From NCBI GenBank assembly GCA_017460175.1, contig JAFUBO010000003.1:160651-224650 (forward strand): 64,000 bases of DNA. The letters are read 5' to 3'. The DNA is from Bacilli bacterium. Its GTDB lineage: Bacteria; Bacillota_I; Bacilli_A; RF39; UBA660. Of the stretch, positions 1 through 64,000 are shown one piece after another. Made by a program: the position numbers and the translations under genes. Positions within the stretch are counted from its first letter, which is position 1; each line of letters starts with the position of its first letter. The notes beneath the pieces were generated by a model, which saw only the letters and a program-made list of their open reading frames with translations, made no database searches and was not told the origin of the DNA.

Positions 1-1
1 A

Positions 2-631
2 AATACTGTAATCGACGATTTTATAGATAATAATAATAATAATATTGTAGAAGAAGAAAAAGAAGAAAGATTTAAAGATATTGGTGAAAATATAAGTAGT
101 ATTAGTTTTGATGGTTATGATGATTATAGTACTTATGATAGTCAAGAAGAGTATAAGGGAAATAATTATCAAACTGATGAAAAAAATACAACTAGTGAAA
201 AGATTGAAAGAGCTTTTAGTGATATGATGAGACAACTTGCTGAGAAGGATAAGCAATTAGAAGAAAAGGATAAACAATTAGAAGAAAGAGATAGAGCTTA
301 TCAAAGCTTAAGCAAAGAAATGGAAAAAGTGGAAAAGGAAAACTATTTATTAAGTGATGAAATTAATTCATTAACAGATGAAAATCATAAATTAAATAGT
401 AAAAACCGTGATCAAGCACAAATTATTGATTTACAAAAACGTGAGAATGAAGAATTAAGACGTGAAAGTAAACGTGAATCTGAACAACAAAGACGTGAGA
501 TTAATGATTTACGTGCCCAAGTTGATGATTATAAAGATGTAGATAGGGTTATCTCTAGATATATTGATGAAATGGATAAATATAAATACGATAGTGAATA
601 TTCAACTCGTTCAAGAAGAAGAGTTGCATAA
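2..631 (+). CDS. Coiled-coil protein, 5' end outside window
   Basis: The reading frame is open from base 2, so the start lies upstream; 209 residues are visible. The first ~70 residues are acidic and Asn/Asp-rich. From about residue 75 to 180 there is a long charged coiled coil with tandem EKDKQLE heptads, then Lys/Arg/Glu-rich helix. The basic C-terminus is SRSRRRVA-like. There is no membrane segment in the visible part. No family recognised; a cytoplasmic structural or scaffold role is possible but not shown. A strong terminator follows directly. An internal ATG at 224 could be mistaken for the start, but the frame is coding-like well upstream of it. Confidence 0.75.
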   Translation, partial: NTVIDDFIDNNNNNIVEEEKEERFKDIGENISSISFDGYDDYSTYDSQEEYKGNNYQTDEKNTTSEKIERAFSDMMRQLAEKDKQLEEKDKQLEERDRAYQSLSKEMEKVEKENYLLSDEINSLTDENHKLNSKNRDQAQIIDLQKRENEELRRESKRESEQQRREINDLRAQVDDYKDVDRVISRYIDEMDKYKYDSEYSTRSRRRVA

Positions 632-666
632 AAAAGTCGACTTTTGGTCGATTTTTTTTTTTTTTT
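630..666 (+). terminator. Rho-independent terminator of the coiled-coil gene
   Basis: A-run plus stem TCGAC/GTCGA with loop TTTTG, extended by A/T pairs, followed by a long T-run. Confidence 0.85.
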
Positions 667-760
667 ATGATAGAATAATGGTGATTTTGAAATTAGTTAG
701 TTGAATCAAATGGTTATTGACTATTTTTTTGAATAAAATATTAATATGGAGGTGAAGTAT

Positions 761-1957
761 ATGAATCGTGATGATTTTCCTATGTTAAATAATAATAATA
801 TTATTTATTTTGATAATGGGGCTACTACATTAAAACCTAAATGTGTTATAGATGCGGTTAATAATTATTATACAAATCATACTTCTAATATTCATAGAGG
901 AGATTATGATGCAGCTATTGATACTAATAAAAAATATGATGAAGTTAGACATTTAGTTAGTGATTTCATTAATTGTGATCCTAATTCTGTTATATATACA
1001 AGTGGAGCAACAATGTCTTTAAACATGGTAGTATTTGGATATATGAAAAAGCATTTAAAGACAGGTGATGAAGTACTTTTAAATAAAGCTGAGCATGCTT
1101 CTAATATTCTTCCATGGATTCACTTACAAGAGGAAATTGGAATTGTAATTAAATATGTTCCTTTGAATGATGATTATTCACTTACTCTTGATAATATTAA
1201 AAAAATGGTAACACCTAAAACTAGAGTTATTAGTTTAGCACATATAAGTAATGTTATTGGTGATATTAGAGATATAGAGTCTATTGGTAAATTTGCTCAT
1301 GATAATAATATTTTATTTAATGTAGATGGAGCTCAAAGCGTACCTCATATAAAAATAGATTTTAAAAATTCAAATATAGATTTTTTAAGTTTTTCTTCTC
1401 ATAAAATGTGTGGCCCTACAGGAGTTGGTATTTTGGTAGGTAAATATGAATTACTTGAAAAGATGGATCCTATATTTTATGGTGGAGGTATGAATAATTT
1501 TTTTGAAGAAGATAGTTCATATGAGTTAAAGAGTATTCCTACTAGATTTGAAGCGGGTACTCCACCTATTGCGGAAGTTATTGGCTTAGGGGAAGCTATT
1601 AAATATTTAAAAAATATTGGAATGGATAATATTCATAACTATGAATTAAAATTACGAAATTATTTTTTAGAAAAAGTAAAAGATATTGATAATATTATTA
1701 TTTATAATAAGAATGCTAATAGTGGTATTATTATATTTAATATTGAAGGTGTTTTTGCACAAGATACATCATTGTATTTAAATCATTATAAAATAGCTGT
1801 AAGAGCTGGTAATCACTGTAGTAAGATGCTAAAAGATGAAATTAATATAAGAAATACAGTAAGGGTAAGTTTTTATTTTTATAACACATATGAAGAAATT
1901 GATAAATTAATTGAAGCTTTAAAAATGAGTAAGGATATATTTAAAGTGGTTTTATAG
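761..1957 (+). CDS. sufS: Cysteine desulfurase, SufS type
   Basis: PLP-dependent class V aminotransferase (398 aa) that takes sulfur from cysteine for Fe-S cluster assembly. The PLP lysine lies in SFSSHKMCGPTGVG, and the catalytic cysteine in AVRAGNHCSKM sits where SufS has its active-site Cys; the TVRVSFYFYNT ending is also SufS-like. The ATG at 761 is preferred because a strong Shine-Dalgarno (GGAGGTGAA, 748-756) precedes it; the in-frame ATG at 746 overlaps that site. Followed 8 bp later by sufU, the usual sulfur-acceptor partner in Gram-positives. No sufC, sufD or sufB is present here, although they often share the operon in Bacilli. Confidence 0.95.
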   Translation: MNRDDFPMLNNNNIIYFDNGATTLKPKCVIDAVNNYYTNHTSNIHRGDYDAAIDTNKKYDEVRHLVSDFINCDPNSVIYTSGATMSLNMVVFGYMKKHLKTGDEVLLNKAEHASNILPWIHLQEEIGIVIKYVPLNDDYSLTLDNIKKMVTPKTRVISLAHISNVIGDIRDIESIGKFAHDNNILFNVDGAQSVPHIKIDFKNSNIDFLSFSSHKMCGPTGVGILVGKYELLEKMDPIFYGGGMNNFFEEDSSYELKSIPTRFEAGTPPIAEVIGLGEAIKYLKNIGMDNIHNYELKLRNYFLEKVKDIDNIIIYNKNANSGIIIFNIEGVFAQDTSLYLNHYKIAVRAGNHCSKMLKDEINIRNTVRVSFYFYNTYEEIDKLIEALKMSKDIFKVVL

Positions 1958-1965
1958 GAGGATAT

Positions 1966-2394
1966 ATGAATAATGAATTAAAAAGAGAAATAATATTTGA
2001 TAATTATAAGACTCCTATGAATAAAGGATTAATAAGTGATGATACTTATTTAAAAACTAACAGTAATAGTGAAAGTTGTATTGATAATTTAGATTTTATG
2101 ATGAAAATAGAAAATGGGATTATTAAAGATATCAGATTTGATGGTGAAGCATGTGCTATTTCAACATCAGCAGCATCTATCATGATAAAAACTTTTATTG
2201 GTAAAAGTGTAAAGGAAGTAAAAAAAATACTTGAAAATTATAAAAATATGATAGATGAAAAAGAATATGATAAAACTTGTCTTGGAGAATTAAATGTTTA
2301 TGATGATATTTGTAAACAACCAAATAGAAAAAATTGTGCTTTACTTCCAATGCAAGCAGTTAATAAAATGTTAAATGAAATGGATAGGAGTTAA
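1966..2394 (+). CDS. sufU: Fe-S assembly sulfurtransferase SufU
   Basis: 142-aa NifU/IscU-like protein. The expected metal/sulfur ligands are visible: Cys and Asp in SESCID, Cys in GEACAIS and Cys in KNCALLP, matching the Cys-x-Asp...Cys...Cys zinc site of SufU that accepts sulfur from SufS. The characteristic SufU insertion before the last Cys is present. Preceded by AGGAGG and coupled to sufS. Family function (zinc-dependent sulfur transfer in the SUF pathway) is established; assignment here is from motif and context. Confidence 0.92.
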   Translation: MNNELKREIIFDNYKTPMNKGLISDDTYLKTNSNSESCIDNLDFMMKIENGIIKDIRFDGEACAISTSAASIMIKTFIGKSVKEVKKILENYKNMIDEKEYDKTCLGELNVYDDICKQPNRKNCALLPMQAVNKMLNEMDRS

Positions 2395-2398
2395 TAAT

Positions 2399-2905
2399 AT
2401 GGTTGATTTTTTACCGGTAAAAAGAATTAAAAGGGCAGAGATAAGATATTTTGAAAAAGATAGAAATGCTTGTGAAATACCGGATATAAAGGCATATTCA
2501 TATTTTCTTAAATTAGATGGAGAATATTTAAATATATTTCATCCTTTTGAAGAATGTAATGTATATGAAAGAGTTCCTTATACAAATTCAACTAAATCAG
2601 GAGAATCTTTTGGTACAAAAATGGTATTAGCTAGTGGTAATATTGAAGATGGAGTTTGTTATGTATTGGAAAAAACTGATGAACAAATTTCAGATGAAGA
2701 TTTTATTTCAATAGAAGAACTTCAAAATAAAATAGTTGATATGAATGATTTTATTGTTGATAGAATATCTATCTTAGAAAATAAAGATTTTAAAATTAAT
2801 TTTGTTAAAAGATTAGTTAAAATTAAACAAGATCAAAAGAAGTTAAAAGATTTGCAAGATTATATTGTTTCAAAAGAAAAAGAAAAAATTTTAAAAAAGA
2901 TTTAA
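2399..2905 (+). CDS. Unknown protein in the suf operon
   Basis: 168 aa, soluble, not recognised. The N-terminal ~115 residues look like a mixed alpha/beta domain with scattered Cys (NACEIP, FEECNV, DGVCYV); the C-terminal third is a Lys/Glu-rich helix or coiled coil. The start at 2399 is chosen because ATAGGAG (2384-2390) lies at good spacing and the reading would otherwise begin inside sufU. It sits 4 bp after sufU and before a terminator, so it is probably co-transcribed with sufSU. A link to Fe-S assembly is only inference. Confidence 0.7.
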   Translation: MVDFLPVKRIKRAEIRYFEKDRNACEIPDIKAYSYFLKLDGEYLNIFHPFEECNVYERVPYTNSTKSGESFGTKMVLASGNIEDGVCYVLEKTDEQISDEDFISIEELQNKIVDMNDFIVDRISILENKDFKINFVKRLVKIKQDQKKLKDLQDYIVSKEKEKILKKI

Positions 2906-2946
2906 ATATATAAAACTTATTTTTTTAATAAAAAGTATATTTATAA

Positions 2947-2980
2947 AAAGGAAAAATCATTTAATGATTTTCTTTTTTTT
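2947..2980 (+). terminator. Terminator of the suf operon
   Basis: Stem GAAAAATCAT/ATGATTTTC with a 3-nt loop, followed by eight T. Confidence 0.85.
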
Positions 2981-3067
2981 GTTGAAAAAACAGGTTTAAT
3001 TATTAAAAATGGTTGTTTGCTGAATTATGTTTAATTGATTAGTATATTTTTCGAAAGGAGGTGATTT

Positions 3068-3406
3068 ATGCTTAATCAAATTATTTTAGTAGGTAGATTA
3101 ACAAGAGATATTAGTGTTAATAAATCAAATAATGGTAATAATAAAGTTGCGACTATTTCTATTGCTGTTCCTAGAAGTTTTAAAAATATGGATGGAGTAT
3201 ATGATACGGATTTTATAGATTGTGTGGCATTTGATAGTATTGCAGAGAATACTAGCGAATATTGTAGTAAAGGGGATATTGTAGGAATAAAAGGGAGAGT
3301 TCAATCAAAAATTGTTGAAAAAGAAAATAGAAAAGAAAATTGTATAGAAATTATTTGTGAAAAAATAACATTTTTATCAAATAAACAGAAAGAAGCAGAT
3401 AAATAA
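3068..3406 (+). CDS. ssb: Single-stranded DNA-binding protein, short SsbB-like form
   Basis: 112-aa OB-fold SSB: starts MLNQIILVGRLTRD, with the conserved FIDCVAFDSIAENT and GDIVGIKGRVQS segments. It stops right after the OB fold with a Lys/Glu tail and lacks the Gly/Pro-rich linker and acidic DDDIPF-type tip that replication SSBs use to recruit partners. This length matches the second SSB of Bacilli (SsbB/YwpH, natural-competence associated) rather than the essential SsbA. Near-perfect Shine-Dalgarno AAAGGAGGTGAT precedes ATG 3068. Single-gene unit with its own terminator. The replication SSB should be elsewhere in the genome. Confidence 0.93.
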   Translation: MLNQIILVGRLTRDISVNKSNNGNNKVATISIAVPRSFKNMDGVYDTDFIDCVAFDSIAENTSEYCSKGDIVGIKGRVQSKIVEKENRKENCIEIICEKITFLSNKQKEADK

Positions 3407-3417
3407 TCTGCTTTTTT
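3392..3417 (+). terminator. Terminator of ssb
   Basis: Stem AAGCAGAT/ATCTGCTT spanning the stop codon, then T-run. Confidence 0.85.
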
Positions 3418-3468
3418 AATGGAAATAATTTTATTTTATGATATACTTTAATAAAGTAGGTGTTGTTT

Positions 3469-3876
3469 ATGGATATAATAGTAAGAAAATATGAAGAAAA
3501 AGATTTGGCTGCTGTAAACAGAATGTTATATGAGGCATTTCATAGAACTAAGAATAATATTACTGGGGATCAATTTTGTGAACTTGTAGTTCAATTAGAT
3601 TCTAAAGTAGTTGGTTATTTATTACTTACTAAAGTTTTAAATCCTATATTGAATAGACATTATTATTTGATAGATTATGTTTGTATTGTTAGGGAATATA
3701 GAGGTTTAGGATTAGGAGATAAATTACTTGCGTATGCTGAGGAATATGCAAGAAATGATGGGGCAATCTATTTACAACTTACATGTAGATGGACTAGAAT
3801 TGAAGCACATAAATTATATGAAAAATGTGGCTTTAAGAAAAGAGAATCTGATATATTCAGAAAGGAACTTATATGA
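3469..3876 (+). CDS. GNAT family N-acetyltransferase
   Basis: 135-aa acetyl-CoA-dependent acetyltransferase of the GNAT fold. The acetyl-CoA binding motif A reads REYRGLGLGDKLL (R/Q-x-x-G-x-G/A type), preceded by the expected beta-strand YVCIV and followed by the C-terminal YEKCGFKKRE strand-turn typical of the family. The substrate cannot be predicted. ATG 3469 is chosen over the upstream in-frame GTG 3460 because AAGTAGGTG lies just before it. An extended -10 (TGATATACT, 3439-3447) lies upstream. Its stop overlaps the start of pdp (ATGA), so the two are translationally coupled. Confidence 0.88.
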   Translation: MDIIVRKYEEKDLAAVNRMLYEAFHRTKNNITGDQFCELVVQLDSKVVGYLLLTKVLNPILNRHYYLIDYVCIVREYRGLGLGDKLLAYAEEYARNDGAIYLQLTCRWTRIEAHKLYEKCGFKKRESDIFRKELI

Positions 3877-5099
3877 TATTAGATATTATTGATAAAAAGA
3901 GGTTGGGTAAAGAATTAAGTTATAAGGAATTATACACAATATTTAATGGATATTTGAACGGCGATGTAGCTGATTATCAAATGTCTTCTCTTTTGATGGC
4001 TATTTGCATTAATGGTATGACAGATGAAGAAATATTTGCTTTAACTAAAATATTTATAGATAGTGGAGATGTTTTAGAATTTGCAGATATACCTGGTGTA
4101 AAAGTAGACAAACATTCAACAGGTGGAATTGGTGATAAAACGACTTTTGTAGTAGTTCCAATTGTAGCTTCACTAGGAATACCAGTTATTAAAATGTGTG
4201 GAAGAGGATTAGGATATACAGGTGGAACTATTGATAAAATAGAAAGTATTAAAGGATATAAAGTTGATTTATCAGAAAAAGAAATAATTAAACAAGTACA
4301 TGAAATAGGTGCTGTAATTACTGGTCAGACTGCTGATTTAGTTCCTATGGATAAAAAAATTTATGCTTTAAGAGATGTTACTAGTACAGTATCATCTATT
4401 CCACTTATTGCTTCAAGTATTATGAGTAAAAAAATAGCTGATGGGGCAGATAAAATACTTATTGATATAAAAGTAGGAAAAGGTGCTTTATTAAAAACAA
4501 AAGAAGATGCAAAAGAACTTGAAAATTTAATGAAAAAAATTGGAAAAATTTATGATAAAGAAGTAAGATGCATTATTAGTGATATGGATACTCCATTAGG
4601 TTATGCGATAGGTAATAGTTTAGAGGTTTTGGAGGCTATTGATGTATTAAAAGGAAAAGAAAAAGATAATAATTTTTATGATCTTTGTATAAAAATAGCT
4701 ACTGAAATGGTTAGTATGGGATTAAATATATCTAATGAAGAAGCAGTAGTAAAAGTACTTGAAAGTATTGAATCTAAGAAGGCTTATAATAAGTTTTTAG
4801 AAATAGTAGAATATCAAAAAGGGGATATTAAAAGTATTACTGTTAGTAATAATAGTTATAAGGTTAAGGCTAATAAATCAGGTGTCTTGAAAAAAATTGA
4901 TGCTTTAGAAATTGGGAAATTGTCTTTAAGCTTAGGTGCTGGTAAAGTTGATATTGATGATACTATAGATTATACTGTTGGTGTTAAACTGAATAAACTT
5001 GTTGATGAAAGGGTTAAAAAAGGGGATGTGTTGGCAATAATTTATGTAAACAAGCCAATAACTGATATAAAAATAGACAAGATTTTTACAATTGAATAA
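3873..5099 (+). CDS. pdp: Pyrimidine-nucleoside phosphorylase
   Basis: 408-aa glycosyltransferase family 3 / thymidine-pyrimidine phosphorylase. It cleaves uridine or thymidine with phosphate for nucleoside salvage. Signature KHSTGGIGDKT (phosphate site) and MCGRGLGYTGGTIDKIES are both present. The C-terminal domain is somewhat shorter than the ~430-aa enzymes of Bacilli. ATGA overlap with the acetyltransferase gene. The usual salvage neighbours (deoC, cdd) are absent. Pdp versus DeoA specificity cannot be fixed from motifs alone; Pdp is favoured for Bacilli. Confidence 0.92.
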   Translation: MILDIIDKKRLGKELSYKELYTIFNGYLNGDVADYQMSSLLMAICINGMTDEEIFALTKIFIDSGDVLEFADIPGVKVDKHSTGGIGDKTTFVVVPIVASLGIPVIKMCGRGLGYTGGTIDKIESIKGYKVDLSEKEIIKQVHEIGAVITGQTADLVPMDKKIYALRDVTSTVSSIPLIASSIMSKKIADGADKILIDIKVGKGALLKTKEDAKELENLMKKIGKIYDKEVRCIISDMDTPLGYAIGNSLEVLEAIDVLKGKEKDNNFYDLCIKIATEMVSMGLNISNEEAVVKVLESIESKKAYNKFLEIVEYQKGDIKSITVSNNSYKVKANKSGVLKKIDALEIGKLSLSLGAGKVDIDDTIDYTVGVKLNKLVDERVKKGDVLAIIYVNKPITDIKIDKIFTIE

Positions 5100-5106
5100 A
5101 AAAATG

Positions 5107-5134
5107 TTTGATTTTGTATATTTTATGGTATAAT
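5107..5134 (+). promoter_or_regulatory. Promoter of the adhesin-sortase operon
   Basis: -35-like TTTGAT (5107-5112), 16 bp spacer, extended -10 TGG-TATAAT (5126-5134). Located between pdp and the GTG start at 5162. Confidence 0.65.
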
Positions 5135-5161
5135 ACAGGTATAAGGTAAGGTGATTAGTTA

Positions 5162-6340
5162 GTGGAAAAAATTTATATGGAAGAAAACAAGAATAATAAA
5201 CAAAAACGTGGAGTGGTAGACTTTTCAGTAGTTCTATCGTTTGTAGTTGCAATATTCGCTGTTATTTCTTTAGCAGTATTTGGTATTGTAAGTAATCAAG
5301 GTACAAGCATTAGTTATGCTGCAGATGAGGAAGAAAGTTTACCAGATGAGTTTATTTTTGAAGTTTTAGAAAGAAATGGTAATCCGGTTCAAATTAAATA
5401 TAGTAAAGGTGGATCATGGGAAGGTTATACTGTACCAATGTATGTAATTAGAAATACTACTAAACCAGTATTTTGTGTACAAGCACATGTTGATCCAGGA
5501 ATTGGAGAAAATTATACAAAAGAAAAAGAAATTGATGACTATGGATTGTTATATTTATTAAATAATACTTATGCTAATGGTGTTAAAATTACGGATGCTA
5601 CTGGTGAATATGCTGATTATGTTGAAGGTTGGGTAACACAAACTGCAATTTGGATGTATTTATATGAAACAAATGAAGGAGCAGCAGAACATGCTATTGA
5701 AAATCCAGAAGATATTAAACAAGCTACAAAGTTAGGTTTGAATTTATCAGGAGAAACAATATATGATCCTGGATATAATATATATGATAAATATGTTGCA
5801 CCACTAGTAGAAAAAGCTAAAAAAGCTACAAGTGATGTTATGTTAAATGCTAAACTTGAAAATGAAACAATTACACCTAGTGAAGATAAAAAATATTATT
5901 TCACTTCATTAATAACAGTAACTGGAGATCCTTCAAGCGCATTAAAGAGTTATGATGTAACAGTATCTGGAATTGAAGGTGCAGTTGTAGTTGATGAAAA
6001 TGGTAGTGAATTAGGTACTACTATTCAACCTGGTACTAAGTTTTATGTAAGAGTACCTGCTGATAAAGTAACTGATGAAGCACAAAAAGTTTCTATTTCT
6101 ATAAAAGGAACATTTAATACTTTAACTGGTAATTATTATAAGGGTGCAGCAAATCATCAAAGAGCTGTATCAGTAAAAGCTGCTGAAAAAACTGATTCAA
6201 AAAATATGGAAGTTATATTTAAAGCTCCTGATACAGGTATGAACAAAGTTCAAACAATTTACTTTATTGGTTTAATAGTATTATTATGTGGTGTTGGTAT
6301 TGTTTATGCGAATGCTAAACCTGTTCAAATCAAACAATAG
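5162..6340 (+). CDS. Thioester-domain surface adhesin with sortase signal
   Basis: 392 aa. Membrane-spanning signal (residues ~20-43), then a thioester (TQXA) domain: Cys105 in PVFCVQ and Gln160 in VTQTAIW are the two residues that form the internal Cys-Gln thioester in Gram-positive TED adhesins, which bind host surfaces covalently. An Ig-like region (~225-345) follows, then a cell-wall sorting signal: APDTG at 355-359 (LPxTG-like), hydrophobic stretch and Lys-containing tail. GTG 5162 is supported by AAGGTGAT at 5147-5154. A sortase gene overlaps its 3' end, so the pair is probably dedicated. Thioester formation is family knowledge; host target unknown. Confidence 0.85.
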   Translation: MEKIYMEENKNNKQKRGVVDFSVVLSFVVAIFAVISLAVFGIVSNQGTSISYAADEEESLPDEFIFEVLERNGNPVQIKYSKGGSWEGYTVPMYVIRNTTKPVFCVQAHVDPGIGENYTKEKEIDDYGLLYLLNNTYANGVKITDATGEYADYVEGWVTQTAIWMYLYETNEGAAEHAIENPEDIKQATKLGLNLSGETIYDPGYNIYDKYVAPLVEKAKKATSDVMLNAKLENETITPSEDKKYYFTSLITVTGDPSSALKSYDVTVSGIEGAVVVDENGSELGTTIQPGTKFYVRVPADKVTDEAQKVSISIKGTFNTLTGNYYKGAANHQRAVSVKAAEKTDSKNMEVIFKAPDTGMNKVQTIYFIGLIVLLCGVGIVYANAKPVQIKQ

Positions 6341-6962
6341 GATTAAAAAGAGCCATGTCTTACTAATTGGCTCTTTCTTTATTTTCGTAGGTGCTATTTC
6401 ACTATCATGGGATTATCTTATTAAAATGAAAGATAATATTTATTCAGATATGCGAATTGCTATGATGGATGAAGAAGATGAAGAACAAGAAGTAGTTGAA
6501 GAAGTACCAAAAGTTGAAAAAGTAGAAAAAAAAGACGAAGATAATAATTATGTAATCGATTATAGTAAATATTTAGGAGTATTGGAAATACCTAGAATAG
6601 GATTAAAAAGAGGTTTTTATAACGTAGGTTCAAAATATAATAGAATTGAGTATAATGTAACTATGGTAGGAGGAAGTTCATTACCAGATGTAGAAAATGG
6701 TAATTTAGTTTTGATTGCTCATTCCGGAGATGCTTATATTTCTTATTTTGCATATTTATGGATGTTGGGAGTAGGAGATCATGCATATGTTACATATAAT
6801 GGAAGAAAATATGATTATCAAATAGTAAACATATATGAAGTAGAAAAAAATGGTTTTGCTGTTATTAGAAGAAACTTAGATAGAACTACACTAACTATGA
6901 TAACTTGTACTAAAGATAATGATTTTACTCAAACAATTTATATTGCAGAACTTGTTGGCTAG
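6306..6962 (+). CDS. Sortase, lacking the canonical catalytic Arg
   Basis: About 218 aa: N-terminal membrane anchor (~17-36), acidic linker, then a sortase beta-barrel. His139 (LIAHSG) and Cys201 (TMITCTKD) are the catalytic pair. The Arg expected about eight residues after Cys is Gln209 in DFTQTIYIAE; no Arg lies nearby, unlike the class B sortase at 48061, which keeps it. Likely anchors the adjacent APDTG adhesin. The start is uncertain: it lies inside the adhesin gene, with in-frame GTG 6288, ATG 6306 and ATG 6312 and no strong ribosome site, suggesting coupled translation. Class cannot be fixed by eye. Confidence 0.85.
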   Translation: MRMLNLFKSNNRIKKSHVLLIGSFFIFVGAISLSWDYLIKMKDNIYSDMRIAMMDEEDEEQEVVEEVPKVEKVEKKDEDNNYVIDYSKYLGVLEIPRIGLKRGFYNVGSKYNRIEYNVTMVGGSSLPDVENGNLVLIAHSGDAYISYFAYLWMLGVGDHAYVTYNGRKYDYQIVNIYEVEKNGFAVIRRNLDRTTLTMITCTKDNDFTQTIYIAELVG

Positions 6963-6975
6963 AGAAGGTGATAAA

Positions 6976-7551
6976 ATGAATTTATCTTTATTTGAAAAGT
7001 TTGGAACTATATTTAAATATATATTTTCATCTTTTTTATCTATAGAAATGTTCATTTTAACTATTCTCTTATTTTTTATTTTAGTTGTTAATTTAAAAAG
7101 AAAAAACGTAATGGTTCAAATGATTGCGATTGGAGTATATATTGGATTTATTATAGGTATATTTATTAGTTATACTACTTATGTAAAAACTTGTATTGAT
7201 TCTTTTACAAAGGTAGTTATGAATTATATATATTTTCCATCAACTATTGTATATTTCTTTATGATTATATTTATTACTGTAATAATATTGATAACATTAT
7301 TTAGTAAGAAAATGACAATGTTTAAAAAAGTATTTAATTATTTCTTTTTTAGTGTTATTTATTTCTTATTTATGTCGTTTATATCATTGGCAGCATATGA
7401 TGGAGTTGATTTATTAAATATACCTTTATTATACGAAAATGATACAATTTTATCTTTAGTTCAGATAAGTAATTTTATATTACTTATATGGATTATATAT
7501 ACTGCATTTTATTATTTATATAAGTATTTTAAGAAAAAATATGATAAATAA
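6976..7551 (+). CDS. Polytopic membrane protein of the adhesin-sortase operon
   Basis: 191 aa with about five hydrophobic segments (near residues 17-38, 47-66, 85-106, 117-139, 160-182) and a Lys-rich C-terminus. No known motif recognised. GAGAAGGTGAT precedes ATG 6976 by a few bases, 13 bp after the sortase stop, and a terminator follows, so it is the third gene of the unit. It could help secrete, fold or regulate the adhesin, but this is inferred from position only. Confidence 0.7.
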   Translation: MNLSLFEKFGTIFKYIFSSFLSIEMFILTILLFFILVVNLKRKNVMVQMIAIGVYIGFIIGIFISYTTYVKTCIDSFTKVVMNYIYFPSTIVYFFMIIFITVIILITLFSKKMTMFKKVFNYFFFSVIYFLFMSFISLAAYDGVDLLNIPLLYENDTILSLVQISNFILLIWIIYTAFYYLYKYFKKKYDK

Positions 7552-7578
7552 AAATACATCTTATGATGTATTTTTTTT
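7552..7578. terminator. Bidirectional terminator between convergent genes
   Basis: Stem AAATACATC/GATGTATTT with loop TTAT; T-run on the + side and A-run on the 5' side, so it can end both the adhesin operon and the minus-strand carboxypeptidase gene. Confidence 0.85.
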
Positions 7579-8497
7579 ACCAATCTTTAATTATAGTAGC
7601 ATAGTATTCTTCAAAAGAAATATCGTGTTCTTTTATATATTTTGCAGCATCTTTACCAACATATCTATAATGCCATGATTCATAAACATATCCTGTTTCA
7701 TTTTCTTTATCTTTTGGAAATCTTAGAATAAATCCATATTCATGAGCATGTTCTTGCATCCAATCAAATTCTTTAGTCTTTTCGAAGTTTGTATAATTTT
7801 CTTTAGTATTGTATACATCTACTGCTAAACCTGTTTGATGTTCAGAATGTCCTGGTCTTCCAGAATATGTATCTGCAGCATCTTTTCCATCTGTTTTTAC
7901 GTATTTATTATATAAATTGACTTGATAACTATAACTTCTATATGTTGACATGGCAACTATATTTAATTTTTCTTTTTTTGCGTCACTAGCCATTTCTTCA
8001 AAAGCATTTTTGGCAACATTTACTAATTTCATATTGCTTAAAGCATATTTTGTATTAATTAATTCTAAATTATCTGGAACATAATTTTCATCTAAATAGT
8101 AATACTTATTTACTAGTATTTTTTCTGTGTTTAAATTTTTTGCTTGTTTGATATCTTTATACTGTTCTAAATCTAAGTTCATATTTACATTCTTTATAAT
8201 TTGTTTATTTGGTATTTCAGTATTTTTTTCTTTATATGAAATATATCGATCTATGTATTTGATATTAAAATAATCTATTTCTTTATTAATATTATCTAGT
8301 TTATTTAGTTTTTCTTCTTTTAATGAGTTTTTCTTTTTTTCTACTATTATCACTTTTTCTTTTTTTGGTGAATTGACTACTTTTTTAATACATATTACTA
8401 ATTCTATTAATGCGAATAGTAATAATATAATGAATAAAAGAAATGATAAAAAATTTTTCCATTTAATTTTTATTTTTCTTTTTCTAATGGTACTCAT
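7577..8497 (-). CDS. VanY/LdcB-type D-alanyl-D-alanine carboxypeptidase
   Basis: 306 aa, N-terminal membrane anchor (~residues 14-34), charged linker, then a LAS-family zinc peptidase. The metal-binding HxxGxAxD motif (SEHQTGLAVDV) and the C-terminal ESWHYRYVG motif with the second His are intact. These enzymes trim terminal D-Ala from peptidoglycan stem peptides at the outer membrane face. AGGTGAT precedes the minus-strand ATG (8497). The gene is divergent from the serine-type carboxypeptidase at 8585, so two mechanistically unrelated stem-peptide trimming enzymes are transcribed from one intergenic region. LD- versus DD- specificity is not resolvable here. Confidence 0.9.
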   Translation of the reverse strand: MSTIRKRKIKIKWKNFLSFLLFIILLLFALIELVICIKKVVNSPKKEKVIIVEKKKNSLKEEKLNKLDNINKEIDYFNIKYIDRYISYKEKNTEIPNKQIIKNVNMNLDLEQYKDIKQAKNLNTEKILVNKYYYLDENYVPDNLELINTKYALSNMKLVNVAKNAFEEMASDAKKEKLNIVAMSTYRSYSYQVNLYNKYVKTDGKDAADTYSGRPGHSEHQTGLAVDVYNTKENYTNFEKTKEFDWMQEHAHEYGFILRFPKDKENETGYVYESWHYRYVGKDAAKYIKEHDISFEEYYATIIKDW

Positions 8498-8584
8498 ATT
8501 ATCACCTAATTCTATAATAGCATTTTTTTATAAAATTATGAATAAAATCTTTTTACTTTACATAAAAAATGATAGGAGGAAAAA

Positions 8585-9721
8585 ATGAAAAAGGTAATAT
8601 TTTTATTTTTGTTTTTGCTTATTCCATTTAAGGTATCTGCTGAAGAATTAATTCCAAACGCTACTAGTGGTATTTTAATAGAACCTACCACTGGTAAAAT
8701 TATTTTTGAAAAAGAAAAAGATAAAAAAGTTAGTATTGCTTCACTTACTAAAATGGTGGGACAAATTATAATATTAGAAGAAGTAGAAAAAGGTAAAATT
8801 AAATGGAATGATATTGTTACTGTTAGTAGTAATGCATCTTCAATGGGTGGTAGTCAAATATATCTTGAGGATGGGGAAAAGATGAGTGTTGAAGATCTTA
8901 TGAAAGGTGTAAGTGTTGCGAGTGGTAATGATGCGATAGTGGCTTTAGCTGAATATATTAGTGGTACTGAAGATAAATTTGTTAAAAGAATGAATAAGAA
9001 AGTGAAAGAATTAAATTTAAAAAACACACATTTTAAAAATTGTACTGGTTTAGATGAAGAAGGTCATTATTCTAGTGCTTATGATATGTCTATAGTCGCA
9101 AGAGATTTAATTCTTAATCATTCTGAAATACTAAGATTTTCATCAATATATGAAGATTATTTAAGGCAAGATACTGATAATAAATTTTGGTTGGTTAATA
9201 CTAATAAATTGATTAGTCAATATGAAGGTACTGACGGTTTAAAAACAGGACATACAGATGATGCAGGTTATTGTTTAGCAGCTACTACCAAAAGAAATAA
9301 TTTGAGATTAATCGCAATAGTTTTAGGTGAGGATAATAGTAAAGTGAGAAATAAGGAAACTATTGACTTATTGGATTATGGTTTTAATAATGTAAAATCA
9401 AAACTATTAAAAAAGAAGGGGAGTATTGTAGATAAAATATATTTAGATAAGGCAAACAAAAAATATGTTGATTTAGTTTTAAAAGATGATTTAAATGTTA
9501 TAGAAAATACTAATGATAATAAAAAATATAAATATAATATAGAATTAAATACTATTTCTTTACCAATAAAAAAAGAAGATGTATTAGGGTATGTAGAGGT
9601 ACTTTTTAAAGATAAAGTTGTTGGTAAGGAAAAACTTATTAGTAATACTAATGTATCAAAATTAAATGTTTTAGACTTGTTTATAAATGGTATTTTAAAT
9701 GTTATATATGGAAATATTTAG
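8585..9721 (+). CDS. dacA: Serine-type D-Ala-D-Ala carboxypeptidase (PBP5/DacA family)
   Basis: 378 aa. Signal peptide 1-19 (cleavage near VSA-EE), then a penicillin-binding peptidase S11 domain with all three active-site motifs: SxxK (Ser53-Leu-Thr-Lys56), SGN (113-115) and KTG in GLKTGHTDDAG. A C-terminal beta domain (~265-350) and a last hydrophobic/amphipathic helix likely anchor it to the membrane, as in PBP5. It removes the terminal D-Ala of the pentapeptide and limits cross-linking. GATAGGAGG before ATG 8585 supports the start. Single-gene unit with a terminator. Confidence 0.94.
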   Translation: MKKVIFLFLFLLIPFKVSAEELIPNATSGILIEPTTGKIIFEKEKDKKVSIASLTKMVGQIIILEEVEKGKIKWNDIVTVSSNASSMGGSQIYLEDGEKMSVEDLMKGVSVASGNDAIVALAEYISGTEDKFVKRMNKKVKELNLKNTHFKNCTGLDEEGHYSSAYDMSIVARDLILNHSEILRFSSIYEDYLRQDTDNKFWLVNTNKLISQYEGTDGLKTGHTDDAGYCLAATTKRNNLRLIAIVLGEDNSKVRNKETIDLLDYGFNNVKSKLLKKKGSIVDKIYLDKANKKYVDLVLKDDLNVIENTNDNKKYKYNIELNTISLPIKKEDVLGYVEVLFKDKVVGKEKLISNTNVSKLNVLDLFINGILNVIYGNI

Positions 9722-9750
9722 AAAAGAAAGATATTCTTTCTTTTCTTTTT
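9721..9750 (+). terminator. Terminator of dacA
   Basis: Stem GAAAAGAAAG/CTTTCTTTTC, loop ATATT, followed by T-run. An extended -10 (TGATATAAT, 9757-9765) for the next unit follows at once. Confidence 0.85.
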
Positions 9751-9801
9751 GTTTTTTGATATAATTGCATTGTATATTTATGAGTAGTGAGGTTGGTAAA
9801 T

Positions 9802-10695
9802 ATGGCTGTAGAAAAAGATAAAACTAAGAATAGAAAAAATGTTAAAAAAGAAAAAAAATTAGGTGATACTACACGTATTAGAATTGATGATAATAGAATT
9901 AATGATGCAGAAAGTTTAGATGTTAGTTTTATTGAAGGTAAAAAGAAAATTAAAGCTAATAAAGAAAAAATCTTGAAAGAAAAAAAAGATTATTCTTTAA
10001 TTTTTGATATATTAAAAGTAATTTTATTAGTAGTAATTATTATATTTTTATTAGTAGCAGGTTTTATATATGTTTCAAAAAATGATATTTTAAAAAAAGG
10101 AATATTTGAAACTAAGAAGGTTGAAAAAATTAAAAAAGAAAAAGTTGTTGATTCAAAAATGGATTATAATTACTTATTTGTTGGTGATTTTCATACTGAT
10201 GGTTTAGAGTTTGAAGATTTTTATAAACCATATGTTAAAGTTAGTAATAGTGATTATACTACAATGGATATATTAGATGATGAAAAAGATTATATTTATG
10301 TATATAATCCAACGGATGTATTTATTCAATTGGGATATAATGATTTTAAAAATGAGACTTCTATTAGAGAAGTAGTAGAAAATTTAGAAAAAATTATAAA
10401 TGGGATAAAAATAAATAGACAATATGCTAATGTATATGTGGAATCAATATATCCTATAAATGATAAAATAGATGGTTATGAAAAAGATAAAGAAGTTATA
10501 AATAATGATTTTATTATAGATATTAATAATGAAATAGAAGCTATGTGTAAGAGAAATAACATTAAATATATTAATATTTATAGTGAATTAAGTGATAATG
10601 ATTTACTTAAAGAAGAATATACAGATGATGGAATTAATCTAAATAGTGATGGATATAAAAAGGTATTTAAGGTAATAAATAGGTATATTAAATAA
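9802..10695 (+). CDS. Membrane-anchored SGNH-like protein, catalytic residues missing
   Basis: 297 aa. Lys-rich cytoplasmic N-terminus (~1-66), one membrane helix (~69-91), then an extracellular SGNH/GDSL-hydrolase-like domain. Block I reads VGDFHTDG (residues 127-134) where active enzymes have GDS; block III GYND (178-181) is kept; block V reads DGIN at 276-279 where DxxH is expected. Both the nucleophile Ser and catalytic His are therefore replaced, suggesting a binding protein or pseudoenzyme. ATG 9802 is chosen from GTGAGGTTGG just upstream. Stop overlaps the start of the vanW gene (TAATG). A wall-glycan or teichoic-acid role is inference. Confidence 0.7.
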   Translation: MAVEKDKTKNRKNVKKEKKLGDTTRIRIDDNRINDAESLDVSFIEGKKKIKANKEKILKEKKDYSLIFDILKVILLVVIIIFLLVAGFIYVSKNDILKKGIFETKKVEKIKKEKVVDSKMDYNYLFVGDFHTDGLEFEDFYKPYVKVSNSDYTTMDILDDEKDYIYVYNPTDVFIQLGYNDFKNETSIREVVENLEKIINGIKINRQYANVYVESIYPINDKIDGYEKDKEVINNDFIIDINNEIEAMCKRNNIKYINIYSELSDNDLLKEEYTDDGINLNSDGYKKVFKVINRYIK

Positions 10696-11927
10696 TGAGT
10701 TTTATTAATAATAGTAAAGAAAAGTTAATTGTGTTATTATCTTTATTATTTATTCTTATTTTATCTTATGTAGGATTAGTTATTTATAATAATAAATCTT
10801 TAAAAGAATATGATAATAAGATTCTTCCTAACACATATATAGAAGATTTTGATATGTCTTATTATACTTATGATAATTCAAAAGAAAAATTGGAATATTC
10901 TAAGGATTATATTACTTCTAAAAAAATAAAAGTTAATGTAAATTCTAAGGAATTTGAATATTCTTTAAATGATTTAGGTCTTACTATTAATATAGATGAG
11001 ACTTTAAGAAAAATTAAAGATAATCAAAAGAAATTAGATTATAGTACTAAATTAATGATGATTAATGGTACTAAGAAATCTAAATATAGTTTTATATATG
11101 ATATAGATAATGAAAAATTGAAAAATACCTTAAATACTTTAAAGGGAGAAATTGATTATAATGCGGTTAATGCTTATTTTGATACGAGTGATGGAGTAGT
11201 TTATAAAGATGGTGAGGATGGTTTTTCACTTAATATAGATAATAGTATAAAAAATATAACAGAAGAAATTAAAAAAGGTATTAATGAAAAAACAAATATT
11301 TCTTTAGCAGGGGATATCATTGAAGCGTATAGAAATGATAGTTATAAAGATATTGATACAATGACTTCTTCTTTTTCTACAGTATTTATGCCTAATACTT
11401 ATATGAGAAATATTAATTTAAATTATGCATTAAATCTTATTAATGGAACTGTTGTAGAACCAGGAGAAATATTTAGTTATTGTGATACTGCAGGGCCTTT
11501 TACTAGGTATGGATATGTATTTTATTATGAATTTGTTGGAAATGGAGTATGTCAGATAGCAACTACAACTTATAATGCTGCATTATTAGGTGGACTGGAA
11601 ATAGTTAAGCGTTATCCTCATGCTAAGAAGAGTTTATATGTAGCAGGTGGACTTGATGCTACTGTTGCTAGTTATTCCAGTGGTTGGTGTGTAGATATGC
11701 AATTTAAAAATACTTATAAATATCCAATATATATAAAAGCGTATTCATATAATGGTGTTGCATATGTTGAATTTTGGTCTAATCATGATGCTAAAGGTGG
11801 TTTGGAGTATACTACATCTTCAGTTCAAATAGGACAGCGTGGGTATAAATCATATTTACATACTTGGAAAGATGGAGAAGAAATAGATGTTCATGAGATA
11901 GATACTACATGGTATATAGAAGATTAA
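10695..11927 (+). CDS. VanW family cell-surface protein
   Basis: 410 aa. Membrane anchor near residues 11-29, a peptidoglycan-binding-like region (~35-200), then the VanW domain with hallmarks NGVCQIATTTYNAALLGGLE and GLDATVASY. VanW proteins accompany vancomycin-resistance clusters in some species but are widespread; their biochemical role is not settled. Translationally coupled (TAATG) with the SGNH-like gene. No vanHAX-like ligase genes lie nearby, so this is not evidence of glycopeptide resistance. Confidence 0.9.
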   Translation: MSFINNSKEKLIVLLSLLFILILSYVGLVIYNNKSLKEYDNKILPNTYIEDFDMSYYTYDNSKEKLEYSKDYITSKKIKVNVNSKEFEYSLNDLGLTINIDETLRKIKDNQKKLDYSTKLMMINGTKKSKYSFIYDIDNEKLKNTLNTLKGEIDYNAVNAYFDTSDGVVYKDGEDGFSLNIDNSIKNITEEIKKGINEKTNISLAGDIIEAYRNDSYKDIDTMTSSFSTVFMPNTYMRNINLNYALNLINGTVVEPGEIFSYCDTAGPFTRYGYVFYYEFVGNGVCQIATTTYNAALLGGLEIVKRYPHAKKSLYVAGGLDATVASYSSGWCVDMQFKNTYKYPIYIKAYSYNGVAYVEFWSNHDAKGGLEYTTSSVQIGQRGYKSYLHTWKDGEEIDVHEIDTTWYIED

Positions 11928-11957
11928 AATATAGTGAATATTTTAATCTTTTTTTCA
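11922..11957 (+). terminator. Terminator overlapping the vanW stop codon
   Basis: Stem GATTAAAATA/TATTTTAATC followed by seven T; the stem begins just before the TAA. Confidence 0.85.
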
Positions 11958-11983
11958 TAGGATTAAATGAAAGCGAGGAAAAA

Positions 11984-12244
11984 ATGGAAATATTAAAAGT
12001 TAGCAGTAAATCTAATCCTAATAGTGTAGCCGGAGCTTTAGCAAATGTTTTTCGTGAAAAAGGACATGTTGAAATTCAAGCTGTAGGAGCTGGGGCAATT
12101 AATCAAGCAATTAAAGCTATCGCAATCGCAAGAGGTTTCGTTGCTCCTAGTGGTAAAAATTTAGTATGTATACCTGCTTTTTCTGATATCTCTATCGAAG
12201 GAGAAGAAAGAACGGCTATTAAATTAATAGTAGAAGCAAAATAG
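11984..12244 (+). CDS. spoVS: Stage V sporulation protein S
   Basis: 86-aa Alba-like DNA/RNA-binding protein, very close to the SpoVS family: MEILKVSSKSNPNSVAGALA, GAGAINQAIKAIAIARGFVAPSG and the EERTAIKLIVE ending. In Bacillus subtilis SpoVS promotes late sporulation, but homologues also occur in non-sporulating lineages such as Thermus. ATG 11984 follows GCGAGGAA; the in-frame upstream region lies in the vanW terminator and is not coding. A terminator overlaps its stop. With CotE and the sigma/spoVA genes elsewhere in this window it supports a sporulation heritage. Confidence 0.95.
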   Translation: MEILKVSSKSNPNSVAGALANVFREKGHVEIQAVGAGAINQAIKAIAIARGFVAPSGKNLVCIPAFSDISIEGEERTAIKLIVEAK

Positions 12245-12257
12245 CTTCTTTTTTTAT
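12232..12257 (+). terminator. Terminator of spoVS
   Basis: Stem AGAAGC/GCTTCT with a 6-nt loop that contains the start of the stop codon, followed by T-run. Confidence 0.8.
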
Positions 12258-12303
12258 TTTATTTCTAATTTATATGGTACAATATAAATAGTAGGAGGAT
12301 TAT

Positions 12304-13515
12304 ATGAATCAAGATAATGGATTTAAAACTTTTTGTCCTAGATGCGGAAGTGAAATGAATAGTAATTCAAGATATTGTATGAAATGTGGATACTTGAATG
12401 TAAATAATCAAGCTAATCAAAATATGCAACAATATATTCCTGAACAACAAATTAATTCATATCAGATTGGATCTGGACAGATGATAAACCAACCTATTGA
12501 TAATAATGGTACTCAGGTTGTTAATAGTATTGCGACTAATACTGGTAATAAATTAGTATGCTTTTTATTGAATTATTTTTTATATTTATTAATTATAATT
12601 ATTAGTTTTTTTACTTCTTTTAGTAATGTTCAAATTACATTAGATGTTGTAAAAAATTCTAGTTTTGTATATGTGTCTTTTATAACATCTATAGTTTTTC
12701 TATTCATTTATTCAATACAATTAATATTCATGAAATGTAATAAGAAATGGTGGACAGCTTTAATACCTGTTTATAATTTTATGATTTTAACGGAAATAGT
12801 ATTTAATAATAAATGGTTAGGATTGCTTTTACTTATTCCAGGAATAGGACAAGTATTTTTGCTAGTTATTATATATATATTAGGAAAGAAATTTGATTAC
12901 AGTGGATTACTTTCTATGTTGTTTCCAGTAATTTTTATTCCATTGATGGGATTTGGAAGTAGATTATATGATGGACATAATTATATAGATGGAGAGAAAT
13001 CATTAGAAAAGGATTATAAAAGAAAGAAAATATTTTTTATAACTATACTTATATTCTTTATAATAGGATTTATATTTGTATTTTGGTCTAATATTTTAGA
13101 AGCAAAAAATAATGCTAAAAGACTTCCTAATTATTATTATGTATATGCATCTCATCAAATAGTGGATAAGACTAAGCAATTGGCTGAAGAAAACTATTTA
13201 AAATGTGATGATTATGATTATTCTAATGATAGTGGAATATATTATGTACAGTATGGTGATATGGGTAATGTTGCTTATTTTCCGTTTTATTATATGAGAG
13301 ATGTTATTGAGGGGTATGTAATAATAGATAATAGTGGTGAAAATACTAAATATTATATAAGTATGAGTGATGGTACTTATGGTTTTGATGAGTTATTAAT
13401 TGATGATGTTAAATTAAAGAATATTAGTGAATTTAAACAAGTAAATTATAAAAATGAAAATGAAATTAATTATTGTGAAAATACAAAAGCAAAAGTATCA
13501 GTTGGGGAAATGTAG
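12304..13515 (+). CDS. Zinc-ribbon membrane protein (DUF5684-like)
   Basis: 403 aa. N-terminal double zinc ribbon: CPRCG (residues ~11-15) and CMKCG (~26-30). A Gln/Asn-rich linker follows, then about six hydrophobic segments between ~80 and ~265. The stretch around KKWWTALIPVYNFMIL resembles the DUF5684 signature. The C-terminal ~135 residues after the last helix form a soluble, Tyr/Asp-rich domain. An extended -10 (TGGTACAAT, 12275-12283) and GTAGGAGG precede ATG 12304. Function unknown; zinc-ribbon/TM proteins are often stress or envelope sensors, but nothing here proves that. Confidence 0.75.
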   Translation: MNQDNGFKTFCPRCGSEMNSNSRYCMKCGYLNVNNQANQNMQQYIPEQQINSYQIGSGQMINQPIDNNGTQVVNSIATNTGNKLVCFLLNYFLYLLIIIISFFTSFSNVQITLDVVKNSSFVYVSFITSIVFLFIYSIQLIFMKCNKKWWTALIPVYNFMILTEIVFNNKWLGLLLLIPGIGQVFLLVIIYILGKKFDYSGLLSMLFPVIFIPLMGFGSRLYDGHNYIDGEKSLEKDYKRKKIFFITILIFFIIGFIFVFWSNILEAKNNAKRLPNYYYVYASHQIVDKTKQLAEENYLKCDDYDYSNDSGIYYVQYGDMGNVAYFPFYYMRDVIEGYVIIDNSGENTKYYISMSDGTYGFDELLIDDVKLKNISEFKQVNYKNENEINYCENTKAKVSVGEM

Positions 13516-13522
13516 ATAATAC

Positions 13523-13551
13523 TTGAAAAAAATATAAATATTTACTATAAT
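13523..13551 (+). promoter_or_regulatory. Promoter of the T-box/serS operon
   Basis: TTGAAA (13523-13528), 17-bp spacer, TATAAT (13546-13551): near-consensus sigma-A promoter just upstream of the T-box leader. Confidence 0.8.
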
Positions 13552-13557
13552 TAATAC

Positions 13558-13742
13558 AGGTCGATAATTAGAACTAATAATAAGATTATTTAATTTTAGA
13601 GAATGTGTGGTTGGTGAAAACACTATTAAATGCTTATTTATCTACTCTATAGATGGATTTTCCCGGGTAATACCGTTATCTAATTAAGTTAAATAAAAGG
13701 ATGGTACCGTGCATATGCACTCCTTGTACTGTTCTTTTTTTG
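13558..13742 (+). promoter_or_regulatory. T-box riboswitch, serine-specific
   Basis: Leader upstream of serS with T-box landmarks in order: AGAGAATG and GGTTGGTG (13609-13616) of the stem I distal region; a likely specifier codon TCT (13641-13643, Ser) followed by A; and the T-box core AAGGATGGTACCGTG (13697-13711). The competing terminator pairs GGATGGTAC (13699-13707) with GTACTGTTC (13726-13734, with G-U pairs), followed by seven T. Uncharged tRNA-Ser should stabilise the antiterminator and allow expression of the DUF1653 gene and serS. The T-box core and terminator are certain by eye; the specifier is deduced from position and the downstream gene. Confidence 0.9.
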
Positions 13743-13757
13743 TTTATAGGAGGATGT

Positions 13758-14060
13758 ATGGAAAGAAAATTTTTGAAAGGTGATATTGTTGGGCATTTTA
13801 AAAGAGAAAAAATGAGTGAAGAACAATTGGACAGAGAGCCTAATATGTATTTATATGAAATTATAGGTACAGCAAGAAACACTGAGAGTGAAGAGAAATT
13901 GATGATTTATAAACCTCTATATGATACTGAGTGTGTTAATGGAGTGGATTATGTTGCGCGACCAATTGAGATGTTTACCTCGGAAGTAGATCATTTAAAA
14001 TATCCAGATATTAAACAAAAATATAGATTTGAAAAGATAGGAGAAGGAGAAGAAATATGA
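13758..14060 (+). CDS. DUF1653 family protein in the serS operon
   Basis: 100 aa. Contains the DUF1653 pattern: early KGDIVGHFKRE, central LYEIIGTARNTESEEKLMIYKPLY and RPIEMFTSEVD. Family function is not established. ATG 13758 follows ATAGGAGG; sequence upstream in the same frame is the T-box terminator and not coding. It overlaps serS by ATGA, so both are under serine T-box control. No membrane segment. A link to translation or serine metabolism is only suggested by that regulation. Confidence 0.85.
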   Translation: MERKFLKGDIVGHFKREKMSEEQLDREPNMYLYEIIGTARNTESEEKLMIYKPLYDTECVNGVDYVARPIEMFTSEVDHLKYPDIKQKYRFEKIGEGEEI

Positions 14061-15343
14061 TAGATATAAAATTAATAAGAGAAAATAGAGATTTAGTAAA
14101 GGAAAATATCAAAAAGAAATTTCAAGATGAAAAATTACCATTAGTAGATGAGGTGTTTGAACTTGATAAAAAAGTTAGAGAAGTACAAGTAAAGGCTGAT
14201 ACTTTAAAGGCTGAAAAGAATAAGTTAAGTGGTGAAATTGGTAAATTAATGCAACAAGGTTTAAAAGATGAGGCAGAAGAGGTTAAAAAGAAAGTTGCAA
14301 ATAGTAATGAAGAAATAAAGAAATTAGAAGAAGAACAACAAAAACTTTCAAATGAAATAAAAGATAAAATGATGGTTATTCCACAAATAATAGATGAAAG
14401 TGTTCCTATTGGAAAAGATGATACAGAAAACGTTGAAGTACAAAGATTTGGCGAACCAGTAGTACCAAGTTACGAAATACCATATCATGCAGATATTATT
14501 GAGAGAGTTAATGGTATGGATAAAGATGCTGCTGGAAGAACTAGTGGTCAAGGATTTTATTATTTGTTAGGTGATATTGCACGTTTACATGAAGCTATGA
14601 TTGCTTATGCAAGAGATTATATGATAGATCATGGATTTACTTATGCAATTCCACCATTTATGATTCATAGTGATGTAGTAACTGGTGTTATGAGTTTTCC
14701 TGAGATGGAAGCAATGATGTATAAGATTGAAGGAGAAGATTTATATTTAATAGGAACTAGTGAACACTCTATGATTGGTAAGTTTAAAGATCAAATAATA
14801 AAACGTGAAGAATTACCAATTAGTATGACAAGTTATTCTCCTTGTTTTAGAAAAGAAGGAGGAAGCCACGGACTAGAAGAGAGAGGATTATATAGAGTTC
14901 ATCAATTTGAAAAACAAGAAATGATTGTTATATGTGAACCTGAAGAATCTATGGAATGGTATGAAAAGATGTGGAAGTTAACTGTAGAAATATTTAGAAA
15001 TTTTGATATACCAGTAAGACAATTAGAATGTTGTAGTGGTGACTTAGCAGACTTAAAAGTTAAATCATGTGATATAGAAGCATGGAGCCCTCGTCAAAAA
15101 AAATATTTTGAAGTAGGAAGTTGTAGTACGTTGGGTGACGCTCAAGCAAGACGACTTGGAATTAGAGCTAAAGGAGAAAATGGAACATACTATTTACATA
15201 CATTGAATAATACGGTTGTAGCTACTCCTCGTGGATTAATTGCTTTAATTGAAAATAATTATCAAGAAGATGGTTCAATTAAAATACCAAAGGCACTTCA
15301 ACCATACATGGGTGGAAAGACACAAATTGTTCCTAAAAAATAA
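14057..15343 (+). CDS. serS: Seryl-tRNA synthetase
   Basis: 428 aa, normal length for bacterial SerRS. It charges tRNA-Ser with serine. N-terminal two-helix antiparallel coiled-coil arm (~residues 30-105) binds the tRNA variable arm; class II catalytic core follows with motif 2 (FRKEGG...GLEERGLYRVHQFEK) and motif 3 near NTVVATPRGLIALIE. ATGA overlap with the DUF1653 gene, and the whole operon lies behind a serine T-box. Confidence 0.97.
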   Translation: MIDIKLIRENRDLVKENIKKKFQDEKLPLVDEVFELDKKVREVQVKADTLKAEKNKLSGEIGKLMQQGLKDEAEEVKKKVANSNEEIKKLEEEQQKLSNEIKDKMMVIPQIIDESVPIGKDDTENVEVQRFGEPVVPSYEIPYHADIIERVNGMDKDAAGRTSGQGFYYLLGDIARLHEAMIAYARDYMIDHGFTYAIPPFMIHSDVVTGVMSFPEMEAMMYKIEGEDLYLIGTSEHSMIGKFKDQIIKREELPISMTSYSPCFRKEGGSHGLEERGLYRVHQFEKQEMIVICEPEESMEWYEKMWKLTVEIFRNFDIPVRQLECCSGDLADLKVKSCDIEAWSPRQKKYFEVGSCSTLGDAQARRLGIRAKGENGTYYLHTLNNTVVATPRGLIALIENNYQEDGSIKIPKALQPYMGGKTQIVPKK

Positions 15344-15368
15344 AAAGATAATTAATTATCTTTTTTTT
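15343..15368 (+). terminator. Terminator of the serS operon
   Basis: Self-complementary AAAGATAATTAATTATCTTT followed by T-run. The next unit's extended -10 (TGATAAAAT, 15370-15378) follows immediately. Confidence 0.8.
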
Positions 15369-15396
15369 ATGATAAAATATTTATAGGAGTGATGAT

Positions 15397-16113
15397 ATGA
15401 CAGGTATATTATTTTTAATAGGTGGTATTATCTTAATAATAGGAACTGTTACTGCTTTATCTATATTTTTATATTTTAAAATAAAATTAAGAAAAGTATT
15501 AGATGCTGCTGGATTTGAAGGACAAAATATAGGTGATATTATTAAAGAAGCAAGATTGCAAGATGAGATAGAGCCTAAGAGTTTAGCTAGTATGGATAGA
15601 ATTTATTTAAGTCAAATACAAGAAGATTTTCCTGGGATTAATATAAGTGAGATTAAACGTCAAGCTGAACAGGTAATATTAGATTGCTATAGTTGTGTTG
15701 AAAAAAATAATAGTAAGAAATTAAAAGGTAAAATTAAGAGTTTTGTAGATAAAATGATTAGTGAATATGATGGTAAGAATGTTAAATTTGATGAATTTAA
15801 AATTCATAATACTGTTTTATCTAATTATAAAAAGGATGATAAAACTGCAAGTATTTTTTTTGCATCAGCCTATGAGTATGTTTTAAGAGTTGATGGTAAA
15901 GAAAAAAAAGTACAAGATAGAGCAAAGACTGAGTTTATTTATGTGTTAGATGAACATGAGCTTGCTGATAATCAAAATGCTATTGGTGTACATTGCCCTA
16001 ATTGTAATAGTCCTATTACTGATATAGAACATAAAACATGTAATTATTGTGGTACTCAAGTGGTATTAGTATTAGGAAGAGTTTTTGCTTGTAATGATAT
16101 TAGAAGGTATTAA
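15397..16113 (+). CDS. Membrane-anchored zinc-ribbon protein beside SPFH protein
   Basis: 238 aa. One N-terminal membrane helix (~3-27), an alpha-helical cytoplasmic domain (~30-110), a beta-rich region resembling Tim44-like folds (~120-185; not certain) and a C-terminal zinc ribbon, CPNC (~200) and CNYC (~216). AGGAGTGATG precedes ATG 15397. The next gene (67 bp downstream) is a YdjI-like SPFH protein, also with a C-terminal zinc ribbon. In B. subtilis ydjI is grouped with TM and zinc-ribbon genes (ydjG, ydjH), so this may be the equivalent partner; orthology is inferred, not shown. Confidence 0.72.
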   Translation: MTGILFLIGGIILIIGTVTALSIFLYFKIKLRKVLDAAGFEGQNIGDIIKEARLQDEIEPKSLASMDRIYLSQIQEDFPGINISEIKRQAEQVILDCYSCVEKNNSKKLKGKIKSFVDKMISEYDGKNVKFDEFKIHNTVLSNYKKDDKTASIFFASAYEYVLRVDGKEKKVQDRAKTEFIYVLDEHELADNQNAIGVHCPNCNSPITDIEHKTCNYCGTQVVLVLGRVFACNDIRRY

Positions 16114-16179
16114 AAAAATATATACAAAAAATATAATATATTGTATAATTAAAATATAAATTTAGATAGGAGATGTTTT

Positions 16180-17259
16180 ATGGGTTTAATTAAAGCTGCT
16201 GTAAGTGCTGCTACAAGTACATTACACGATCAATGGAAAGATTACATTAAATGTGATGATTTAGGAAATGATATTTTAATGAAGAGAGTATCTACTCCAA
16301 ATGGTATTATTTCTAAAGATAGTGCAATTCAAGTTGCACCAGGACAAATTGCAGTAATATTCCAAAGTGGACAAATTTTAGATGCTACTGCTGAAGAAGG
16401 AATTTACACATTTGATCAATCTTCATCACCAACTTTCTTTGCTGGACAATTTGGTGAAGTATTTAAAGAATGGTGGGCACGTTTTGTTTATAATGGGGGA
16501 GTTAGTAAGGAACAAGCTGTTTATTATATAAACGCAAAAGAAATTGTTGATAATAAGTTTGGAACACCTGCACCAATTCCATTCCAAGATTGGTCTCATC
16601 CAATTCCAAATGAAATGACTGGAAATATGACTCCACTAAGAGTTGATGTTAAATGTTTTGGTCGATATACTTTTACTATTAGTAATCCTGCTATATTTAT
16701 GAGTAAAATTGCAGGTACTGCTGAAGAATATAGAAAAGATGTTATTACTGAACAAATGAGAGCTGAAGTTATTTCTGCATTCCAAAATGTATTAAATGAA
16801 TTAGGAAATAGTGAACATAAGACTCCAGTACTTGAACTTCCTAGTGCTACTGATGAAATTAAAAAAGCAATGGATGAAAAAGTATTTGATCAACCAATTA
16901 GAGATCGTGGTATGAGTATTAAAGGTTTTGTTGTTGAATCTGTAACATTAGATGATGAATCTAATGCTAAGATTGATAACTATGAACTTTCTTCAAATAC
17001 AAAGATGCAAAGAGGTTCTCTTGTTGGTTCTTATGGAAAAGCTGTTCAAGATGCTGCTAATAACGCAAATGGAGCTGCTAATGGATTTATGGGTCTTGGA
17101 ATGATGAATATGGCAAGTGGCGGAATCGTTGGAGGAGCTGCAACTGCACCTTTCCAAGATAATAATGCTCAAGCTGGGGCAAATGGATTCTGTTCAAAAT
17201 GTGGATCTCCACTTACTGGACCTTTCTGTTCAAAATGTGGAACTAAAGCTGGAGAATAA
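16180..17259 (+). CDS. SPFH/virion-core-like protein, YdjI family, with zinc ribbon
   Basis: 359 aa. Starts MGLIKAAVSAATSTLHDQWKDYI, typical of the YdjI / virion core protein group of SPFH-domain proteins, with the SPFH core from ~40 to 260 (QVAPGQIAVIFQSGQ, RVDVKCFGRYTF). Gly/Ala/Met-rich linker (~285-330), then two CxxC pairs at the C-terminus (CSKCGSPL, CSKCGTKA). SPFH proteins scaffold membrane domains and respond to envelope stress; the B. subtilis homologue lies beside pspA-family genes. AGGAG precedes ATG 16180. Codon use is noticeably smoother than its neighbours, which suggests high expression. Confidence 0.88.
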   Translation: MGLIKAAVSAATSTLHDQWKDYIKCDDLGNDILMKRVSTPNGIISKDSAIQVAPGQIAVIFQSGQILDATAEEGIYTFDQSSSPTFFAGQFGEVFKEWWARFVYNGGVSKEQAVYYINAKEIVDNKFGTPAPIPFQDWSHPIPNEMTGNMTPLRVDVKCFGRYTFTISNPAIFMSKIAGTAEEYRKDVITEQMRAEVISAFQNVLNELGNSEHKTPVLELPSATDEIKKAMDEKVFDQPIRDRGMSIKGFVVESVTLDDESNAKIDNYELSSNTKMQRGSLVGSYGKAVQDAANNANGAANGFMGLGMMNMASGGIVGGAATAPFQDNNAQAGANGFCSKCGSPLTGPFCSKCGTKAGE

Positions 17260-17267
17260 TAATTATT

Positions 17268-17291
17268 AAAAGATGCTTATGCATCTTTTTT
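17268..17291 (+). terminator. Terminator of the SPFH unit
   Basis: Stem AAAGATGC/GCATCTTT, loop TTAT, then T-run. Confidence 0.85.
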
Positions 17292-17418
17292 TGTTATATA
17301 TTTTCTTTATTACTAATAAAAAAAATGTAGTTTTTTATGGTTGACAAATTCTTATTTTCTTTATTTATCAACAAAAAATTGGTAATAAAAAAATTTTATA
17401 TCTCTTTATTTATGAAAT

Positions 17419-17447
17419 TTGACAGTCATTTTTTTACCTGCTAAAAT
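17419..17447 (+). promoter_or_regulatory. Strong promoter of the ankyrin gene
   Basis: Consensus -35 TTGACA (17419-17424), 17 bp, extended -10 TGC-TAAAAT (17439-17447). A second TTGACA at 17342-17347 has no good -10 and is disregarded. The rest of 17292-17418 is A/T-rich with no other feature seen. Confidence 0.8.
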
Positions 17448-17479
17448 AGTGAATTGTCCTGTGTAAAGAGGTGTTTATA

Positions 17480-18154
17480 ATGAATAATGAAATATATAAT
17501 AATTGTAAGGAGGATCCAACCCTCATATTTTCAATTATCAAATCAGAAAATTATGAATTAGCTTATAATTTAATTAATAAAAATATAGTAAGTATTAATA
17601 CAGTTGATTTTTTTGGTAATGATGTAGTTACTAGATTTTTAAAAGCTAAACAATATGATTATGTAATACTTCTAATGAAAAAGAAAAATTGGAATGTTAA
17701 TAATCAAAATGATGATGGAAATACTTTTGGTCATATTCTTGCTAATGATAATTCACCTATGGCATTAAAAGTAGCAGAGCAGTTAACTAAGAAAAGTAAT
17801 TATTTACCTAATCTAAAAAATAAACGTCATGAAACAGCTATGGATATTGCTATTAATAATAATTATTTATGTACTGCTTTTAAGATTTTAAATGATAAGA
17901 GATTTAATGATATTGATTTTTCTTCATTTAAAAATTTATTTATGGCAAGTATTCAAAATAAGTATTATGGAAAATATTCTAAAATAAATAATTTGGAAAT
18001 AATAGTTGATAGTTTAGAGAAAAAAGAACTTGATGATACTATGAAAAATATAGTTTCTGTTATTAGTGATAATATGGATAAAATTAAAAATGATATTATG
18101 AATAACAGAACTTATACTTTAGAGAGTATAATCAATAGTTATGTATCAGAATAA
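17480..18154 (+). CDS. Ankyrin-repeat-like protein
   Basis: 224 aa, soluble. Residues ~35-145 contain about three degenerate ankyrin-like repeats (INTVDFFGNDVVTRFLKAKQ, VNNQNDDGNTFGHILA, NLKNKRHETAMDIAINNNYL), followed by an all-helical C-terminal part. Ankyrin repeats bind proteins; the partner is unknown. AAAGAGGTG precedes ATG 17480; the in-frame GTG at 17471 is part of this ribosome site. Single-gene unit with a strong promoter and its own terminator. No secretion signal is visible, so an intracellular role is more likely than an effector role. Confidence 0.7.
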   Translation: MNNEIYNNCKEDPTLIFSIIKSENYELAYNLINKNIVSINTVDFFGNDVVTRFLKAKQYDYVILLMKKKNWNVNNQNDDGNTFGHILANDNSPMALKVAEQLTKKSNYLPNLKNKRHETAMDIAINNNYLCTAFKILNDKRFNDIDFSSFKNLFMASIQNKYYGKYSKINNLEIIVDSLEKKELDDTMKNIVSVISDNMDKIKNDIMNNRTYTLESIINSYVSE

Positions 18155-18182
18155 TAAAGTGTTTTTACACTTTATTTTTTTA
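18153..18182 (+). terminator. Terminator of the ankyrin gene
   Basis: Stem ATAAAGTGT/ACACTTTAT with T-rich loop, then T-run. Confidence 0.85.
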
Positions 18183-18225
18183 TTTTTATTTGTTAAAATA
18201 TATAAGAATGAAATGGAGGGATACT

Positions 18226-19638
18226 ATGCGTATACCTGATTATAATGAAGCACGTACTAGAGACAAGAGAGAATATAAAAGATTAGATTTTAAATTGGAT
18301 AAAGAAGTTTTAAACAAATATAGTGGAAAAAAATATTTTATTAAGACATATGGTTGTCAAATGAATGAACATGATAGTGAAAATATTAGTGCTTTGCTTG
18401 AAAAGTTAGGATTTACTAGAGTGGATAATTATTTAGATGCAGATTTAGTTTTACTTAATACTTGTAGTATTAGAGAAAATGCTCATAACAAAGCTTTTGG
18501 TATGTTAGGTAGACTTAAACATTTAAAATTAGAAAAGAAAGATTTAATAATTGGTTTGACTGGTTGTATGGCACAAGAGACATTAGTTGTTGAAGAAATA
18601 CTTAGAGATTATAAATTTGTTAATTTTGTTTGTGGTACACATAATTTAAATGAATTACCTAGAATAATAGATAAATCTATAGAATCGAATAAACAACAGA
18701 TAGAAGTTTATTCTAGAGAAGGAGATCTATATGAAGGATTACCTGTAGTTAGAACTAATAATTATAAAGCATATGTTAATATAATTTATGGTTGTGATAA
18801 GTTCTGTACATATTGTATAGTTCCATATACTAGAGGAAGAGAACGTAGTCGTTTAAAAGAAGATATATTAGCTGAGGTAGATGAATTAATAAAAGATGGT
18901 TATAAGGAAATTACTTTATTAGGTCAAAATGTTAATGCTTATGGTAAAGATTTATATGAAGATTATAATTTAGGTGATTTACTTGAAGAAATTGCTAAGA
19001 AGGATATTCCTCGTATTAGATTTATGACAAGTCACCCTTGGGACTTTACAGATAAGATGATTGAAGTGATTGGTAAATATAAAAATATTATGCCTAGTGT
19101 TCATTTACCTGTACAAAGTGGTTCAAATAAAGTGTTAAAACTTATGGGTAGAAGATATACTAGAGAGAGCTATTTAGAATTGTTTCATAAAATAAAAGAT
19201 ACAGTTAAAGATGTAGCTATAAGTACTGATATTATTGTAGGATTTCCTGGGGAAGAAGAGTCTGACTTTTTAGATACATTATCATTAGTAGAAGAATGTA
19301 AGTATGATAATGCTTTTACATTTATATTTAGTGAACGTGTTGGAACTCCTGCTTGTAAGTTAAAGGACAATACTTCATTGGAAGAAAAAGAAGAAAGATT
19401 ACAGAGATTAAATGAAGTAGTTAATAGGTATTTCTTAGAAAATAATAAAAAATTAGAAGGTACTGTTTTAAATGTATTAGTAGAAGGTGTATCAGAAAAG
19501 AAAGATATGTATTATGGATATAGTGAAACTAATAAATTAATTAATTTTACCTCTGACAGTATATTAAAACCAGGAGACTTAGTAGATGTTGAAATAACTT
19601 CTGCTAAGACATGGAGTTTAGATGGAAGAATTAAATAA
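18226..19638 (+). CDS. miaB: tRNA-2-methylthio-N6-dimethylallyladenosine synthase
   Basis: 470-aa radical-SAM methylthiotransferase that modifies A37 of tRNAs reading UNN codons. The N-terminal domain has the three conserved Cys for the auxiliary cluster (YGCQMNEHD, LNTCSIREN, GCMAQ). The radical-SAM triad is CDKFCTYC in GCDKFCTYCIVPYTRGRERS, and a C-terminal TRAM domain follows (~residues 405-470). ATG 18226 is chosen because ATGGAGGG lies just upstream. It overlaps ricA by 17 bp. Order miaB-ricA-cotE is the B. subtilis ymcB-ymcA-cotE order. Confidence 0.97.
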   Translation: MRIPDYNEARTRDKREYKRLDFKLDKEVLNKYSGKKYFIKTYGCQMNEHDSENISALLEKLGFTRVDNYLDADLVLLNTCSIRENAHNKAFGMLGRLKHLKLEKKDLIIGLTGCMAQETLVVEEILRDYKFVNFVCGTHNLNELPRIIDKSIESNKQQIEVYSREGDLYEGLPVVRTNNYKAYVNIIYGCDKFCTYCIVPYTRGRERSRLKEDILAEVDELIKDGYKEITLLGQNVNAYGKDLYEDYNLGDLLEEIAKKDIPRIRFMTSHPWDFTDKMIEVIGKYKNIMPSVHLPVQSGSNKVLKLMGRRYTRESYLELFHKIKDTVKDVAISTDIIVGFPGEEESDFLDTLSLVEECKYDNAFTFIFSERVGTPACKLKDNTSLEEKEERLQRLNEVVNRYFLENNKKLEGTVLNVLVEGVSEKKDMYYGYSETNKLINFTSDSILKPGDLVDVEITSAKTWSLDGRIK

Positions 19639-19951
19639 AAGTTTAGATGAAGTAGTTAATGTTATTAAAAATTCTAAGGAATATAAAATGTGTATTTCAT
19701 TAAAACAACAGATGGATTCTAATTCAGAGATTTCTTCATTAGTAAAAGAAATTAAGTTAAAACAAAAAAAATATATTAGAGAAAATAATTCTAATATACT
19801 TAGTGAATTAAAAGAAAAAGAAGAGAAACTTAATTCTATACCAATTTATCATATATATTTAGAAAATTTAGAAAAAGTTAATTATATGATTAATTATGTT
19901 AAAGAAGAATTAAATGATTATTTTGATAATTTGTTAAATAAAAAATACTAG
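19622..19951 (+). CDS. ricA: YlbF/YmcA family regulator, RicA-like
   Basis: 109-aa all-helical protein of the YlbF/YmcA (Com_YlbF) family. In B. subtilis YmcA (RicA) forms the Y-complex with YlbF and YaaT, which modulates RNase Y and affects competence, biofilm and sporulation. Assignment rests on the heptad-rich helices (EIKLKQKKYIRENNS, LKEKEEKLNSIPI), length and position directly after miaB. Unlike B. subtilis YmcA it lacks a C-terminal Cys-containing tail; the only Cys is in KMCISL. The start lies inside miaB with GGAG upstream. Confidence 0.82.
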   Translation: MEELNKSLDEVVNVIKNSKEYKMCISLKQQMDSNSEISSLVKEIKLKQKKYIRENNSNILSELKEKEEKLNSIPIYHIYLENLEKVNYMINYVKEELNDYFDNLLNKKY

Positions 19952-19969
19952 TTAACTAGTATTTTTTTA
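19941..19969. terminator. Bidirectional terminator between ricA and phospholipase gene
   Basis: Perfect inverted repeat AAAAATACTAG/CTAGTATTTTT with A-run on one side and T-run on the other, serving convergent genes; it includes the ricA stop. Confidence 0.85.
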
Positions 19970-20582
19970 ATTCTTCTAATATTTTATTTGTAGTTTCTTC
20001 AATAAACAATTTAATTATATTTATATCAATTGTATATTGTTTTTCTTGTTTTGAATTTTCTATAATAATGCCCACTTTATTTATTAGAATATCTAATTTA
20101 TTAACAGGTATTTCATTTAATGGTGTATCTGGAATTGTAAAATCTTCATAAAATAATGATAAATCTAAGTTATATTCATCAATAATACTTATATTTAAAT
20201 TAGTATAATCTGAATATAATAAATTTGATATTTCTTCCTTAGTTGAATTTATTATTGAACCATCTAAAAGTTTAATTATATTAGTTTGATTAGTTATTTT
20301 AGGAATAAACTCTTCATCCCAAATTTTATCAGTATATAAATGTATAAAATATCCTAAATTAAATGAATTATATTTAAATGTTGGATATCTTTTTACAAAT
20401 AGATTTATATTTGGAACATTACTTCTGTTATTGAATGAGAAGTGTGATATTGATTTATTAATTCCTATTTGTTTTGAAATATCAGGAGCGATAGATCCTA
20501 AATAATAGTCTTTTGTATTATCAATTTCTAATTTATCTTTTAAATTTTTAGCTATCGCTAGATGAATAATTGTTGATGCCAT
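19956..20582 (-). CDS. Zinc-dependent phospholipase C-like protein
   Basis: 208 aa. N-terminal MASTIIHLAIAK, then YLGSIAPDI, HFSF and GYFIHLYTDKIWDEEF provide the His/Asp pattern of the zinc-dependent phospholipase C family (S1/P1 nuclease-like fold). There is no signal peptide, so it is probably cytoplasmic; similar stand-alone proteins are common in Firmicutes with unknown substrates. Excellent minus-strand ribosome site AAGGAGGAG before the ATG. It sits reversed between ricA and cotE, breaking an otherwise conserved order. Confidence 0.8.
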   Translation of the reverse strand: MASTIIHLAIAKNLKDKLEIDNTKDYYLGSIAPDISKQIGINKSISHFSFNNRSNVPNINLFVKRYPTFKYNSFNLGYFIHLYTDKIWDEEFIPKITNQTNIIKLLDGSIINSTKEEISNLLYSDYTNLNISIIDEYNLDLSLFYEDFTIPDTPLNEIPVNKLDILINKVGIIIENSKQEKQYTIDINIIKLFIEETTNKILEELKKY

Positions 20583-20690
20583 ATACTCCTCCTTATTCTT
20601 TATATTGATTATATCATTTGTTTTATAACTAATAAATAATTTTTGGTACTTTTTTATTTATTTTTACATATATTAGAATGGGAGGATAAT

Positions 20691-21230
20691 ATGTCTAATT
20701 ATAAAGAAATTGTTACTAAAGCGATAATCTCTAAGGGAAAAAAATTATTTACTACAACAGATAGTGTAGCTGTATCAAACCCTTCTACTGTATTAGGATG
20801 TTGGGTTATTAATCATAATTTTAATGGGGTAAAAGAAAATAATAGTATTATTATAGATGGAAGTTATGATGTTAATATTTGGTATTCATATGATAATGAT
20901 ACAAAAACTGATGTAGTTAAGGAAACAAAGAATTATCATGAGGTTGTTCATATGAGAAATGTAAATGAAACAGATGGTGAAGAAATTATAGTTAGAAGTT
21001 TAAAACAACCTAATCCAGTAAAAGTAGAAATTGATAATAATAAAATTATATATACAATTGAAAAGGAATTAGGAATTGAATTAGTTGGTGATGTAAAAGT
21101 AAAAATAGAAGCTAATGAGGAAGAGGATAATTGGGATGAAATTGTAGAAGAAAAGGAAAATATAGAAAGTTTAGAAGAAACAATTGATAATGAGGTAAAA
21201 GAAGATTATATAGATGAAAAAACTATATAA
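20691..21230 (+). CDS. cotE: Outer spore coat protein CotE
   Basis: 179 aa, clear CotE family member: MSNYKEIVTKAIISKGKK start, VLGCWVINHNFNG, GSYDVNIWYSYDNDTKT and an acidic C-terminal tail (~145-179). In Bacillus CotE is the morphogenetic protein that organises the outer coat on the forespore surface. ATG 20691 follows GGGAGGA. It lies downstream of miaB-ricA as in B. subtilis, with one minus-strand gene inserted. No clear T-run terminator before rpsP, only a weak stem (TTTTTGTTAACAAAAA, near 21234-21249). Confidence 0.93.
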   Translation: MSNYKEIVTKAIISKGKKLFTTTDSVAVSNPSTVLGCWVINHNFNGVKENNSIIIDGSYDVNIWYSYDNDTKTDVVKETKNYHEVVHMRNVNETDGEEIIVRSLKQPNPVKVEIDNNKIIYTIEKELGIELVGDVKVKIEANEEEDNWDEIVEEKENIESLEETIDNEVKEDYIDEKTI

Positions 21231-21252
21231 TCTTTTTGTTAACAAAAAAAGG

Positions 21253-21281
21253 TTGACATAGTAATAGTTTTTTATTATAAT
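21253..21281 (+). promoter_or_regulatory. Consensus promoter of rpsP-khpA
   Basis: TTGACA (21253-21258), 17-bp spacer, TATAAT (21276-21281): fully consensus, as expected for a ribosomal protein gene. Confidence 0.92.
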
Positions 21282-21310
21282 ATCTATGTATTTAGAAATG
21301 GAGGGATATT

Positions 21311-21580
21311 ATGGCAGTTAAATTAAGATTAACAAGAATGGGTGCTAAGAAGAAACCTACTTATAGAATAGTTGCTACTGATTCACGTCGCCCTAGAGAT
21401 GGTCAATATTTAGAATTAGTTGGAACTTATTCACCATTAAATGAACAAACAAAGATAAATGAAGAAGTTGCATTAAAATGGTTAAATAATGGGGCTATTC
21501 CAACAGATACTGTTAAAAATTTATTTAGTAAAGAAGGAATCATGAAGAAATTTGCTGATTCTAAAAAGAAAGGTAAGTAA
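21311..21580 (+). CDS. rpsP: Small ribosomal subunit protein bS16
   Basis: 89 aa, standard bS16: [20 protein letters not shown] start, [40 protein letters not shown]. Binds 16S rRNA early in 30S assembly. ATGGAGGG before ATG 21311 and a consensus promoter fit strong expression. Followed by khpA, the order rpsP-ylqC of Bacilli; ffh upstream and rimM/trmD downstream are missing here. Confidence 0.98.
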
Positions 21581-21582
21581 TC

Positions 21583-21831
21583 ATGAATTTAGTAGAATTA
21601 ACAGAAGAAATAGTTAAATCTTTAGTAGTAAATAAAGATAGTGTCAGTGTTAAAGAATTTGAGACTGAGGAAGAAGGAGTAACTCTTATTCAAGTAATGG
21701 TTGATGATTCTGATATGGGACGTGTTATTGGAAAAGAAGGACGTACTGCTAATGCTATTAGAACTTTAGTACAAGCAAGTAGTGCTTTAAAAGACAATAA
21801 GTATATTAAAATTGACATAGATAAGTTTTAG
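21583..21831 (+). CDS. khpA: KH-domain RNA-binding protein KhpA (YlqC)
   Basis: 82 aa with one KH domain: DSDMGRVIGKEGRTANAIRT carries the GxxG loop (GKEG). KhpA pairs with KhpB (Jag/EloR) and affects cell elongation and small-RNA biology in Firmicutes. Starts 2 bp after rpsP, co-transcribed, then a terminator. Confidence 0.94.
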   Translation: MNLVELTEEIVKSLVVNKDSVSVKEFETEEEGVTLIQVMVDDSDMGRVIGKEGRTANAIRTLVQASSALKDNKYIKIDIDKF

Positions 21832-21857
21832 AAAGTCAAATGACTTTCTTTTTTTTA
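21829..21857 (+). terminator. Terminator of rpsP-khpA
   Basis: Stem AGAAAGTCA/TGACTTTCT, 2-nt loop, overlapping the khpA stop, then T-run. Confidence 0.85.
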
Positions 21858-21892
21858 TTAATTAGTATATAATTATTTATGAGGTATATAAT

Positions 21893-22603
21893 ATGAATAA
21901 TAATTTAATAATACCTAATCATATAGGTATAATAATGGATGGTAATGGTAGATGGGCACAAGAGAAAGGGCTTGCTCGTACTATGGGCCATAAAAAAGCG
22001 GTAGAAACATTAAAAGATTTATGCATATATATGGCTGATGTTGGTGTAAAGTATTGTTCTTTGTATGCTTTTTCTACAGAGAACTTTAAGAGAGATATTA
22101 AAGAAGTTAATTTCTTAATGGATTTATTTATTACGATATTTGAAAAAGAATTTGCATTTTTGATAGATAAAGGTGTTAAAGTGATTTTTTCTGGTAGAAG
22201 AAAACCTCTTTCAGATAAAGTGTTAAAAGCTATGGATAAGATAGTCGAAGATACAAAAAGTAATAAAAAATTAGTTCTTAATATATGTCTTAATTATGGT
22301 AGTCATGCTGAAATAATTGATACTACTAAGAAAATTTGTGATATGTATAAAAATGGTAAAATTAATTTAGATGATATAGATGAAGAGTTTATATCAAAGA
22401 ATTTATATAATGATTTACCACCACTTGATTTTGTGATAAGAACAAGTGGGGAATTAAGACTTAGTAATTTTATGATGTGGCAGGCAAGTTATGCAGAATT
22501 TTATTTTCCTAAAACATATTTTCCTGATTTTAATAGTATTGAGTTTGATAAAGCTATTTTAGAGTTTAATAATAGAAATAGAAGATTTGGAGGGATAAAA
22601 TGA
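21893..22603 (+). CDS. uppS: Undecaprenyl diphosphate synthase
   Basis: 236-aa cis-prenyltransferase making the C55 lipid carrier for peptidoglycan and surface glycans. Catalytic Asp in IMDGNGRWA, RTMGHKKAVE (pyrophosphate binding), and C-terminal DFVIRTSGELRLSNFMMWQ with the conserved RTSGE and Ser-x-Asn segment. First gene of a coupled uppS-cdsA-rseP unit; ATGA overlap with cdsA. Confidence 0.97.
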   Translation: MNNNLIIPNHIGIIMDGNGRWAQEKGLARTMGHKKAVETLKDLCIYMADVGVKYCSLYAFSTENFKRDIKEVNFLMDLFITIFEKEFAFLIDKGVKVIFSGRRKPLSDKVLKAMDKIVEDTKSNKKLVLNICLNYGSHAEIIDTTKKICDMYKNGKINLDDIDEEFISKNLYNDLPPLDFVIRTSGELRLSNFMMWQASYAEFYFPKTYFPDFNSIEFDKAILEFNNRNRRFGGIK

Positions 22604-23400
22604 CAAAAAGAATTATAAGTGCAATTATAATGATACTTATATTTGTTCCATTTTTAATAGTAGGAGAATTTCCTTTTGCAATATTTATGTCTGTACTTGC
22701 ATTATTAGGTTTATATGAGTTATTAAAAGTTCGTGAAACTAAGAAAAAATTTCCGATAGTTTTAAAAGTAATTGCATATATTTTAACAGGGTATTTTTGT
22801 TTGTATAATACTAGTTCAATTGAATTTATTAATAAATTTGATTATCGTGTAATGGCATTTATTATATTCTTATTTATTACACCAATGGTATTTATTAATG
22901 ATACAAAAAAATATAATTTAAATGATGCATTATTTTTAATAGGATCAGTATTGTTTATAGGATTTAGTTTTAATTTAATAATTATTACTCGTAATTATGA
23001 TATTACATATATAATATATTTATTATTGATAACTACTATTACTGATACATTTGCTTTATTTACTGGTAAGTTAATAGGCAAACATAAATTATGCCCAAAG
23101 ATTAGTCCAAAGAAGACTATTGAAGGATTAATAGGTGGAGTATTTATGGGTACTTTTGCGGCTGTTTGTTTTTATAATACTGTGATTAGTAGTAGTGTGT
23201 CTTTAGTTTTAGTGATTGTTCTTACATTGGTACTTACTTTAGTAGGACAATTAGGAGATCTGGTATTTTCATCTATTAAAAGATATTATGATGTTAAGGA
23301 TTTTTCTGATATAATCCCTGGACATGGTGGAATACTTGATAGATTTGATAGTTTAATATTCGTTACACTTGCGTTTATTATTTTAATAGGAATATTATAG
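22600..23400 (+). CDS. cdsA: Phosphatidate cytidylyltransferase
   Basis: 266-aa polytopic membrane enzyme that makes CDP-diacylglycerol for phospholipid synthesis. About seven or eight hydrophobic helices and the C-terminal family signature SSIKRYYDVKDFSDIIPGHG followed by GILDRFD. ATGA overlap with uppS; rseP follows 11 bp later. Slightly shorter than some Bacilli homologues but complete. Confidence 0.96.
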   Translation: MTKRIISAIIMILIFVPFLIVGEFPFAIFMSVLALLGLYELLKVRETKKKFPIVLKVIAYILTGYFCLYNTSSIEFINKFDYRVMAFIIFLFITPMVFINDTKKYNLNDALFLIGSVLFIGFSFNLIIITRNYDITYIIYLLLITTITDTFALFTGKLIGKHKLCPKISPKKTIEGLIGGVFMGTFAAVCFYNTVISSSVSLVLVIVLTLVLTLVGQLGDLVFSSIKRYYDVKDFSDIIPGHGGILDRFDSLIFVTLAFIILIGIL

Positions 23401-23411
23401 GAGGGATTAAA

Positions 23412-24464
23412 TTGTCTATTATTATCAATTTATTGTTATTTATTTTAATTTTAGGAGTTATAGTATTTGTTCATGAATTTGGTCATTTTATACTGGCTAA
23501 AATGAATGGCGTTTATGTTTATGAATTTGCATTAGGAATGGGTCCTAAAATATGTGGATTTAAAAAAGGAGATACTGAATATAATTTAAGAGCTGTTCCT
23601 ATTGGAGGTTTTTGTCAATTAGCAGGTGAAGATTTAGATGGGGATGATGAGAAAAAAATTCCTAAAGAAATGAGACTTCAAAATAAAAAAGCTTGGCAAA
23701 GATTTTTAATAATGTTATTTGGACCAATGAACAATTTTATATTAGCAGTTATACTTTTATTTTTAATAGCGGCTATTTGGGGTGGAACTACTATGAATCC
23801 TATTGTATCAGGAGTAGAAAAAGGTTCTGCAATATATGATGCTGGTATTAAAAAAGGTGATAAAGTAATTTCCATAAATGGTAAAAAAATAGAAACAAGT
23901 GATGATCTTACCTTATATTTGGCTATTGCTCCTACAAGTAAGAAGAATAAAATAGTTGTTTCAAGAGATAACCAAGAAATTACTTTTAGAGTAAAACCTA
24001 AAAAAGTAAAAATAGATGGAAAAGATTCATATAAATATGGGGTTATTATTAAACAAAAGAAAACTAAAGGTTTAGGTAATGCTTTTGTTTATACTTTTAA
24101 AAAGACGAAATCTATTTTTAAACAAATGTTTATTACTGTTGGATATTTATTTACAGGTAGAATTCATTTAAATCAATTATCTGGACCTGTTGGTATATAT
24201 TCAGTAGTAGGACAACAAAGAACTGCGGGACTTGCTAGTATAATATATTTAACAGCTTTTTTAAGTATAAATGTTGGATTTATTAATTTACTTCCAATAC
24301 CTGCTTTTGATGGAGGACATATTCTATTTATAATTATAGAGAAAATTAAAGGTTCTCCAGTAAAACCAGAATTAGAAAATAAAATACATAGTATATTCTT
24401 GATATTATTAATGCTTTTAATGTTAGTGATAACATTTAATGATATTATAAGAATGTTTAATTAA
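23412..24464 (+). CDS. rseP: Site-2 intramembrane metalloprotease RseP/RasP
   Basis: 350 aa. Zinc motif HEFGH in the first membrane helix, PDZ domain (~115-205), and the second active-site helix with LPIPAFDGGH. It cleaves membrane-bound anti-sigma factors and remnant signal peptides. TTG 23412 is the start: TAGGAGGG lies 6-7 bp upstream and any later start would remove the HExxH helix. In many Bacilli dxr lies between cdsA and rseP; here it does not. Terminator follows. Confidence 0.95.
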   Translation: MSIIINLLLFILILGVIVFVHEFGHFILAKMNGVYVYEFALGMGPKICGFKKGDTEYNLRAVPIGGFCQLAGEDLDGDDEKKIPKEMRLQNKKAWQRFLIMLFGPMNNFILAVILLFLIAAIWGGTTMNPIVSGVEKGSAIYDAGIKKGDKVISINGKKIETSDDLTLYLAIAPTSKKNKIVVSRDNQEITFRVKPKKVKIDGKDSYKYGVIIKQKKTKGLGNAFVYTFKKTKSIFKQMFITVGYLFTGRIHLNQLSGPVGIYSVVGQQRTAGLASIIYLTAFLSINVGFINLLPIPAFDGGHILFIIIEKIKGSPVKPELENKIHSIFLILLMLLMLVITFNDIIRMFN

Positions 24465-24466
24465 AT

Positions 24467-24494
24467 TAAAAAATTCCTTTAATGGAATTTTTTT
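24467..24494 (+). terminator. Terminator of uppS-cdsA-rseP
   Basis: Stem AAAAATTCC/GGAATTTTT, 6-nt loop, T-run. Confidence 0.85.
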
Positions 24495-24560
24495 GTTTAT
24501 AATATTTTTATAAACTATTAATTTATTTTTGATATAATATTTATATATGGAGGTGATACT

Positions 24561-26729
24561 TTGATTATTGGAGTTTTAGTAGAAATAAGTGCTAAAATGG
24601 TAGATAAAGTCTTTGATTATAATGTACCAGTAGAATTACAATCTAAAATAAAAATCGGTATTAGAGTATCAGTTCCTTTTGGTAGAATGACTTTAGAAGG
24701 TTTTGTGTTAGAAATAAAAAAAGAAAGTTCTCTTAGTGATTTAAAATCTATTATTGATGTGGTTGATTCAGAAATTGTTTTGAATGATGAGTTATTAGAA
24801 CTTGGTAAAGTTATGAGAAATAATACATTGTCAACATTAATTAATTGTTATCAAGTAATGTTGCCTAAAGCATTAAAAGCTAAAAATAAAGGAAATATTA
24901 ATATTAAATATAATATTTTTTATAAATTAAATCCTAACTACGATAAGACAATTAAGTTTAATGACAAACAAAATAAAATAATAGGATTAGTTTCTAATAG
25001 ATTAGTATCTAGAAAAGAATTAGTAGATATCTCTAGTAGTAGTTTAAATACATTAATTAAAAAGAATGTTTTGCTTGAAGAAAAAAAAGAACATTATAGA
25101 GTTAATTATAAAGAATCAGAAATTATAAAAAATAAATTAACTTTAGATCAAAAAAAAGTGGTAGATGAAGTTGTTTCTAATGAAAGAAATACTTATTTAC
25201 TATATGGGGTTACTGGTAGTGGAAAAACTGAAGTATACATGGAGATAATTGATCACTATTTGCGTATTGGTAAAACTAGTATTGTATTAGTACCTGAAAT
25301 TAGTTTAACTCCACAAATAATTGATCGTTTTCATAAAAGATTTGGAGATAAAATAGCCGCAATTCACTCGGGACTTAGTGATGGTGAAAGATATGATGAA
25401 TATAGAAGAATAGCACGAGGTGAGGCAAGTATTGTAATAGGTGCTAGGAGTGCTATATTCGCTCCTTTAAAAAATATAGGTGTTATTATAATAGATGAAG
25501 AACATAGTGATTCTTATAAACAAAGCGATTCTTCACCTAGATATCATTCAAGAGACATCGCAATACTTAGAAGTAAATATCATAATTGTCCAGTTGTTTT
25601 AGGAAGCGCAACTCCATCACTTGAATCAATGGCTAGAGCTTTAAAAGGAGTTTATAAGTTATTGGAATTACCAAATAGAGTAAATGGTAAAGAATTACCT
25701 AGGGTTAATATTATAGATATGAATAAATCTATGAAAAAAGTAAAAGGACATTTTTCTAATGAATTACTTGAAAGTATTTCAACTAGGTTAGAAAAAAAAG
25801 AACAAGTTATATTACTTCTTAATAGAAGAGGTTATTCTTCTTTTGTAACATGTAAGAATTGTGGTTTTACTTTTAAATGTCCTAATTGTGATATTACTTT
25901 AACATATCATAAAAGTAGTAATACTATGAGATGTCATTATTGTGGATATGGTGAAAAGAAATATGAAACATGTCCTAAGTGTAAGGAAAATTCACTTAAT
26001 AATTTAGGTGTAGGTACACAAAAAATAGAAGAGGAAATTAAAAAAATATTTCCTGATTGTAGAGTACTTAGAATGGATTATGATACTACTAGTAGAAAAG
26101 GTATGCATGAAAAAATGATAGAATCTTTCAAAAATCATGAATATGATATTTTATTAGGTACTCAAATGGTCGCAAAAGGGCTTGATTTTCCTAATGTTAC
26201 TTTAGTAGGAGTAATAAATGCAGATACTTCACTTAATATTCCGGATTTTAGAAGTAGTGAAAATACATTTTCATTACTTAATCAAGTGGCTGGAAGAAGT
26301 GGTAGAAGTGAAAAAAATGGTGATGTAATTATTCAAACATTTAATCCATCATATTATGCTATAGCTTTAGTAAAAAATCATGATTATATAGGTTTTTATA
26401 AGCAAGAAATGTTGTTTAGAAAAAAATTGAGTTATCCTCCATATTACTATATATGTAATATTAAGGTTAGTGGGAAAGATTCTAAATATGCATTAGATGA
26501 AGCTTTAAAAATAAAGAAAATTTTAGAAAAAGAATTATTATCAACGATAATACTAGGTCCTAGTACTTCTAGTTTATTTAGAATAAATAATATTTATAAA
26601 TATAATATAATTTTAAAATATAAAAAAGAAGATAAGTTGTATAATGTTTTATCTAAAATATTAGAACATTATCAGTCTAATACTAGAATTAAGATAGATA
26701 TAGATTTTAATCCTAGTAAAATGATTTAA
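24561..26729 (+). CDS. priA: Primosomal helicase PriA
   Basis: 722-aa DEAH-type 3'-5' DNA helicase that restarts stalled replication forks. N-terminal 3'-DNA-binding domain, Walker A GVTGSGKTEVYM, DEEH box (IIIDEEHSDSYKQ), eight zinc-binding Cys in CKNCGFTFKCPNCD and CHYC...CPKC, then GVGTQKIEEE and the C-terminal domain. TTG 24561 is the start, 3 bp after GGAGGTGATAC; extended -10 TGATATAAT at 24530-24538. Begins the cluster that runs to rpe. Confidence 0.96.
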   Translation: MIIGVLVEISAKMVDKVFDYNVPVELQSKIKIGIRVSVPFGRMTLEGFVLEIKKESSLSDLKSIIDVVDSEIVLNDELLELGKVMRNNTLSTLINCYQVMLPKALKAKNKGNINIKYNIFYKLNPNYDKTIKFNDKQNKIIGLVSNRLVSRKELVDISSSSLNTLIKKNVLLEEKKEHYRVNYKESEIIKNKLTLDQKKVVDEVVSNERNTYLLYGVTGSGKTEVYMEIIDHYLRIGKTSIVLVPEISLTPQIIDRFHKRFGDKIAAIHSGLSDGERYDEYRRIARGEASIVIGARSAIFAPLKNIGVIIIDEEHSDSYKQSDSSPRYHSRDIAILRSKYHNCPVVLGSATPSLESMARALKGVYKLLELPNRVNGKELPRVNIIDMNKSMKKVKGHFSNELLESISTRLEKKEQVILLLNRRGYSSFVTCKNCGFTFKCPNCDITLTYHKSSNTMRCHYCGYGEKKYETCPKCKENSLNNLGVGTQKIEEEIKKIFPDCRVLRMDYDTTSRKGMHEKMIESFKNHEYDILLGTQMVAKGLDFPNVTLVGVINADTSLNIPDFRSSENTFSLLNQVAGRSGRSEKNGDVIIQTFNPSYYAIALVKNHDYIGFYKQEMLFRKKLSYPPYYYICNIKVSGKDSKYALDEALKIKKILEKELLSTIILGPSTSSLFRINNIYKYNIILKYKKEDKLYNVLSKILEHYQSNTRIKIDIDFNPSKMI

Positions 26730-26766
26730 TATGTGATATTCTTATAGTAGAATAGAGGAATATATT

Positions 26767-26973
26767 ATGGATGAAAATAAAAATGAAAACGAATTAGAAT
26801 TTAATAAAAGAAATAGAGAGGATTTTGAGGATTTAATGGAAAAATCTTCTACTAACAAAGATGGTTATTGGGATATTAATAATCCAATAGTTAAAATATT
26901 ATTAATATTTATAGGACTTATTATATTGGCAGGATCTGTATATTACGTAGTTACGTATTTGCTTAATCATTAA
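26767..26973 (+). CDS. Small single-pass membrane protein
   Basis: 68 aa: acidic, Asn/Glu-rich N-terminal ~40 residues, one hydrophobic helix (~44-65), short tail. AGAGGAA precedes ATG 26767. No family recognised. It lies between priA and a larger C-terminally anchored gene, where def is often found in other Bacilli. Probably co-transcribed with both. A partner of the next protein is possible. Confidence 0.6.
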   Translation: MDENKNENELEFNKRNREDFEDLMEKSSTNKDGYWDINNPIVKILLIFIGLIILAGSVYYVVTYLLNH

Positions 26974-27005
26974 TTTAGTATTGTAATTTTTTAGGAGGTG
27001 ATAAA

Positions 27006-28175
27006 GTGTTAGATAAATATCTTAAAAATTATGATGTAATAAAATTAATTAAAGAATTAAGAACTAGTGAGAGATATTTTAATAAGCGTGTAGGCAATTC
27101 TACTAATTCATTTATTAGTATGTCTAATGATGAGGCACTTTATATCTTTTATGAGGCGTTATACAAATATAAAATTATTATTGATGATGATAATTTATTT
27201 GATGAGTATTTGGAACAAGTAGAAAAATTATATCGCAAATTAAATGATTTTGATAATATAAGATATGGTATTAATAAATTAATATGTAAGGTTCTTATTA
27301 GTAAATTTAATATTAAAGATATAGAAGATGAAGATAGTAGAGAAAAAATAATTAACTATGTGTATAAAAAATATATTCAAGAAGGATACTTTATACATGG
27401 TTTTCATTCTTCATATTTGAAAGAAATAAGAAGTAATGGTTTTGATCCAGAAAATTATGAGAACTATTATGATAGATTTGGTAAAATAAATGATATATTT
27501 ACAAAATATAATACAAGAAATATTATTAATAAAGATTTTCTTTCTAAAAATGTTTATTTTACTGATGATTTTTTAATGTCATGTTATTATTCTAATTATG
27601 CACCTTTATTCTATTATGAATTTTTATTTGATGAAGAAACTTATGGTAATAGAATAAGAAAAGATAATTGTATGATATGTGATTATCCTACTTTGATTAG
27701 ACACTTGAAAAGGTTTATGAATAATAATTTATTTAGGGATGAAGATAAGAATTATATATTAAGTGTAGTTAAGGATCAATGGGATTTATTACATAGAGAA
27801 CCACAGAAGATAACATTACTTTTAGTGAAAAGAAATAAAATTTTCAGTAAAGATGTTAAAGTAGATGAATTCTTAAAAGATAAGGGTAATATTTATGATA
27901 TTATAGATAGATTATTAAATCCTAAATACAATAATTTAGAACATAATAAATTTATTGATAAAGAAGAGTTTAATATATTAGAATTAGAAACATATTATGA
28001 TATTGAATCTTTGATAAAAAAGGAAAAAGAAGAAGAAGAAAAGTATAAATTAAAAGAGAAAAAAGTACTTGATGATTTTAATAATAAATATGGAAGTGTA
28101 TCTATTTTATTATTACTTGGTTCATTACTTATTAGTTTAGGGGTTATTATTACTATATTTACTATTTTGAGGTGA
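27006..28175 (+). CDS. C-terminally anchored protein with ADP-ribosyltransferase-like motif
   Basis: 389 aa, not firmly assigned. The helical N-terminal ~120 residues are followed by YFIHGFHSSYLKEIRSNGFD (HG at 131-132) and, after ~50 residues, KNVYFTDDFLMSCYYSNYAP (Tyr184, Tyr194). This spacing of an HG strand, a helix with I-x-x-x-G, and a later YF strand/helix resembles PARP/ART-fold proteins, in which these positions bind NAD. No sure third-position Glu was found, so activity is unproven. A charged coiled segment and one membrane helix (~366-388) end the protein, leaving the domain cytoplasmic. GTG 27006 follows TAGGAGGTGAT. ART fold is inference. Confidence 0.6.
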   Translation: MLDKYLKNYDVIKLIKELRTSERYFNKRVGNSTNSFISMSNDEALYIFYEALYKYKIIIDDDNLFDEYLEQVEKLYRKLNDFDNIRYGINKLICKVLISKFNIKDIEDEDSREKIINYVYKKYIQEGYFIHGFHSSYLKEIRSNGFDPENYENYYDRFGKINDIFTKYNTRNIINKDFLSKNVYFTDDFLMSCYYSNYAPLFYYEFLFDEETYGNRIRKDNCMICDYPTLIRHLKRFMNNNLFRDEDKNYILSVVKDQWDLLHREPQKITLLLVKRNKIFSKDVKVDEFLKDKGNIYDIIDRLLNPKYNNLEHNKFIDKEEFNILELETYYDIESLIKKEKEEEEKYKLKEKKVLDDFNNKYGSVSILLLLGSLLISLGVIITIFTILR

Positions 28176-28182
28176 TGGTTTA

Positions 28183-29109
28183 ATGAGAGTTGTTTTTATG
28201 GGTACTCCTTTATTTGCGGTTAATGTACTTAGTGGTTTAATTGATAATTATGATGTAGTTGGGGTTGTTAGTCAACCAGATAAAAAAGTAGGTAGACATC
28301 AAGAAATTAAATATACACCTGTAAAAGAATTAGCTTTGAAACATAATATTAAGGTACTACAACCAGAAAGAATAAAAGATGATTATCAAGATATTATAGA
28401 TTTAAATCCAGATATAATTATAACTTGTGCATATGGACAAATAATTCCAAAAGAATTATTAGAGTATCCAAAATATGGGTGTATTAATGTACATGCTTCT
28501 TTACTTCCTAAATATAGAGGAGGAGCACCTATCCATAGAGCGATTATTAATGGTGATAATAAGACAGGTATTACTATAATGTATATGGATGAAGCTATGG
28601 ATAGTGGGGATATAATTAGTCAAAGAGAAATATCTATTTTAGATAATGATAATTTAGAAAGTGTTCATGATAAATTAAGTTTATTAGGAAAAGAATTATT
28701 GCTTGATACTTTGCCAAGTATCTTTTCATCTAATAATACTAGGATTAAGCAAGATATAAATGAAGTGACTTATGCTTATAATATAAAAAGAGAAGAAGAA
28801 CATATAGATTTTAATAAAACAAGTAAAGAAATATTTAATTTAATACGAGGACTATCTCCACTACCAGGTTCTAATGCTTTAATATTTAATCAAGAAATGA
28901 AAATATTAGATAGTGTTATTCTTGATAAAGAATATGATGGTAAATGTGGCGAAATAGTAGACGTTTTAAAAGAAGGAATTGTTGTTAAAACAAAAGATTC
29001 TGCTATTCTTATTACTAAGATAAAACCATTTGGAAAGAAAGTAATGGATGCTTATAGTTATGTTAATGGCATTGGTAAAGATAAAATAATAGGAGAATTG
29101 TTTTTATGA
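28183..29109 (+). CDS. fmt: Methionyl-tRNA formyltransferase
   Basis: 308 aa. Formylates Met-tRNAfMet for translation initiation. MGTPLFAVNVL start, catalytic region NVHASLLPKYRGGAPIHRAI with the HxSLLP motif, GITIMYMDEAMDSGDI, and C-terminal tRNA-binding domain. Ribosome site GAGGTGAT overlaps the end of the previous gene. Deformylase gene def is not adjacent. ATGA overlap with the next membrane protein. Confidence 0.97.
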   Translation: MRVVFMGTPLFAVNVLSGLIDNYDVVGVVSQPDKKVGRHQEIKYTPVKELALKHNIKVLQPERIKDDYQDIIDLNPDIIITCAYGQIIPKELLEYPKYGCINVHASLLPKYRGGAPIHRAIINGDNKTGITIMYMDEAMDSGDIISQREISILDNDNLESVHDKLSLLGKELLLDTLPSIFSSNNTRIKQDINEVTYAYNIKREEEHIDFNKTSKEIFNLIRGLSPLPGSNALIFNQEMKILDSVILDKEYDGKCGEIVDVLKEGIVVKTKDSAILITKIKPFGKKVMDAYSYVNGIGKDKIIGELFL

Positions 29110-29774
29110 AAAAATATATTGAAGCTTTTAGAGAATTAAAAAAGAAGCCTTATGGAAAATCAGTTGTTTTCTTTGGATTTTATCTTATTTTATTTATATT
29201 TTTAGCTATTATTTTTAGTCTTAGTTCAAAAAGAAATATAACTTCAAATGATTATAATAAATTTTCTAATAATATTATTCATAAATATCTTTCAAATAGT
29301 GATTATTCATTTGATTATAAAGTTAATGTAGATAAAGAAGAATATAATTATTTTGGTAATAAAAATAAAGGTGAATATAGTTTTATTTATAAAGATATAA
29401 AATATTATATTATAGATGATAAATGTTATACTAAGACAAATGGTGAAAAAGAAGAAATTGTTAATCCAATGAAATTCAATATGTTTGTTTTTGAAAAAGA
29501 TATAGATAATATAATGAAATCTAGTTATCTTGAATCTAAGATTAGTTATGATGATGGTAAAAAAGTATATAATTATTTAATATCTACAAATACTTTAAAT
29601 CTTTTATTTGATAATAAAAATACTGATTATGAAGAAATACCTAATAGGATTAGTGTTTCTATCGATGATAAAAAGGTAGAAAGTATTTCATATGATTTAT
29701 CTAGTTATTGTAAATTAAATAGTTTGTGTACAGATAGTTTAAAAATAAATATTACATATGAATTTAATGAATAA
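29106..29774 (+). CDS. Single-pass membrane protein between fmt and rlmN
   Basis: 222 aa. Basic N-terminus, one membrane helix (~21-41), then a ~180-residue extracellular Tyr/Asn/Lys-rich beta-type domain with three Cys (DKCYT, YCKLNSLC). No lipobox and no family recognised. It overlaps fmt by ATGA and takes the place where rsmB (sun) usually lies in Bacilli. A terminator follows, so rlmN starts a new unit. Confidence 0.65.
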   Translation: MKKYIEAFRELKKKPYGKSVVFFGFYLILFIFLAIIFSLSSKRNITSNDYNKFSNNIIHKYLSNSDYSFDYKVNVDKEEYNYFGNKNKGEYSFIYKDIKYYIIDDKCYTKTNGEKEEIVNPMKFNMFVFEKDIDNIMKSSYLESKISYDDGKKVYNYLISTNTLNLLFDNKNTDYEEIPNRISVSIDDKKVESISYDLSSYCKLNSLCTDSLKINITYEFNE

Positions 29775-29775
29775 G

Positions 29776-29803
29776 TCAATACTTGCTTGTATTGCCTTTT
29801 TTC
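29776..29803 (+). terminator. Terminator after the fmt unit
   Basis: Stem CAATAC/GTATTG with loop TTGCTT, followed by a short T-run. Moderate strength. Confidence 0.65.
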
Positions 29804-29835
29804 TTGTATAATATAATTAGTTTTGGGGTGTTAAT

Positions 29836-30858
29836 ATGAAAAATATATATGGACTTACTTTAGAAGATATGCAAGAGTATTTTTTAGGTATAGGATCTAA
29901 AAAGTTTCATGCTAATCAGTTGTTTTCATGGTTATATGAAAAACGAATAGAAAGTTATTCTGAAATAACTGATATAAAAAAAGAAGTAATTGAACAAATA
30001 AAAAGAGATTATTCTATAGATAGATTAAAAATAGTTGATGTTCAAAATGATATAGATGTTTCAAAGTATTTATTTGAGTTAGAAGATTCTGAGCATATTG
30101 AGGCTGTTTTAATGAGACATGATTATGGAAATAGTATATGTATTTCTAGTGAAGTTGGCTGTAATATGGGGTGTAAGTTTTGTGAATCTGGAAGAAGAAA
30201 AAAAGTAAGAAACTTGGAAACTTATGAAATGGTTTTACAAATACTTATGATTGAAAAATTAATTGGAGAAAGAATAAGTCATGTAGTAGTAATGGGTATA
30301 GGAGAACCTTTTGATAATTATGATAATTTATTGAAATTCTTTAAAATAATTAATGATCCTAAAGGATTAGCTATAGGAAGTCGACATATAACTGTATCTA
30401 CTTGTGGATTGGTTCCTAAAATATTGGAATTTAGTGATTTTCCATTACAAATTAATTTAGCGATAAGCTTACATGCTCCTAATAATGAACTTAGAAATAA
30501 GATAATGCCTATTAATAAAGTTTATCCACTAGAAGAATTAATTCCAGCTATAAAAAAATATTTAGCAAAGACTAATAGGAGAGTTACTTTTGAATATATT
30601 TTATTAAAAGATATAAATGATACAGAAAAATGTGCTAATGAACTTTGTAAGTTAGTTAAGGGAATAAATTGTTATGTAAACTTAATTCCTTATAATGAAA
30701 CTAATAATTTAGGTTTTCTTCGTTCAAATACTGTTCAAATTATGAAGTTTTATGATATACTTAAAAAGAATAATATAGGTGTAACAATAAGACGTGAGTT
30801 TGGTACTAATATTAGTGCTGCTTGTGGACAACTTAGAAGTAAGAAGGAGGAGTTATGA
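29836..30858 (+). CDS. rlmN: 23S rRNA (adenine2503-C2)-methyltransferase
   Basis: 340-aa radical-SAM methyltransferase (also acts on tRNA A37 in some species). Cluster motif CNMGCKFC, followed by ESGRRKKVRNLETYEMV in place of the more common CATG-type continuation; the C-terminal catalytic Cys lies in NISAACGQL. First gene of the rlmN-prpC-prkC-rsgA-rpe unit and coupled to prpC (ATGA). The variant after the CxxxCxxC motif is seen in some Firmicutes; the position argues for RlmN rather than Cfr. Confidence 0.93.
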   Translation: MKNIYGLTLEDMQEYFLGIGSKKFHANQLFSWLYEKRIESYSEITDIKKEVIEQIKRDYSIDRLKIVDVQNDIDVSKYLFELEDSEHIEAVLMRHDYGNSICISSEVGCNMGCKFCESGRRKKVRNLETYEMVLQILMIEKLIGERISHVVVMGIGEPFDNYDNLLKFFKIINDPKGLAIGSRHITVSTCGLVPKILEFSDFPLQINLAISLHAPNNELRNKIMPINKVYPLEELIPAIKKYLAKTNRRVTFEYILLKDINDTEKCANELCKLVKGINCYVNLIPYNETNNLGFLRSNTVQIMKFYDILKKNNIGVTIRREFGTNISAACGQLRSKKEEL

Positions 30859-31598
30859 AATCGTTTTATTTAACTGATCCTGGAATGGTAAGAGATCATA
30901 ATGAAGATAGTGTTATTATTGTAAAAAATGAAGAAGGAAGCTATTTAATGGCAATAGCAGATGGAATGGGTGGACATTCCGCTGGGGAAGTTGCTTCTTC
31001 TATTGCGATTAGTTATTTAGGTAAACACTTTAAAGAATCATTTAGAAATATGAGTAAAGTAGATGCAGTTAATTGGATTAGGGACTCTGTTGATGAGATT
31101 AATATATTAATATTTCAGCATGAGAAAACACATCCAGAAAGTAAAGGAATGGGAACTACTTTAGTTATGTCAGTTCTTACTAAAGATTATTTATTATTTG
31201 GTAATGTAGGTGACTCTTCAGGTTTCGTTATGAAAGATGAAAAATTACATAAAGTTACTTATGATCATACATTAGTTAATCTGTTAGTAAGTGCAGGAGA
31301 ATTAACTCGTGAAGAAGCAAGTGTTCATCCAAAGAAAAATGTTTTGATGAAAGCACTAGGTGCTGCTACTGAAGTTGATGTTGATATATTTGATTGTGAT
31401 ATGGATATAAAAGAAATATTACTTTCAAGTGATGGTCTTACTGGTATGCTTGATAGGGAATCAATTGAAAAAGTTCTTTTAGGAAAAGATACTGTTGAAG
31501 ATAAAGTTTTGAAACTTATTCAAAAAGCAAATAATAGGGGTGGAACAGATAATATTTCGGTTGCTTATTTAGTTCGAGAAGAAGGTGAAGATAAGTGA
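30855..31598 (+). CDS. prpC: PP2C-type Ser/Thr phosphatase PrpC (Stp)
   Basis: 247 aa. Metal-binding motifs of PPM phosphatases: GMVRDHNEDS, ADGMGGHSAGEVAS, FGNVGDSSG and GGTDNISV. Dephosphorylates targets of the adjacent PASTA kinase. Start overlaps rlmN (ATGA); the stop is coupled to the GTG start of prkC. Confidence 0.96.
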   Translation: MKSFYLTDPGMVRDHNEDSVIIVKNEEGSYLMAIADGMGGHSAGEVASSIAISYLGKHFKESFRNMSKVDAVNWIRDSVDEINILIFQHEKTHPESKGMGTTLVMSVLTKDYLLFGNVGDSSGFVMKDEKLHKVTYDHTLVNLLVSAGELTREEASVHPKKNVLMKALGAATEVDVDIFDCDMDIKEILLSSDGLTGMLDRESIEKVLLGKDTVEDKVLKLIQKANNRGGTDNISVAYLVREEGEDK

Positions 31599-33382
31599 TA
31601 ACAAAGGGTCAAAAGATTAACGATCGATACGAAATAATTAAATCTATTGGCGAAGGTGGAATGGCAAATGTTTATTTAGGATATGATACTATTCTAGATA
31701 GAAATGTAGCTATTAAAGTATTACGTGGCGATTTAGCTAATGATGAAAAGTTTGTTAGGCGTTTTCAAAGAGAAGCATTATCTGCTTCAAGTTTAGCACA
31801 TCCAAATATAGTGGAAATGTATGATGTTGGAGAAGATGATGGAACATATTATATTGTAATGGAATATGTCGATGGTAAAACATTAAAGCAATTATTAAAG
31901 AAACGTGGTAATTTAACTCTAAGTGAAGCTATTGATATAATGAGTCAATTAACTGATGGTATGGCTCATGCTCATGATTCCTATATTATTCATAGAGATT
32001 TAAAACCTCAGAATATAATGATTAGAGATGATGGACAAATTAAAATTACAGATTTTGGTATTGCGATGGCGTTGAATTCTACACAATTAACACAAACAAA
32101 TTCTGTAATGGGTAGTGTACATTATTTGCCACCGGAACAAGCTAGTGGAAAAGGATGTACTATAAAAAGTGATATTTATTCTATGGGTATTATTTTCTAT
32201 GAATTACTTACTGGAAGTTTACCATTTAGAGGAGATAATGCAGTAGAAATAGCTTTGAAACATATGAAAGAACCTTTACCTAGTGTAAGAGAAGATAATC
32301 CTTCAATTCCTCAAAGTATTGAAAATATAATAAAAAAGGCTACTGCTAAGAATCCTAAAAATAGATATGATAGTGCACGCAGTATGCATGAAGATTTATT
32401 GACAGCTTTAAATGATGAAAGAATGGATGAAGCTCCATATGAATATAAATATCCAGAAAATGATAGTGATAGTAAGAAGATAAAGAAAGCTGAAAAAGAA
32501 AAAGATTTAGAGGAAGATATAAAATTAGAAAATATTGGTGAAGATACAACTAAGAATGAGACTGTTGATTTAGAAGATTTAGAACAGAAAAAGAGTAAAT
32601 TACTAATAATTATATTATCTATAGTTTTTGCGGTTATAGTTATTATTCTAGTGACATTGTTCTTTGTATTACCTAGAATTAATAATAAAAAAGCAGTTAC
32701 TGTTCCTAATTGTGAAAATTTAAAAGTAAGTACTTGTGAAAAGAAACTACAAAGTTTAGGTTTTGTGGTTAAAAGTAAAATAGAGTCAGTACCTTCTGAT
32801 AAAATTGATAAGAATAGAGTAGTTAAAACTAGTCCTGCTGGTGGACGTAGTGTTAAAAAAGGTAGTAAAGTTACTATTTATAAATCTAGTGGAGAAGAAA
32901 CATTTGAATTAGAAGATTATAAAGATAAAAATGCGATTGAGATAAAGACTTTGCTTGAAACAAAATATGGGCTTAAAGTAACTATTGAAAAGAAGGAACC
33001 TTCTGATGAAGATAAAGAAAAAGATGAAGATACAATTATTGGTCAATCTTTAGATGCTGGTAGTAAAGTTAAAAAAGGTGATCAACTAATTTTATATGTT
33101 CCTGATATCGTTGATGAATTCCCAGATATGGCTGGTGAAGGTTGGGATATTAGCGATGTAGAAACTTTCTGCAATAAATATGAATTAGTTTTAGAAAAAT
33201 CAGAACAAGAAACTACAGCTTATAATCCAGGTACAGTAATTTCTCAATCTAGAACTGCTGGAACTAAGATAGTTAAAGGAACTACTTTGAGAGTAGTAGT
33301 TGCTATTAAACCGAAAGTTGCTCCAGCACCTGTTGAACCAGAAAAGAAAGAAGATAAAAAGGAAGAAGAAAAGACACAATAA
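31595..33382 (+). CDS. prkC: PASTA-domain Ser/Thr protein kinase PrkC
   Basis: 595 aa. Hanks-type kinase: GEGGMANVYLG loop, VAIKVL Lys, HRDLKPQNIM catalytic loop, DFG and a T-rich activation loop. Charged juxtamembrane region, one membrane helix (~335-358), then three extracellular PASTA domains (~363-430, 431-500, 501-575) and a Lys/Glu-rich tail. PASTA domains sense muropeptides or lipid II. In spore formers PrkC also triggers germination, relevant to the spoVA genes in this window. GTG 31595 overlaps the prpC stop. Confidence 0.97.
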   Translation: MITKGQKINDRYEIIKSIGEGGMANVYLGYDTILDRNVAIKVLRGDLANDEKFVRRFQREALSASSLAHPNIVEMYDVGEDDGTYYIVMEYVDGKTLKQLLKKRGNLTLSEAIDIMSQLTDGMAHAHDSYIIHRDLKPQNIMIRDDGQIKITDFGIAMALNSTQLTQTNSVMGSVHYLPPEQASGKGCTIKSDIYSMGIIFYELLTGSLPFRGDNAVEIALKHMKEPLPSVREDNPSIPQSIENIIKKATAKNPKNRYDSARSMHEDLLTALNDERMDEAPYEYKYPENDSDSKKIKKAEKEKDLEEDIKLENIGEDTTKNETVDLEDLEQKKSKLLIIILSIVFAVIVIILVTLFFVLPRINNKKAVTVPNCENLKVSTCEKKLQSLGFVVKSKIESVPSDKIDKNRVVKTSPAGGRSVKKGSKVTIYKSSGEETFELEDYKDKNAIEIKTLLETKYGLKVTIEKKEPSDEDKEKDEDTIIGQSLDAGSKVKKGDQLILYVPDIVDEFPDMAGEGWDISDVETFCNKYELVLEKSEQETTAYNPGTVISQSRTAGTKIVKGTTLRVVVAIKPKVAPAPVEPEKKEDKKEEEKTQ

Positions 33383-33391
33383 AGGAGATTT

Positions 33392-34234
33392 ATGAAAGGA
33401 CAAATTATAAAAATTAGTAGTGATTTATATTTTGTAAGTTGTGAAGATAAAATTTATCCTTGTAAATGTCGTGGTATTTTTAGAAAAGAACATATTACTC
33501 CAGTAGTTGGGGATTATGTTCTTTTCAGTAAAGAAAAAAGTTTAATTGAAGAAGTATTACCTCGTAAAAATGTATTTCAAAGACCTAAAGTAAGTAATAT
33601 AGATCAAGCTTTTTTAATTACTAGTTTAAAACTACCTGATTTTTCAACAAATCTTTTAGATAAATTTATTTCACTTATGGAAATGAATCATGTAAAACCA
33701 ATTATTTGTATTACTAAAAGTGATCTAGTAAAAGCAAATGAATTAGATAAAATAAAGCAAATATTAAAGTATTATGAAAATATAGGGTACATTGTAGTTT
33801 ATAATACTGAAATAGATAGAATAAAAGGATTATTAAAAAATAAGACTAGTGTATTTACTGGACAAACTGGTGCTGGAAAAAGTACATTGTTAAATAAATT
33901 AAATCCTAATTGGAATTTAGAAACAGGAGAAGTATCATTGGCTTTAGGAAGAGGTAGACATACTACTAGAGTAGTAGAATTATTTGAATTATATAATGGT
34001 AAAGTAATGGATACTCCAGGTTTTTCTTCATTGGAATTTAACGATTATTCTAAAGAAGATATTAAGAATTCTTTTATTGAATTTAACAAATATCCTTGTC
34101 CTTTTAAAGATTGTAATCATACAAATGAAAAAGAATGTGTTGTAAAGAAGGAAGTTATTGCGAATAATATATTAGAAAGTAGATATTTAAACTATCTTAA
34201 TTTTATAGGTGGTGGTAAATTTGAGAAAAATTAG
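33392..34234 (+). CDS. rsgA: Ribosome biogenesis GTPase RsgA
   Basis: 280 aa. N-terminal OB fold, circularly permuted GTPase (ITKSDLV before GQTGAGKSTLLN and DTPGFSS), and a C-terminal zinc site (CPFKDCNHTNEKEC). Checks late 30S assembly. AAAGGAG precedes ATG 33392. Its 3' end overlaps the rpe start. Confidence 0.96.
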   Translation: MKGQIIKISSDLYFVSCEDKIYPCKCRGIFRKEHITPVVGDYVLFSKEKSLIEEVLPRKNVFQRPKVSNIDQAFLITSLKLPDFSTNLLDKFISLMEMNHVKPIICITKSDLVKANELDKIKQILKYYENIGYIVVYNTEIDRIKGLLKNKTSVFTGQTGAGKSTLLNKLNPNWNLETGEVSLALGRGRHTTRVVELFELYNGKVMDTPGFSSLEFNDYSKEDIKNSFIEFNKYPCPFKDCNHTNEKECVVKKEVIANNILESRYLNYLNFIGGGKFEKN

Positions 34235-34850
34235 TACTTCATTTTTAACAAGTAAAAATGTTCCAATGGATTTAATTAAGTTGAATGCAACAGATGCTGA
34301 TTTAATTCATGTTGATGTAATGGATGGAAAATTTGTAAAAAATAAAACTATGCCATTTAGTGAAATGAAAAATATTTATAAATTTACTACTAAGAGATTA
34401 GAAGTGCATTTAATGGTAGAAAATCCATCTAAATATATTCCAATGTATGCAGAACTTAATACAGAATGTATTATGTTTCATATAGAAGTCGAAGAAGATA
34501 TTATAAAGAATTTAGAACTTATAAAAAGTTTTTCTATTAAATGTGGTCTTGCGATAAGTCCTGATACAAAAATAAGTGATTTAATACCATATTTACCATA
34601 TTTGGATGAAATACTTGTAATGGGTGTTTATCCTGGTGCTGGTGGACAAAAGTTTATTCTTTCAACGGCAGATAGAATTAAAGAGATAAAAGAATTAATT
34701 AAATCATATGGTTTTAATATTTTAATAAATGTAGATGGAGGAGTTTGTTTAGATATTTTAGATAAAGTAGAAAGTGCAGATATTTTAACTGTGGGTAATT
34801 ATGTTTTAAGTGGCGATGATTATCAAGAAAAAATAACTAGTTTAAGATAA
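34221..34850 (+). CDS. rpe: Ribulose-phosphate 3-epimerase
   Basis: 209-aa TIM barrel of the pentose phosphate pathway. Metal/catalytic motifs HVDVMDGKFV, EVHLMVENP, VMGVYPGAGGQKF and NVDGGV. TTG 34221 is the likely start, lying inside the end of rsgA with AGGTGGT upstream; no ATG fits and the N-terminal strand begins directly after it. The usual downstream thiN (thiamine pyrophosphokinase) is absent. Confidence 0.93.
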   Translation: MRKISTSFLTSKNVPMDLIKLNATDADLIHVDVMDGKFVKNKTMPFSEMKNIYKFTTKRLEVHLMVENPSKYIPMYAELNTECIMFHIEVEEDIIKNLELIKSFSIKCGLAISPDTKISDLIPYLPYLDEILVMGVYPGAGGQKFILSTADRIKEIKELIKSYGFNILINVDGGVCLDILDKVESADILTVGNYVLSGDDYQEKITSLR

Positions 34851-34892
34851 ATATTTATGTTATAATAACTTATATAATTGGGAGTTGATAGT

Positions 34893-35756
34893 GTGAATGA
34901 TAATAATAATTTAAATAATCAATCAGTAACTAATAATAATGCAGTACCTCCTACACCTGTATTAAATAGCCAACAAGAAAAATTTATGACTGTAGAAGGA
35001 AATCAAGTTCAACCGGTAATAACTAATAATCAATCTTTTGGAAATCAACAAGTTGTACAACAACCTGTTGTGCAACAGGCACAGGTACAAGGAGTACCAC
35101 AACAAGTACAAACTACACCTACACCTGTACAAACTCAAACTGTTTCTCCAGATAATAATGGGATTGTTAATGAAAAATTAAAAAAAGTGGAAATAAAGGA
35201 TTATACTCCACCTAGTAAGGCTAAGATTGTATTATTACTAATATTTTTTATATTATTGGTTGTGTTTATAATGTTTTTACCAAATATAAGTAGTTTAGTT
35301 AGAAATTATAAATCTGGTGCAACATATGAAAAAACTGAAGTTATTACTACAGGTAAATTAATTTGTACATTAAAAACTAATACAACAGATTTAGATAAAG
35401 ATTATGAATTTTCTTTTAGTTTTATTGAAAGTAAACTACAAAAAGTTAAATATATTATGACTACTAAAGGTGATTCTACTGTTGATGTGACAACTTTAGA
35501 TGAACTTAATGATACATGTACTAATTTAGAAAAAGAAACTAAAGATTTAGATGGAGTTTCTATTAGATGTGATTATTCTGATGGTAAGTTAGTAGAAACA
35601 CAAAATTTTAATTTAGAAACAGTAGATACTGAAAAATTAGATGCTGCATTTACTGAAGCTGGTGGAATGAAAATAGGATATCAATTTAATCAAAATATTG
35701 ATGGTATTGAAAAAAATATGAAAGCATCTGGTTATACTTGTGAAAGACAAAAATAG
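34893..35756 (+). CDS. Membrane protein with Gln/Pro-rich N-terminus
   Basis: 287 aa. Residues 1-100 are disordered-looking, rich in Asn, Gln, Val, Pro and Thr; one membrane helix (~111-133), then a ~150-aa extracellular domain with four Cys (KLICTL, NDTCTN, IRCDYS, YTCERQ) likely forming two disulfides. No family recognised; small extracellular domains of this kind are common in envelope proteins of the group. GTG 34893 is the start: GGGAGTTGAT lies at proper spacing and the nearby ATG at 34897 is out of frame. Confidence 0.68.
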   Translation: MNDNNNLNNQSVTNNNAVPPTPVLNSQQEKFMTVEGNQVQPVITNNQSFGNQQVVQQPVVQQAQVQGVPQQVQTTPTPVQTQTVSPDNNGIVNEKLKKVEIKDYTPPSKAKIVLLLIFFILLVVFIMFLPNISSLVRNYKSGATYEKTEVITTGKLICTLKTNTTDLDKDYEFSFSFIESKLQKVKYIMTTKGDSTVDVTTLDELNDTCTNLEKETKDLDGVSIRCDYSDGKLVETQNFNLETVDTEKLDAAFTEAGGMKIGYQFNQNIDGIEKNMKASGYTCERQK

Positions 35757-35759
35757 ATA

Positions 35760-35788
35760 TTGAAAACTCTTCGTAAAAATGATAAAAT
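35760..35788 (+). promoter_or_regulatory. Promoter of the 3D-domain gene
   Basis: TTGAAA (35760-35765), 17 bp, extended -10 TGA-TAAAAT (35780-35788). Confidence 0.8.
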
Positions 35789-35810
35789 ATTTAATACGAG
35801 GAGTTTTATT

Positions 35811-36410
35811 ATGAAGAAGTCTTATTTAATATTAAATTCCATTTTAGTTATAATTATTTTAGGGTTAGTATTTATAATACCAGATAGTGAAAATATGAAA
35901 GCATCAACTTCAACACTATCAAAAAGTTTAACTACTAGTATTTTAAATTCGACTATGAAAGAGGAAGTTGTTTATGACGAAACAACAATTGATGAAGTAG
36001 TAGATAATTTTTCTAATAAAGTTAATTCAAATATTACAGATGCAACACTAATAACTGATGTTTTAGAAACAGTAGTAGGAACAATGTCTGGGTATGGTTT
36101 AGATTGTAAAGGTTGTTCTGGAAGAGTAGGAGCTAGATATGATGCTCGTGGTAATAATGTCAGATATAATGATCCAGTTTATGGAGAATGTAGAATAGTT
36201 GCAGGTGATAAAAAGTATCCTTATGGAACTATTATAAGAGTTAAAGACAGTAAAATAGGTACATTTAATGCTATAGTATTAGATCGTGGTGGGGATATTG
36301 GAATAGGTAGAAGATACATGTTTGATCTATTGTTCTATACAGAAAAAGAATCATATGAATTTGGTTTGAGTCGTAATACTACATTTGAAGTATTAAGATA
36401 TGGTTATTAA
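35811..36410 (+). CDS. 3D-domain cell-wall hydrolase-like protein
   Basis: 199 aa. N-terminal membrane segment or signal (~5-25), a linker, then a double-psi beta-barrel 3D domain: GYGLDCKGCSGRVG, YPYGTIIRV and VLDRGGDIGIGRRYMFDLLF with the three conserved Asp that give the family its name. Such domains occur in lytic transglycosylase-like proteins (YabE, YocH, resuscitation factors). The start at 35811 follows CGAGGAG; sequence upstream in frame is the promoter. Own promoter and terminator. Confidence 0.88.
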   Translation: MKKSYLILNSILVIIILGLVFIIPDSENMKASTSTLSKSLTTSILNSTMKEEVVYDETTIDEVVDNFSNKVNSNITDATLITDVLETVVGTMSGYGLDCKGCSGRVGARYDARGNNVRYNDPVYGECRIVAGDKKYPYGTIIRVKDSKIGTFNAIVLDRGGDIGIGRRYMFDLLFYTEKESYEFGLSRNTTFEVLRYGY

Positions 36411-36438
36411 AAACAATAATGTAAAATTATTGTTTTTT
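36409..36438 (+). terminator. Terminator of the 3D-domain gene
   Basis: Stem AAAACAATAAT/ATTATTGTTTT, loop GTAAA, T-run. Confidence 0.85.
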
Positions 36439-36487
36439 TCTTTTGTAATAATTTATATTTTGATATGATAATATGGAGGTGTTTAAG

Positions 36488-38647
36488 ATGAATGAACAAA
36501 TTATAAAAGAAATAGCAAATAATCTTAATATTACAGAAAAACAAGTTAATACAGTTTTAACATTATTAAGTGAGGATAATACTATTCCTTTTATTGCAAG
36601 ATATAGAAAAGAAGCAACAGGGGCACTTGATGAAGAGACAATTAGAAGCATTAATGAAGTATATATGTATCAAGTTAATTTATTAAAGAGAAAAGAAGAC
36701 GTAATTAGGTTAATTGATGAGAAAGGTATGCTTACAGATGAGATTAGAGATAATATAATGAAGTGTACTAAATTAGTTGAAGTTGAAGATATATATAGAC
36801 CATATAAAGAAAAGAAAAAATCTAAAGCTACTGAAGCTATTGCTTTGGGACTTGAACCTTTAGCTAAAATGATTTTATCTTTTCCAACTAGTGGAGATAT
36901 GGATTCATTATGCAGTAAGTTTATTAATGATAAAGTAAATAATACAGATGAAGCAGTTACTGGAGCAGGTTACATTATTGCAGAATGGATTAGTGATAAT
37001 GCTTTCTATAGAAAATGGATAAGAAATTATTTTTATAAAAACGGTGTAATTGTATCTAAATTAAAGAAGAATGCAGATGATACTAATAAAACATATGAAA
37101 TGTATTATGATTATAATGAGTCTGTTAAATATATTAAACCACATAGAATACTTGCTATTAATAGAGGAGAAAGTGAAAAAGTATTAAATGTTTCTATAGA
37201 TGTTAATAAAGATGAAATTATTTCTTATTTAGAAAACAAAGTAATTAAAAATGATAAAAGTTTTGTTACTAAATATGTAAAGAATGCAATACTTGATTCT
37301 TATAAAAGATTAATTAGTCCTAGTATAGAAAGAGAAATTAGGAGTGAATTAACTGAAAAAGGAGAAGATGCAGCTATTGAGAATTTTTCTAAGAATCTAG
37401 AAGCTTTACTTTTAACTCCTCCAATGAAGGAGAAAGTTGTATTAGCATTTGATCCTGGATATGTTAATGGTTGTAAATTAGCTATTGTTGATAAAACTGG
37501 AAAATATTTAGATAGTACAGTAGTTAAGCCTTTTTTAAAAGGTCAAGAAGAGAAAAACATTAAAATAACTAAAGAGATAGTAGCTAATTTAATAAAAAAA
37601 TATAATGTAGATATAATAGCTATAGGTAATGGTACAGCATCACGTGAATCAGAAAAGCTTTGTAGTGAAATGATACATGAATATAAATTAGATTGTAAAT
37701 ATGTAATAGTAAGTGAAGCAGGAGCTTCAATTTATTCAGCTAGTAAGCAAGCTATAGAAGAATTTCCAGATTTAGCTGTTGAAAAACGAAGTGCGGTAAG
37801 TATTGGGAGAAGACTACAAGATCCTTTAGCAGAACTTGTTAAAATACCTCCGGAAGGAATTGGAGTAGGTCTTTATCAACACGATGTAAGTCAATCTAAA
37901 CTTTCTAGTTCATTAGATTTTGTAGTAGAAAAATGTGTTAATAATGTAGGAGTAAATATAAATACTGCTTCAGCATCATTATTATCATATGTTTCAGGTA
38001 TTACTAAAACAGTAATAAAGAAAATAATAGATTATAGAGATAGTGTAGGTAAGATTAAATCTAGAGAAGAGATAAAAAAGAAAAAATTATTGTCAGATAA
38101 AGCTTATGAACAGGCGATAGGTTTCTTACGCATTACTGAAGGAGATAATATTTTGGATTCTACTGGAATACATCCAGAAAGTTATGATATTGCTATTAAT
38201 TTATTAAATAAGTTGAATTATACTATTAAAGATATTGGTACTGCTGATTTGATAGAAAAATTAGATAAAATAAATGTTGAAGAATATTGTGAAGAATTAA
38301 ATACAGATATTTATACATTAGAAGATGTTATTAAATCATTAAAAAAACCTAATTTAGATCCAAGAGATGAGTACCCTCAACCTATCTTAAAAAGTGATAT
38401 TTTAGATATAAAAGATCTAAGTGTTGGAATGAAATTACAAGGTACTGTGAGAAATGTAGTAGATTTTGGTTTGTTTATAGATATTGGATTACATGATGAT
38501 GGACTTGCCCATATATCTAAATTATCCAAAGAATTTATTAAACATCCTAGTGATTTATTTAGTGTAGGAGATATAGTAGATTGTTATGTAGATGATATTG
38601 ATTTAGTAAAAAATAAAGTAAGTTTAAGTTTACTGTCTAGAGATTAA
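36488..38647 (+). CDS. tex: Tex family RNA-binding transcription accessory protein
   Basis: 719 aa. Standard Tex layout: N-terminal helical domain (FIARYRKEATGALDEETI), YqgF/RNase H-like domain (AFDPGYVNGCKLAIVDKTG), helix-hairpin-helix domain (VGVNINTASASLLSYVSGI) and a C-terminal S1 domain (~635-715; GTVRNVVDFGLFIDIG). Tex affects transcription and stress tolerance. ATG 36488 follows GGAGGTG; the upstream ATG at 36473 overlaps that site. Single-gene unit with a strong terminator. Confidence 0.96.
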   Translation: MNEQIIKEIANNLNITEKQVNTVLTLLSEDNTIPFIARYRKEATGALDEETIRSINEVYMYQVNLLKRKEDVIRLIDEKGMLTDEIRDNIMKCTKLVEVEDIYRPYKEKKKSKATEAIALGLEPLAKMILSFPTSGDMDSLCSKFINDKVNNTDEAVTGAGYIIAEWISDNAFYRKWIRNYFYKNGVIVSKLKKNADDTNKTYEMYYDYNESVKYIKPHRILAINRGESEKVLNVSIDVNKDEIISYLENKVIKNDKSFVTKYVKNAILDSYKRLISPSIEREIRSELTEKGEDAAIENFSKNLEALLLTPPMKEKVVLAFDPGYVNGCKLAIVDKTGKYLDSTVVKPFLKGQEEKNIKITKEIVANLIKKYNVDIIAIGNGTASRESEKLCSEMIHEYKLDCKYVIVSEAGASIYSASKQAIEEFPDLAVEKRSAVSIGRRLQDPLAELVKIPPEGIGVGLYQHDVSQSKLSSSLDFVVEKCVNNVGVNINTASASLLSYVSGITKTVIKKIIDYRDSVGKIKSREEIKKKKLLSDKAYEQAIGFLRITEGDNILDSTGIHPESYDIAINLLNKLNYTIKDIGTADLIEKLDKINVEEYCEELNTDIYTLEDVIKSLKKPNLDPRDEYPQPILKSDILDIKDLSVGMKLQGTVRNVVDFGLFIDIGLHDDGLAHISKLSKEFIKHPSDLFSVGDIVDCYVDDIDLVKNKVSLSLLSRD

Positions 38648-38674
38648 AAAAGTATAGTTTTCTATACTTTTTTT
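38646..38674 (+). terminator. Terminator of tex
   Basis: Stem AAAGTATAG/CTATACTTT, T-run. Confidence 0.85.
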
Positions 38675-38717
38675 AATATTTATATTATAATTATATTAAT
38701 GATAAGATAGGTGGATT

Positions 38718-41063
38718 ATGAGAAAAAAGCATAAATGGAAATATCGAGTAAACATTAAGAAAAAAATCTTAGTATTAGTAATACTAGGAGTTTGTTTGTT
38801 TGTTGGATTAGGTTATGCTATTTTAGAATCTAGCTTGGGGATTGGTGGAACTTTAAATGTTGCAAAATATGATAAAACATTATATGGTGTTTTTGTAAAA
38901 AATTATAAAGAAAATAATGTTATAAAATATACTGGTGATCATAATGATGCAATTGATACATCTAAATCAACAGAAGATATATATTATTGGGATGTATCAA
39001 CAGATACTTTAGCAAATAATGCTCTTGAAAAAAACAATGTAGTTTTTGCAGATCATTGTTGGCAAATGTATAGAACTACTGATACTGGTGGAGTAAAACT
39101 AATGTATAATGGAGAGGCAGATATTACCGATAATGGTGATGGTACTTATTCATATGATTGTACTAATAATAGAGATACTCATTCTGGATATAGTAGTTAT
39201 GGTAGAACAAGTTTAAATAACTTATATTATTATGCATCTAATTATAATTATGATAAAGTTACTAAAAAGTATTCTTTAGATTATACAAATGATTCTACTA
39301 TAATACATAAAAAATGGTCTGATAGTGAGGCTGATAATTTAATAGGTTATTATACTTGTAGAAGTAATACGCAGGATGCTACATGCGATACATTATATTA
39401 TGTAGAATCATATTATTCAAATACACAAGCTAATTGTATGGGACTTAATAGTTCGTCATATTATTATCAATTTGGAACAATGCCTTATAGTAGTAAAATA
39501 AATTCTCCAGCGTATGCAGGATATATGTATGGTGATGTGTACGAAACAAAAAATCTTGAAATTTCAGATACTGTAACTTTAAAGCTTTCTGATAATTTTA
39601 GTGTAACTAATCTAAATATATCAACTGATTATTATTATTCAGATAATATTCTTGATTATGGTGTAACTACTCCAAATACTTATACTTTAGATAATCCTAT
39701 TCAAGTAACTAGTGATATGGATTATACAACTTTAGTAGGAAAATATGTACGTTCTAATAATACGCTTGGCTATGAAGTATATTATGTGGTCGGAGTTAGT
39801 GGAACAAAAATTTATTATGCATTATTACAAAATGGAAATACAAGACACAGTATAACTATAGCTGATGATATTTCTGATAATCAAGATAATACTTATACAT
39901 TAGATAGTTCAACTACTAGAGAAATAGATTATGCTACTTGGTATACTAATTATAATAATTATAAATTTAAATATACATGTGGAGATAATAGTTTAACATG
40001 TTCTGATATGAGATATATTTATGGTGTAAATAATAGTGCTTATCAATATATGCCACTATCTTCAAAAATAACTTTTTCTAAATCAATTAATGGTTTAGAG
40101 TTAGTTAATCCTGTTACTATAAGAGCTGATGAATGGTATAAAGCATATAATACAACATATAAAGATTATAAATATACGTGTGGAAATAATGATATTATTT
40201 GTACTGAACAAAATTTAAAATATATGTATAAAAAGGAAGCTACTCAATATTTTTATAATTTAAATCATTATTATGGAAAAAGTGTAATATATGAAAATGG
40301 AGTTTATAAACTACAAGATATTGAGACTTTAGATACAATTGATAATACTACTAAGTCTTCTACACACCATTATGTGTGTGAAAATATAGGCGAGAAGGAA
40401 TGTTCTAAAGTTTTATATATATATTATGGAACTACTAGTACTTTACGTGTTGTTGAATTGAATGACGCTAATGTTACATCTGCACAAGATGTACTTGATG
40501 CGATGCTTAATAAAAATACAAACGATTCTCTATTCAAAAAAGCAGTTGATGAATGGTATGAAGAATATCTTCTTGGATATGAAGATTATTTAGACGATGC
40601 AATATATTGTGGTGATAGAAGTTATGATCCTAGAAGTGGTTATACATTTAATGATTCTGGTTGGAATGATAATGGAGGTCTTTTAAATAAACATTTATAT
40701 TTTAGGAATAATGATAGAGATAATATTAATGACTTAGGTTGTCCTAGAGAAGAAGATAGGTTTAGTTATGCTAATAATAAGGCACATTTAAAACATAAAG
40801 TAGGTTTAGCTACTTTTCCTGAGATGAAACTACTTGGTAATTCTACTTATAGAGTAACTGGTTCATATTATAAGTTATTATCACCTGCATATTATCAATT
40901 TAATTCGATTGGTTCAATGACTATTAATAGTAATGGAGGACGTAATTATACTGTTATTTCAGAAGCAAATGGTGTTAGACCTGTTATTACATTGATTCCA
41001 AAAATTACATATAAGAGTGGTAGTGGAGAAAAAGATAATCCATATATAGTAAATGTTGAATAA
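38718..41063 (+). CDS. Large secreted or anchored Cys-rich repeat protein
   Basis: 781 aa. Basic N-terminus and one hydrophobic helix (~15-36) followed by LESSLGIGGTLNV, like signal-anchors of SipW/TasA-type exported proteins. CWQMYRTTDTGGVKLMYNGE lies near residue 115. The centre holds at least four degenerate modules built on a C-x(5-7)-C pair (YTCRSNTQDATC, YTCGDNSLTC, YTCGNNDIIC, YVCENIGEKEC), each followed by an aromatic strand. The C-terminus GVRPVITL...SGSGEKDNPYIV recurs in the protein at 61273. Probably an extracellular, disulfide-rich protein; function unknown. AGGTGG precedes ATG 38718. Confidence 0.75.
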   Translation: MRKKHKWKYRVNIKKKILVLVILGVCLFVGLGYAILESSLGIGGTLNVAKYDKTLYGVFVKNYKENNVIKYTGDHNDAIDTSKSTEDIYYWDVSTDTLANNALEKNNVVFADHCWQMYRTTDTGGVKLMYNGEADITDNGDGTYSYDCTNNRDTHSGYSSYGRTSLNNLYYYASNYNYDKVTKKYSLDYTNDSTIIHKKWSDSEADNLIGYYTCRSNTQDATCDTLYYVESYYSNTQANCMGLNSSSYYYQFGTMPYSSKINSPAYAGYMYGDVYETKNLEISDTVTLKLSDNFSVTNLNISTDYYYSDNILDYGVTTPNTYTLDNPIQVTSDMDYTTLVGKYVRSNNTLGYEVYYVVGVSGTKIYYALLQNGNTRHSITIADDISDNQDNTYTLDSSTTREIDYATWYTNYNNYKFKYTCGDNSLTCSDMRYIYGVNNSAYQYMPLSSKITFSKSINGLELVNPVTIRADEWYKAYNTTYKDYKYTCGNNDIICTEQNLKYMYKKEATQYFYNLNHYYGKSVIYENGVYKLQDIETLDTIDNTTKSSTHHYVCENIGEKECSKVLYIYYGTTSTLRVVELNDANVTSAQDVLDAMLNKNTNDSLFKKAVDEWYEEYLLGYEDYLDDAIYCGDRSYDPRSGYTFNDSGWNDNGGLLNKHLYFRNNDRDNINDLGCPREEDRFSYANNKAHLKHKVGLATFPEMKLLGNSTYRVTGSYYKLLSPAYYQFNSIGSMTINSNGGRNYTVISEANGVRPVITLIPKITYKSGSGEKDNPYIVNVE

Positions 41064-41065
41064 AT

Positions 41066-41088
41066 AAAAAAGAGCATAGCTCTTTTTT
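41066..41088. terminator. Bidirectional terminator
   Basis: Stem AAAAAAGAGC/GCTCTTTTTT, loop ATA, between the convergent Cys-rich gene and the Crp/Fnr gene. Confidence 0.85.
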
Positions 41089-41717
41089 TAATATAATAAG
41101 GTAATTCTTCTACCGTTAGTTTTAATTATACCATCATCTTTTAAATAAGATATTTCTCTAGTCATTGCACTTCTATCTACGGATAGGTGATTAGCTAATT
41201 CCGTAAAACTTATTGGTATAGTGAAACTTTTGCTACCTCTTTCACTAGCTTGTTGTTTAAAATACTCTAGTATTTTATCTCTTGTAGTTTTTTTAGTAAG
41301 TATTTCAATTCTATTATTTTTTTCATTTACTTGATCACTTAATATTTTTATTAAGTTTTTAATAAAAATAATATATGAATCAGTTTTAATTATTTCATCA
41401 TTAGTGATACTATTATATTCAATATAAGTAATTTGAGTTACTTCTTTTGTGATACAACTTATTTCTTCATTGTCTATTGGAAATGTTAAACTACCAAAAG
41501 TACCTCCAGTGTTTATTGTCTCGATTATTGATTTATTGCCATCGTAGTCTGTTGATTCGAATTGGACACTGCCATTGTCAATTATTGCTATAAAATCATC
41601 TTGATTTACATTTGACAATACATTTACATTTTTAGGATATGTAATAGTAGTTGCTCTTAAGAAACGCTTGATTTTCCTTATGTTTATATCATTAATATTT
41701 TCGAACAAATTAGTCAT
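41088..41717 (-). CDS. Crp/Fnr family transcriptional regulator
   Basis: 209 aa. N-terminal cyclic-nucleotide-binding-like beta barrel (~25-105; ETINTGGTFGSLTFP), dimer helix (~115-145), and C-terminal winged HTH (SFTELANHLSVDRSAMTREISYLKDDG). The N-terminal Cys cluster of oxygen-sensing FNR is absent; the only Cys is in EISCITKE. It is divergent from nrdD-nrdG, and a palindrome between them is the probable binding site. AAAGAGGTG precedes the minus-strand ATG. Ligand unknown. Confidence 0.9.
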   Translation of the reverse strand: MTNLFENINDINIRKIKRFLRATTITYPKNVNVLSNVNQDDFIAIIDNGSVQFESTDYDGNKSIIETINTGGTFGSLTFPIDNEEISCITKEVTQITYIEYNSITNDEIIKTDSYIIFIKNLIKILSDQVNEKNNRIEILTKKTTRDKILEYFKQQASERGSKSFTIPISFTELANHLSVDRSAMTREISYLKDDGIIKTNGRRITLLY

Positions 41718-41737
41718 GTTTACACCTCTTTAAAAAT

Positions 41738-41766
41738 ATTTTATCAAATTTTGTAAAATGTTGCAA
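41738..41766 (-). promoter_or_regulatory. Promoter of the Crp/Fnr gene
   Basis: On the minus strand: -35 TTGCAA (41761-41766), 17 bp, -10 TAAAAT (41738-41743) with TGA extension. The -35 lies inside the palindrome, which suggests autorepression. Confidence 0.7.
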
Positions 41767-41777
41767 ATGCAACATTT
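41756..41777. promoter_or_regulatory. Palindromic operator for the Crp/Fnr protein
   Basis: Perfect inverted repeat AAATGTTGC-AAAT-GCAACATTT in the divergent intergenic region. Its centre lies about 42 bp before the predicted nrdD start site, the usual class II Crp/Fnr activator position, and it covers the -35 of the regulator gene. Confidence 0.75.
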
Positions 41778-41796
41778 GTTTTTTTGAATTTGTGTA

Positions 41797-41802
41797 TATA
41801 AT
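41797..41802 (+). promoter_or_regulatory. -10 element of the nrdD promoter
   Basis: TATAAT with no recognisable -35 at the right distance (the region at 41774-41779 is ATTTGT), as expected for an activator-dependent promoter next to the palindrome. Confidence 0.65.
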
Positions 41803-41838
41803 GATAGTGTCGAATATAAAGGATTAGGGAGGATAAAT

Positions 41839-44028
41839 ATGAAAATTATTAAGAGAGATGGACATATGGTAGATTATTGTCCAGAAAAAATTGAACAAGC
41901 AATTGAAAAAGCAAATTTAGAAGTTGAAGAAGAAGAAAAAGCTTCACAAGTTCAAATTAAAAATATTATTAAGTATATAGAAAAACTTGGTAAGAAAAGA
42001 ATGTTAGTTGAAGACATTCAAGATATTATTGAAATGAAGTTAATGAGTATTGGTAAATATGAGTTAGCTAAAAGATATATTACTTATCGTTATACAAGAG
42101 AATTAGTAAGAAGAAGTAACACAACAGACCAATCAATTAAAGAGTTAATTGATGGGGAAAGTGAATACTGGAATACTGAAAATTCTAATAAAGATGCACA
42201 AGTAGTTACTACACAAAGAGATTATCTTGCTGGTATTACTAGTACTGATATTACTAGACGTTTCCTATTACCAGAGGATATTGTTAAAGCACATGATGAA
42301 GGTATAATTCATTTCCATGATGCTGATTATTTTGCACAAAATGCATTACATAACTGTGATTTAATTAATTTAGATGATATGTTACAAAATGGTACTAATA
42401 TTAATGGTGTAATGATTGAAAAACCTCATAGATTTTTAACTGCAATGACTATTGCAACTCAATTAATTACTGCAGTTAACTCTAGTCAATATGGAGGTTG
42501 TACTATTACACTTACTCATTTAGCTCCATTTATTAGATCAAGTTATGAATTTTATTTAAAAAAATATAAAAAGCGTAAATTAAGTAGTGAACAAGTAGAG
42601 AAATTTGCTAAAGAAGATTTAGCTAAAGAAATTACTGATGGTGTTCAGACTTTCCAATATCAAATTAATTCAATGACTACTACAAATGGTCAAGCTCCTT
42701 TCTTATCAGTTTGTATGTATTTAGGTGAAACTGAAGAGTATAAAGAAGAGTTAGCTATGTTAATTGAAGAAGTGTTAAAACAAAGAACTCAAGGTATGAA
42801 GAATGAAAATGGTGTATATATTACTCCTGCATTCCCTAAACTTTTATATGTTCTTGAAGAAGATAATATGAACCCTAAAGGAAAATATTATTACTTAACA
42901 AAATTAGCTGCTAAATGTACTGCTAAGAGAATGGTTCCTGATTATATTTCTGAAAAAGTAATGAAAGAATTAAAGAAAAATGAATTTGGTGAAGGTGAAT
43001 GTTATCCATGTATGGGATGTAGAAGTTTCTTAACACCTGATAGAAGTATTTCTTTAGGAAATATTGCTAAAGCTAAGAATTATGTTCCTGGAAAAGGTAA
43101 ATACTATGGTAGATTTAATCAAGGTGTTGTTACTATTAACTTAGTAGATATTGCTTTATCTAGTGATAAAGATATGGATAATTTCTGGTATATAATGGAT
43201 GAAAGACTAGAACTTTGTCATAGAGCTTTACAAATCAGACATAAACGTTTATCTAAAGTTACTAGTGATGTTGCTCCAATTTTATGGCAACATGGAGCAC
43301 TTGCTCGTTTAGAGAAGGGTGAGTCTATTCATGATTTACTACACCATGGATATTCTACAATATCTTTAGGATATGCTGGACTTTATGAGTGTGTTAAATA
43401 TATGACAGGACATTCTCATACTGATGGTGGTAAAGGTAAAGAATTTGGTCTTGAAGTAATGCAAAGATTAAATGATGCTTGTAAAAAATGGAAAGAAGAA
43501 GAGGATATAGATTACTCAGTATATGGTACTCCAATTGAATCTACTACTTATAAATTTGCTAAAGCTTTAAAAGAAAGATTTGGTGTAATTAAAGGAATTA
43601 CTGATAGAGATTATATTACTAATTCATATCACGTTCCAGTATTTGAAGAGATTGATGCATTTACTAAATTAAAATTAGAAAGTGAATTTCAAAAACTTTC
43701 TCCAGGTGGAGCTATTTCTTATATTGAGACAGCTGATTTAAATAACAACATTGATTCAGTAATGGAAGTAATTAAGTTTATTTATGATAACATTATGTAT
43801 GCTGAACTTAATACTAAGTCTGATTATTGTCAAGAATGTGGATATGATGGAGAAATATTAATAGATGAAAACCTTGAATGGTATTGTCCAAATTGTGGAA
43901 ATAGAGATCATAATAAATTAAATGTTGCTAGACGTACTTGTGGATATATTGGTACTAACTTCTGGAATAAAGGTAGAACTCAAGAAATTAAGGAAAGAGT
44001 TATCCACTTAGATAACAAAGATGCATAA
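41839..44028 (+). CDS. nrdD: Anaerobic ribonucleoside-triphosphate reductase
   Basis: 729-aa class III glycyl-radical reductase making dNTPs without oxygen. N-terminal ATP-cone (MKIIKRDGHMVDYCPEKIEQ, ~1-90), catalytic barrel with NCDLINLDD and YPCMGCRSF, a C-terminal zinc site (CQECG...CPNCG), and the glycyl-radical loop RTCGYIG. AGGGAGG precedes ATG 41839. Coupled to nrdG (TAATG). No NrdA/B or NrdJ is seen in this window. Confidence 0.97.
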   Translation: MKIIKRDGHMVDYCPEKIEQAIEKANLEVEEEEKASQVQIKNIIKYIEKLGKKRMLVEDIQDIIEMKLMSIGKYELAKRYITYRYTRELVRRSNTTDQSIKELIDGESEYWNTENSNKDAQVVTTQRDYLAGITSTDITRRFLLPEDIVKAHDEGIIHFHDADYFAQNALHNCDLINLDDMLQNGTNINGVMIEKPHRFLTAMTIATQLITAVNSSQYGGCTITLTHLAPFIRSSYEFYLKKYKKRKLSSEQVEKFAKEDLAKEITDGVQTFQYQINSMTTTNGQAPFLSVCMYLGETEEYKEELAMLIEEVLKQRTQGMKNENGVYITPAFPKLLYVLEEDNMNPKGKYYYLTKLAAKCTAKRMVPDYISEKVMKELKKNEFGEGECYPCMGCRSFLTPDRSISLGNIAKAKNYVPGKGKYYGRFNQGVVTINLVDIALSSDKDMDNFWYIMDERLELCHRALQIRHKRLSKVTSDVAPILWQHGALARLEKGESIHDLLHHGYSTISLGYAGLYECVKYMTGHSHTDGGKGKEFGLEVMQRLNDACKKWKEEEDIDYSVYGTPIESTTYKFAKALKERFGVIKGITDRDYITNSYHVPVFEEIDAFTKLKLESEFQKLSPGGAISYIETADLNNNIDSVMEVIKFIYDNIMYAELNTKSDYCQECGYDGEILIDENLEWYCPNCGNRDHNKLNVARRTCGYIGTNFWNKGRTQEIKERVIHLDNKDA

Positions 44029-44522
44029 TGAGATATAATAAAATAAGAAAAATGGATATTGCGAATGGCGAAGGCGTTCGCGTATCCATATTTTTTCAAG
44101 GATGTGAATTTCACTGCTTCAACTGTTTTAATCCTGAAACTTGGGATTTTGATAAAGGACAAGAATTTACTGATAAAGAAATTGATGAGATTATTGAACT
44201 TTGTAAGCCAGATTATATTACTGGGCTTTCAATACTTGGAGGAGAACCAATGCATCCAAATAATATAGATGGTACTACAAAGTTAGCTAAGAAGTTTAAA
44301 GAAGTATATCCAAATAAAACTATATGGGCATGGTCAGGGTTCCCATTTGATACATATGTAAAGAATAAAGAGGTTTGTAAATACTTAGATGTATTAGTAG
44401 ATGGACAATTCAAAGATGAGTTAAGAAATCCTAATTTAAAATGGAGAGGTTCTGCTAATCAAAGAGTTATAGATGTTCAAAAGAGTTTAAAAAAAGGAGA
44501 AGTAGTTTTATACTGCGAATAG
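44028..44522 (+). CDS. nrdG: Anaerobic ribonucleotide reductase activating protein
   Basis: 164-aa radical-SAM activase that creates the glycyl radical on NrdD. The CxxxCxxC motif is in GCEFHCFNCFNPETWDF, followed by GLSILGGEP. Start codon shares a base with the nrdD stop. dut follows 8 bp later, so dNTP synthesis and dUTP removal are co-expressed. Confidence 0.96.
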   Translation: MRYNKIRKMDIANGEGVRVSIFFQGCEFHCFNCFNPETWDFDKGQEFTDKEIDEIIELCKPDYITGLSILGGEPMHPNNIDGTTKLAKKFKEVYPNKTIWAWSGFPFDTYVKNKEVCKYLDVLVDGQFKDELRNPNLKWRGSANQRVIDVQKSLKKGEVVLYCE

Positions 44523-44530
44523 GAGGATTT

Positions 44531-44992
44531 ATGAGTAGAGGTTTTGAAATAGCAAAGGGTTTTGAAGATAAAAATATTAATTTACCTGTTAGAAAAACTA
44601 AATTTGCAGCAGGATATGATATAGAAGCAGCAGAAGACGTAGTTATTCCTAGTTTTAAGAAAGGAATGGCTCCAACTTTAATACCAACTGGTGTTAAAGC
44701 ATATATGGAAGATGATGAAGTATTATATTTATATAATAGAAGTTCTAATCCAAAAAAGAAGGGATTAATTCTTGCTAATAGTGTTGGAGTAGTTGATAAA
44801 GATTATTATGGTAATCCTGATAATGATGGTCATATAATGTTTGCTTTCTTTAATATTAAAGATGAAGATATTACTATTAAAAAAGGTGAAGCTATAGGAC
44901 AAGGTGTGTTTGCTAAATACTTGGTTACAAATGATGATATTGCAGGTGGAGATAGAACTGGAGGATTTGGTTCTACTGATAAGAAAAATTAA
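44531..44992 (+). CDS. dut: dUTP diphosphatase
   Basis: 153-aa trimeric dUTPase-fold protein. Motif 1 AGYDIEAAEDV, motif 2 YNRSSNPKKKGL, motif 3 NSVGVVDKDYYG and C-terminal motif 5 RTGGFGSTDK are present. The insertion YGNPDNDGH after motif 3 makes it a divergent, phage- or Clostridia-like dUTPase. It hydrolyses dUTP to dUMP. AGGAGG precedes ATG 44531; third gene of the nrd operon. Confidence 0.92.
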   Translation: MSRGFEIAKGFEDKNINLPVRKTKFAAGYDIEAAEDVVIPSFKKGMAPTLIPTGVKAYMEDDEVLYLYNRSSNPKKKGLILANSVGVVDKDYYGNPDNDGHIMFAFFNIKDEDITIKKGEAIGQGVFAKYLVTNDDIAGGDRTGGFGSTDKKN

Positions 44993-44995
44993 TAT

Positions 44996-45024
44996 AAAAA
45001 CTTAAGGTTATCTTAAGTTTTTTT
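44996..45024 (+). terminator. Terminator of nrdD-nrdG-dut
   Basis: Stem AAAACTTAAG/CTTAAGTTTT, loop GTTAT, T-run. Confidence 0.88.
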
Positions 45025-45061
45025 GTTTTATATATTTATGATAAATTATTCTTATAAAGAT

Positions 45062-45302
45062 ATGAGTAAATATAATCACATAAAATCTATTCAATTGGAA
45101 AATTGAATCTAATAAATTAGATGACATTTTATTAAAACTTGCGGCTATAACTGATTATATTATTAATAATTATTCTTTTGATGTTCCTAAAACAGACGAT
45201 GAAATAATTGGTTTTATATCTAAAGCTCGTTTTAAGAAGAAAATGTTAAGTGAAAAAGAATTCAATAAATGGTTAAAACAAATGAAGAAAAAATTATTTT
45301 AA
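45062..45302 (+). pseudogene. Frameshifted small ORF upstream of the sigma factor
   Basis: An ATG at 45062 opens a short frame (MSKYNHIKSIQLEN) that stops at 45106. An overlapping +1 frame, 45084-45302, has no start codon but reads as normal protein for ~72 residues (KIESNKLDDILLKLAAITDY..., ending in WLKQMKKKLF). A one-base change in the GGAAAATTG run at 45098-45104 would join them into an ~80-aa helical protein. The predicted product is not recognised. A terminator follows. Either a real frameshift, a sequencing error in an A-run, or recoding. Confidence 0.5.
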
Positions 45303-45306
45303 AAAT

Positions 45307-45335
45307 AGAATTTGATTTTGTCGAATTCTTTTTTT
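45307..45335 (+). terminator. Terminator after the frameshifted ORF
   Basis: Stem AGAATTTGA/TCGAATTCT (one T-G pair), loop TTTTG, T-run. It shows that the preceding stretch is or was a separate transcription unit. Confidence 0.75.
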
Positions 45336-45402
45336 ATCTTGTTTTGTCGAAAGTATAGATAGTCTATTATTTTTGATTTATATTATCTTTGAAAGGAGGA
45401 TA

Positions 45403-46017
45403 ATGGAAGAGCTCTTAGAATATGATGGGTTAATATATAGTATTATAAGTAAATATCCTAAAAGGTATGATAGAGAAGATTTATATCAAGTAGCTATGGT
45501 AGGATTAATAGATGCTTTAAAACATTATAATTCTCAATATAATACTAAATTTTCTTCTTTTGCTTATTACTATATTGTAGGAGAGGTCAATAAATATGTA
45601 AGAGAAAATAGTAGTTTAAAAATTAGTAAAAGTTTAATTGATTTGAATAAGAAAATAATAAAAGCTAAAGAGATAATGACTCAAAAATTAGGACGTGTTC
45701 CTACTAATTTAGAAGTATCTTTATTTCTAGAGATAGATGAAGAATTAATTAATGAGGCTATTATAGCAACAGATGAAGTTACATCTATTGATGATAGTTA
45801 TGAAGATATTAAGAGTGATGATAATGAAACTAAAGCAGAGGTTCTTGATTTAAGAAATGAAATAAATAAGTTAAATGAATCAGAAAAGAAATTAATATTT
45901 GCGAGATATTTCAATGAACTTACTCAAAGTGAAACTTCTGATTTGTTAGGAATAAGTCAAGTACAAGTATCTAGAAATGAAGCAAAGATACTTCAAAAAT
46001 TGAAGACTAGGTTATAG
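45403..46017 (+). CDS. Sporulation-type sigma factor (SigF/SigG group)
   Basis: 204-aa sigma-70 family factor with region 2 (DREDLYQVAMVGLIDALKHY, FSSFAYYYIVGEVNKYVREN), region 3 (LGRVPTNLEVSLFLEI) and region 4.2 HTH (LTQSETSDLLGISQVQVSRNE). The last segment is nearly the same as in SigF/SigG of B. subtilis. It is followed by spoVAC-spoVAD-spoVAE, as spoIIA-sigF is followed by spoVA in Bacillus. No spoIIAA/spoIIAB anti-sigma genes precede it. ATG 45403 follows GAAAGGAGG closely. Whether it is SigF or SigG cannot be decided by eye. Confidence 0.88.
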   Translation: MEELLEYDGLIYSIISKYPKRYDREDLYQVAMVGLIDALKHYNSQYNTKFSSFAYYYIVGEVNKYVRENSSLKISKSLIDLNKKIIKAKEIMTQKLGRVPTNLEVSLFLEIDEELINEAIIATDEVTSIDDSYEDIKSDDNETKAEVLDLRNEINKLNESEKKLIFARYFNELTQSETSDLLGISQVQVSRNEAKILQKLKTRL

Positions 46018-46055
46018 TTTTCTTTTTTTTGGGAAAAATAATCTTAGGTGATTTT

Positions 46056-46496
46056 ATGAAAAATATAAAATATGAGTTGATTGCGAATTCACATAAAGCC
46101 CCTGAACATAGGATTAGAAATTCTTTTGTTGCTTTTATGAGTGGCGGATTTATGGGCTTTTTGGCTGAGCTAATAATAGAAGCGTTATGTAATTGGTTTA
46201 ATATAAGTAGAACAGAAAGTTCTACTTACATGATAATTATTTTTATATTTTTTGCTTGCTTATTTACGGCTTTAGGTTTTTTTGATAAATGGGTTAATCA
46301 TTTAAGATGTGGTTTAATTATTCCGATTACAGGATTTGCCCATTCAATGATGAGTAGCAGTTTAGATTATAAAAGAGAAGGTCCTATATATGGAATAGGA
46401 TCTAATATGTTTCATTTAGCAGGTAGTGTAATTATTTATGGTGTAGTAGCGGCTTTTATATTTGGTTTAATTAGATATTTGGGAGGTATACAATGA
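46056..46496 (+). CDS. spoVAC: Stage V sporulation protein AC
   Basis: 146-aa membrane protein with about four helices. Family features: early VAFMSGGFMGF, then IPITGFAHSMMSSSLDYKREG and GIGSNMFHLAGSVIIYGVVAAFIFG. SpoVAC is a mechanosensitive channel component that moves Ca-dipicolinate in forespores. ATG 46056 follows TTAGGTGAT. ATGA overlap with spoVAD. Confidence 0.92.
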   Translation: MKNIKYELIANSHKAPEHRIRNSFVAFMSGGFMGFLAELIIEALCNWFNISRTESSTYMIIIFIFFACLFTALGFFDKWVNHLRCGLIIPITGFAHSMMSSSLDYKREGPIYGIGSNMFHLAGSVIIYGVVAAFIFGLIRYLGGIQ

Positions 46497-47482
46497 CTTT
46501 TTTTTATGACAACGTATATATTAACAATACATCTACTATAACAGGTCCATATGAAAATAAAGGACCACTTAAAACTTATTTTGATAAGTCTTATAGAGAT
46601 TTGTATATGGGAGAAAAATCTTTTGAAAAAGGTGAAATAAAACTTGTTAAAGAAGCTTTATCTATGATACTTAAAAAGACTAAAAAATCTAAAAAAGATA
46701 TAGATTTAGTAATAGGTGGGGATTTATTAAACCAAATTGCGGCATCTACTTATGGATGTTTAGGAGTAGGAAAAAGTTTTATTGGGATATATAGTGCCTG
46801 TAGTAATAGTGTTTTAAGTTTAATAATAGCTGCTAATTTCATTGATAAAGGATTAATTAACAATAGTATTTGTGTTGTTTCATCTCATAATATGACAAGT
46901 GAAAAACAATTCCGTTATCCTACTGAGTATGGAGCACCAAGACCTAATAGTGCAACATTTACATCTACAGGTGCAGCTTCTTGTTTATTAAGTAATAAAA
47001 AAAGTAATGTAAAAGTGGAGTGCGCAACTTTAGGAAAAATTGTAGATTATTCACAGAATGATCCTAATGATATGGGGCGTGTTATGGCGCCTGCTGCTAT
47101 TGATACACTTGTTCAACATTTTAAAGATACTAATAGAAAACCTAGTGATTATGATTTAATAGTTACTGGTGATTTAGGACTTTATGGAAAAGAAATATTA
47201 AAGGATTATTTAAAAGAAAATTATGATATTACATTAGATAATTATGATGACTGTGGTGTAATGTTATATGATTTAAAAATGCAAAAGGATGTTAAAGCTG
47301 GTGGTAGTGGTCCTGTATGTAGTGCTTTAGTTACTTACTCATATATATATGAATTGTTGAAAACAAAGAAATTAAAAAAGGTATTAGTACTTGCAACTGG
47401 TGCTTTGTTTTCTCCTATACTTTTGTACCAAAAAGAAAATATAAATTCAATATGTCATGCAATTAGTTTGGAGGCGATTTAA
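46493..47482 (+). CDS. spoVAD: Stage V sporulation protein AD
   Basis: 329-aa thiolase-fold protein (ketoacyl-synthase-like) that binds dipicolinic acid in spore formers. YNNTSTITGPYENKGPL start, GVGKSFIGIYSACSNSVLSL at the position of the thiolase Cys, GAPRPNSATFTSTGA and C-terminal GGSGPVCSALVT are typical SpoVAD segments. Coupled to spoVAC and spoVAE. Confidence 0.95.
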   Translation: MTFFYDNVYINNTSTITGPYENKGPLKTYFDKSYRDLYMGEKSFEKGEIKLVKEALSMILKKTKKSKKDIDLVIGGDLLNQIAASTYGCLGVGKSFIGIYSACSNSVLSLIIAANFIDKGLINNSICVVSSHNMTSEKQFRYPTEYGAPRPNSATFTSTGAASCLLSNKKSNVKVECATLGKIVDYSQNDPNDMGRVMAPAAIDTLVQHFKDTNRKPSDYDLIVTGDLGLYGKEILKDYLKENYDITLDNYDDCGVMLYDLKMQKDVKAGGSGPVCSALVTYSYIYELLKTKKLKKVLVLATGALFSPILLYQKENINSICHAISLEAI

Positions 47483-47833
47483 TTGTTACTTTTTTATTCA
47501 TTTTTGTTTTGTGGATTTATTTGTCTTATAGGACAAATAATATTAGATAATACTAAATTAACACCAGGGCATATTACTTCTATGTTTGTAGTTATTGGGG
47601 TGTTATTAGATACTTTCAATATATATGACAAGATTATTAAAGTGGTTGGTGGTGGAGCTAGTTTACCAATTACTTCTTTTGGACATTTATTAGTACATGG
47701 TGCCTTATCAGAAGCTAAAAAGATGGGGATTATAGGTATATTTAATGGTGTTTTAAAATTTTGCTCTGCAGGAATAGTAGCTGCTATTTTATTTTCATTT
47801 ATATTTACAATTATATTTAAACCACGTGATTAA
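47483..47833 (+). CDS. spoVAE: Stage V sporulation protein AE (SpoVAEb type)
   Basis: 116-aa membrane protein homologous to the channel subunit SpoVAEb: FLFCGFICLIGQIILDNTKLTPG, GGGASLPITSFGHLLVHGAL and GVLKFCSAGIVAAILF. TTG 47483 is the start, with GGAGGCGAT upstream; it lies directly on the spoVAD stop. Last gene of the sigma-spoVAC-D-E operon. SpoVAF and gerA-type genes are absent nearby. Confidence 0.92.
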   Translation: MLLFYSFLFCGFICLIGQIILDNTKLTPGHITSMFVVIGVLLDTFNIYDKIIKVVGGGASLPITSFGHLLVHGALSEAKKMGIIGIFNGVLKFCSAGIVAAILFSFIFTIIFKPRD

Positions 47834-47837
47834 TTTT

Positions 47838-47851
47838 ATGTAAATTTACAT
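47838..47851. repeat. 14-bp perfect palindrome after spoVAE
   Basis: ATGTAAATTTACAT, 4 bp after the spoVAE stop and ~70 bp before the next start. No T-run follows, so it is more like an operator than a terminator. Confidence 0.4.
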
Positions 47852-47923
47852 ATGTTTCACAAAATATGATAGTAAAAACAGATGCAAATATTATATAATG
47901 AGTTAAAGAGTAGAGGTGAGTTT

Positions 47924-48064
47924 ATGTATACGGCATATTTGATATTTACCATTATTTTATTTTTATCATTTATTACAGGTATGGTTTTGATATTAGTCGA
48001 GCATGAACCAAAGAAAAATGAATTAGTAGATAATCATATAATAGTAGATAGTGAGATTCTATGA
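47924..48064 (+). CDS. Small membrane protein ahead of the class B sortase
   Basis: 46 aa, mostly one membrane helix (~2-25) with a short acidic cytoplasmic tail. AGAGGTGAG precedes ATG 47924 and TATAAT (47894-47899) lies upstream; the in-frame ATG at 47882 is before the -10 and not used. ATGA-type overlap with srtB suggests tight coupling. Function unknown. Confidence 0.55.
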   Translation: MYTAYLIFTIILFLSFITGMVLILVEHEPKKNELVDNHIIVDSEIL

Positions 48065-48984
48065 TTAAAAAGATAATTGATATTTTTGAAAAAATTGAAG
48101 ATATTGTTTATAAAATATGTTTAATATTTTCAAAGGGATTTTTCTTTTATTTTTATTTATTAACTGATTTATTATATAAAATTATACCTCTATCTTTTTT
48201 TAAAAAATTGAAAGAATTTTTTAAAGAAAAACAAACAGATACTGTGGCATTTTTATTTGTTGTTTTATTATTTTTTGTAGGTGTATTTATTGATGTGTAT
48301 TTTTATCCTAATGATGATATTAAACACATTGATAATAGTATAATTAATGGAAATGTTTCTTATAAGAAAACAAGTATAAATAAACATGATTTAAATTTAT
48401 ATCGTAGTTATTCTAAAATGGATATTAATTCGGTATCTTTAGCTGATTTAAGAAAAGATAATGATGAAATAGTTTCTTGGTTAATGGTTGATGGTACTTC
48501 TATAAATTATCCAATAGTAAAGGGAAATGATAATGATTATTATTTAAATCATAATATTATGAAAGATGTTAAGAGTAGTGGATGGACATTTATGGATTAT
48601 CGTAATTCTATAGATTTGTCTGATGATAATACCATATTTTATGGACATAATTTAATTAATAAGACTGGATTTGGTAGTTTAATTAATTTATTTGAAAAAA
48701 AATGGTATGATGAATCTAATCATTATGTTGTAGTTTTAAATGATAAAGGTAAATATATTTATGAAGTATTTTCTGTTTATACTATAGAACCTGAACTTTA
48801 CTATTTACAAAATAATTTTACTAATAAAAATGATTATTTAGAATTTTTAACAACTTTAAAGAATAGAAGTATATTTAATTTTAATTTAAATTTAAATAGT
48901 AAAGATAAAATTATAACTTTATCTACATGTACTGATGATAATAAAGAAAGAAGAGTAGTACATGCTAAATTAATAAAAAAATAA
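48061..48984 (+). CDS. srtB: Class B sortase
   Basis: 307 aa. An unusual N-terminal part with two hydrophobic segments (~20-45 and ~62-82) precedes the sortase domain. Class B features: VSWLMVDGTSINYPIVKGNDNDYYLNHN, GWTFMDYRNS, catalytic His in FYGHNLIN, Cys in LSTCTDD and Arg in KERRVVHAK seven to eight residues later. It joins surface or pilin-like proteins to the wall. No sorting-signal substrate lies adjacent. Overlaps the small upstream gene by 4 bp. Confidence 0.92.
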   Translation: MIKKIIDIFEKIEDIVYKICLIFSKGFFFYFYLLTDLLYKIIPLSFFKKLKEFFKEKQTDTVAFLFVVLLFFVGVFIDVYFYPNDDIKHIDNSIINGNVSYKKTSINKHDLNLYRSYSKMDINSVSLADLRKDNDEIVSWLMVDGTSINYPIVKGNDNDYYLNHNIMKDVKSSGWTFMDYRNSIDLSDDNTIFYGHNLINKTGFGSLINLFEKKWYDESNHYVVVLNDKGKYIYEVFSVYTIEPELYYLQNNFTNKNDYLEFLTTLKNRSIFNFNLNLNSKDKIITLSTCTDDNKERRVVHAKLIKK

Positions 48985-49008
48985 AACTTTCCATATTGGA
49001 AAGTTTTT
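48984..49008. terminator. Bidirectional terminator
   Basis: Stem AAAACTTTCC/GGAAAGTTTT, loop ATATT, between srtB and the minus-strand RNHCP gene. Confidence 0.85.
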
Positions 49009-49309
49009 AATTTATATTAGATACTTTTATTATTTCAAGCATATCATCATCTTTAGCTATAATGTTTTTATGAATTTCATTACATTTAGTACATTTATAA
49101 ACTATTTTATATGTATCTTTATATTTTTCTATTTGAGATGGTTTTAATAATCCTTTACAAGTATTTAATCTATCTCCTGGGTTTATATCAACATGCTTTG
49201 AATATAGACAATAGGGGCAATGATCTCTTGATGTATAACCAAGTGGTTTTACATTTTTACCACAGTTTTCACAGATAAATCCTTCATCTAATTCATTAAA
49301 TCTTTTCAT
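49007..49309 (-). CDS. RNHCP-family zinc-ribbon protein
   Basis: 100 aa, cysteine-rich. FICENCGKNV, DHCPYCLYSKHVD, GDRLNTCKGLLKP and YKCTKCNEIHKNIIAKDD match the RNHCP domain; the family's RNHCP core here reads SRDHCP. Probably two zinc ribbons. Family function unknown, sometimes linked to RNA biology. Minus-strand TTAGGTGAAT precedes the ATG. Single-gene unit. Confidence 0.85.
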   Translation of the reverse strand: MKRFNELDEGFICENCGKNVKPLGYTSRDHCPYCLYSKHVDINPGDRLNTCKGLLKPSQIEKYKDTYKIVYKCTKCNEIHKNIIAKDDDMLEIIKVSNIN

Positions 49310-49410
49310 AAATTCACCTAATTTAATTATATCATAATATATAATCTAAAATAGATATTTTATTATTTTTTTGTTTTATGATATAATCTTTATAGTTCGG
49401 AAGTGATAAG

Positions 49411-50127
49411 ATGGAAATGGAATTTAAAATTAATGATTTTGAAGGACCACTAGATTTATTATTACATTTAATTAAAGAATCTAAGATGGATATTATGAAT
49501 ATTGAAATAGAATCTATTACTAAACAATATGTTGATTTTTTGGAAAAACAGGAGAAAATGAATTTAGAAGTATCTTCAGAATATTTAGTACTTGCTTCAG
49601 AATTAATTGAAATTAAATCTAAATTGTTACTTCCAAATAATAAATTAGAAGAAGAAGATGAAGTAGATCCTCGTGAAGAATTGATTAATAGATTATTAGA
49701 ATATCAAGCATATAAAGATATTACAAAAGTACTTCAAGAAAAAGAATTATTAAGACGTGATATATTTACTAAACTACCTGAAAACTATAATAATTATGCG
49801 GAAGAGGTACATGAAATACATTCTGATGTGACATTGGATGATTTGATATTAGCTTTTCAAAAGTATTATCAAAGAAAATTAGATAGTAAGCCATTGAAAA
49901 CAAAAATTACTGTTAATGAAATCAGTGTTTCGTCTAGAAGAAGTGAGATAAAGCATTTATTAAAAAGTAAAAAGAGATTATCGTTTTTTGAATTATTTCC
50001 TATAGTTACGAAAGAATATATTGTTGCGACATTTTTGGCAATACTTGAAATGGCTAAAAATAGGGAAATAAAAATTACTCAAGAAGAAAATTTTGATGAT
50101 ATTATTTGTGAGGTGGTAAAAGCATGA
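49411..50127 (+). CDS. scpA: Segregation and condensation protein A
   Basis: 238-aa kleisin subunit bridging SMC heads. N-terminal FKINDFEGPLDLLLHLIKES and VDFLEKQEKMNLEVSSEYLVLAS are typical, and a winged-helix C-terminus follows. Extended -10 TGATATAAT (49379-49387) and GGAAGTGAT precede ATG 49411. ATGA overlap with scpB. Confidence 0.96.
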   Translation: MEMEFKINDFEGPLDLLLHLIKESKMDIMNIEIESITKQYVDFLEKQEKMNLEVSSEYLVLASELIEIKSKLLLPNNKLEEEDEVDPREELINRLLEYQAYKDITKVLQEKELLRRDIFTKLPENYNNYAEEVHEIHSDVTLDDLILAFQKYYQRKLDSKPLKTKITVNEISVSSRRSEIKHLLKSKKRLSFFELFPIVTKEYIVATFLAILEMAKNREIKITQEENFDDIICEVVKA

Positions 50128-50708
50128 GTAAAGCAGTACTTGAAGGGCTTTTGTTTGTCGTAGGTGAAGAAGGATTAACTCTTGATCAAATAGAAGATGT
50201 ATTAGAAATAAGTGAAGAAGAATCAAAAAATTTAATAATGGAATTAAAGAAGGATTATGAAGATGAATCTCGTGGTTTAAGAATAGATTTTTTAGGTAAT
50301 AGATTCAAATTAACTACTAAGTTTGAACATAAAGAGTATTATCAAAAATTAATAGAAAATCCAGAAACTAATACTTTATCACAAGCAGCGCTTGAGACTT
50401 TAGCAATTATTGCTTATAATGAACCAATAACTCGTGTTCAAGTTGATGCGATAAGAGGAGTTGGTTCTGTTTCAATTATTCGTAAATTGGTTGCGAAAGG
50501 TTTTATTAAAGAAAGTGGTAGAAGTGAATTACCAGGACGTCCTATTTTGTATGAGACAACTAATGAATTTTTAGATTATTTTGGTCTTGCCTCTACAAAT
50601 GATTTACCAGATATATCTGAAATTGTTTCTGAAGAAGTAGATGAAGTGGATGATAATAATGATTTATATACTTCAAAATATACAGAAAAAGAATTAGTAG
50701 AAGAATAA
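50124..50708 (+). CDS. scpB: Segregation and condensation protein B
   Basis: 194 aa. Two winged-helix domains: LEGLLFVVGEEGLTLDQIEDV and ALETLAIIAYNEPITRVQVDAIRGV are hallmark ScpB segments, with an acidic C-terminal tail. Forms the SMC-ScpAB condensin. Usual rluB/ylmE neighbours are not here; a tRNA gene follows. Confidence 0.96.
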   Translation: MSKAVLEGLLFVVGEEGLTLDQIEDVLEISEEESKNLIMELKKDYEDESRGLRIDFLGNRFKLTTKFEHKEYYQKLIENPETNTLSQAALETLAIIAYNEPITRVQVDAIRGVGSVSIIRKLVAKGFIKESGRSELPGRPILYETTNEFLDYFGLASTNDLPDISEIVSEEVDEVDDNNDLYTSKYTEKELVEE

Positions 50709-50718
50709 TTATTTTTAT

Positions 50719-50727
50719 GCTATAATT
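50719..50727 (+). promoter_or_regulatory. Extended -10 promoter of tRNA-Leu
   Basis: TGC-TATAAT 12 bp before the mature tRNA end; no clear -35. Confidence 0.6.
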
Positions 50728-50738
50728 ATTTATAGCTG

Positions 50739-50824
50739 CTCCCATGGCGGAATTGGTAGACGCGGCAGACTCAAAATCTGCTTCTAGCGATAGAGTTCCG
50801 GTTCAAGTCCGGATGGGAGCACCA
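50739..50824 (+). tRNA. tRNA-Leu (anticodon CAA)
   Basis: 86 nt including an encoded CCA. Acceptor stem GCTCCCA/TGGGAGC, anticodon stem GCAGA/TCTGC with loop CTCAAAA (anticodon CAA, reads TTG), long variable arm typical of tRNA-Leu, and T arm with GGTTCAAGTCC. Own promoter and terminator. Confidence 0.97.
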
Positions 50825-50831
50825 TAAATAT

Positions 50832-50858
50832 AACTAACTTAATGTTAGTTTTTTTTAT
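50832..50858 (+). terminator. Terminator of tRNA-Leu
   Basis: Stem AACTAAC/GTTAGTT, loop TTAAT, T-run. Confidence 0.85.
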
Positions 50859-50924
50859 TTATATATGATAAACTATAATTAGTAATATTCTATGATGGTA
50901 AATATACTAAAGAAGTAAGTAGTA

Positions 50925-50953
50925 TTGTTTGTTTAAACATAATTTGATATAAT
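50925..50953 (+). promoter_or_regulatory. Promoter of the signal-peptidase-like operon
   Basis: TTGTTT (50925-50930), 17 bp, extended -10 TGA-TATAAT (50945-50953). Confidence 0.75.
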
Positions 50954-50971
50954 TTTTGATAAGGTGATACA

Positions 50972-51451
50972 ATGAAAAAAGTAATTAATATAGTATGGAA
51001 TATATTACAAGTAATTATAGTTATATATGTTATTTTGATTGTTTCATTTATGTTTTTTTCAAATAAATATGGTTATAGTGAAATAGGTAAATATGTATTA
51101 GATGCTGATAATAATTATCTATTAATTATAAAGAAAAGTAAGGATATTAAAATAGGTGATTATATTTATTATTATTCTGTAGTAGATGAAAAATATAAGA
51201 TTGTTTCTGACAATGTTACTACTATTGATGATAAATTGTATAATACTAATAACAATAAAAATATTAATAAAACTATGATAATAGGTAAAGCTACTAAAAA
51301 AATAGGTGGTATAGGATTTATATTAAATAAAATGGATGATAAGTTTAGTTTTTTATTCTTTGTTTTAATACCAATATTTATTGTATTCGTATATCAAGTA
51401 TATAAATTTATTAGTGGAAATGTCTATTTAAAAGAAAAAAGTGGGTTGTGA
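50972..51451 (+). CDS. Signal-peptidase-I-like membrane protein, degenerate
   Basis: 159 aa with an N-terminal (~8-30) and a C-terminal (~126-147) membrane helix around a small beta domain: DIKIGDYIYYY, MIIGKATKKIGGIGF. The layout equals the SipW/archaeal-type signal peptidase encoded next, but the Ser and His/Lys motifs are absent. AAGGTGATAC precedes ATG 50972. Coupled by overlap to the following gene. Likely an inactive paralogue or partner; inference from fold pattern and position. Confidence 0.6.
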   Translation: MKKVINIVWNILQVIIVIYVILIVSFMFFSNKYGYSEIGKYVLDADNNYLLIIKKSKDIKIGDYIYYYSVVDEKYKIVSDNVTTIDDKLYNTNNNKNINKTMIIGKATKKIGGIGFILNKMDDKFSFLFFVLIPIFIVFVYQVYKFISGNVYLKEKSGL

Positions 51452-51453
51452 TT

Positions 51454-52029
51454 ATGAAAAAAGTATTTGGTGTATGTTTTGATATTATTAAATATTTATA
51501 TTTAATGATGTTAATTATTTATTTAGTATTCATTTGTATTCACAGAATTAGTATAGATAATAGTATATTTGGATATAGATTATTTACTATTAATAATAAT
51601 GAAATGTATCCTAAATATAAAGTAAATGATATAGTAATTGTAGAAGATGTAGATAATTCTAAATTAAAAGTTGGAGATGATATATCATATATTGGGGATT
51701 GTTGTGGACAAGGTGGTATGACTATTAATCATCAAATAATTAAAATTGATAATGAAGAAAATAAAATTATTACTAAGGGTATTAATAGTCCAATTGAAGA
51801 TCCTGAAATTAAATATAAACAAGTGATTGGTAAAATAGTAGGAATATTACCGGGAATTAATTTTTTACATCATATATTGAAAAATCAAATAGGTTTTTTT
51901 GTAGTTGTTTTTTTACCAATAGTGATTACTGTAATTGTTTTAATAATAAAAACTATTAAAGATATAAAAATTGAAAAAGAAGAATTAAAAGAGAAAACTA
52001 ATAAAAAAGAAGATATAGAAATACTATAG
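51454..52029 (+). CDS. SipW-like signal peptidase homologue, catalytic Ser replaced
   Basis: 191 aa. Two membrane helices (~12-32 and ~146-170) flank a signal-peptidase domain: YRLFTINNNEMYPKYKVNDIVIV, LKVGDDISYI, TINHQIIKID, KGINSPIEDP and VIGKIVGILPGI align with SipW-type enzymes. The SGSMeP serine motif reads NNEMYP (Glu50), while the downstream His93 remains. Proteolysis therefore looks unlikely. ATG 51454 is chosen over GTG 51448. Lys/Glu-rich C-terminal tail. Confidence 0.75.
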   Translation: MKKVFGVCFDIIKYLYLMMLIIYLVFICIHRISIDNSIFGYRLFTINNNEMYPKYKVNDIVIVEDVDNSKLKVGDDISYIGDCCGQGGMTINHQIIKIDNEENKIITKGINSPIEDPEIKYKQVIGKIVGILPGINFLHHILKNQIGFFVVVFLPIVITVIVLIIKTIKDIKIEKEELKEKTNKKEDIEIL

Positions 52030-52037
52030 GTGGTTTA

Positions 52038-52334
52038 ATGGAATTAGAAGATCAATTTAGATATTTAGTAGGTGGATATTATGGGGTTAGTTTAGTTGAT
52101 GAGTATTCTTTGAAAGAATATATTTTAAAAGATATAGAAGAATATATTAAAAAATTTGTAGAAGTTAATCCTATTGATAATTTTAATTATGAAGAAGAAG
52201 CAGCGTTAGTTAAAGATAATGTTAGTGAAAAAGTAAAATTACAAGATGCTTTATTAGTATTAAATATAATAAATGGTCCAATGGATTTGGTTTTTTTAAT
52301 TAAAGAAAAATTAAAAAAGTATTCAAAAAAGTGA
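52038..52334 (+). CDS. Small helical protein, unknown
   Basis: 98 aa, soluble, mainly alpha-helical (YSLKEYILKDIEEYIKKFVE; VKLQDALLVLNIINGPMDLV). TAGGTGGT precedes ATG 52038. No family recognised. Lies between the signal-peptidase-like pair and a lipoprotein in one operon. Confidence 0.6.
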   Translation: MELEDQFRYLVGGYYGVSLVDEYSLKEYILKDIEEYIKKFVEVNPIDNFNYEEEAALVKDNVSEKVKLQDALLVLNIINGPMDLVFLIKEKLKKYSKK

Positions 52335-52341
52335 GGTTATT

Positions 52342-53169
52342 ATGAAGAAAAATAGTGTTTTCAAATTAATGTTTATGTTGTTGATTGTATTTTTGTGTAG
52401 TGCTTGTAATGGAAATGTTACAAGAAGTATTCGTCATGATGGATTTACTGTTGGTGATAAATTTACATGTGATACATTTTTTTCTAAGAAAGATGAAACT
52501 CCATATAAGAAAATTAAATATCTAACAAATACTCATATTATTGATGAAGATGGAAAAATATATGAAATATCTTTAAATCAAAAATATAGTAATAAGCAAA
52601 ATTGTAAAAGTGTTGATAATAATATTATTGTTAAAGCTATTTTTGATGATAGAATAATTAAAGGTAATGATAATAAATATTATTATTTATATAATCAAAA
52701 TGATGTGGTTCTTTATAGTGAGGTTCCAACTACAGATAATTCATATGATTTATATAACTTGTTATTAAAGGATGAAAATGTTGTTAAAGTTATTACTGCT
52801 AATAGTAGTACAGGTACTTATTATGCATTAAATAGGGATGGAAATGTATATAATATTAATATTAGTAAAGATTCAAATACTTTAAATATTAAATATATTT
52901 CTATTATTTATGATAAGACTAAATATGGATCTAAAATAATTGATTTTAATTATGCCGGTAATTCTTTAAGTACTTTTATTAAAACAGAAGATAAAATATA
53001 TCGAATGAAAATTACTAATTATGAAGATTGTTCTAAATATGTAGATGTTTCTTGTAAATATGAAATGATGGAAGATTCTGTATTTGAAAAGTATAAAGAT
53101 AGAATAATTGCTTATAATGGAAATATTTTAATTACTGATTATAAACAAATATTTACTGTTAACCAATAA
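52342..53169 (+). CDS. Putative lipoprotein
   Basis: 275 aa. Signal peptide with lipobox-like FLCSAC (Cys22 as the lipid site; Cys at -3 is unusual). The mature part has repeated short beta-strand patterns (HIIDEDGKIYEIS, YYALNRDGNVYNIN, LSTFIKTEDKIYRMK) that suggest a small beta-propeller-like fold. Extracytoplasmic; function unknown. GAGGTTATT precedes ATG 52342; terminator follows, so it ends the operon begun at 50972. Confidence 0.7.
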   Translation: MKKNSVFKLMFMLLIVFLCSACNGNVTRSIRHDGFTVGDKFTCDTFFSKKDETPYKKIKYLTNTHIIDEDGKIYEISLNQKYSNKQNCKSVDNNIIVKAIFDDRIIKGNDNKYYYLYNQNDVVLYSEVPTTDNSYDLYNLLLKDENVVKVITANSSTGTYYALNRDGNVYNINISKDSNTLNIKYISIIYDKTKYGSKIIDFNYAGNSLSTFIKTEDKIYRMKITNYEDCSKYVDVSCKYEMMEDSVFEKYKDRIIAYNGNILITDYKQIFTVNQ

Positions 53170-53193
53170 GAAAGTTTACTTTCTTATTTTTTT
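53165..53193 (+). terminator. Terminator of the 50972-53169 operon
   Basis: Stem AATAAGAAAGT/ACTTTCTTATT, T-run. Confidence 0.85.
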
Positions 53194-53246
53194 GTTTGTT
53201 GATATTGTGTTAATATATTATTGTAGATGACTTGTTGTTAGTTTTA

Positions 53247-53255
53247 TGTTATAAT
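53247..53255 (+). promoter_or_regulatory. Extended -10 promoter
   Basis: TGT-TATAAT upstream of the methyltransferase gene; no strong -35. Confidence 0.55.
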
Positions 53256-53276
53256 ACGCAGAAATGAGGTGTTTAT

Positions 53277-54149
53277 ATGCTAATAATTAAAGATTTTAAA
53301 GATTATGATTTAATTGATGCATCTAATGGAGAAAAATATGAAAGATGGGGAAATGTTTATTTGTTAAGACCAGATCCTCAAGTAGTATGGGATAATGGTA
53401 ATTTAATAGAAAAATATCATGGAAAAATTGATGCAATTTATCATAGAAGTAATAAAGGTGGAGGTAGTTGGGAAAATTTAAAGAGTGTTCCTTCATCTTG
53501 GAAAATTAATTATAAAGATTTAGTTTTTAATATAAAACAAATGGGATTTAAACATACTGGTCTTTTTCCTGAACAGGCTGTTAATTGGGATTTTATGATT
53601 AATAAAATTAAAAATAGCGGAAGAAAGATAAAGGTTCTTAATTTATTTGCTTATACAGGAGGAGCTACTGTTGCATGTTTATCAGCTGGTGCTCATGTGA
53701 CACATGTTGATTCAAGTCGTGGTATGGTAGATTGGTGTAAGGAAAATGTAAGTGATTCTGGATATCAAGGGGAAAATATAAGATATATAGTAGATGATGT
53801 TATTAAGTTTGTTCAAAGAGAAATAAGAAGAGGAAACAAGTATGATGCTATTATAATGGATCCACCAAGTTATGGTCGCGGTGCTAATGGAGAAGTATGG
53901 GATATTGAAAAAAATCTTAATTATTTGGTTAGTATATGTACTGAAATACTTTCTGAAAAGCCATTATTCTTTTTAATTAATTCTTATACAACGGGACTTT
54001 CTTCATACGTTTTAGAAAATATATTGAAATTAACTGTTAATAAAAAATATAATGGGATTGTAAGTTGTGGAGAAGTAGGTATACCTATAAAAGAAAATGA
54101 CTTAGTATTGCCTTGTGGTATATACGGAAGATGGGAAGAAAATGAATAA
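53277..54149 (+). CDS. SAM-dependent rRNA methyltransferase (RlmI/K-like)
   Basis: 290 aa. Class I methyltransferase: SAM-binding KVLNLFAYTGGATVACLSAG, acidic HVDSSRGMV, and the catalytic MDPPSYGRGANGEVWDIE motif of RlmI/RlmK-type 23S rRNA methyltransferases. No PUA domain, so it is shorter than RlmI. Coupled to a pseudouridine synthase gene, making an RNA-modification pair. GAGGTG precedes ATG 53277. Confidence 0.88.
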   Translation: MLIIKDFKDYDLIDASNGEKYERWGNVYLLRPDPQVVWDNGNLIEKYHGKIDAIYHRSNKGGGSWENLKSVPSSWKINYKDLVFNIKQMGFKHTGLFPEQAVNWDFMINKIKNSGRKIKVLNLFAYTGGATVACLSAGAHVTHVDSSRGMVDWCKENVSDSGYQGENIRYIVDDVIKFVQREIRRGNKYDAIIMDPPSYGRGANGEVWDIEKNLNYLVSICTEILSEKPLFFLINSYTTGLSSYVLENILKLTVNKKYNGIVSCGEVGIPIKENDLVLPCGIYGRWEENE

Positions 54150-54801
54150 ATTGAATGTATTGTATGAAGATAATCATATTATAGTGGTAGTTAAACCTTA
54201 TAATGTACTTAGTCAAGGTGATAGTACAGGAGATATTTCTATTTTAGATATGGTTAAATCTTACATAAAAGAAAAATATCATAAACCTGGTAATGTTTAT
54301 TTGGGATTAGTTCATAGATTAGATAGACCTGTAGGTGGTATTATGGTTTTTGCTAGAAGTAGTAAAGCTGCTAGTAGATTAACTAAAGCTTTTAATGAAC
54401 ATATGATTACTAAAAAGTATTTGGCAATTGTACATGGTAAAATGGAAAAAGATAAGGATACTTTAATTGATAAAATAGAAAAAAGTTCTGATGGTAATAG
54501 TATTATTAGTGATAAAGGAAAAGAAGCAATTTTAGATTATGAAGTTTTGGATTATAATAAGGAAAATGATTGTAGTTTATTATCTATTACTTTAAAAACA
54601 GGAAGACATCATCAAATAAGAGTTCAGTTTGCATCTCGTGGTCATTATTTATTAGGTGATCAAAGATATGGAAAACTAGATAATAAACAAATTTCTTTAT
54701 TTTCTTATTATTTGGCTTTTACTCATCCTGTTACTAAAAAATTGTTAGAATTTAAGGTATTTCCAAATAAAAAAGATTATTGGACAATATTTACACTGTA
54801 A
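54142..54801 (+). CDS. RluA-family pseudouridine synthase
   Basis: 219 aa. Catalytic HRLDRPVGGIMVFARSSKAA (Asp in HRLD), YLAIVHGKM and TGRHHQIRVQFA motifs. Lacks an N-terminal S4 domain, so it resembles the short RluA/TruC group; target uridine not predictable. ATG 54142 overlaps the methyltransferase stop. Terminator follows. Confidence 0.92.
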   Translation: MNKLNVLYEDNHIIVVVKPYNVLSQGDSTGDISILDMVKSYIKEKYHKPGNVYLGLVHRLDRPVGGIMVFARSSKAASRLTKAFNEHMITKKYLAIVHGKMEKDKDTLIDKIEKSSDGNSIISDKGKEAILDYEVLDYNKENDCSLLSITLKTGRHHQIRVQFASRGHYLLGDQRYGKLDNKQISLFSYYLAFTHPVTKKLLEFKVFPNKKDYWTIFTL

Positions 54802-54820
54802 ATAAAATGTCTAAGAAATA

Positions 54821-54848
54821 AAATGTTTGCATTTGCAAACTTTTTTTG
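54821..54848 (+). terminator. Terminator of the RNA-modification pair
   Basis: Stem GTTTGCA/TGCAAAC, 2-nt T loop, T-run (54841-54847). Confidence 0.88.
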
Positions 54849-54891
54849 TTATCATTGTAATAGATTATATAGAATAAAGGGAGTAGATAAA

Positions 54892-55815
54892 ATGAATTTT
54901 GATTTATCATGGTTTACAACTGTACCTGGATTATTTATAACAGGAGGAGTTGTATTATTAATTATTGCGTTAATTATTTTAATTGTTACTGGTAAGAAAA
55001 CTAAGAAGGCTAAAGCAGAACAAGCAAATGCTAATCAAGTTGCTGCACCTCAAATGCAACAACCTGTAGGTGTAGAAAGTCAACCTGCTATGATGCCAGA
55101 CATACCTGTAACACCAGTTGAGACTGCACCTGTTGCAATGCCAGAAATGCCTGCTGCACCAGTTGAGACTGCACCTGTTGCAATGCCAGAAATGCCTGCT
55201 GCACCAGTTGAGACTGCACCTGTTGCAATGCCAGAGATGCCTGCTGCACCAGTTGAAGTTGCACCTGTTGCAATGCCAGAAATGCCTGCTGCACCAGTTG
55301 AAGTTGCCCCTGTTGCAATGCCAGAGATGCCTGCTGCACCAGTTGAAGTTGCCCCTGTTGCAATGCCAGAAATGCCTGCTGCACCAGTTGAAGTTGCCCC
55401 TGTTGCAATGCCAGAAATGCCTGCTGCACCAGTTGAAGTTGCTCCTGTTGCAATGCCAGAGATGCCTGCTGCACCAGTTGAGGTTGCTCCTGTTGCAATG
55501 CCAGAAATGCCTGCTGCACCAGTTGAAGTTGCTCCTGTTGAAGCAACACCTGCCCCAGTTATTTATGGTGGAGCTAATCCAGTAGTTGATGTTAATTTTA
55601 ATCAAGGACCTAGTAATCATCAAATATATGGTGGAGCTGATCCATTAGAAAATACACAAACAATTCCAACAGTTGAACCACAACCTGTTGTACCAGTTAT
55701 TACAGAACCAGTTATGATTAATTCAGAAGCTTCTGTAACTCCAGTAGCATCTGCTGCTCAAACACCAACTATTGATGTATTACCTGTGGAACCAGTTAAT
55801 CAAATTCAACAATAA
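54892..55815 (+). CDS. Membrane protein with 15-residue Pro/Ala/Val/Met repeats
   Basis: 307 aa. One membrane helix (~13-35), basic KKTKKAK segment, then nine near-identical 15-residue repeats (unit PVExAPVAMPEMPAA, x = Thr in the first three, Val in the next six) plus a partial tenth. The end contains two IYGGA[ND]P motifs and a Pro/Val/Gln-rich tail. Probably an extended, PPII-like stalk or scaffold, cytoplasmic if positive-inside holds. Start at 54892 with AGGGAGTAGAT; the upstream in-frame ATG lies in the previous terminator. Function unknown. Confidence 0.75.
   Translation: MNFDLSWFTTVPGLFITGGVVLLIIALIILIVTGKKTKKAKAEQANANQVAAPQMQQPVGVESQPAMMPDIPVTPVETAPVAMPEMPAAPVETAPVAMPEMPAAPVETAPVAMPEMPAAPVEVAPVAMPEMPAAPVEVAPVAMPEMPAAPVEVAPVAMPEMPAAPVEVAPVAMPEMPAAPVEVAPVAMPEMPAAPVEVAPVAMPEMPAAPVEVAPVEATPAPVIYGGANPVVDVNFNQGPSNHQIYGGADPLENTQTIPTVEPQPVVPVITEPVMINSEASVTPVASAAQTPTIDVLPVEPVNQIQQ
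55114..55539 (+). repeat. 45-bp coding tandem repeat, nine copies plus partial
   Basis: Units begin at 55114 and recur every 45 bp to 55518, then a partial copy to about 55539. Copies differ mainly by synonymous changes (GAA/GAG, GCA/GCC/GCT) and one Thr/Val codon change, showing recent expansion. Confidence 0.97.
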
Positions 55816-55841
55816 GAAAGCATTAATAATGCTTTTTTTTT
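55816..55841 (+). terminator. Terminator of the repeat-protein gene
   Basis: Stem AAAGCATT/AATGCTTT, T-run. Confidence 0.85.
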
Positions 55842-55878
55842 ATCTATTAAAATGTTATAATTGAAGTAGGGTGGTCTT

Positions 55879-57024
55879 ATGAAAAAAGTATCAATTTTAT
55901 CGCTACATTTAGGTTATGGTGGTATTGAAAAATGTGTTGTGACTTTAGCTAATACCTTGTGCTCTAGATATGAAGTAGAGATTGCAGTATGCTATAAGAT
56001 GTATGATAAACCAGCTTTTGATGTTGATGACAGGGTTAAGATAAAATATTTGAATAAAGATTTGAAACCTAACCATGATGCATTGAGAAATGCTATTAGC
56101 AGTAAGAATCCTTTTAAAATAATGAAAGAAATATTATTTGGATTAAAAGTTTTGTATAATAGAAAAAAGACAATGACTAAGTACATTATGAATAGTGATT
56201 CTGATGTAATTATTTCTACTAGAGATATTTTTAATTATTGGTTATGTGGATATGGAAAGAAAGATACTTTAAAGATAGGTTGGGAACATAATCATTTTCA
56301 TGAAAATTATAAATATGCTAATAATGTTTCTAGAAGTGCTAAAAGATTGGATTATTTAGTGTTAGTTTCTTCTGAATTACAAAAATTTTATGCTAAGGAA
56401 TTACAAAAAAGTAATTGTATGTGTATATATATTCCTAATTCTATTGAAAATTTACCTAAGAAAAAAGCTGATTTAAAAAATCCTAAATTAATATCTGTAG
56501 GTAGGTTATCTAAAGAAAAAGGTTATATTGATTTATTGAAAGTTTATAAAAGATTAGTTAAAAACAATCCTGAATGGACACTTGATATTGTTGGAGATGG
56601 TGCAGAAAGAGCATCCATTGAAGATTATATTAAAAAAAATGATTTAGATGGTGTCAGATTACATGGTTTTCAGGGAAAAGATTATATAGATAAATTGTTG
56701 AATTCTTCTTCGATTTATTTAATGACATCATATACTGAATCATTTGGAATTGTTTTAATTGAAGCTATGAGTCATGGTGTACCATGTATTGCTTATGATT
56801 CTGCTGAAGGAGCACGTGAAATAATTAATAGTGGAGAAAATGGTTATTTAATTAAAAATAGAAATTTAGAAGCTATGGTTATGAAAATTGAAGATTTGAT
56901 TAACAATAAAGAAGAAAGAATAAAATTAGGTAAACAGGCTCGTGAAAGTGTAAAAAAATATACTAGTGATGTAGTAAAAGAAGAATGGTTTACATTAATA
57001 GAAGAGAGTGATATTTATGAGTAA
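55879..57024 (+). CDS. Family 4 glycosyltransferase
   Basis: 381 aa GT-B fold. N-terminal GYGGIEKCVVTLA nucleotide-sugar region, C-terminal SVGRLSKEKGYIDLL, HGFQGKDYID and E-x7-E-like TESFGIVLIEAMSHGVP. Adds a sugar to a lipid-linked or surface glycan; sugar unknown. GTAGGGTGG precedes ATG 55879. First of three overlapping glycosylation genes. Confidence 0.92.
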   Translation: MKKVSILSLHLGYGGIEKCVVTLANTLCSRYEVEIAVCYKMYDKPAFDVDDRVKIKYLNKDLKPNHDALRNAISSKNPFKIMKEILFGLKVLYNRKKTMTKYIMNSDSDVIISTRDIFNYWLCGYGKKDTLKIGWEHNHFHENYKYANNVSRSAKRLDYLVLVSSELQKFYAKELQKSNCMCIYIPNSIENLPKKKADLKNPKLISVGRLSKEKGYIDLLKVYKRLVKNNPEWTLDIVGDGAERASIEDYIKKNDLDGVRLHGFQGKDYIDKLLNSSSIYLMTSYTESFGIVLIEAMSHGVPCIAYDSAEGAREIINSGENGYLIKNRNLEAMVMKIEDLINNKEERIKLGKQARESVKKYTSDVVKEEWFTLIEESDIYE

Positions 57025-57493
57025 AAAAAGAGTAATGTTTATTGCATCAACTGGAGGACATTTAGAAGAGTTACTTCAATTAAAAAGTATGTTTTCTAAT
57101 TATGATTATAGTTTGATTACTGAAAAAACTAAATCTAATATGTATTTAAAAGGTATTTATAAAAAGAAAGTTCATTATTTAATATATGGAACTAAACATC
57201 ATTTTTTAATATATCCTTTTAAATTATTTATTAATTGTTTTATTAGTTTATTTTATTATTTAAAATATAAACCAGATTATATAATTACAACAGGAGTTCA
57301 CACAGCTGGGCCAATGTGTTGTATAGGTAAAATATTTGGGAGTAAAATAATATATATTGAAACTTTTGCTAATATGGTTACTAAAACTTCTACTGGTAGA
57401 CTTTTATATCCATTAAGTGATAAGTTTATAGTTCAATGGGAAAGTATGAAAAAAATCTATCCTAAAGCTACATTTGGGGGGTGGATTTTCTAA
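57017..57493 (+). CDS. Alg14/PssD-like glycosyltransferase subunit
   Basis: 158 aa. MFIASTGGHLEELLQLKSMF and TTGVHTAGPMCCIGKIFGSK match Alg14/PssD, the membrane-binding half of a two-part GT28-type transferase. ATG 57017 lies inside the previous gene's end with AGAGAGTGAT upstream. The partner Alg13-like half is the next gene (TAATG overlap). Confidence 0.92.
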   Translation: MSKKRVMFIASTGGHLEELLQLKSMFSNYDYSLITEKTKSNMYLKGIYKKKVHYLIYGTKHHFLIYPFKLFINCFISLFYYLKYKPDYIITTGVHTAGPMCCIGKIFGSKIIYIETFANMVTKTSTGRLLYPLSDKFIVQWESMKKIYPKATFGGWIF

Positions 57494-58368
57494 TGATACT
57501 TGTTATATTAGGTACTCAGGATAAAGAATTTCCACGTTTACTTGAAGCTGTAGATAAAGAAATAAAACGTGGAAATATAAAAGAAAAAGTTGTTGTTCAA
57601 GCTGGTCAAACTAAATATGAATCAGATAATATGGAAATATTTGATTTAATTTCTGCACCAGATTTTGATAAATTAATGGATAAAGCGGATATTGTTATTA
57701 CACATGGTGGTGTTGGAAGTATTTTGTCTGCTGTTAAAAAGGGTAAAAAGATAATAGCTGCAGCTCGTCTTTCTAAATATAAAGAGCATCATAATGATCA
57801 TCAAAAGCAAATAATAAAAGAATTTGCAGATCAAGGGTATTTATTAGAATTAAAGGATTTTAATAAATTAGATAAAATGTTAGAAAAAATTAAAAAATTT
57901 AAACCTAAAAAATTTGTAAGTAATACTGATAATATGGTTAATTTAATAGAAAATTATATAGAAGAGACTAATCATACATCTTGGTTTAATAAATCTTATA
58001 AAATCTTATCTTATCTATTTTTTGGGGTATTTATTAATACTATTTCATATTGGTTATTAAGATTATTAAAATTAGGGATATATACAAGTAATGGAATAGC
58101 ATGGTTTATATCAGTTTTATTTGTTCTTATTATAAATAAATTATTTATATGTAATAAAAATAGTATTAACAAAGAAAAAATTCATCTTTTTCTATTATAT
58201 CTTTTATCGTTATTACTTGATATGGGTATAATGTATTTATTAATAAATGTATTAAATATTAATGAAATTATTTCTAAGGTAATTACTGGTATTTCTGTAA
58301 TTATTATTAATTGTATTTTCAATAAATTATTTGTTGTTAGAAAGGGTGATATTAGTGAAGAAAAATAG
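57493..58368 (+). CDS. Alg13/PssE-like transferase fused to a GtrA-like domain
   Basis: 291 aa. Residues ~1-165 are an Alg13/PssE domain (VILGTQDKEFPRLL, ADIVITHGGVGSILSAVKKG), the catalytic half for the preceding Alg14-like protein. Residues ~170-285 hold four membrane helices with GtrA-like features (SYLFFGVFINTISYWLLRLL ... INKLFVVRKG). GtrA proteins are thought to move lipid-linked sugars across the membrane. One polypeptide may thus couple transfer to flipping; unusual architecture. ATG 57493 follows GGGGGGTGG and overlaps the previous stop. Confidence 0.88.
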   Translation: MILVILGTQDKEFPRLLEAVDKEIKRGNIKEKVVVQAGQTKYESDNMEIFDLISAPDFDKLMDKADIVITHGGVGSILSAVKKGKKIIAAARLSKYKEHHNDHQKQIIKEFADQGYLLELKDFNKLDKMLEKIKKFKPKKFVSNTDNMVNLIENYIEETNHTSWFNKSYKILSYLFFGVFINTISYWLLRLLKLGIYTSNGIAWFISVLFVLIINKLFICNKNSINKEKIHLFLLYLLSLLLDMGIMYLLINVLNINEIISKVITGISVIIINCIFNKLFVVRKGDISEEK

Positions 58369-58924
58369 AAAAGGTTTTACATTAATTGAGTTGTTGGCAG
58401 CTATAGTATTACTTGGTATATTAGCAGGAGTTACAATTCCTATTATTATTAATATGTTGGATACTAGTAAAAATAGAATGTATGTTAATGATGCTAAAAA
58501 ATTAATTACTCAAGTGGAATATAAAATTAAGGCAAATAATTCAACAATGGATAAACCTGATGAAGGCGATTGTATTGTAGTTAGTATGAATTATTTAGAC
58601 ACTTCAGAGTTTGATAATTCTCCTAACGGAGGAACTTATGATAAAGATAAATCTTTTGTAGTAGTAAAAAATAAAAATGGTAAATTAGAATATTCTGTAT
58701 CCATAGTTGAAAAATTTAAAAATGGTGGATATAAAGGAATAGAATTAGTTTTAAGTGATGAACTTGAATCTGGTAAAGGAAATAAACATGTAGTTAGTTT
58801 TAAAGATGAGGATTTAATAAATGTTGGACAAGATATTACAAAAGAATATATTAATAAAAAATTAGGGAATAATTATATTTCACAAGAAAATAAGATATTA
58901 GTTATTTATAGTAATATTGAATAA
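58355..58924 (+). CDS. Type IV prepilin-like protein
   Basis: 189 aa. Class III signal KGFTLIELLAAIVLLGILAG: Gly/Phe cleavage point and Glu5, followed by the pilin N-helix. The C-terminal domain is Lys/Asp-rich with one Cys (GDCIVV). Pseudopilin of a ComG-, type II- or type IV-like system; assembly ATPase and prepilin peptidase are not in the window. GTG 58355 is the start, with AAAGGGTGAT upstream and overlap with the previous gene. Confidence 0.9.
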   Translation: MKKNRKGFTLIELLAAIVLLGILAGVTIPIIINMLDTSKNRMYVNDAKKLITQVEYKIKANNSTMDKPDEGDCIVVSMNYLDTSEFDNSPNGGTYDKDKSFVVVKNKNGKLEYSVSIVEKFKNGGYKGIELVLSDELESGKGNKHVVSFKDEDLINVGQDITKEYINKKLGNNYISQENKILVIYSNIE

Positions 58925-58950
58925 GAAGAAAATTTATTTTTCTTTTTTTA
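58922..58950 (+). terminator. Terminator of the glycosyltransferase-prepilin unit
   Basis: A/T-rich stem AAGAAAA/TTTTCTT then T-run; weaker than most. Confidence 0.55.
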
Positions 58951-58999
58951 TTTGTATACATTTTTAATATATTTTGATAAAATTATAATAGGTGGTAAT

Positions 59000-59566
59000 A
59001 TGAATTATAGAAGATTGGCTTTAAGTATGATTACTTTAAGTTTTATATTAATAGTATCAGGAGGAGTTTCTTCATTTGTTTTGGGTTTAAAAAGAGATAA
59101 AGAGGAAATTTATAAGCGTATTAATGAAGTAAATGATGAATTTGAAGTTTTTAGTACAAATACTAGTGTGTTTGAATCTAAGAGAGATGAATTACACAAT
59201 GAAGTATTAAATAATATTTATTATGATACTATGTATGATGAAGATAAAAATGTAAAAAACACATTATCAAATTATGAACATTTAGTTGATGAACTTACTA
59301 AAAATACAAAGAAATTAAATGGTTTATGTGAAGATGTATATTATCCAGATAGTAAAGCTAATGCTAAATGTAATAATTATAAAAGTATTTATGAACAAGT
59401 TGTTAATTATTTTGTAAGTGATATAAGCGTTTATAATAGTAATGTTTCAAAATATAATGAATATCAAAAAGGCAATAATTCTGATTTGAGAGTAGATAAG
59501 TATAAAACAAAAAAAGATTATATTGATTATAATAATGATAAAGTATATGATGGTAAAGAGGAATAA
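59000..59566 (+). CDS. Membrane-anchored helical protein
   Basis: 188 aa: N-terminal membrane helix (~9-29), then a helical extracellular domain rich in Asn, Asp, Tyr and Lys (KRDKEEIYKRINEVNDEFE) with two Cys (GLCEDVYYP, NAKCNNY). Not recognised. ATAGGTGGT precedes ATG 59000. Only 2 bp separate it from the phosphodiester glycosidase gene. Confidence 0.65.
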   Translation: MNYRRLALSMITLSFILIVSGGVSSFVLGLKRDKEEIYKRINEVNDEFEVFSTNTSVFESKRDELHNEVLNNIYYDTMYDEDKNVKNTLSNYEHLVDELTKNTKKLNGLCEDVYYPDSKANAKCNNYKSIYEQVVNYFVSDISVYNSNVSKYNEYQKGNNSDLRVDKYKTKKDYIDYNNDKVYDGKEE

Positions 59567-59568
59567 AA

Positions 59569-60612
59569 ATGGGTAAAAAAAAACAAAATAATAAATATAG
59601 AATACCTCTTAAAACTAAGATAGTTAAAATTTTGTGTTATATATATATTATTGGTTTTTTATCTTTTTTGTTTTTATTTTATGGACCGATAAATAGTTTT
59701 AAAGAATTTTGGATAACTAGTGCAATGACTACTATGAATCATCAGTATTTAGCTACATGGTTATATAGTGATGAATATATTCAAAAAGTTCTTAAAAATA
59801 ATAGTATAATAGAGATTGATGAGATTACTAATCCAAATGAAATACAATTTCGTAAATATACTACAACTATATATCGTAATCAATATGAAAAGGAAATACT
59901 ACAAAGAGATGAAGGCAATGATTTATATAAAGTAATTAACGTTAGTGGAAAAGGTTATCAAGGATTTTTAGTAGCTATATATGATCCTTCTAGAATACAT
60001 GTTGCTACTACAGCATATTTAGGTATAAGAGGAGAGTCAATTTTAACTGTTAGTGAAAGAGAAAATGCGATTATTGCAATGAATGGTGGCGGATTTTATG
60101 ATCCTGACTGGAATAGTAATGGAGCTTTGCCACATGGAACAGTAATTTCAAATGGTGAAGTAGTAAGTGATTATACTGATGCTAATATGGGTGGCGGTTT
60201 TATTGGATTCGATAAAGATAATAAACTTATATTGGGTAGTATGAGTAAAAATGAAGCTGTTGATATGGGATTAAGAGATGCTATTGAATTTGGACCATTT
60301 TTAATAATAAATGGTAAAAGAAGTTTTATTAAAGGAAATGGTGGATGGGGTGTAGCCCCTAGAACTGCAATTGGACAAAGAAAAGATGGAATAGTTTTAT
60401 TTTTAGTAATAAATGGTAGACTTGCGAATAGCATAGGTGCAGATATGGTTGATTTATGTGATGTTATGGAAAATTATGGAGCATATAATGCTGCAAATTT
60501 AGATGGAGGTAGTTCTTCAGAATTGGTAATAAAAGGGGAAATAATTAATACACCAGTTGCTGGTGGTAGCGATGGTTTAAGAAATATGTCTACTTTTTGG
60601 GTAGTAAAATAG
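59569..60612 (+). CDS. Phosphodiester glycosidase family protein (NAGPA-like), copy 1
   Basis: 347 aa. Membrane anchor (~20-42), then a phosphodiester-glycosidase (NAGPA/DUF2233) domain: AIIAMNGGGFYDPDWN, GGFIGFDK, IEFGPFLIINGK, GGWGVAPRTAIGQRKDGIV and YNAANLDGGSSSELV. Family members act on phosphodiester-linked sugars and lie in exopolysaccharide loci. Near-identical in motif order to the gene at 62643. Likely trims or modifies the surface glycan made by the upstream transferases. Confidence 0.92.
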   Translation: MGKKKQNNKYRIPLKTKIVKILCYIYIIGFLSFLFLFYGPINSFKEFWITSAMTTMNHQYLATWLYSDEYIQKVLKNNSIIEIDEITNPNEIQFRKYTTTIYRNQYEKEILQRDEGNDLYKVINVSGKGYQGFLVAIYDPSRIHVATTAYLGIRGESILTVSERENAIIAMNGGGFYDPDWNSNGALPHGTVISNGEVVSDYTDANMGGGFIGFDKDNKLILGSMSKNEAVDMGLRDAIEFGPFLIINGKRSFIKGNGGWGVAPRTAIGQRKDGIVLFLVINGRLANSIGADMVDLCDVMENYGAYNAANLDGGSSSELVIKGEIINTPVAGGSDGLRNMSTFWVVK

Positions 60613-60621
60613 GAGGGTTTT

Positions 60622-61206
60622 ATGTATATATTAGATGTTATGGAGACGTGTAATAATGCTGCATTTTCAACAATATTGCCAGTGGTAAAAAGTATAATTA
60701 TTTTAATTCAAGTAATTGTACCAATAATTTTAATTATAATGTGTGTAGTAGAATTTACAAGATTATCAATAAATCCAGAAGATAAAAAAGGATTTAGAAA
60801 TATACTTAATAAATTTATTGCGGCATTTATTATTTTCTTATTACCATTTTTGATAAATGCAATTATGGGTGTGGTAGGAGAAAGTACTGAGTTTAGTAAT
60901 TGTTGGAATAAAACAGGTGATATTAATATTTTTAATAATAATAATTATATAAATGATGATGAACAAGATAGTGAACAAAGTGATGCTGAAGATAATGAAG
61001 CAAAAGATGGTGATCAAGGACAGAGTGATGTAAAATACGATAGTACAGAAGAAAATGATGATTCAGAAGATAAAATTCCTAGATGTGGTGAATATAAAAA
61101 TCAATACTACGATGAGAATGGACAAGTAATATCATATGAAGAATATTTAAGAAATTGTCTAAACGAAGAAGTAAATCCTATAACACATCCAGAATTATAT
61201 AGATAA
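60622..61206 (+). CDS. Two-helix pilin-like membrane protein with acidic tail
   Basis: 194 aa. Two membrane helices (~15-45 and ~62-88) joined by SINPEDKKGFRNILNKF, resembling VirB2/TrbC-like or Mbov_0395-type pilin-like proteins, then a ~100-residue highly acidic tail with a Cys pair (IPRCGEY, LRNCLNEE). No other conjugation genes are present, so transfer function is unlikely. GAGGG precedes ATG 60622; terminator follows. Confidence 0.7.
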   Translation: MYILDVMETCNNAAFSTILPVVKSIIILIQVIVPIILIIMCVVEFTRLSINPEDKKGFRNILNKFIAAFIIFLLPFLINAIMGVVGESTEFSNCWNKTGDINIFNNNNYINDDEQDSEQSDAEDNEAKDGDQGQSDVKYDSTEENDDSEDKIPRCGEYKNQYYDENGQVISYEEYLRNCLNEEVNPITHPELYR

Positions 61207-61211
61207 AATGA

Positions 61212-61243
61212 TAGGAGAAAGGGTTGTTCTTTCTCTTTTTTTT
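61212..61243 (+). terminator. Terminator of the 59000-61206 unit
   Basis: Stem GAGAAAG/CTTTCTC with 7-nt loop, T-run. Confidence 0.85.
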
Positions 61244-61252
61244 TGATATAAT
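61244..61252 (+). promoter_or_regulatory. Extended -10 promoter
   Basis: TGA-TATAAT directly after the terminator T-run, 20 bp before the next start; no -35 seen. Confidence 0.6.
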
Positions 61253-61272
61253 TTGTAAAGGTGAAGTAACAG

Positions 61273-62637
61273 ATGTTAAGAAAGAAAAAAAAGGAAAAAA
61301 AGAAACATTTATTAGGACAAAAAGAGTTTATTTTTAATTTCTTAAGCATATTAGCTATGATGGGTGTTTGCCTATACTATGGTGGACGTAGTTTGTATTA
61401 TTATAGTAAGCAAAATGTAAAGATAAAAGAAGAAGCTATGACTTTAAATGGATTAGTATTACAAAATAATCCTATTGCTAGAGAAAATAATGATGGACTT
61501 CATCAAGATAATGATGGATATTATTTTAAAGGTGCAGTTGAAAATAATTATGTATTATTTGAAAATAGAATATTTCGTGTTATAAGAGTTAATGGTAATG
61601 ATACTGTTAAAATGATTAGTGAAAATTTTAATGCTTCGTTTATGTGGGGAGAAGAATCTAATTATAAAGACTCAAATGTTCGTAATTGGTTAGAAAAAAC
61701 TGATAAGGAACATTCAGGAGTTTATTATTCTACTATTCCTAAAATTGAAGAAAAACTAGTTAAAACAAAGTATAGTGAAGATAAATTAAAAAATGATAAG
61801 ATTATTAATGCAAAGGATAACTCTAAAGATTATGTTACTGTATTAACTGTTAAAGACTATATTCAAGCAAATGGTAAAAGTAGTTATTTAAATAATGGAA
61901 AAATATTCTTTTTACTAGGATTAAATGAAGATGATGAAAACTTATATGTAGAAGAAGATGGAAGTATTCAAAGTAGTGATTCACTATCAGGATATGGAAT
62001 TAGACCAGTAATCACATTAAAGAAAAATATGGAAGTATCAGGTGGAGATGGAACTAAAGATAATCCGTATGTTGTTAAAACTAATGATAAAAATTATGTT
62101 GATTCTTACATAAAATTAGGAGATGATACATGGAAGGTTTCTAGTGATAATGGTGAAGTATTAAAATTATATTTAAATGATTATTTAAAGATTAATGGTG
62201 CAGAAGTTTCTCATAATTATAGTATATATAATAGTATATTTGCTTTAAATGATAGAAGTAATATTGGTTATTATTTAAATACAACTTATCTTGGCAGTTT
62301 ACCTTATCAAGATTCTTTAGTAGATTGTAATTATTTTACTGGAGAAATAAGTGATGATACTGGTTATAGTTTTACTAATATATATAGTGACAATGTTACT
62401 GCTAAGGTTGGACTATTAAATATATTTGATTATATTTCTAATAATGAGCTTTCAGATTATTTCCATATTAATACTACTAGTCAAGTTGGTAGTATGGAAT
62501 ATAATGTTTATTCCAATGGTTTATTAGAAGAAGCAGATGTAAGAGATTCTAAGCATATAGTACCAGTTGTTTGTATATCAAAGAATTCTATTAAAAGTGG
62601 AGATGGAACAAATAATAATCCTTACAAGATGGAGTGA
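61273..62637 (+). CDS. Extracellular two-module protein (DUF6273-like)
   Basis: 454 aa. Very basic N-terminus, one membrane helix (~22-45), then two tandem copies of a ~190-residue domain. Each ends in a P-V-[IV] strand and an SGDGT-x-x-NPY motif: GIRPVITL...GGDGTKDNPYVV (~250) and IVPVVCIS...SGDGTNNNPYKM (C-terminus). A conserved NYVLFENRIFRVIRVNGNDTVKMISE starts module 1, and module 2 begins near YIKLGDDTWKVSS. The same C-terminal motif ends the large Cys-rich protein at 38718. Surface display likely; ligand unknown. Confidence 0.8.
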   Translation: MLRKKKKEKKKHLLGQKEFIFNFLSILAMMGVCLYYGGRSLYYYSKQNVKIKEEAMTLNGLVLQNNPIARENNDGLHQDNDGYYFKGAVENNYVLFENRIFRVIRVNGNDTVKMISENFNASFMWGEESNYKDSNVRNWLEKTDKEHSGVYYSTIPKIEEKLVKTKYSEDKLKNDKIINAKDNSKDYVTVLTVKDYIQANGKSSYLNNGKIFFLLGLNEDDENLYVEEDGSIQSSDSLSGYGIRPVITLKKNMEVSGGDGTKDNPYVVKTNDKNYVDSYIKLGDDTWKVSSDNGEVLKLYLNDYLKINGAEVSHNYSIYNSIFALNDRSNIGYYLNTTYLGSLPYQDSLVDCNYFTGEISDDTGYSFTNIYSDNVTAKVGLLNIFDYISNNELSDYFHINTTSQVGSMEYNVYSNGLLEEADVRDSKHIVPVVCISKNSIKSGDGTNNNPYKME

Positions 62638-62642
62638 TATAA

Positions 62643-63719
62643 ATGAAAAAAGTAAAAAGAAAGTTAAGATTTAAAAGATTAAGTAAATTAACTATATTTA
62701 TAATATTATTAGATTTGTGTTTTGTAGCAGGTTTAATAGTTATTCATAATAAAAAGTTTAAATCATTTTGGATACCAACTGCAATGACTACAAAATCTCA
62801 TAAGTATCTAGCGTATACATTATATGATGAAGATCTCGTATGGAAAATTATGAGCGAAAATTACATAGAGAAAAATGAAGAAGAAGTTAATCTTGATGAA
62901 ATAGTTATTGGAAAAGTTAGTGAAAAAACACATTATTCTAATAAGTATGAAAAAGAATTATTTACTAAGGATGAAGGTAATGAGGTTTATAAAACTATTA
63001 GAATAATTGAACCAAATTATAAAGCTTGGTTGATTGGAGTGTATGATCCTAGTGATGTAGAACTTGCGGTTAGTTCTAAGTTGGGTAAAATGGGACAATC
63101 TGTTAATACATTAGTTAAAAATAATAATGCTTTAGTTGGTATTAATGGAGGAGGTTTCGAAGACTTAGATGGTTGGGGAAATGGTTCTATTCCATATGGT
63201 GCTATTATTAAAGATGGAGAACTTATATGGGAACATGCTGGTGGTTCTGGTGGATTAATAGGTTTTACTAAAGAACATAAAATGTGGTTAACTTATAAAA
63301 CACCATCTGAGGCAATATCAGAAGGAATGATGGATGCTGTTGATTTTGGACCTTTCTTAATAGTTAATGGTAAAACAAGTAAAATTCATGGTGATGGTGG
63401 ATGGGGAATTGCACCTCGTAGTGTAATTGCTCAAAGAAAAGATGGAGTTGTTTTAATACTTATTATTGAAGGAAGACTTCCAGGGTATAGTACAGGTGCA
63501 TCGATGAATGATGTTATTGATGTATTATTAAGATATAAGGCTTATAATGCAGCTAATTTAGATGGAGGAGCATCATCAACAATGTCTATTGAAGGTAAAC
63601 TTTGGAATAGACCAAGTGCTGGTGGTGAATATGGAGGTAGAACTGTATCCAATGCTTGGATAGTTACAAATAAGCAAAATAAACCTGCTCAAGCTCCAAA
63701 CAAAAATAATTATAAATAA
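62643..63719 (+). CDS. Phosphodiester glycosidase family protein (NAGPA-like), copy 2
   Basis: 358 aa, paralogue of the gene at 59569: membrane anchor (~17-36), FWIPTAMTTKSHKYLAYTLYD, ALVGINGGGFEDL, VDFGPFLIVNGK, GGWGIAPRSVIAQRKDGVV and YNAANLDGGASST. The Pro/Lys/Asn-rich tail differs. Retained membrane anchor means both copies act outside the cell. 5 bp after the two-module protein, same unit. Confidence 0.92.
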   Translation: MKKVKRKLRFKRLSKLTIFIILLDLCFVAGLIVIHNKKFKSFWIPTAMTTKSHKYLAYTLYDEDLVWKIMSENYIEKNEEEVNLDEIVIGKVSEKTHYSNKYEKELFTKDEGNEVYKTIRIIEPNYKAWLIGVYDPSDVELAVSSKLGKMGQSVNTLVKNNNALVGINGGGFEDLDGWGNGSIPYGAIIKDGELIWEHAGGSGGLIGFTKEHKMWLTYKTPSEAISEGMMDAVDFGPFLIVNGKTSKIHGDGGWGIAPRSVIAQRKDGVVLILIIEGRLPGYSTGASMNDVIDVLLRYKAYNAANLDGGASSTMSIEGKLWNRPSAGGEYGGRTVSNAWIVTNKQNKPAQAPNKNNYK

Positions 63720-63740
63720 AAGGGCTTTGCTCTTTTTTTA
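63716..63740 (+). terminator. Terminator of the 61273-63719 unit
   Basis: Stem AAAAGGGC/GCTCTTTT (G-T pair), loop TTT, T-run. Confidence 0.75.
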
Positions 63741-63745
63741 TTTTG

Positions 63746-63754
63746 TGATATAAT
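63746..63754 (+). promoter_or_regulatory. Extended -10 promoter
   Basis: TGA-TATAAT upstream of the metallophosphatase gene; no -35 seen. Confidence 0.55.
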
Positions 63755-63775
63755 AAAGACCGTTTTGGTGATAGT

Positions 63776-64000
63776 ATGAGAAAGTTTATAGTAAGTGATT
63801 TACATGGTAATGGGGAAGTTTATAATTCTATTATTGGATATTTAGAAAATATAAGTTTATGTGAAGATGTAGAATTATATATTAATGGTGATTTGATAGA
63901 TAGAGGTATTGATTCTTTTACTATGCTTATGGATGTTTATGAAAGAATTAATGGTAAGGGAAATATAAAAATTAATTATTTAGGTGGAAATCATGAGTTA
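63776..64000 (+). CDS. Metallophosphoesterase, 3' end outside window
   Basis: 75 residues are visible: MRKFIVSDLHGNGEVYNS, INGDLIDRG and LGGNHEL. These are the first three metal-binding motifs (DxH, GDxxDR, GNHE) of calcineurin-like Ser/Thr protein phosphatases of the PrpE/bacterial PPP type. TTGGTGAT precedes ATG 63776. The remainder continues past base 64000. Confidence 0.9.
   Translation, partial: MRKFIVSDLHGNGEVYNSIIGYLENISLCEDVELYINGDLIDRGIDSFTMLMDVYERINGKGNIKINYLGGNHEL

Follow-up and report, generated by a model that had tools for sequence, protein, structure and literature searches.

A sortase with glutamine at the catalytic arginine position, encoded between a predicted thioester adhesin and a five-helix membrane protein in a Bacilli bacterium

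In a 64,000-nucleotide stretch of the genome of a Bacilli bacterium (hereafter the window; the host genome is 0.99 Mb long with ∼25% GC), we analysed three co-directional genes of the forward strand, which encode, in this order, an adhesin, a sortase and a membrane protein. Judging from sequence comparisons, the odd part of this unit is the sortase and not the adhesin: it has glutamine in place of the catalytic arginine, and the clade of sortases that share this replacement is so far found only in the bacterial family of the window. The best explanation of the unit, and in our view a probable one, is a dedicated module for the surface display of a covalent adhesin. The features of the unit, with positions in the window, are as follows.

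5126..5134, + strand: extended −10 promoter element TGnTATAAT, TGGTATAAT, found 5′ of 32/32 aligned adhesin genes
5162..6340, + strand: adhesin gene; product above the PF08341 cut-off, model matching 6fwv, 6fwy and 6fx6
5474..5476, + strand: codon of Cys105, the putative thioester cysteine; 31/32 relatives, aligned to SaTIE Cys296
5639..5641, + strand: codon of Gln160 in the helix motif TQTAIW (TQxxPhiW); assigned from motif and literature
6158..6160, + strand: codon of Gln333, probably the glutamine of the thioester; aligned to EfmTIE86 Gln292
6224..6238, + strand: sorting pentapeptide APDTG; sequence and ortholog alignment
6251..6310, + strand: sorting helix QTIYFIGLIVLLCGVGIVYA, hyperconserved in its lineage
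6288..6962 (alternative starts 6306 or 6312), + strand: Gln-type sortase gene; PF04203, 47-sequence alignment
6720..6722, + strand: codon of the catalytic His145
6906..6908, + strand: codon of the catalytic Cys207
6930..6932, + strand: codon of Gln215, at the triad arginine position (Cys+8)
6976..7551, + strand: five-helix membrane protein gene; model and co-occurrence
7550..7578, + strand: terminator hairpin followed by a T-run; 11 pairs, −10.3 kcal/mol

The unit lies between a nucleoside phosphorylase gene and a convergent VanY-type gene. The three-gene arrangement proposed by the first-pass annotation, made from the sequence alone, was recovered, and so was the overlap of the sortase gene with the 3′ end of the adhesin gene, which amounts to 29–53 nt depending on the start of the sortase. 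The single promoter and terminator claimed for the unit are likewise supported, since the −10 element is conserved throughout the aligned adhesin genes and the third gene is followed by a hairpin with a T-run. A generic consensus scan picked up neither of these two elements, probably owing to the rules on spacing and G+C that it applies. The order of adhesin, sortase and membrane protein is kept across the genus, in numerous further genera of the same family and in a second paralogous locus (locus 2). Locus 2 is absent from the genome of the window; in 17 genomes of the same genus, where we read it, it encodes a Gln-sortase, a membrane protein whose cytoplasmic tail is long, and an adhesin with SpaA repeats.

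The product of the second gene matches the sortase family PF04203 with an E-value of 5.9e-16 (58.8 bits, cut-off 26.6). Two members of the canonical Cys-His-Arg triad are present, the histidine and the cysteine, both conserved in 125/125 relatives, and the arginine is missing. Eight residues after the cysteine the same 125 sequences carry glutamine (122), histidine (2) or tyrosine (1), and none has arginine. By comparison, an arginine follows the cysteine within the expected stretch in each of the 35 readable sortases that were sampled from outside the family (28 counted by script and 7 read from printed sequences). A profile search of a 392-genome sample of the phylum gave matches with an E-value of 1e-12 or better only in the family and in two outsiders, one of which has arginine at the aligned column, the other displaying the class C pattern with arginine one residue later. 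Phage and plasmid records contained only weak, partial sortase matches.

The Gln-sortase shares its fold family, histidine and cysteine with class C and class D sortases and with the class A/B enzymes of S. pyogenes, and the Cys+8 spacing is that of S. pyogenes SrtA (Cys208/Arg216) and Spy0129 (Cys221/Arg229). It differs from all of these in having glutamine for arginine and in its VP[DN]T-x motif, and it falls below the NCBIfam cut-offs for class C (63 vs 160 bits) and class D (37.7 vs 165).

The triad arginine has been reported as conserved in all sortases. In S. pyogenes SrtA it forms bonds with the carbonyls at P4 and P3 in the sorting peptide and is essential, activity being abolished without it (PMC9520033), so the activity of the Gln-sortase is not to be assumed. 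The amide of a glutamine in this place could form similar carbonyl bonds. A relocated charge is also possible, because Lys187 is present in 124/125 and Arg195 in 110/125 of the relatives: either residue might substitute for the triad arginine and leave an ordinary sortase activity. From the sequences we regard this as a rather unlikely alternative, as Gln215 is nearly invariant and a passive filler at this position is therefore not expected. Less probable still is that the protein is a hydrolase or a binding protein, which would cut or hold the adhesin but leave it unattached to the wall. The abolished activity of S. pyogenes SrtA would fit such a role; against it, the cysteine and histidine are invariant and the threonine at the cleavage position is kept, as for an active enzyme. 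A pilus-assembly unit, in which the sortase would polymerise the adhesin, is highly improbable: although class C (pilus) sortases are among the nearest sequences of solved structure and no NCBIfam class scores higher than class C, that score is far below its cut-off, and the unit has a single substrate and lacks both a gene for a backbone pilin and, in the adhesin, a stalk domain.

Gln-sortases mostly adjoin thioester adhesins whose sorting motif is of the VP[DN]T-x type. A TED-type adhesin was recognised upstream, by motif or profile, for 62 of the 78 sortases newly read in other genera of the family, and both TED genes in the genome of the window have a Gln-type sortase next to them. The private sortase suggested for the adhesin is thus borne out in the sense that the enzyme is encoded beside its putative substrate and that this pairing recurs across the family.

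The adhesin comprises a signal peptide (residues ∼1–53), a class II thioester domain (61–356) and the sorting signal. It passes the Pfam model PF08341 (TED) narrowly, at 24.2 bits against a cut-off of 22. Pfam detects no isopeptide or ester stalk domain, and the thioester domain extends nearly to the sorting motif. The AlphaFold model has pLDDT values mostly above 90 over residues 61–356. Foldseek matched it strongly to three structures only, all of them class II thioester domains (E = 7e-13, 1e-12 and 6e-5); VIA gives Z-scores of 16.3, 15.1 and 10.3 for class II and 9.0–11.6 for class I domains. The model aligns end to end over residues 61–356 in the two best class II comparisons (Z 16.3 and 15.1), as expected if it contains the beta-sandwich insertion of class II. 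Sequence and model thus agree with the thioester adhesin named in the first-pass annotation, and the protein is predicted to be a single class II thioester domain without a stalk.

With the class II TIE domains BaTIE, SaTIE and EfmTIE86 (6fwv, 6fx6 and 6fwy; PMC6194298) the adhesin shares the fold over its whole ectodomain, the cysteine motif, the TQxxPhiW motif and a distant, putatively bond-forming glutamine, but identity in the structural alignments is only 11–19%. Unlike the TIE proteins, it has no isopeptide stalk and is accompanied by a dedicated sortase and a third gene. Adhesin matches were found in the window's own genome and in 33 of the 35 other genomes of the genus, and in 0/23 genomes of the same class in the sample.

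The motif around Cys105, FCVQ, fits the class II TED pattern [YFL]C-hydrophobic-hydrophilic. A bond between Cys105 and Gln160, as originally proposed, is rejected by the TED literature and by the alignment. Gln160 is the glutamine of the TQTAIW helix motif, and in known domains the TQxxPhiW glutamine is inessential for the thioester bond, the bond-forming residue lying in a late PhiQzetaPhiPhi motif, described as weak, near the end of the domain (PMC6194298, PMC4450167). Since the TQxxPhiW glutamine is not needed for the bond and Gln333 is invariant in 32/32 sequences, the likely partner of Cys105 on the alignment is Gln333, ∼230 residues away in the sequence. The motif around Gln333 is mostly (L/F/K)QKVV among the 32 relatives and HQRAV in the window. 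The equivalences with SaTIE Cys296 and EfmTIE86 Gln292 were derived from construct boundaries in PMC6194298; a profile of the 32 relatives reaches SaTIE at E = 0.005 and, more weakly, EfmTIE86 at E = 0.11.

Two substrates have lost the thioester cysteine. A tandem adhesin copy (L026, 236–1408) has serine in its place and is the sole exception among the 32 relatives, and a TED-like substrate in another locus (L214, 1779–3575) has alanine. The N-terminus of the window's adhesin, MEKIYMEE (5162–5185), precedes the signal helix; it is acidic and more conserved than the residues that follow (0.82 vs 0.33), which is unusual for a signal peptide.

The sorting pentapeptide APDTG, described earlier as non-standard, is indeed present; it is, however, one variant of a family-wide motif, V-P-[DN]-T-x, in which position 1 is valine in 57/67 sequences and position 5 is variable. 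Among the orthologs the pentapeptide is mostly xPxTG-like, with TDDTG in two. The LPXTG-type model TIGR01167 scores 10.9 bits in the protein scan and 15.6–15.9 in the genome scan, against a cut-off of 15.9. The tail beyond the sorting helix carries little positive charge, which we count against the surface-display explanation.

The sorting helix itself is far more conserved than the ectodomain, with pairwise identities of 0.80 and 0.36, respectively, in the adhesins encoded by the locus of the window (locus 1) across its genus; in close locus 1 relatives from other genera the helix is similar. The overlap with the sortase gene or an RNA element is an unlikely cause, as the non-overlapping half is equally conserved and the synonymous codons vary normally. 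Nor does a hyperconserved helix generally indicate contact with the third gene product: adhesins of locus 2 have ordinary helices (identity 0.39 vs 0.55 in the ectodomain) despite the presence of the third gene. Adhesins without a third gene display no helix-conservation bias. Our preferred reading is a specific membrane contact in the locus 1 lineage.

The model of the third gene product contains five long transmembrane-type helices, in agreement with the initial description. Conservation of this gene had been proposed as a check on the unit, with a failure to co-occur in relatives as the refuting outcome. The gene withstands this check: it is found in 36/36 genomes of the genus (34 strong matches and two with a weaker paralog only), next to sortase genes in other genera as well, and in 0/23 genomes of the same class in the sample. 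It lies directly 3′ of the sortase gene in the loci read in the genus and in locus 2, and 3′ of the sortase in 50 of the 78 loci newly read outside the genus but within the family. The third gene goes with the sortase and not with the thioester domain as such, because it occurs as well in loci whose substrate has no clear TED motif (L132, L212) or is TED-like with the cysteine lost (L214). About one-third of the newly read Gln-sortases are not accompanied by it, and the clade as a whole therefore does not depend on it. On the sortase tree the presence of the third gene is strongly clustered (7 changes vs 25.5 in shuffled labels), and a single origin followed by losses is possible.

The charge distribution of the membrane protein indicates an outer position for loops 2 and 4, which hold several near-invariant residues: Tyr66, Phe87-Pro88, Asp145, Tyr153 and Asn155. 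The protein has no Pfam family above the cut-off; the N-terminus of the Na+ dependent nucleoside transporter (PF01773) was rejected at 19.4 vs 27 bits. In fold searches all Foldseek matches had E-values of 2.7 or higher and Z did not exceed 6.5, which is no proof of a new fold.

A dedicated surface-display module accounts for the observed gene order, conservation, fold match and residue replacement; from these we infer thioester formation, anchoring and the role of the membrane protein. The adhesin would be exported, an internal Cys105–Gln333 thioester would form in its class II domain, and the C-terminal helix would retain the protein in the membrane until cleavage by the sortase. The co-encoded Gln-sortase would cut at the threonine of the xPDT/G-type motif and join the adhesin to the cell envelope, most likely to peptidoglycan, with its glutamine replacing the arginine that positions the sorting peptide in other sortases. 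The five-helix protein would be the partner of the sortase in the membrane and would probably serve both enzyme and substrate as a platform. D-Ala-D-Ala carboxypeptidase genes adjoin the unit and suggest that a wall is present for anchoring. Wall-reduced uncultured Bacilli orders, including RF39 and neighbours, have been described (PMC10868615), and the order of the window may be one of them.

A bolder version of the surface-display explanation, to which we give somewhat less than even weight, is that the Gln-sortases are a new catalytic lineage. Glutamine, perhaps together with Lys187, would take the place of the triad arginine in the VP[DN]T-x-directed display of thioester adhesins, and one branch would be complexed with a polytopic membrane subunit.

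The target of the adhesin could, by analogy, be bacterial partners as readily as host tissue: the class II TED adhesin of pLS20 serves conjugation in Bacillus subtilis (PMC8092201), and one Gln-sortase/adhesin pair of the family (L241) adjoins a TrbL conjugation gene. The pLS20 adhesin shares its domain class with that of the window, but it lacks a sorting signal and does not depend on a sortase; the adhesin of the window has both a sorting signal and a sortase, and its gene is chromosomal, beside the nucleoside phosphorylase gene.

Several loci in other genera of the family (L236, L237, L240–L243 and L246) have Gln-sortases without the third gene and adjacent adhesins of ∼920 aa. At L241 the pair is followed by the TrbL gene, and at L237 and L243 by replication-type genes (HTH_36 or related); some Gln-sortase/adhesin pairs are therefore probably located on conjugative elements. 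The genome of the window contains a second TED adhesin (L088, 6325–8294; C1, ∼89.3–91.3 kb) of 492 aa with SpaA repeats and a VPNTH motif, which is accompanied by a short Gln-type sortase of its own but not by the third gene.

Each element of the unit is of a known kind; in the open-access literature we found no description of an Arg-less sortase or of a clade of such enzymes tied to thioester adhesins, nor of the putative membrane partner. A large natural clade without the triad arginine is a ready-made experiment on the role of this residue, and the Gln-sortases may supply a transpeptidase of different peptide specificity (VP[DN]T-x). Members of this little-known family of uncultured Bacilli often have several thioester adhesins, mostly with a sortase of their own, which bears on how these bacteria attach to their surroundings.

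Two further sortases of the same genome are class B-like. One, in the window (48061–48984), has a normal arginine at the aligned column and no obvious adjacent substrate gene. In the other (L089, 6798–7640; C1, ∼265 kb; STCTRFYGEKQQVSFYVVGRL) the arginine seems to be missing from its usual place, and its gene is clustered with those of a 997-aa cysteine-rich protein and putative secretion-ATPase-like proteins.
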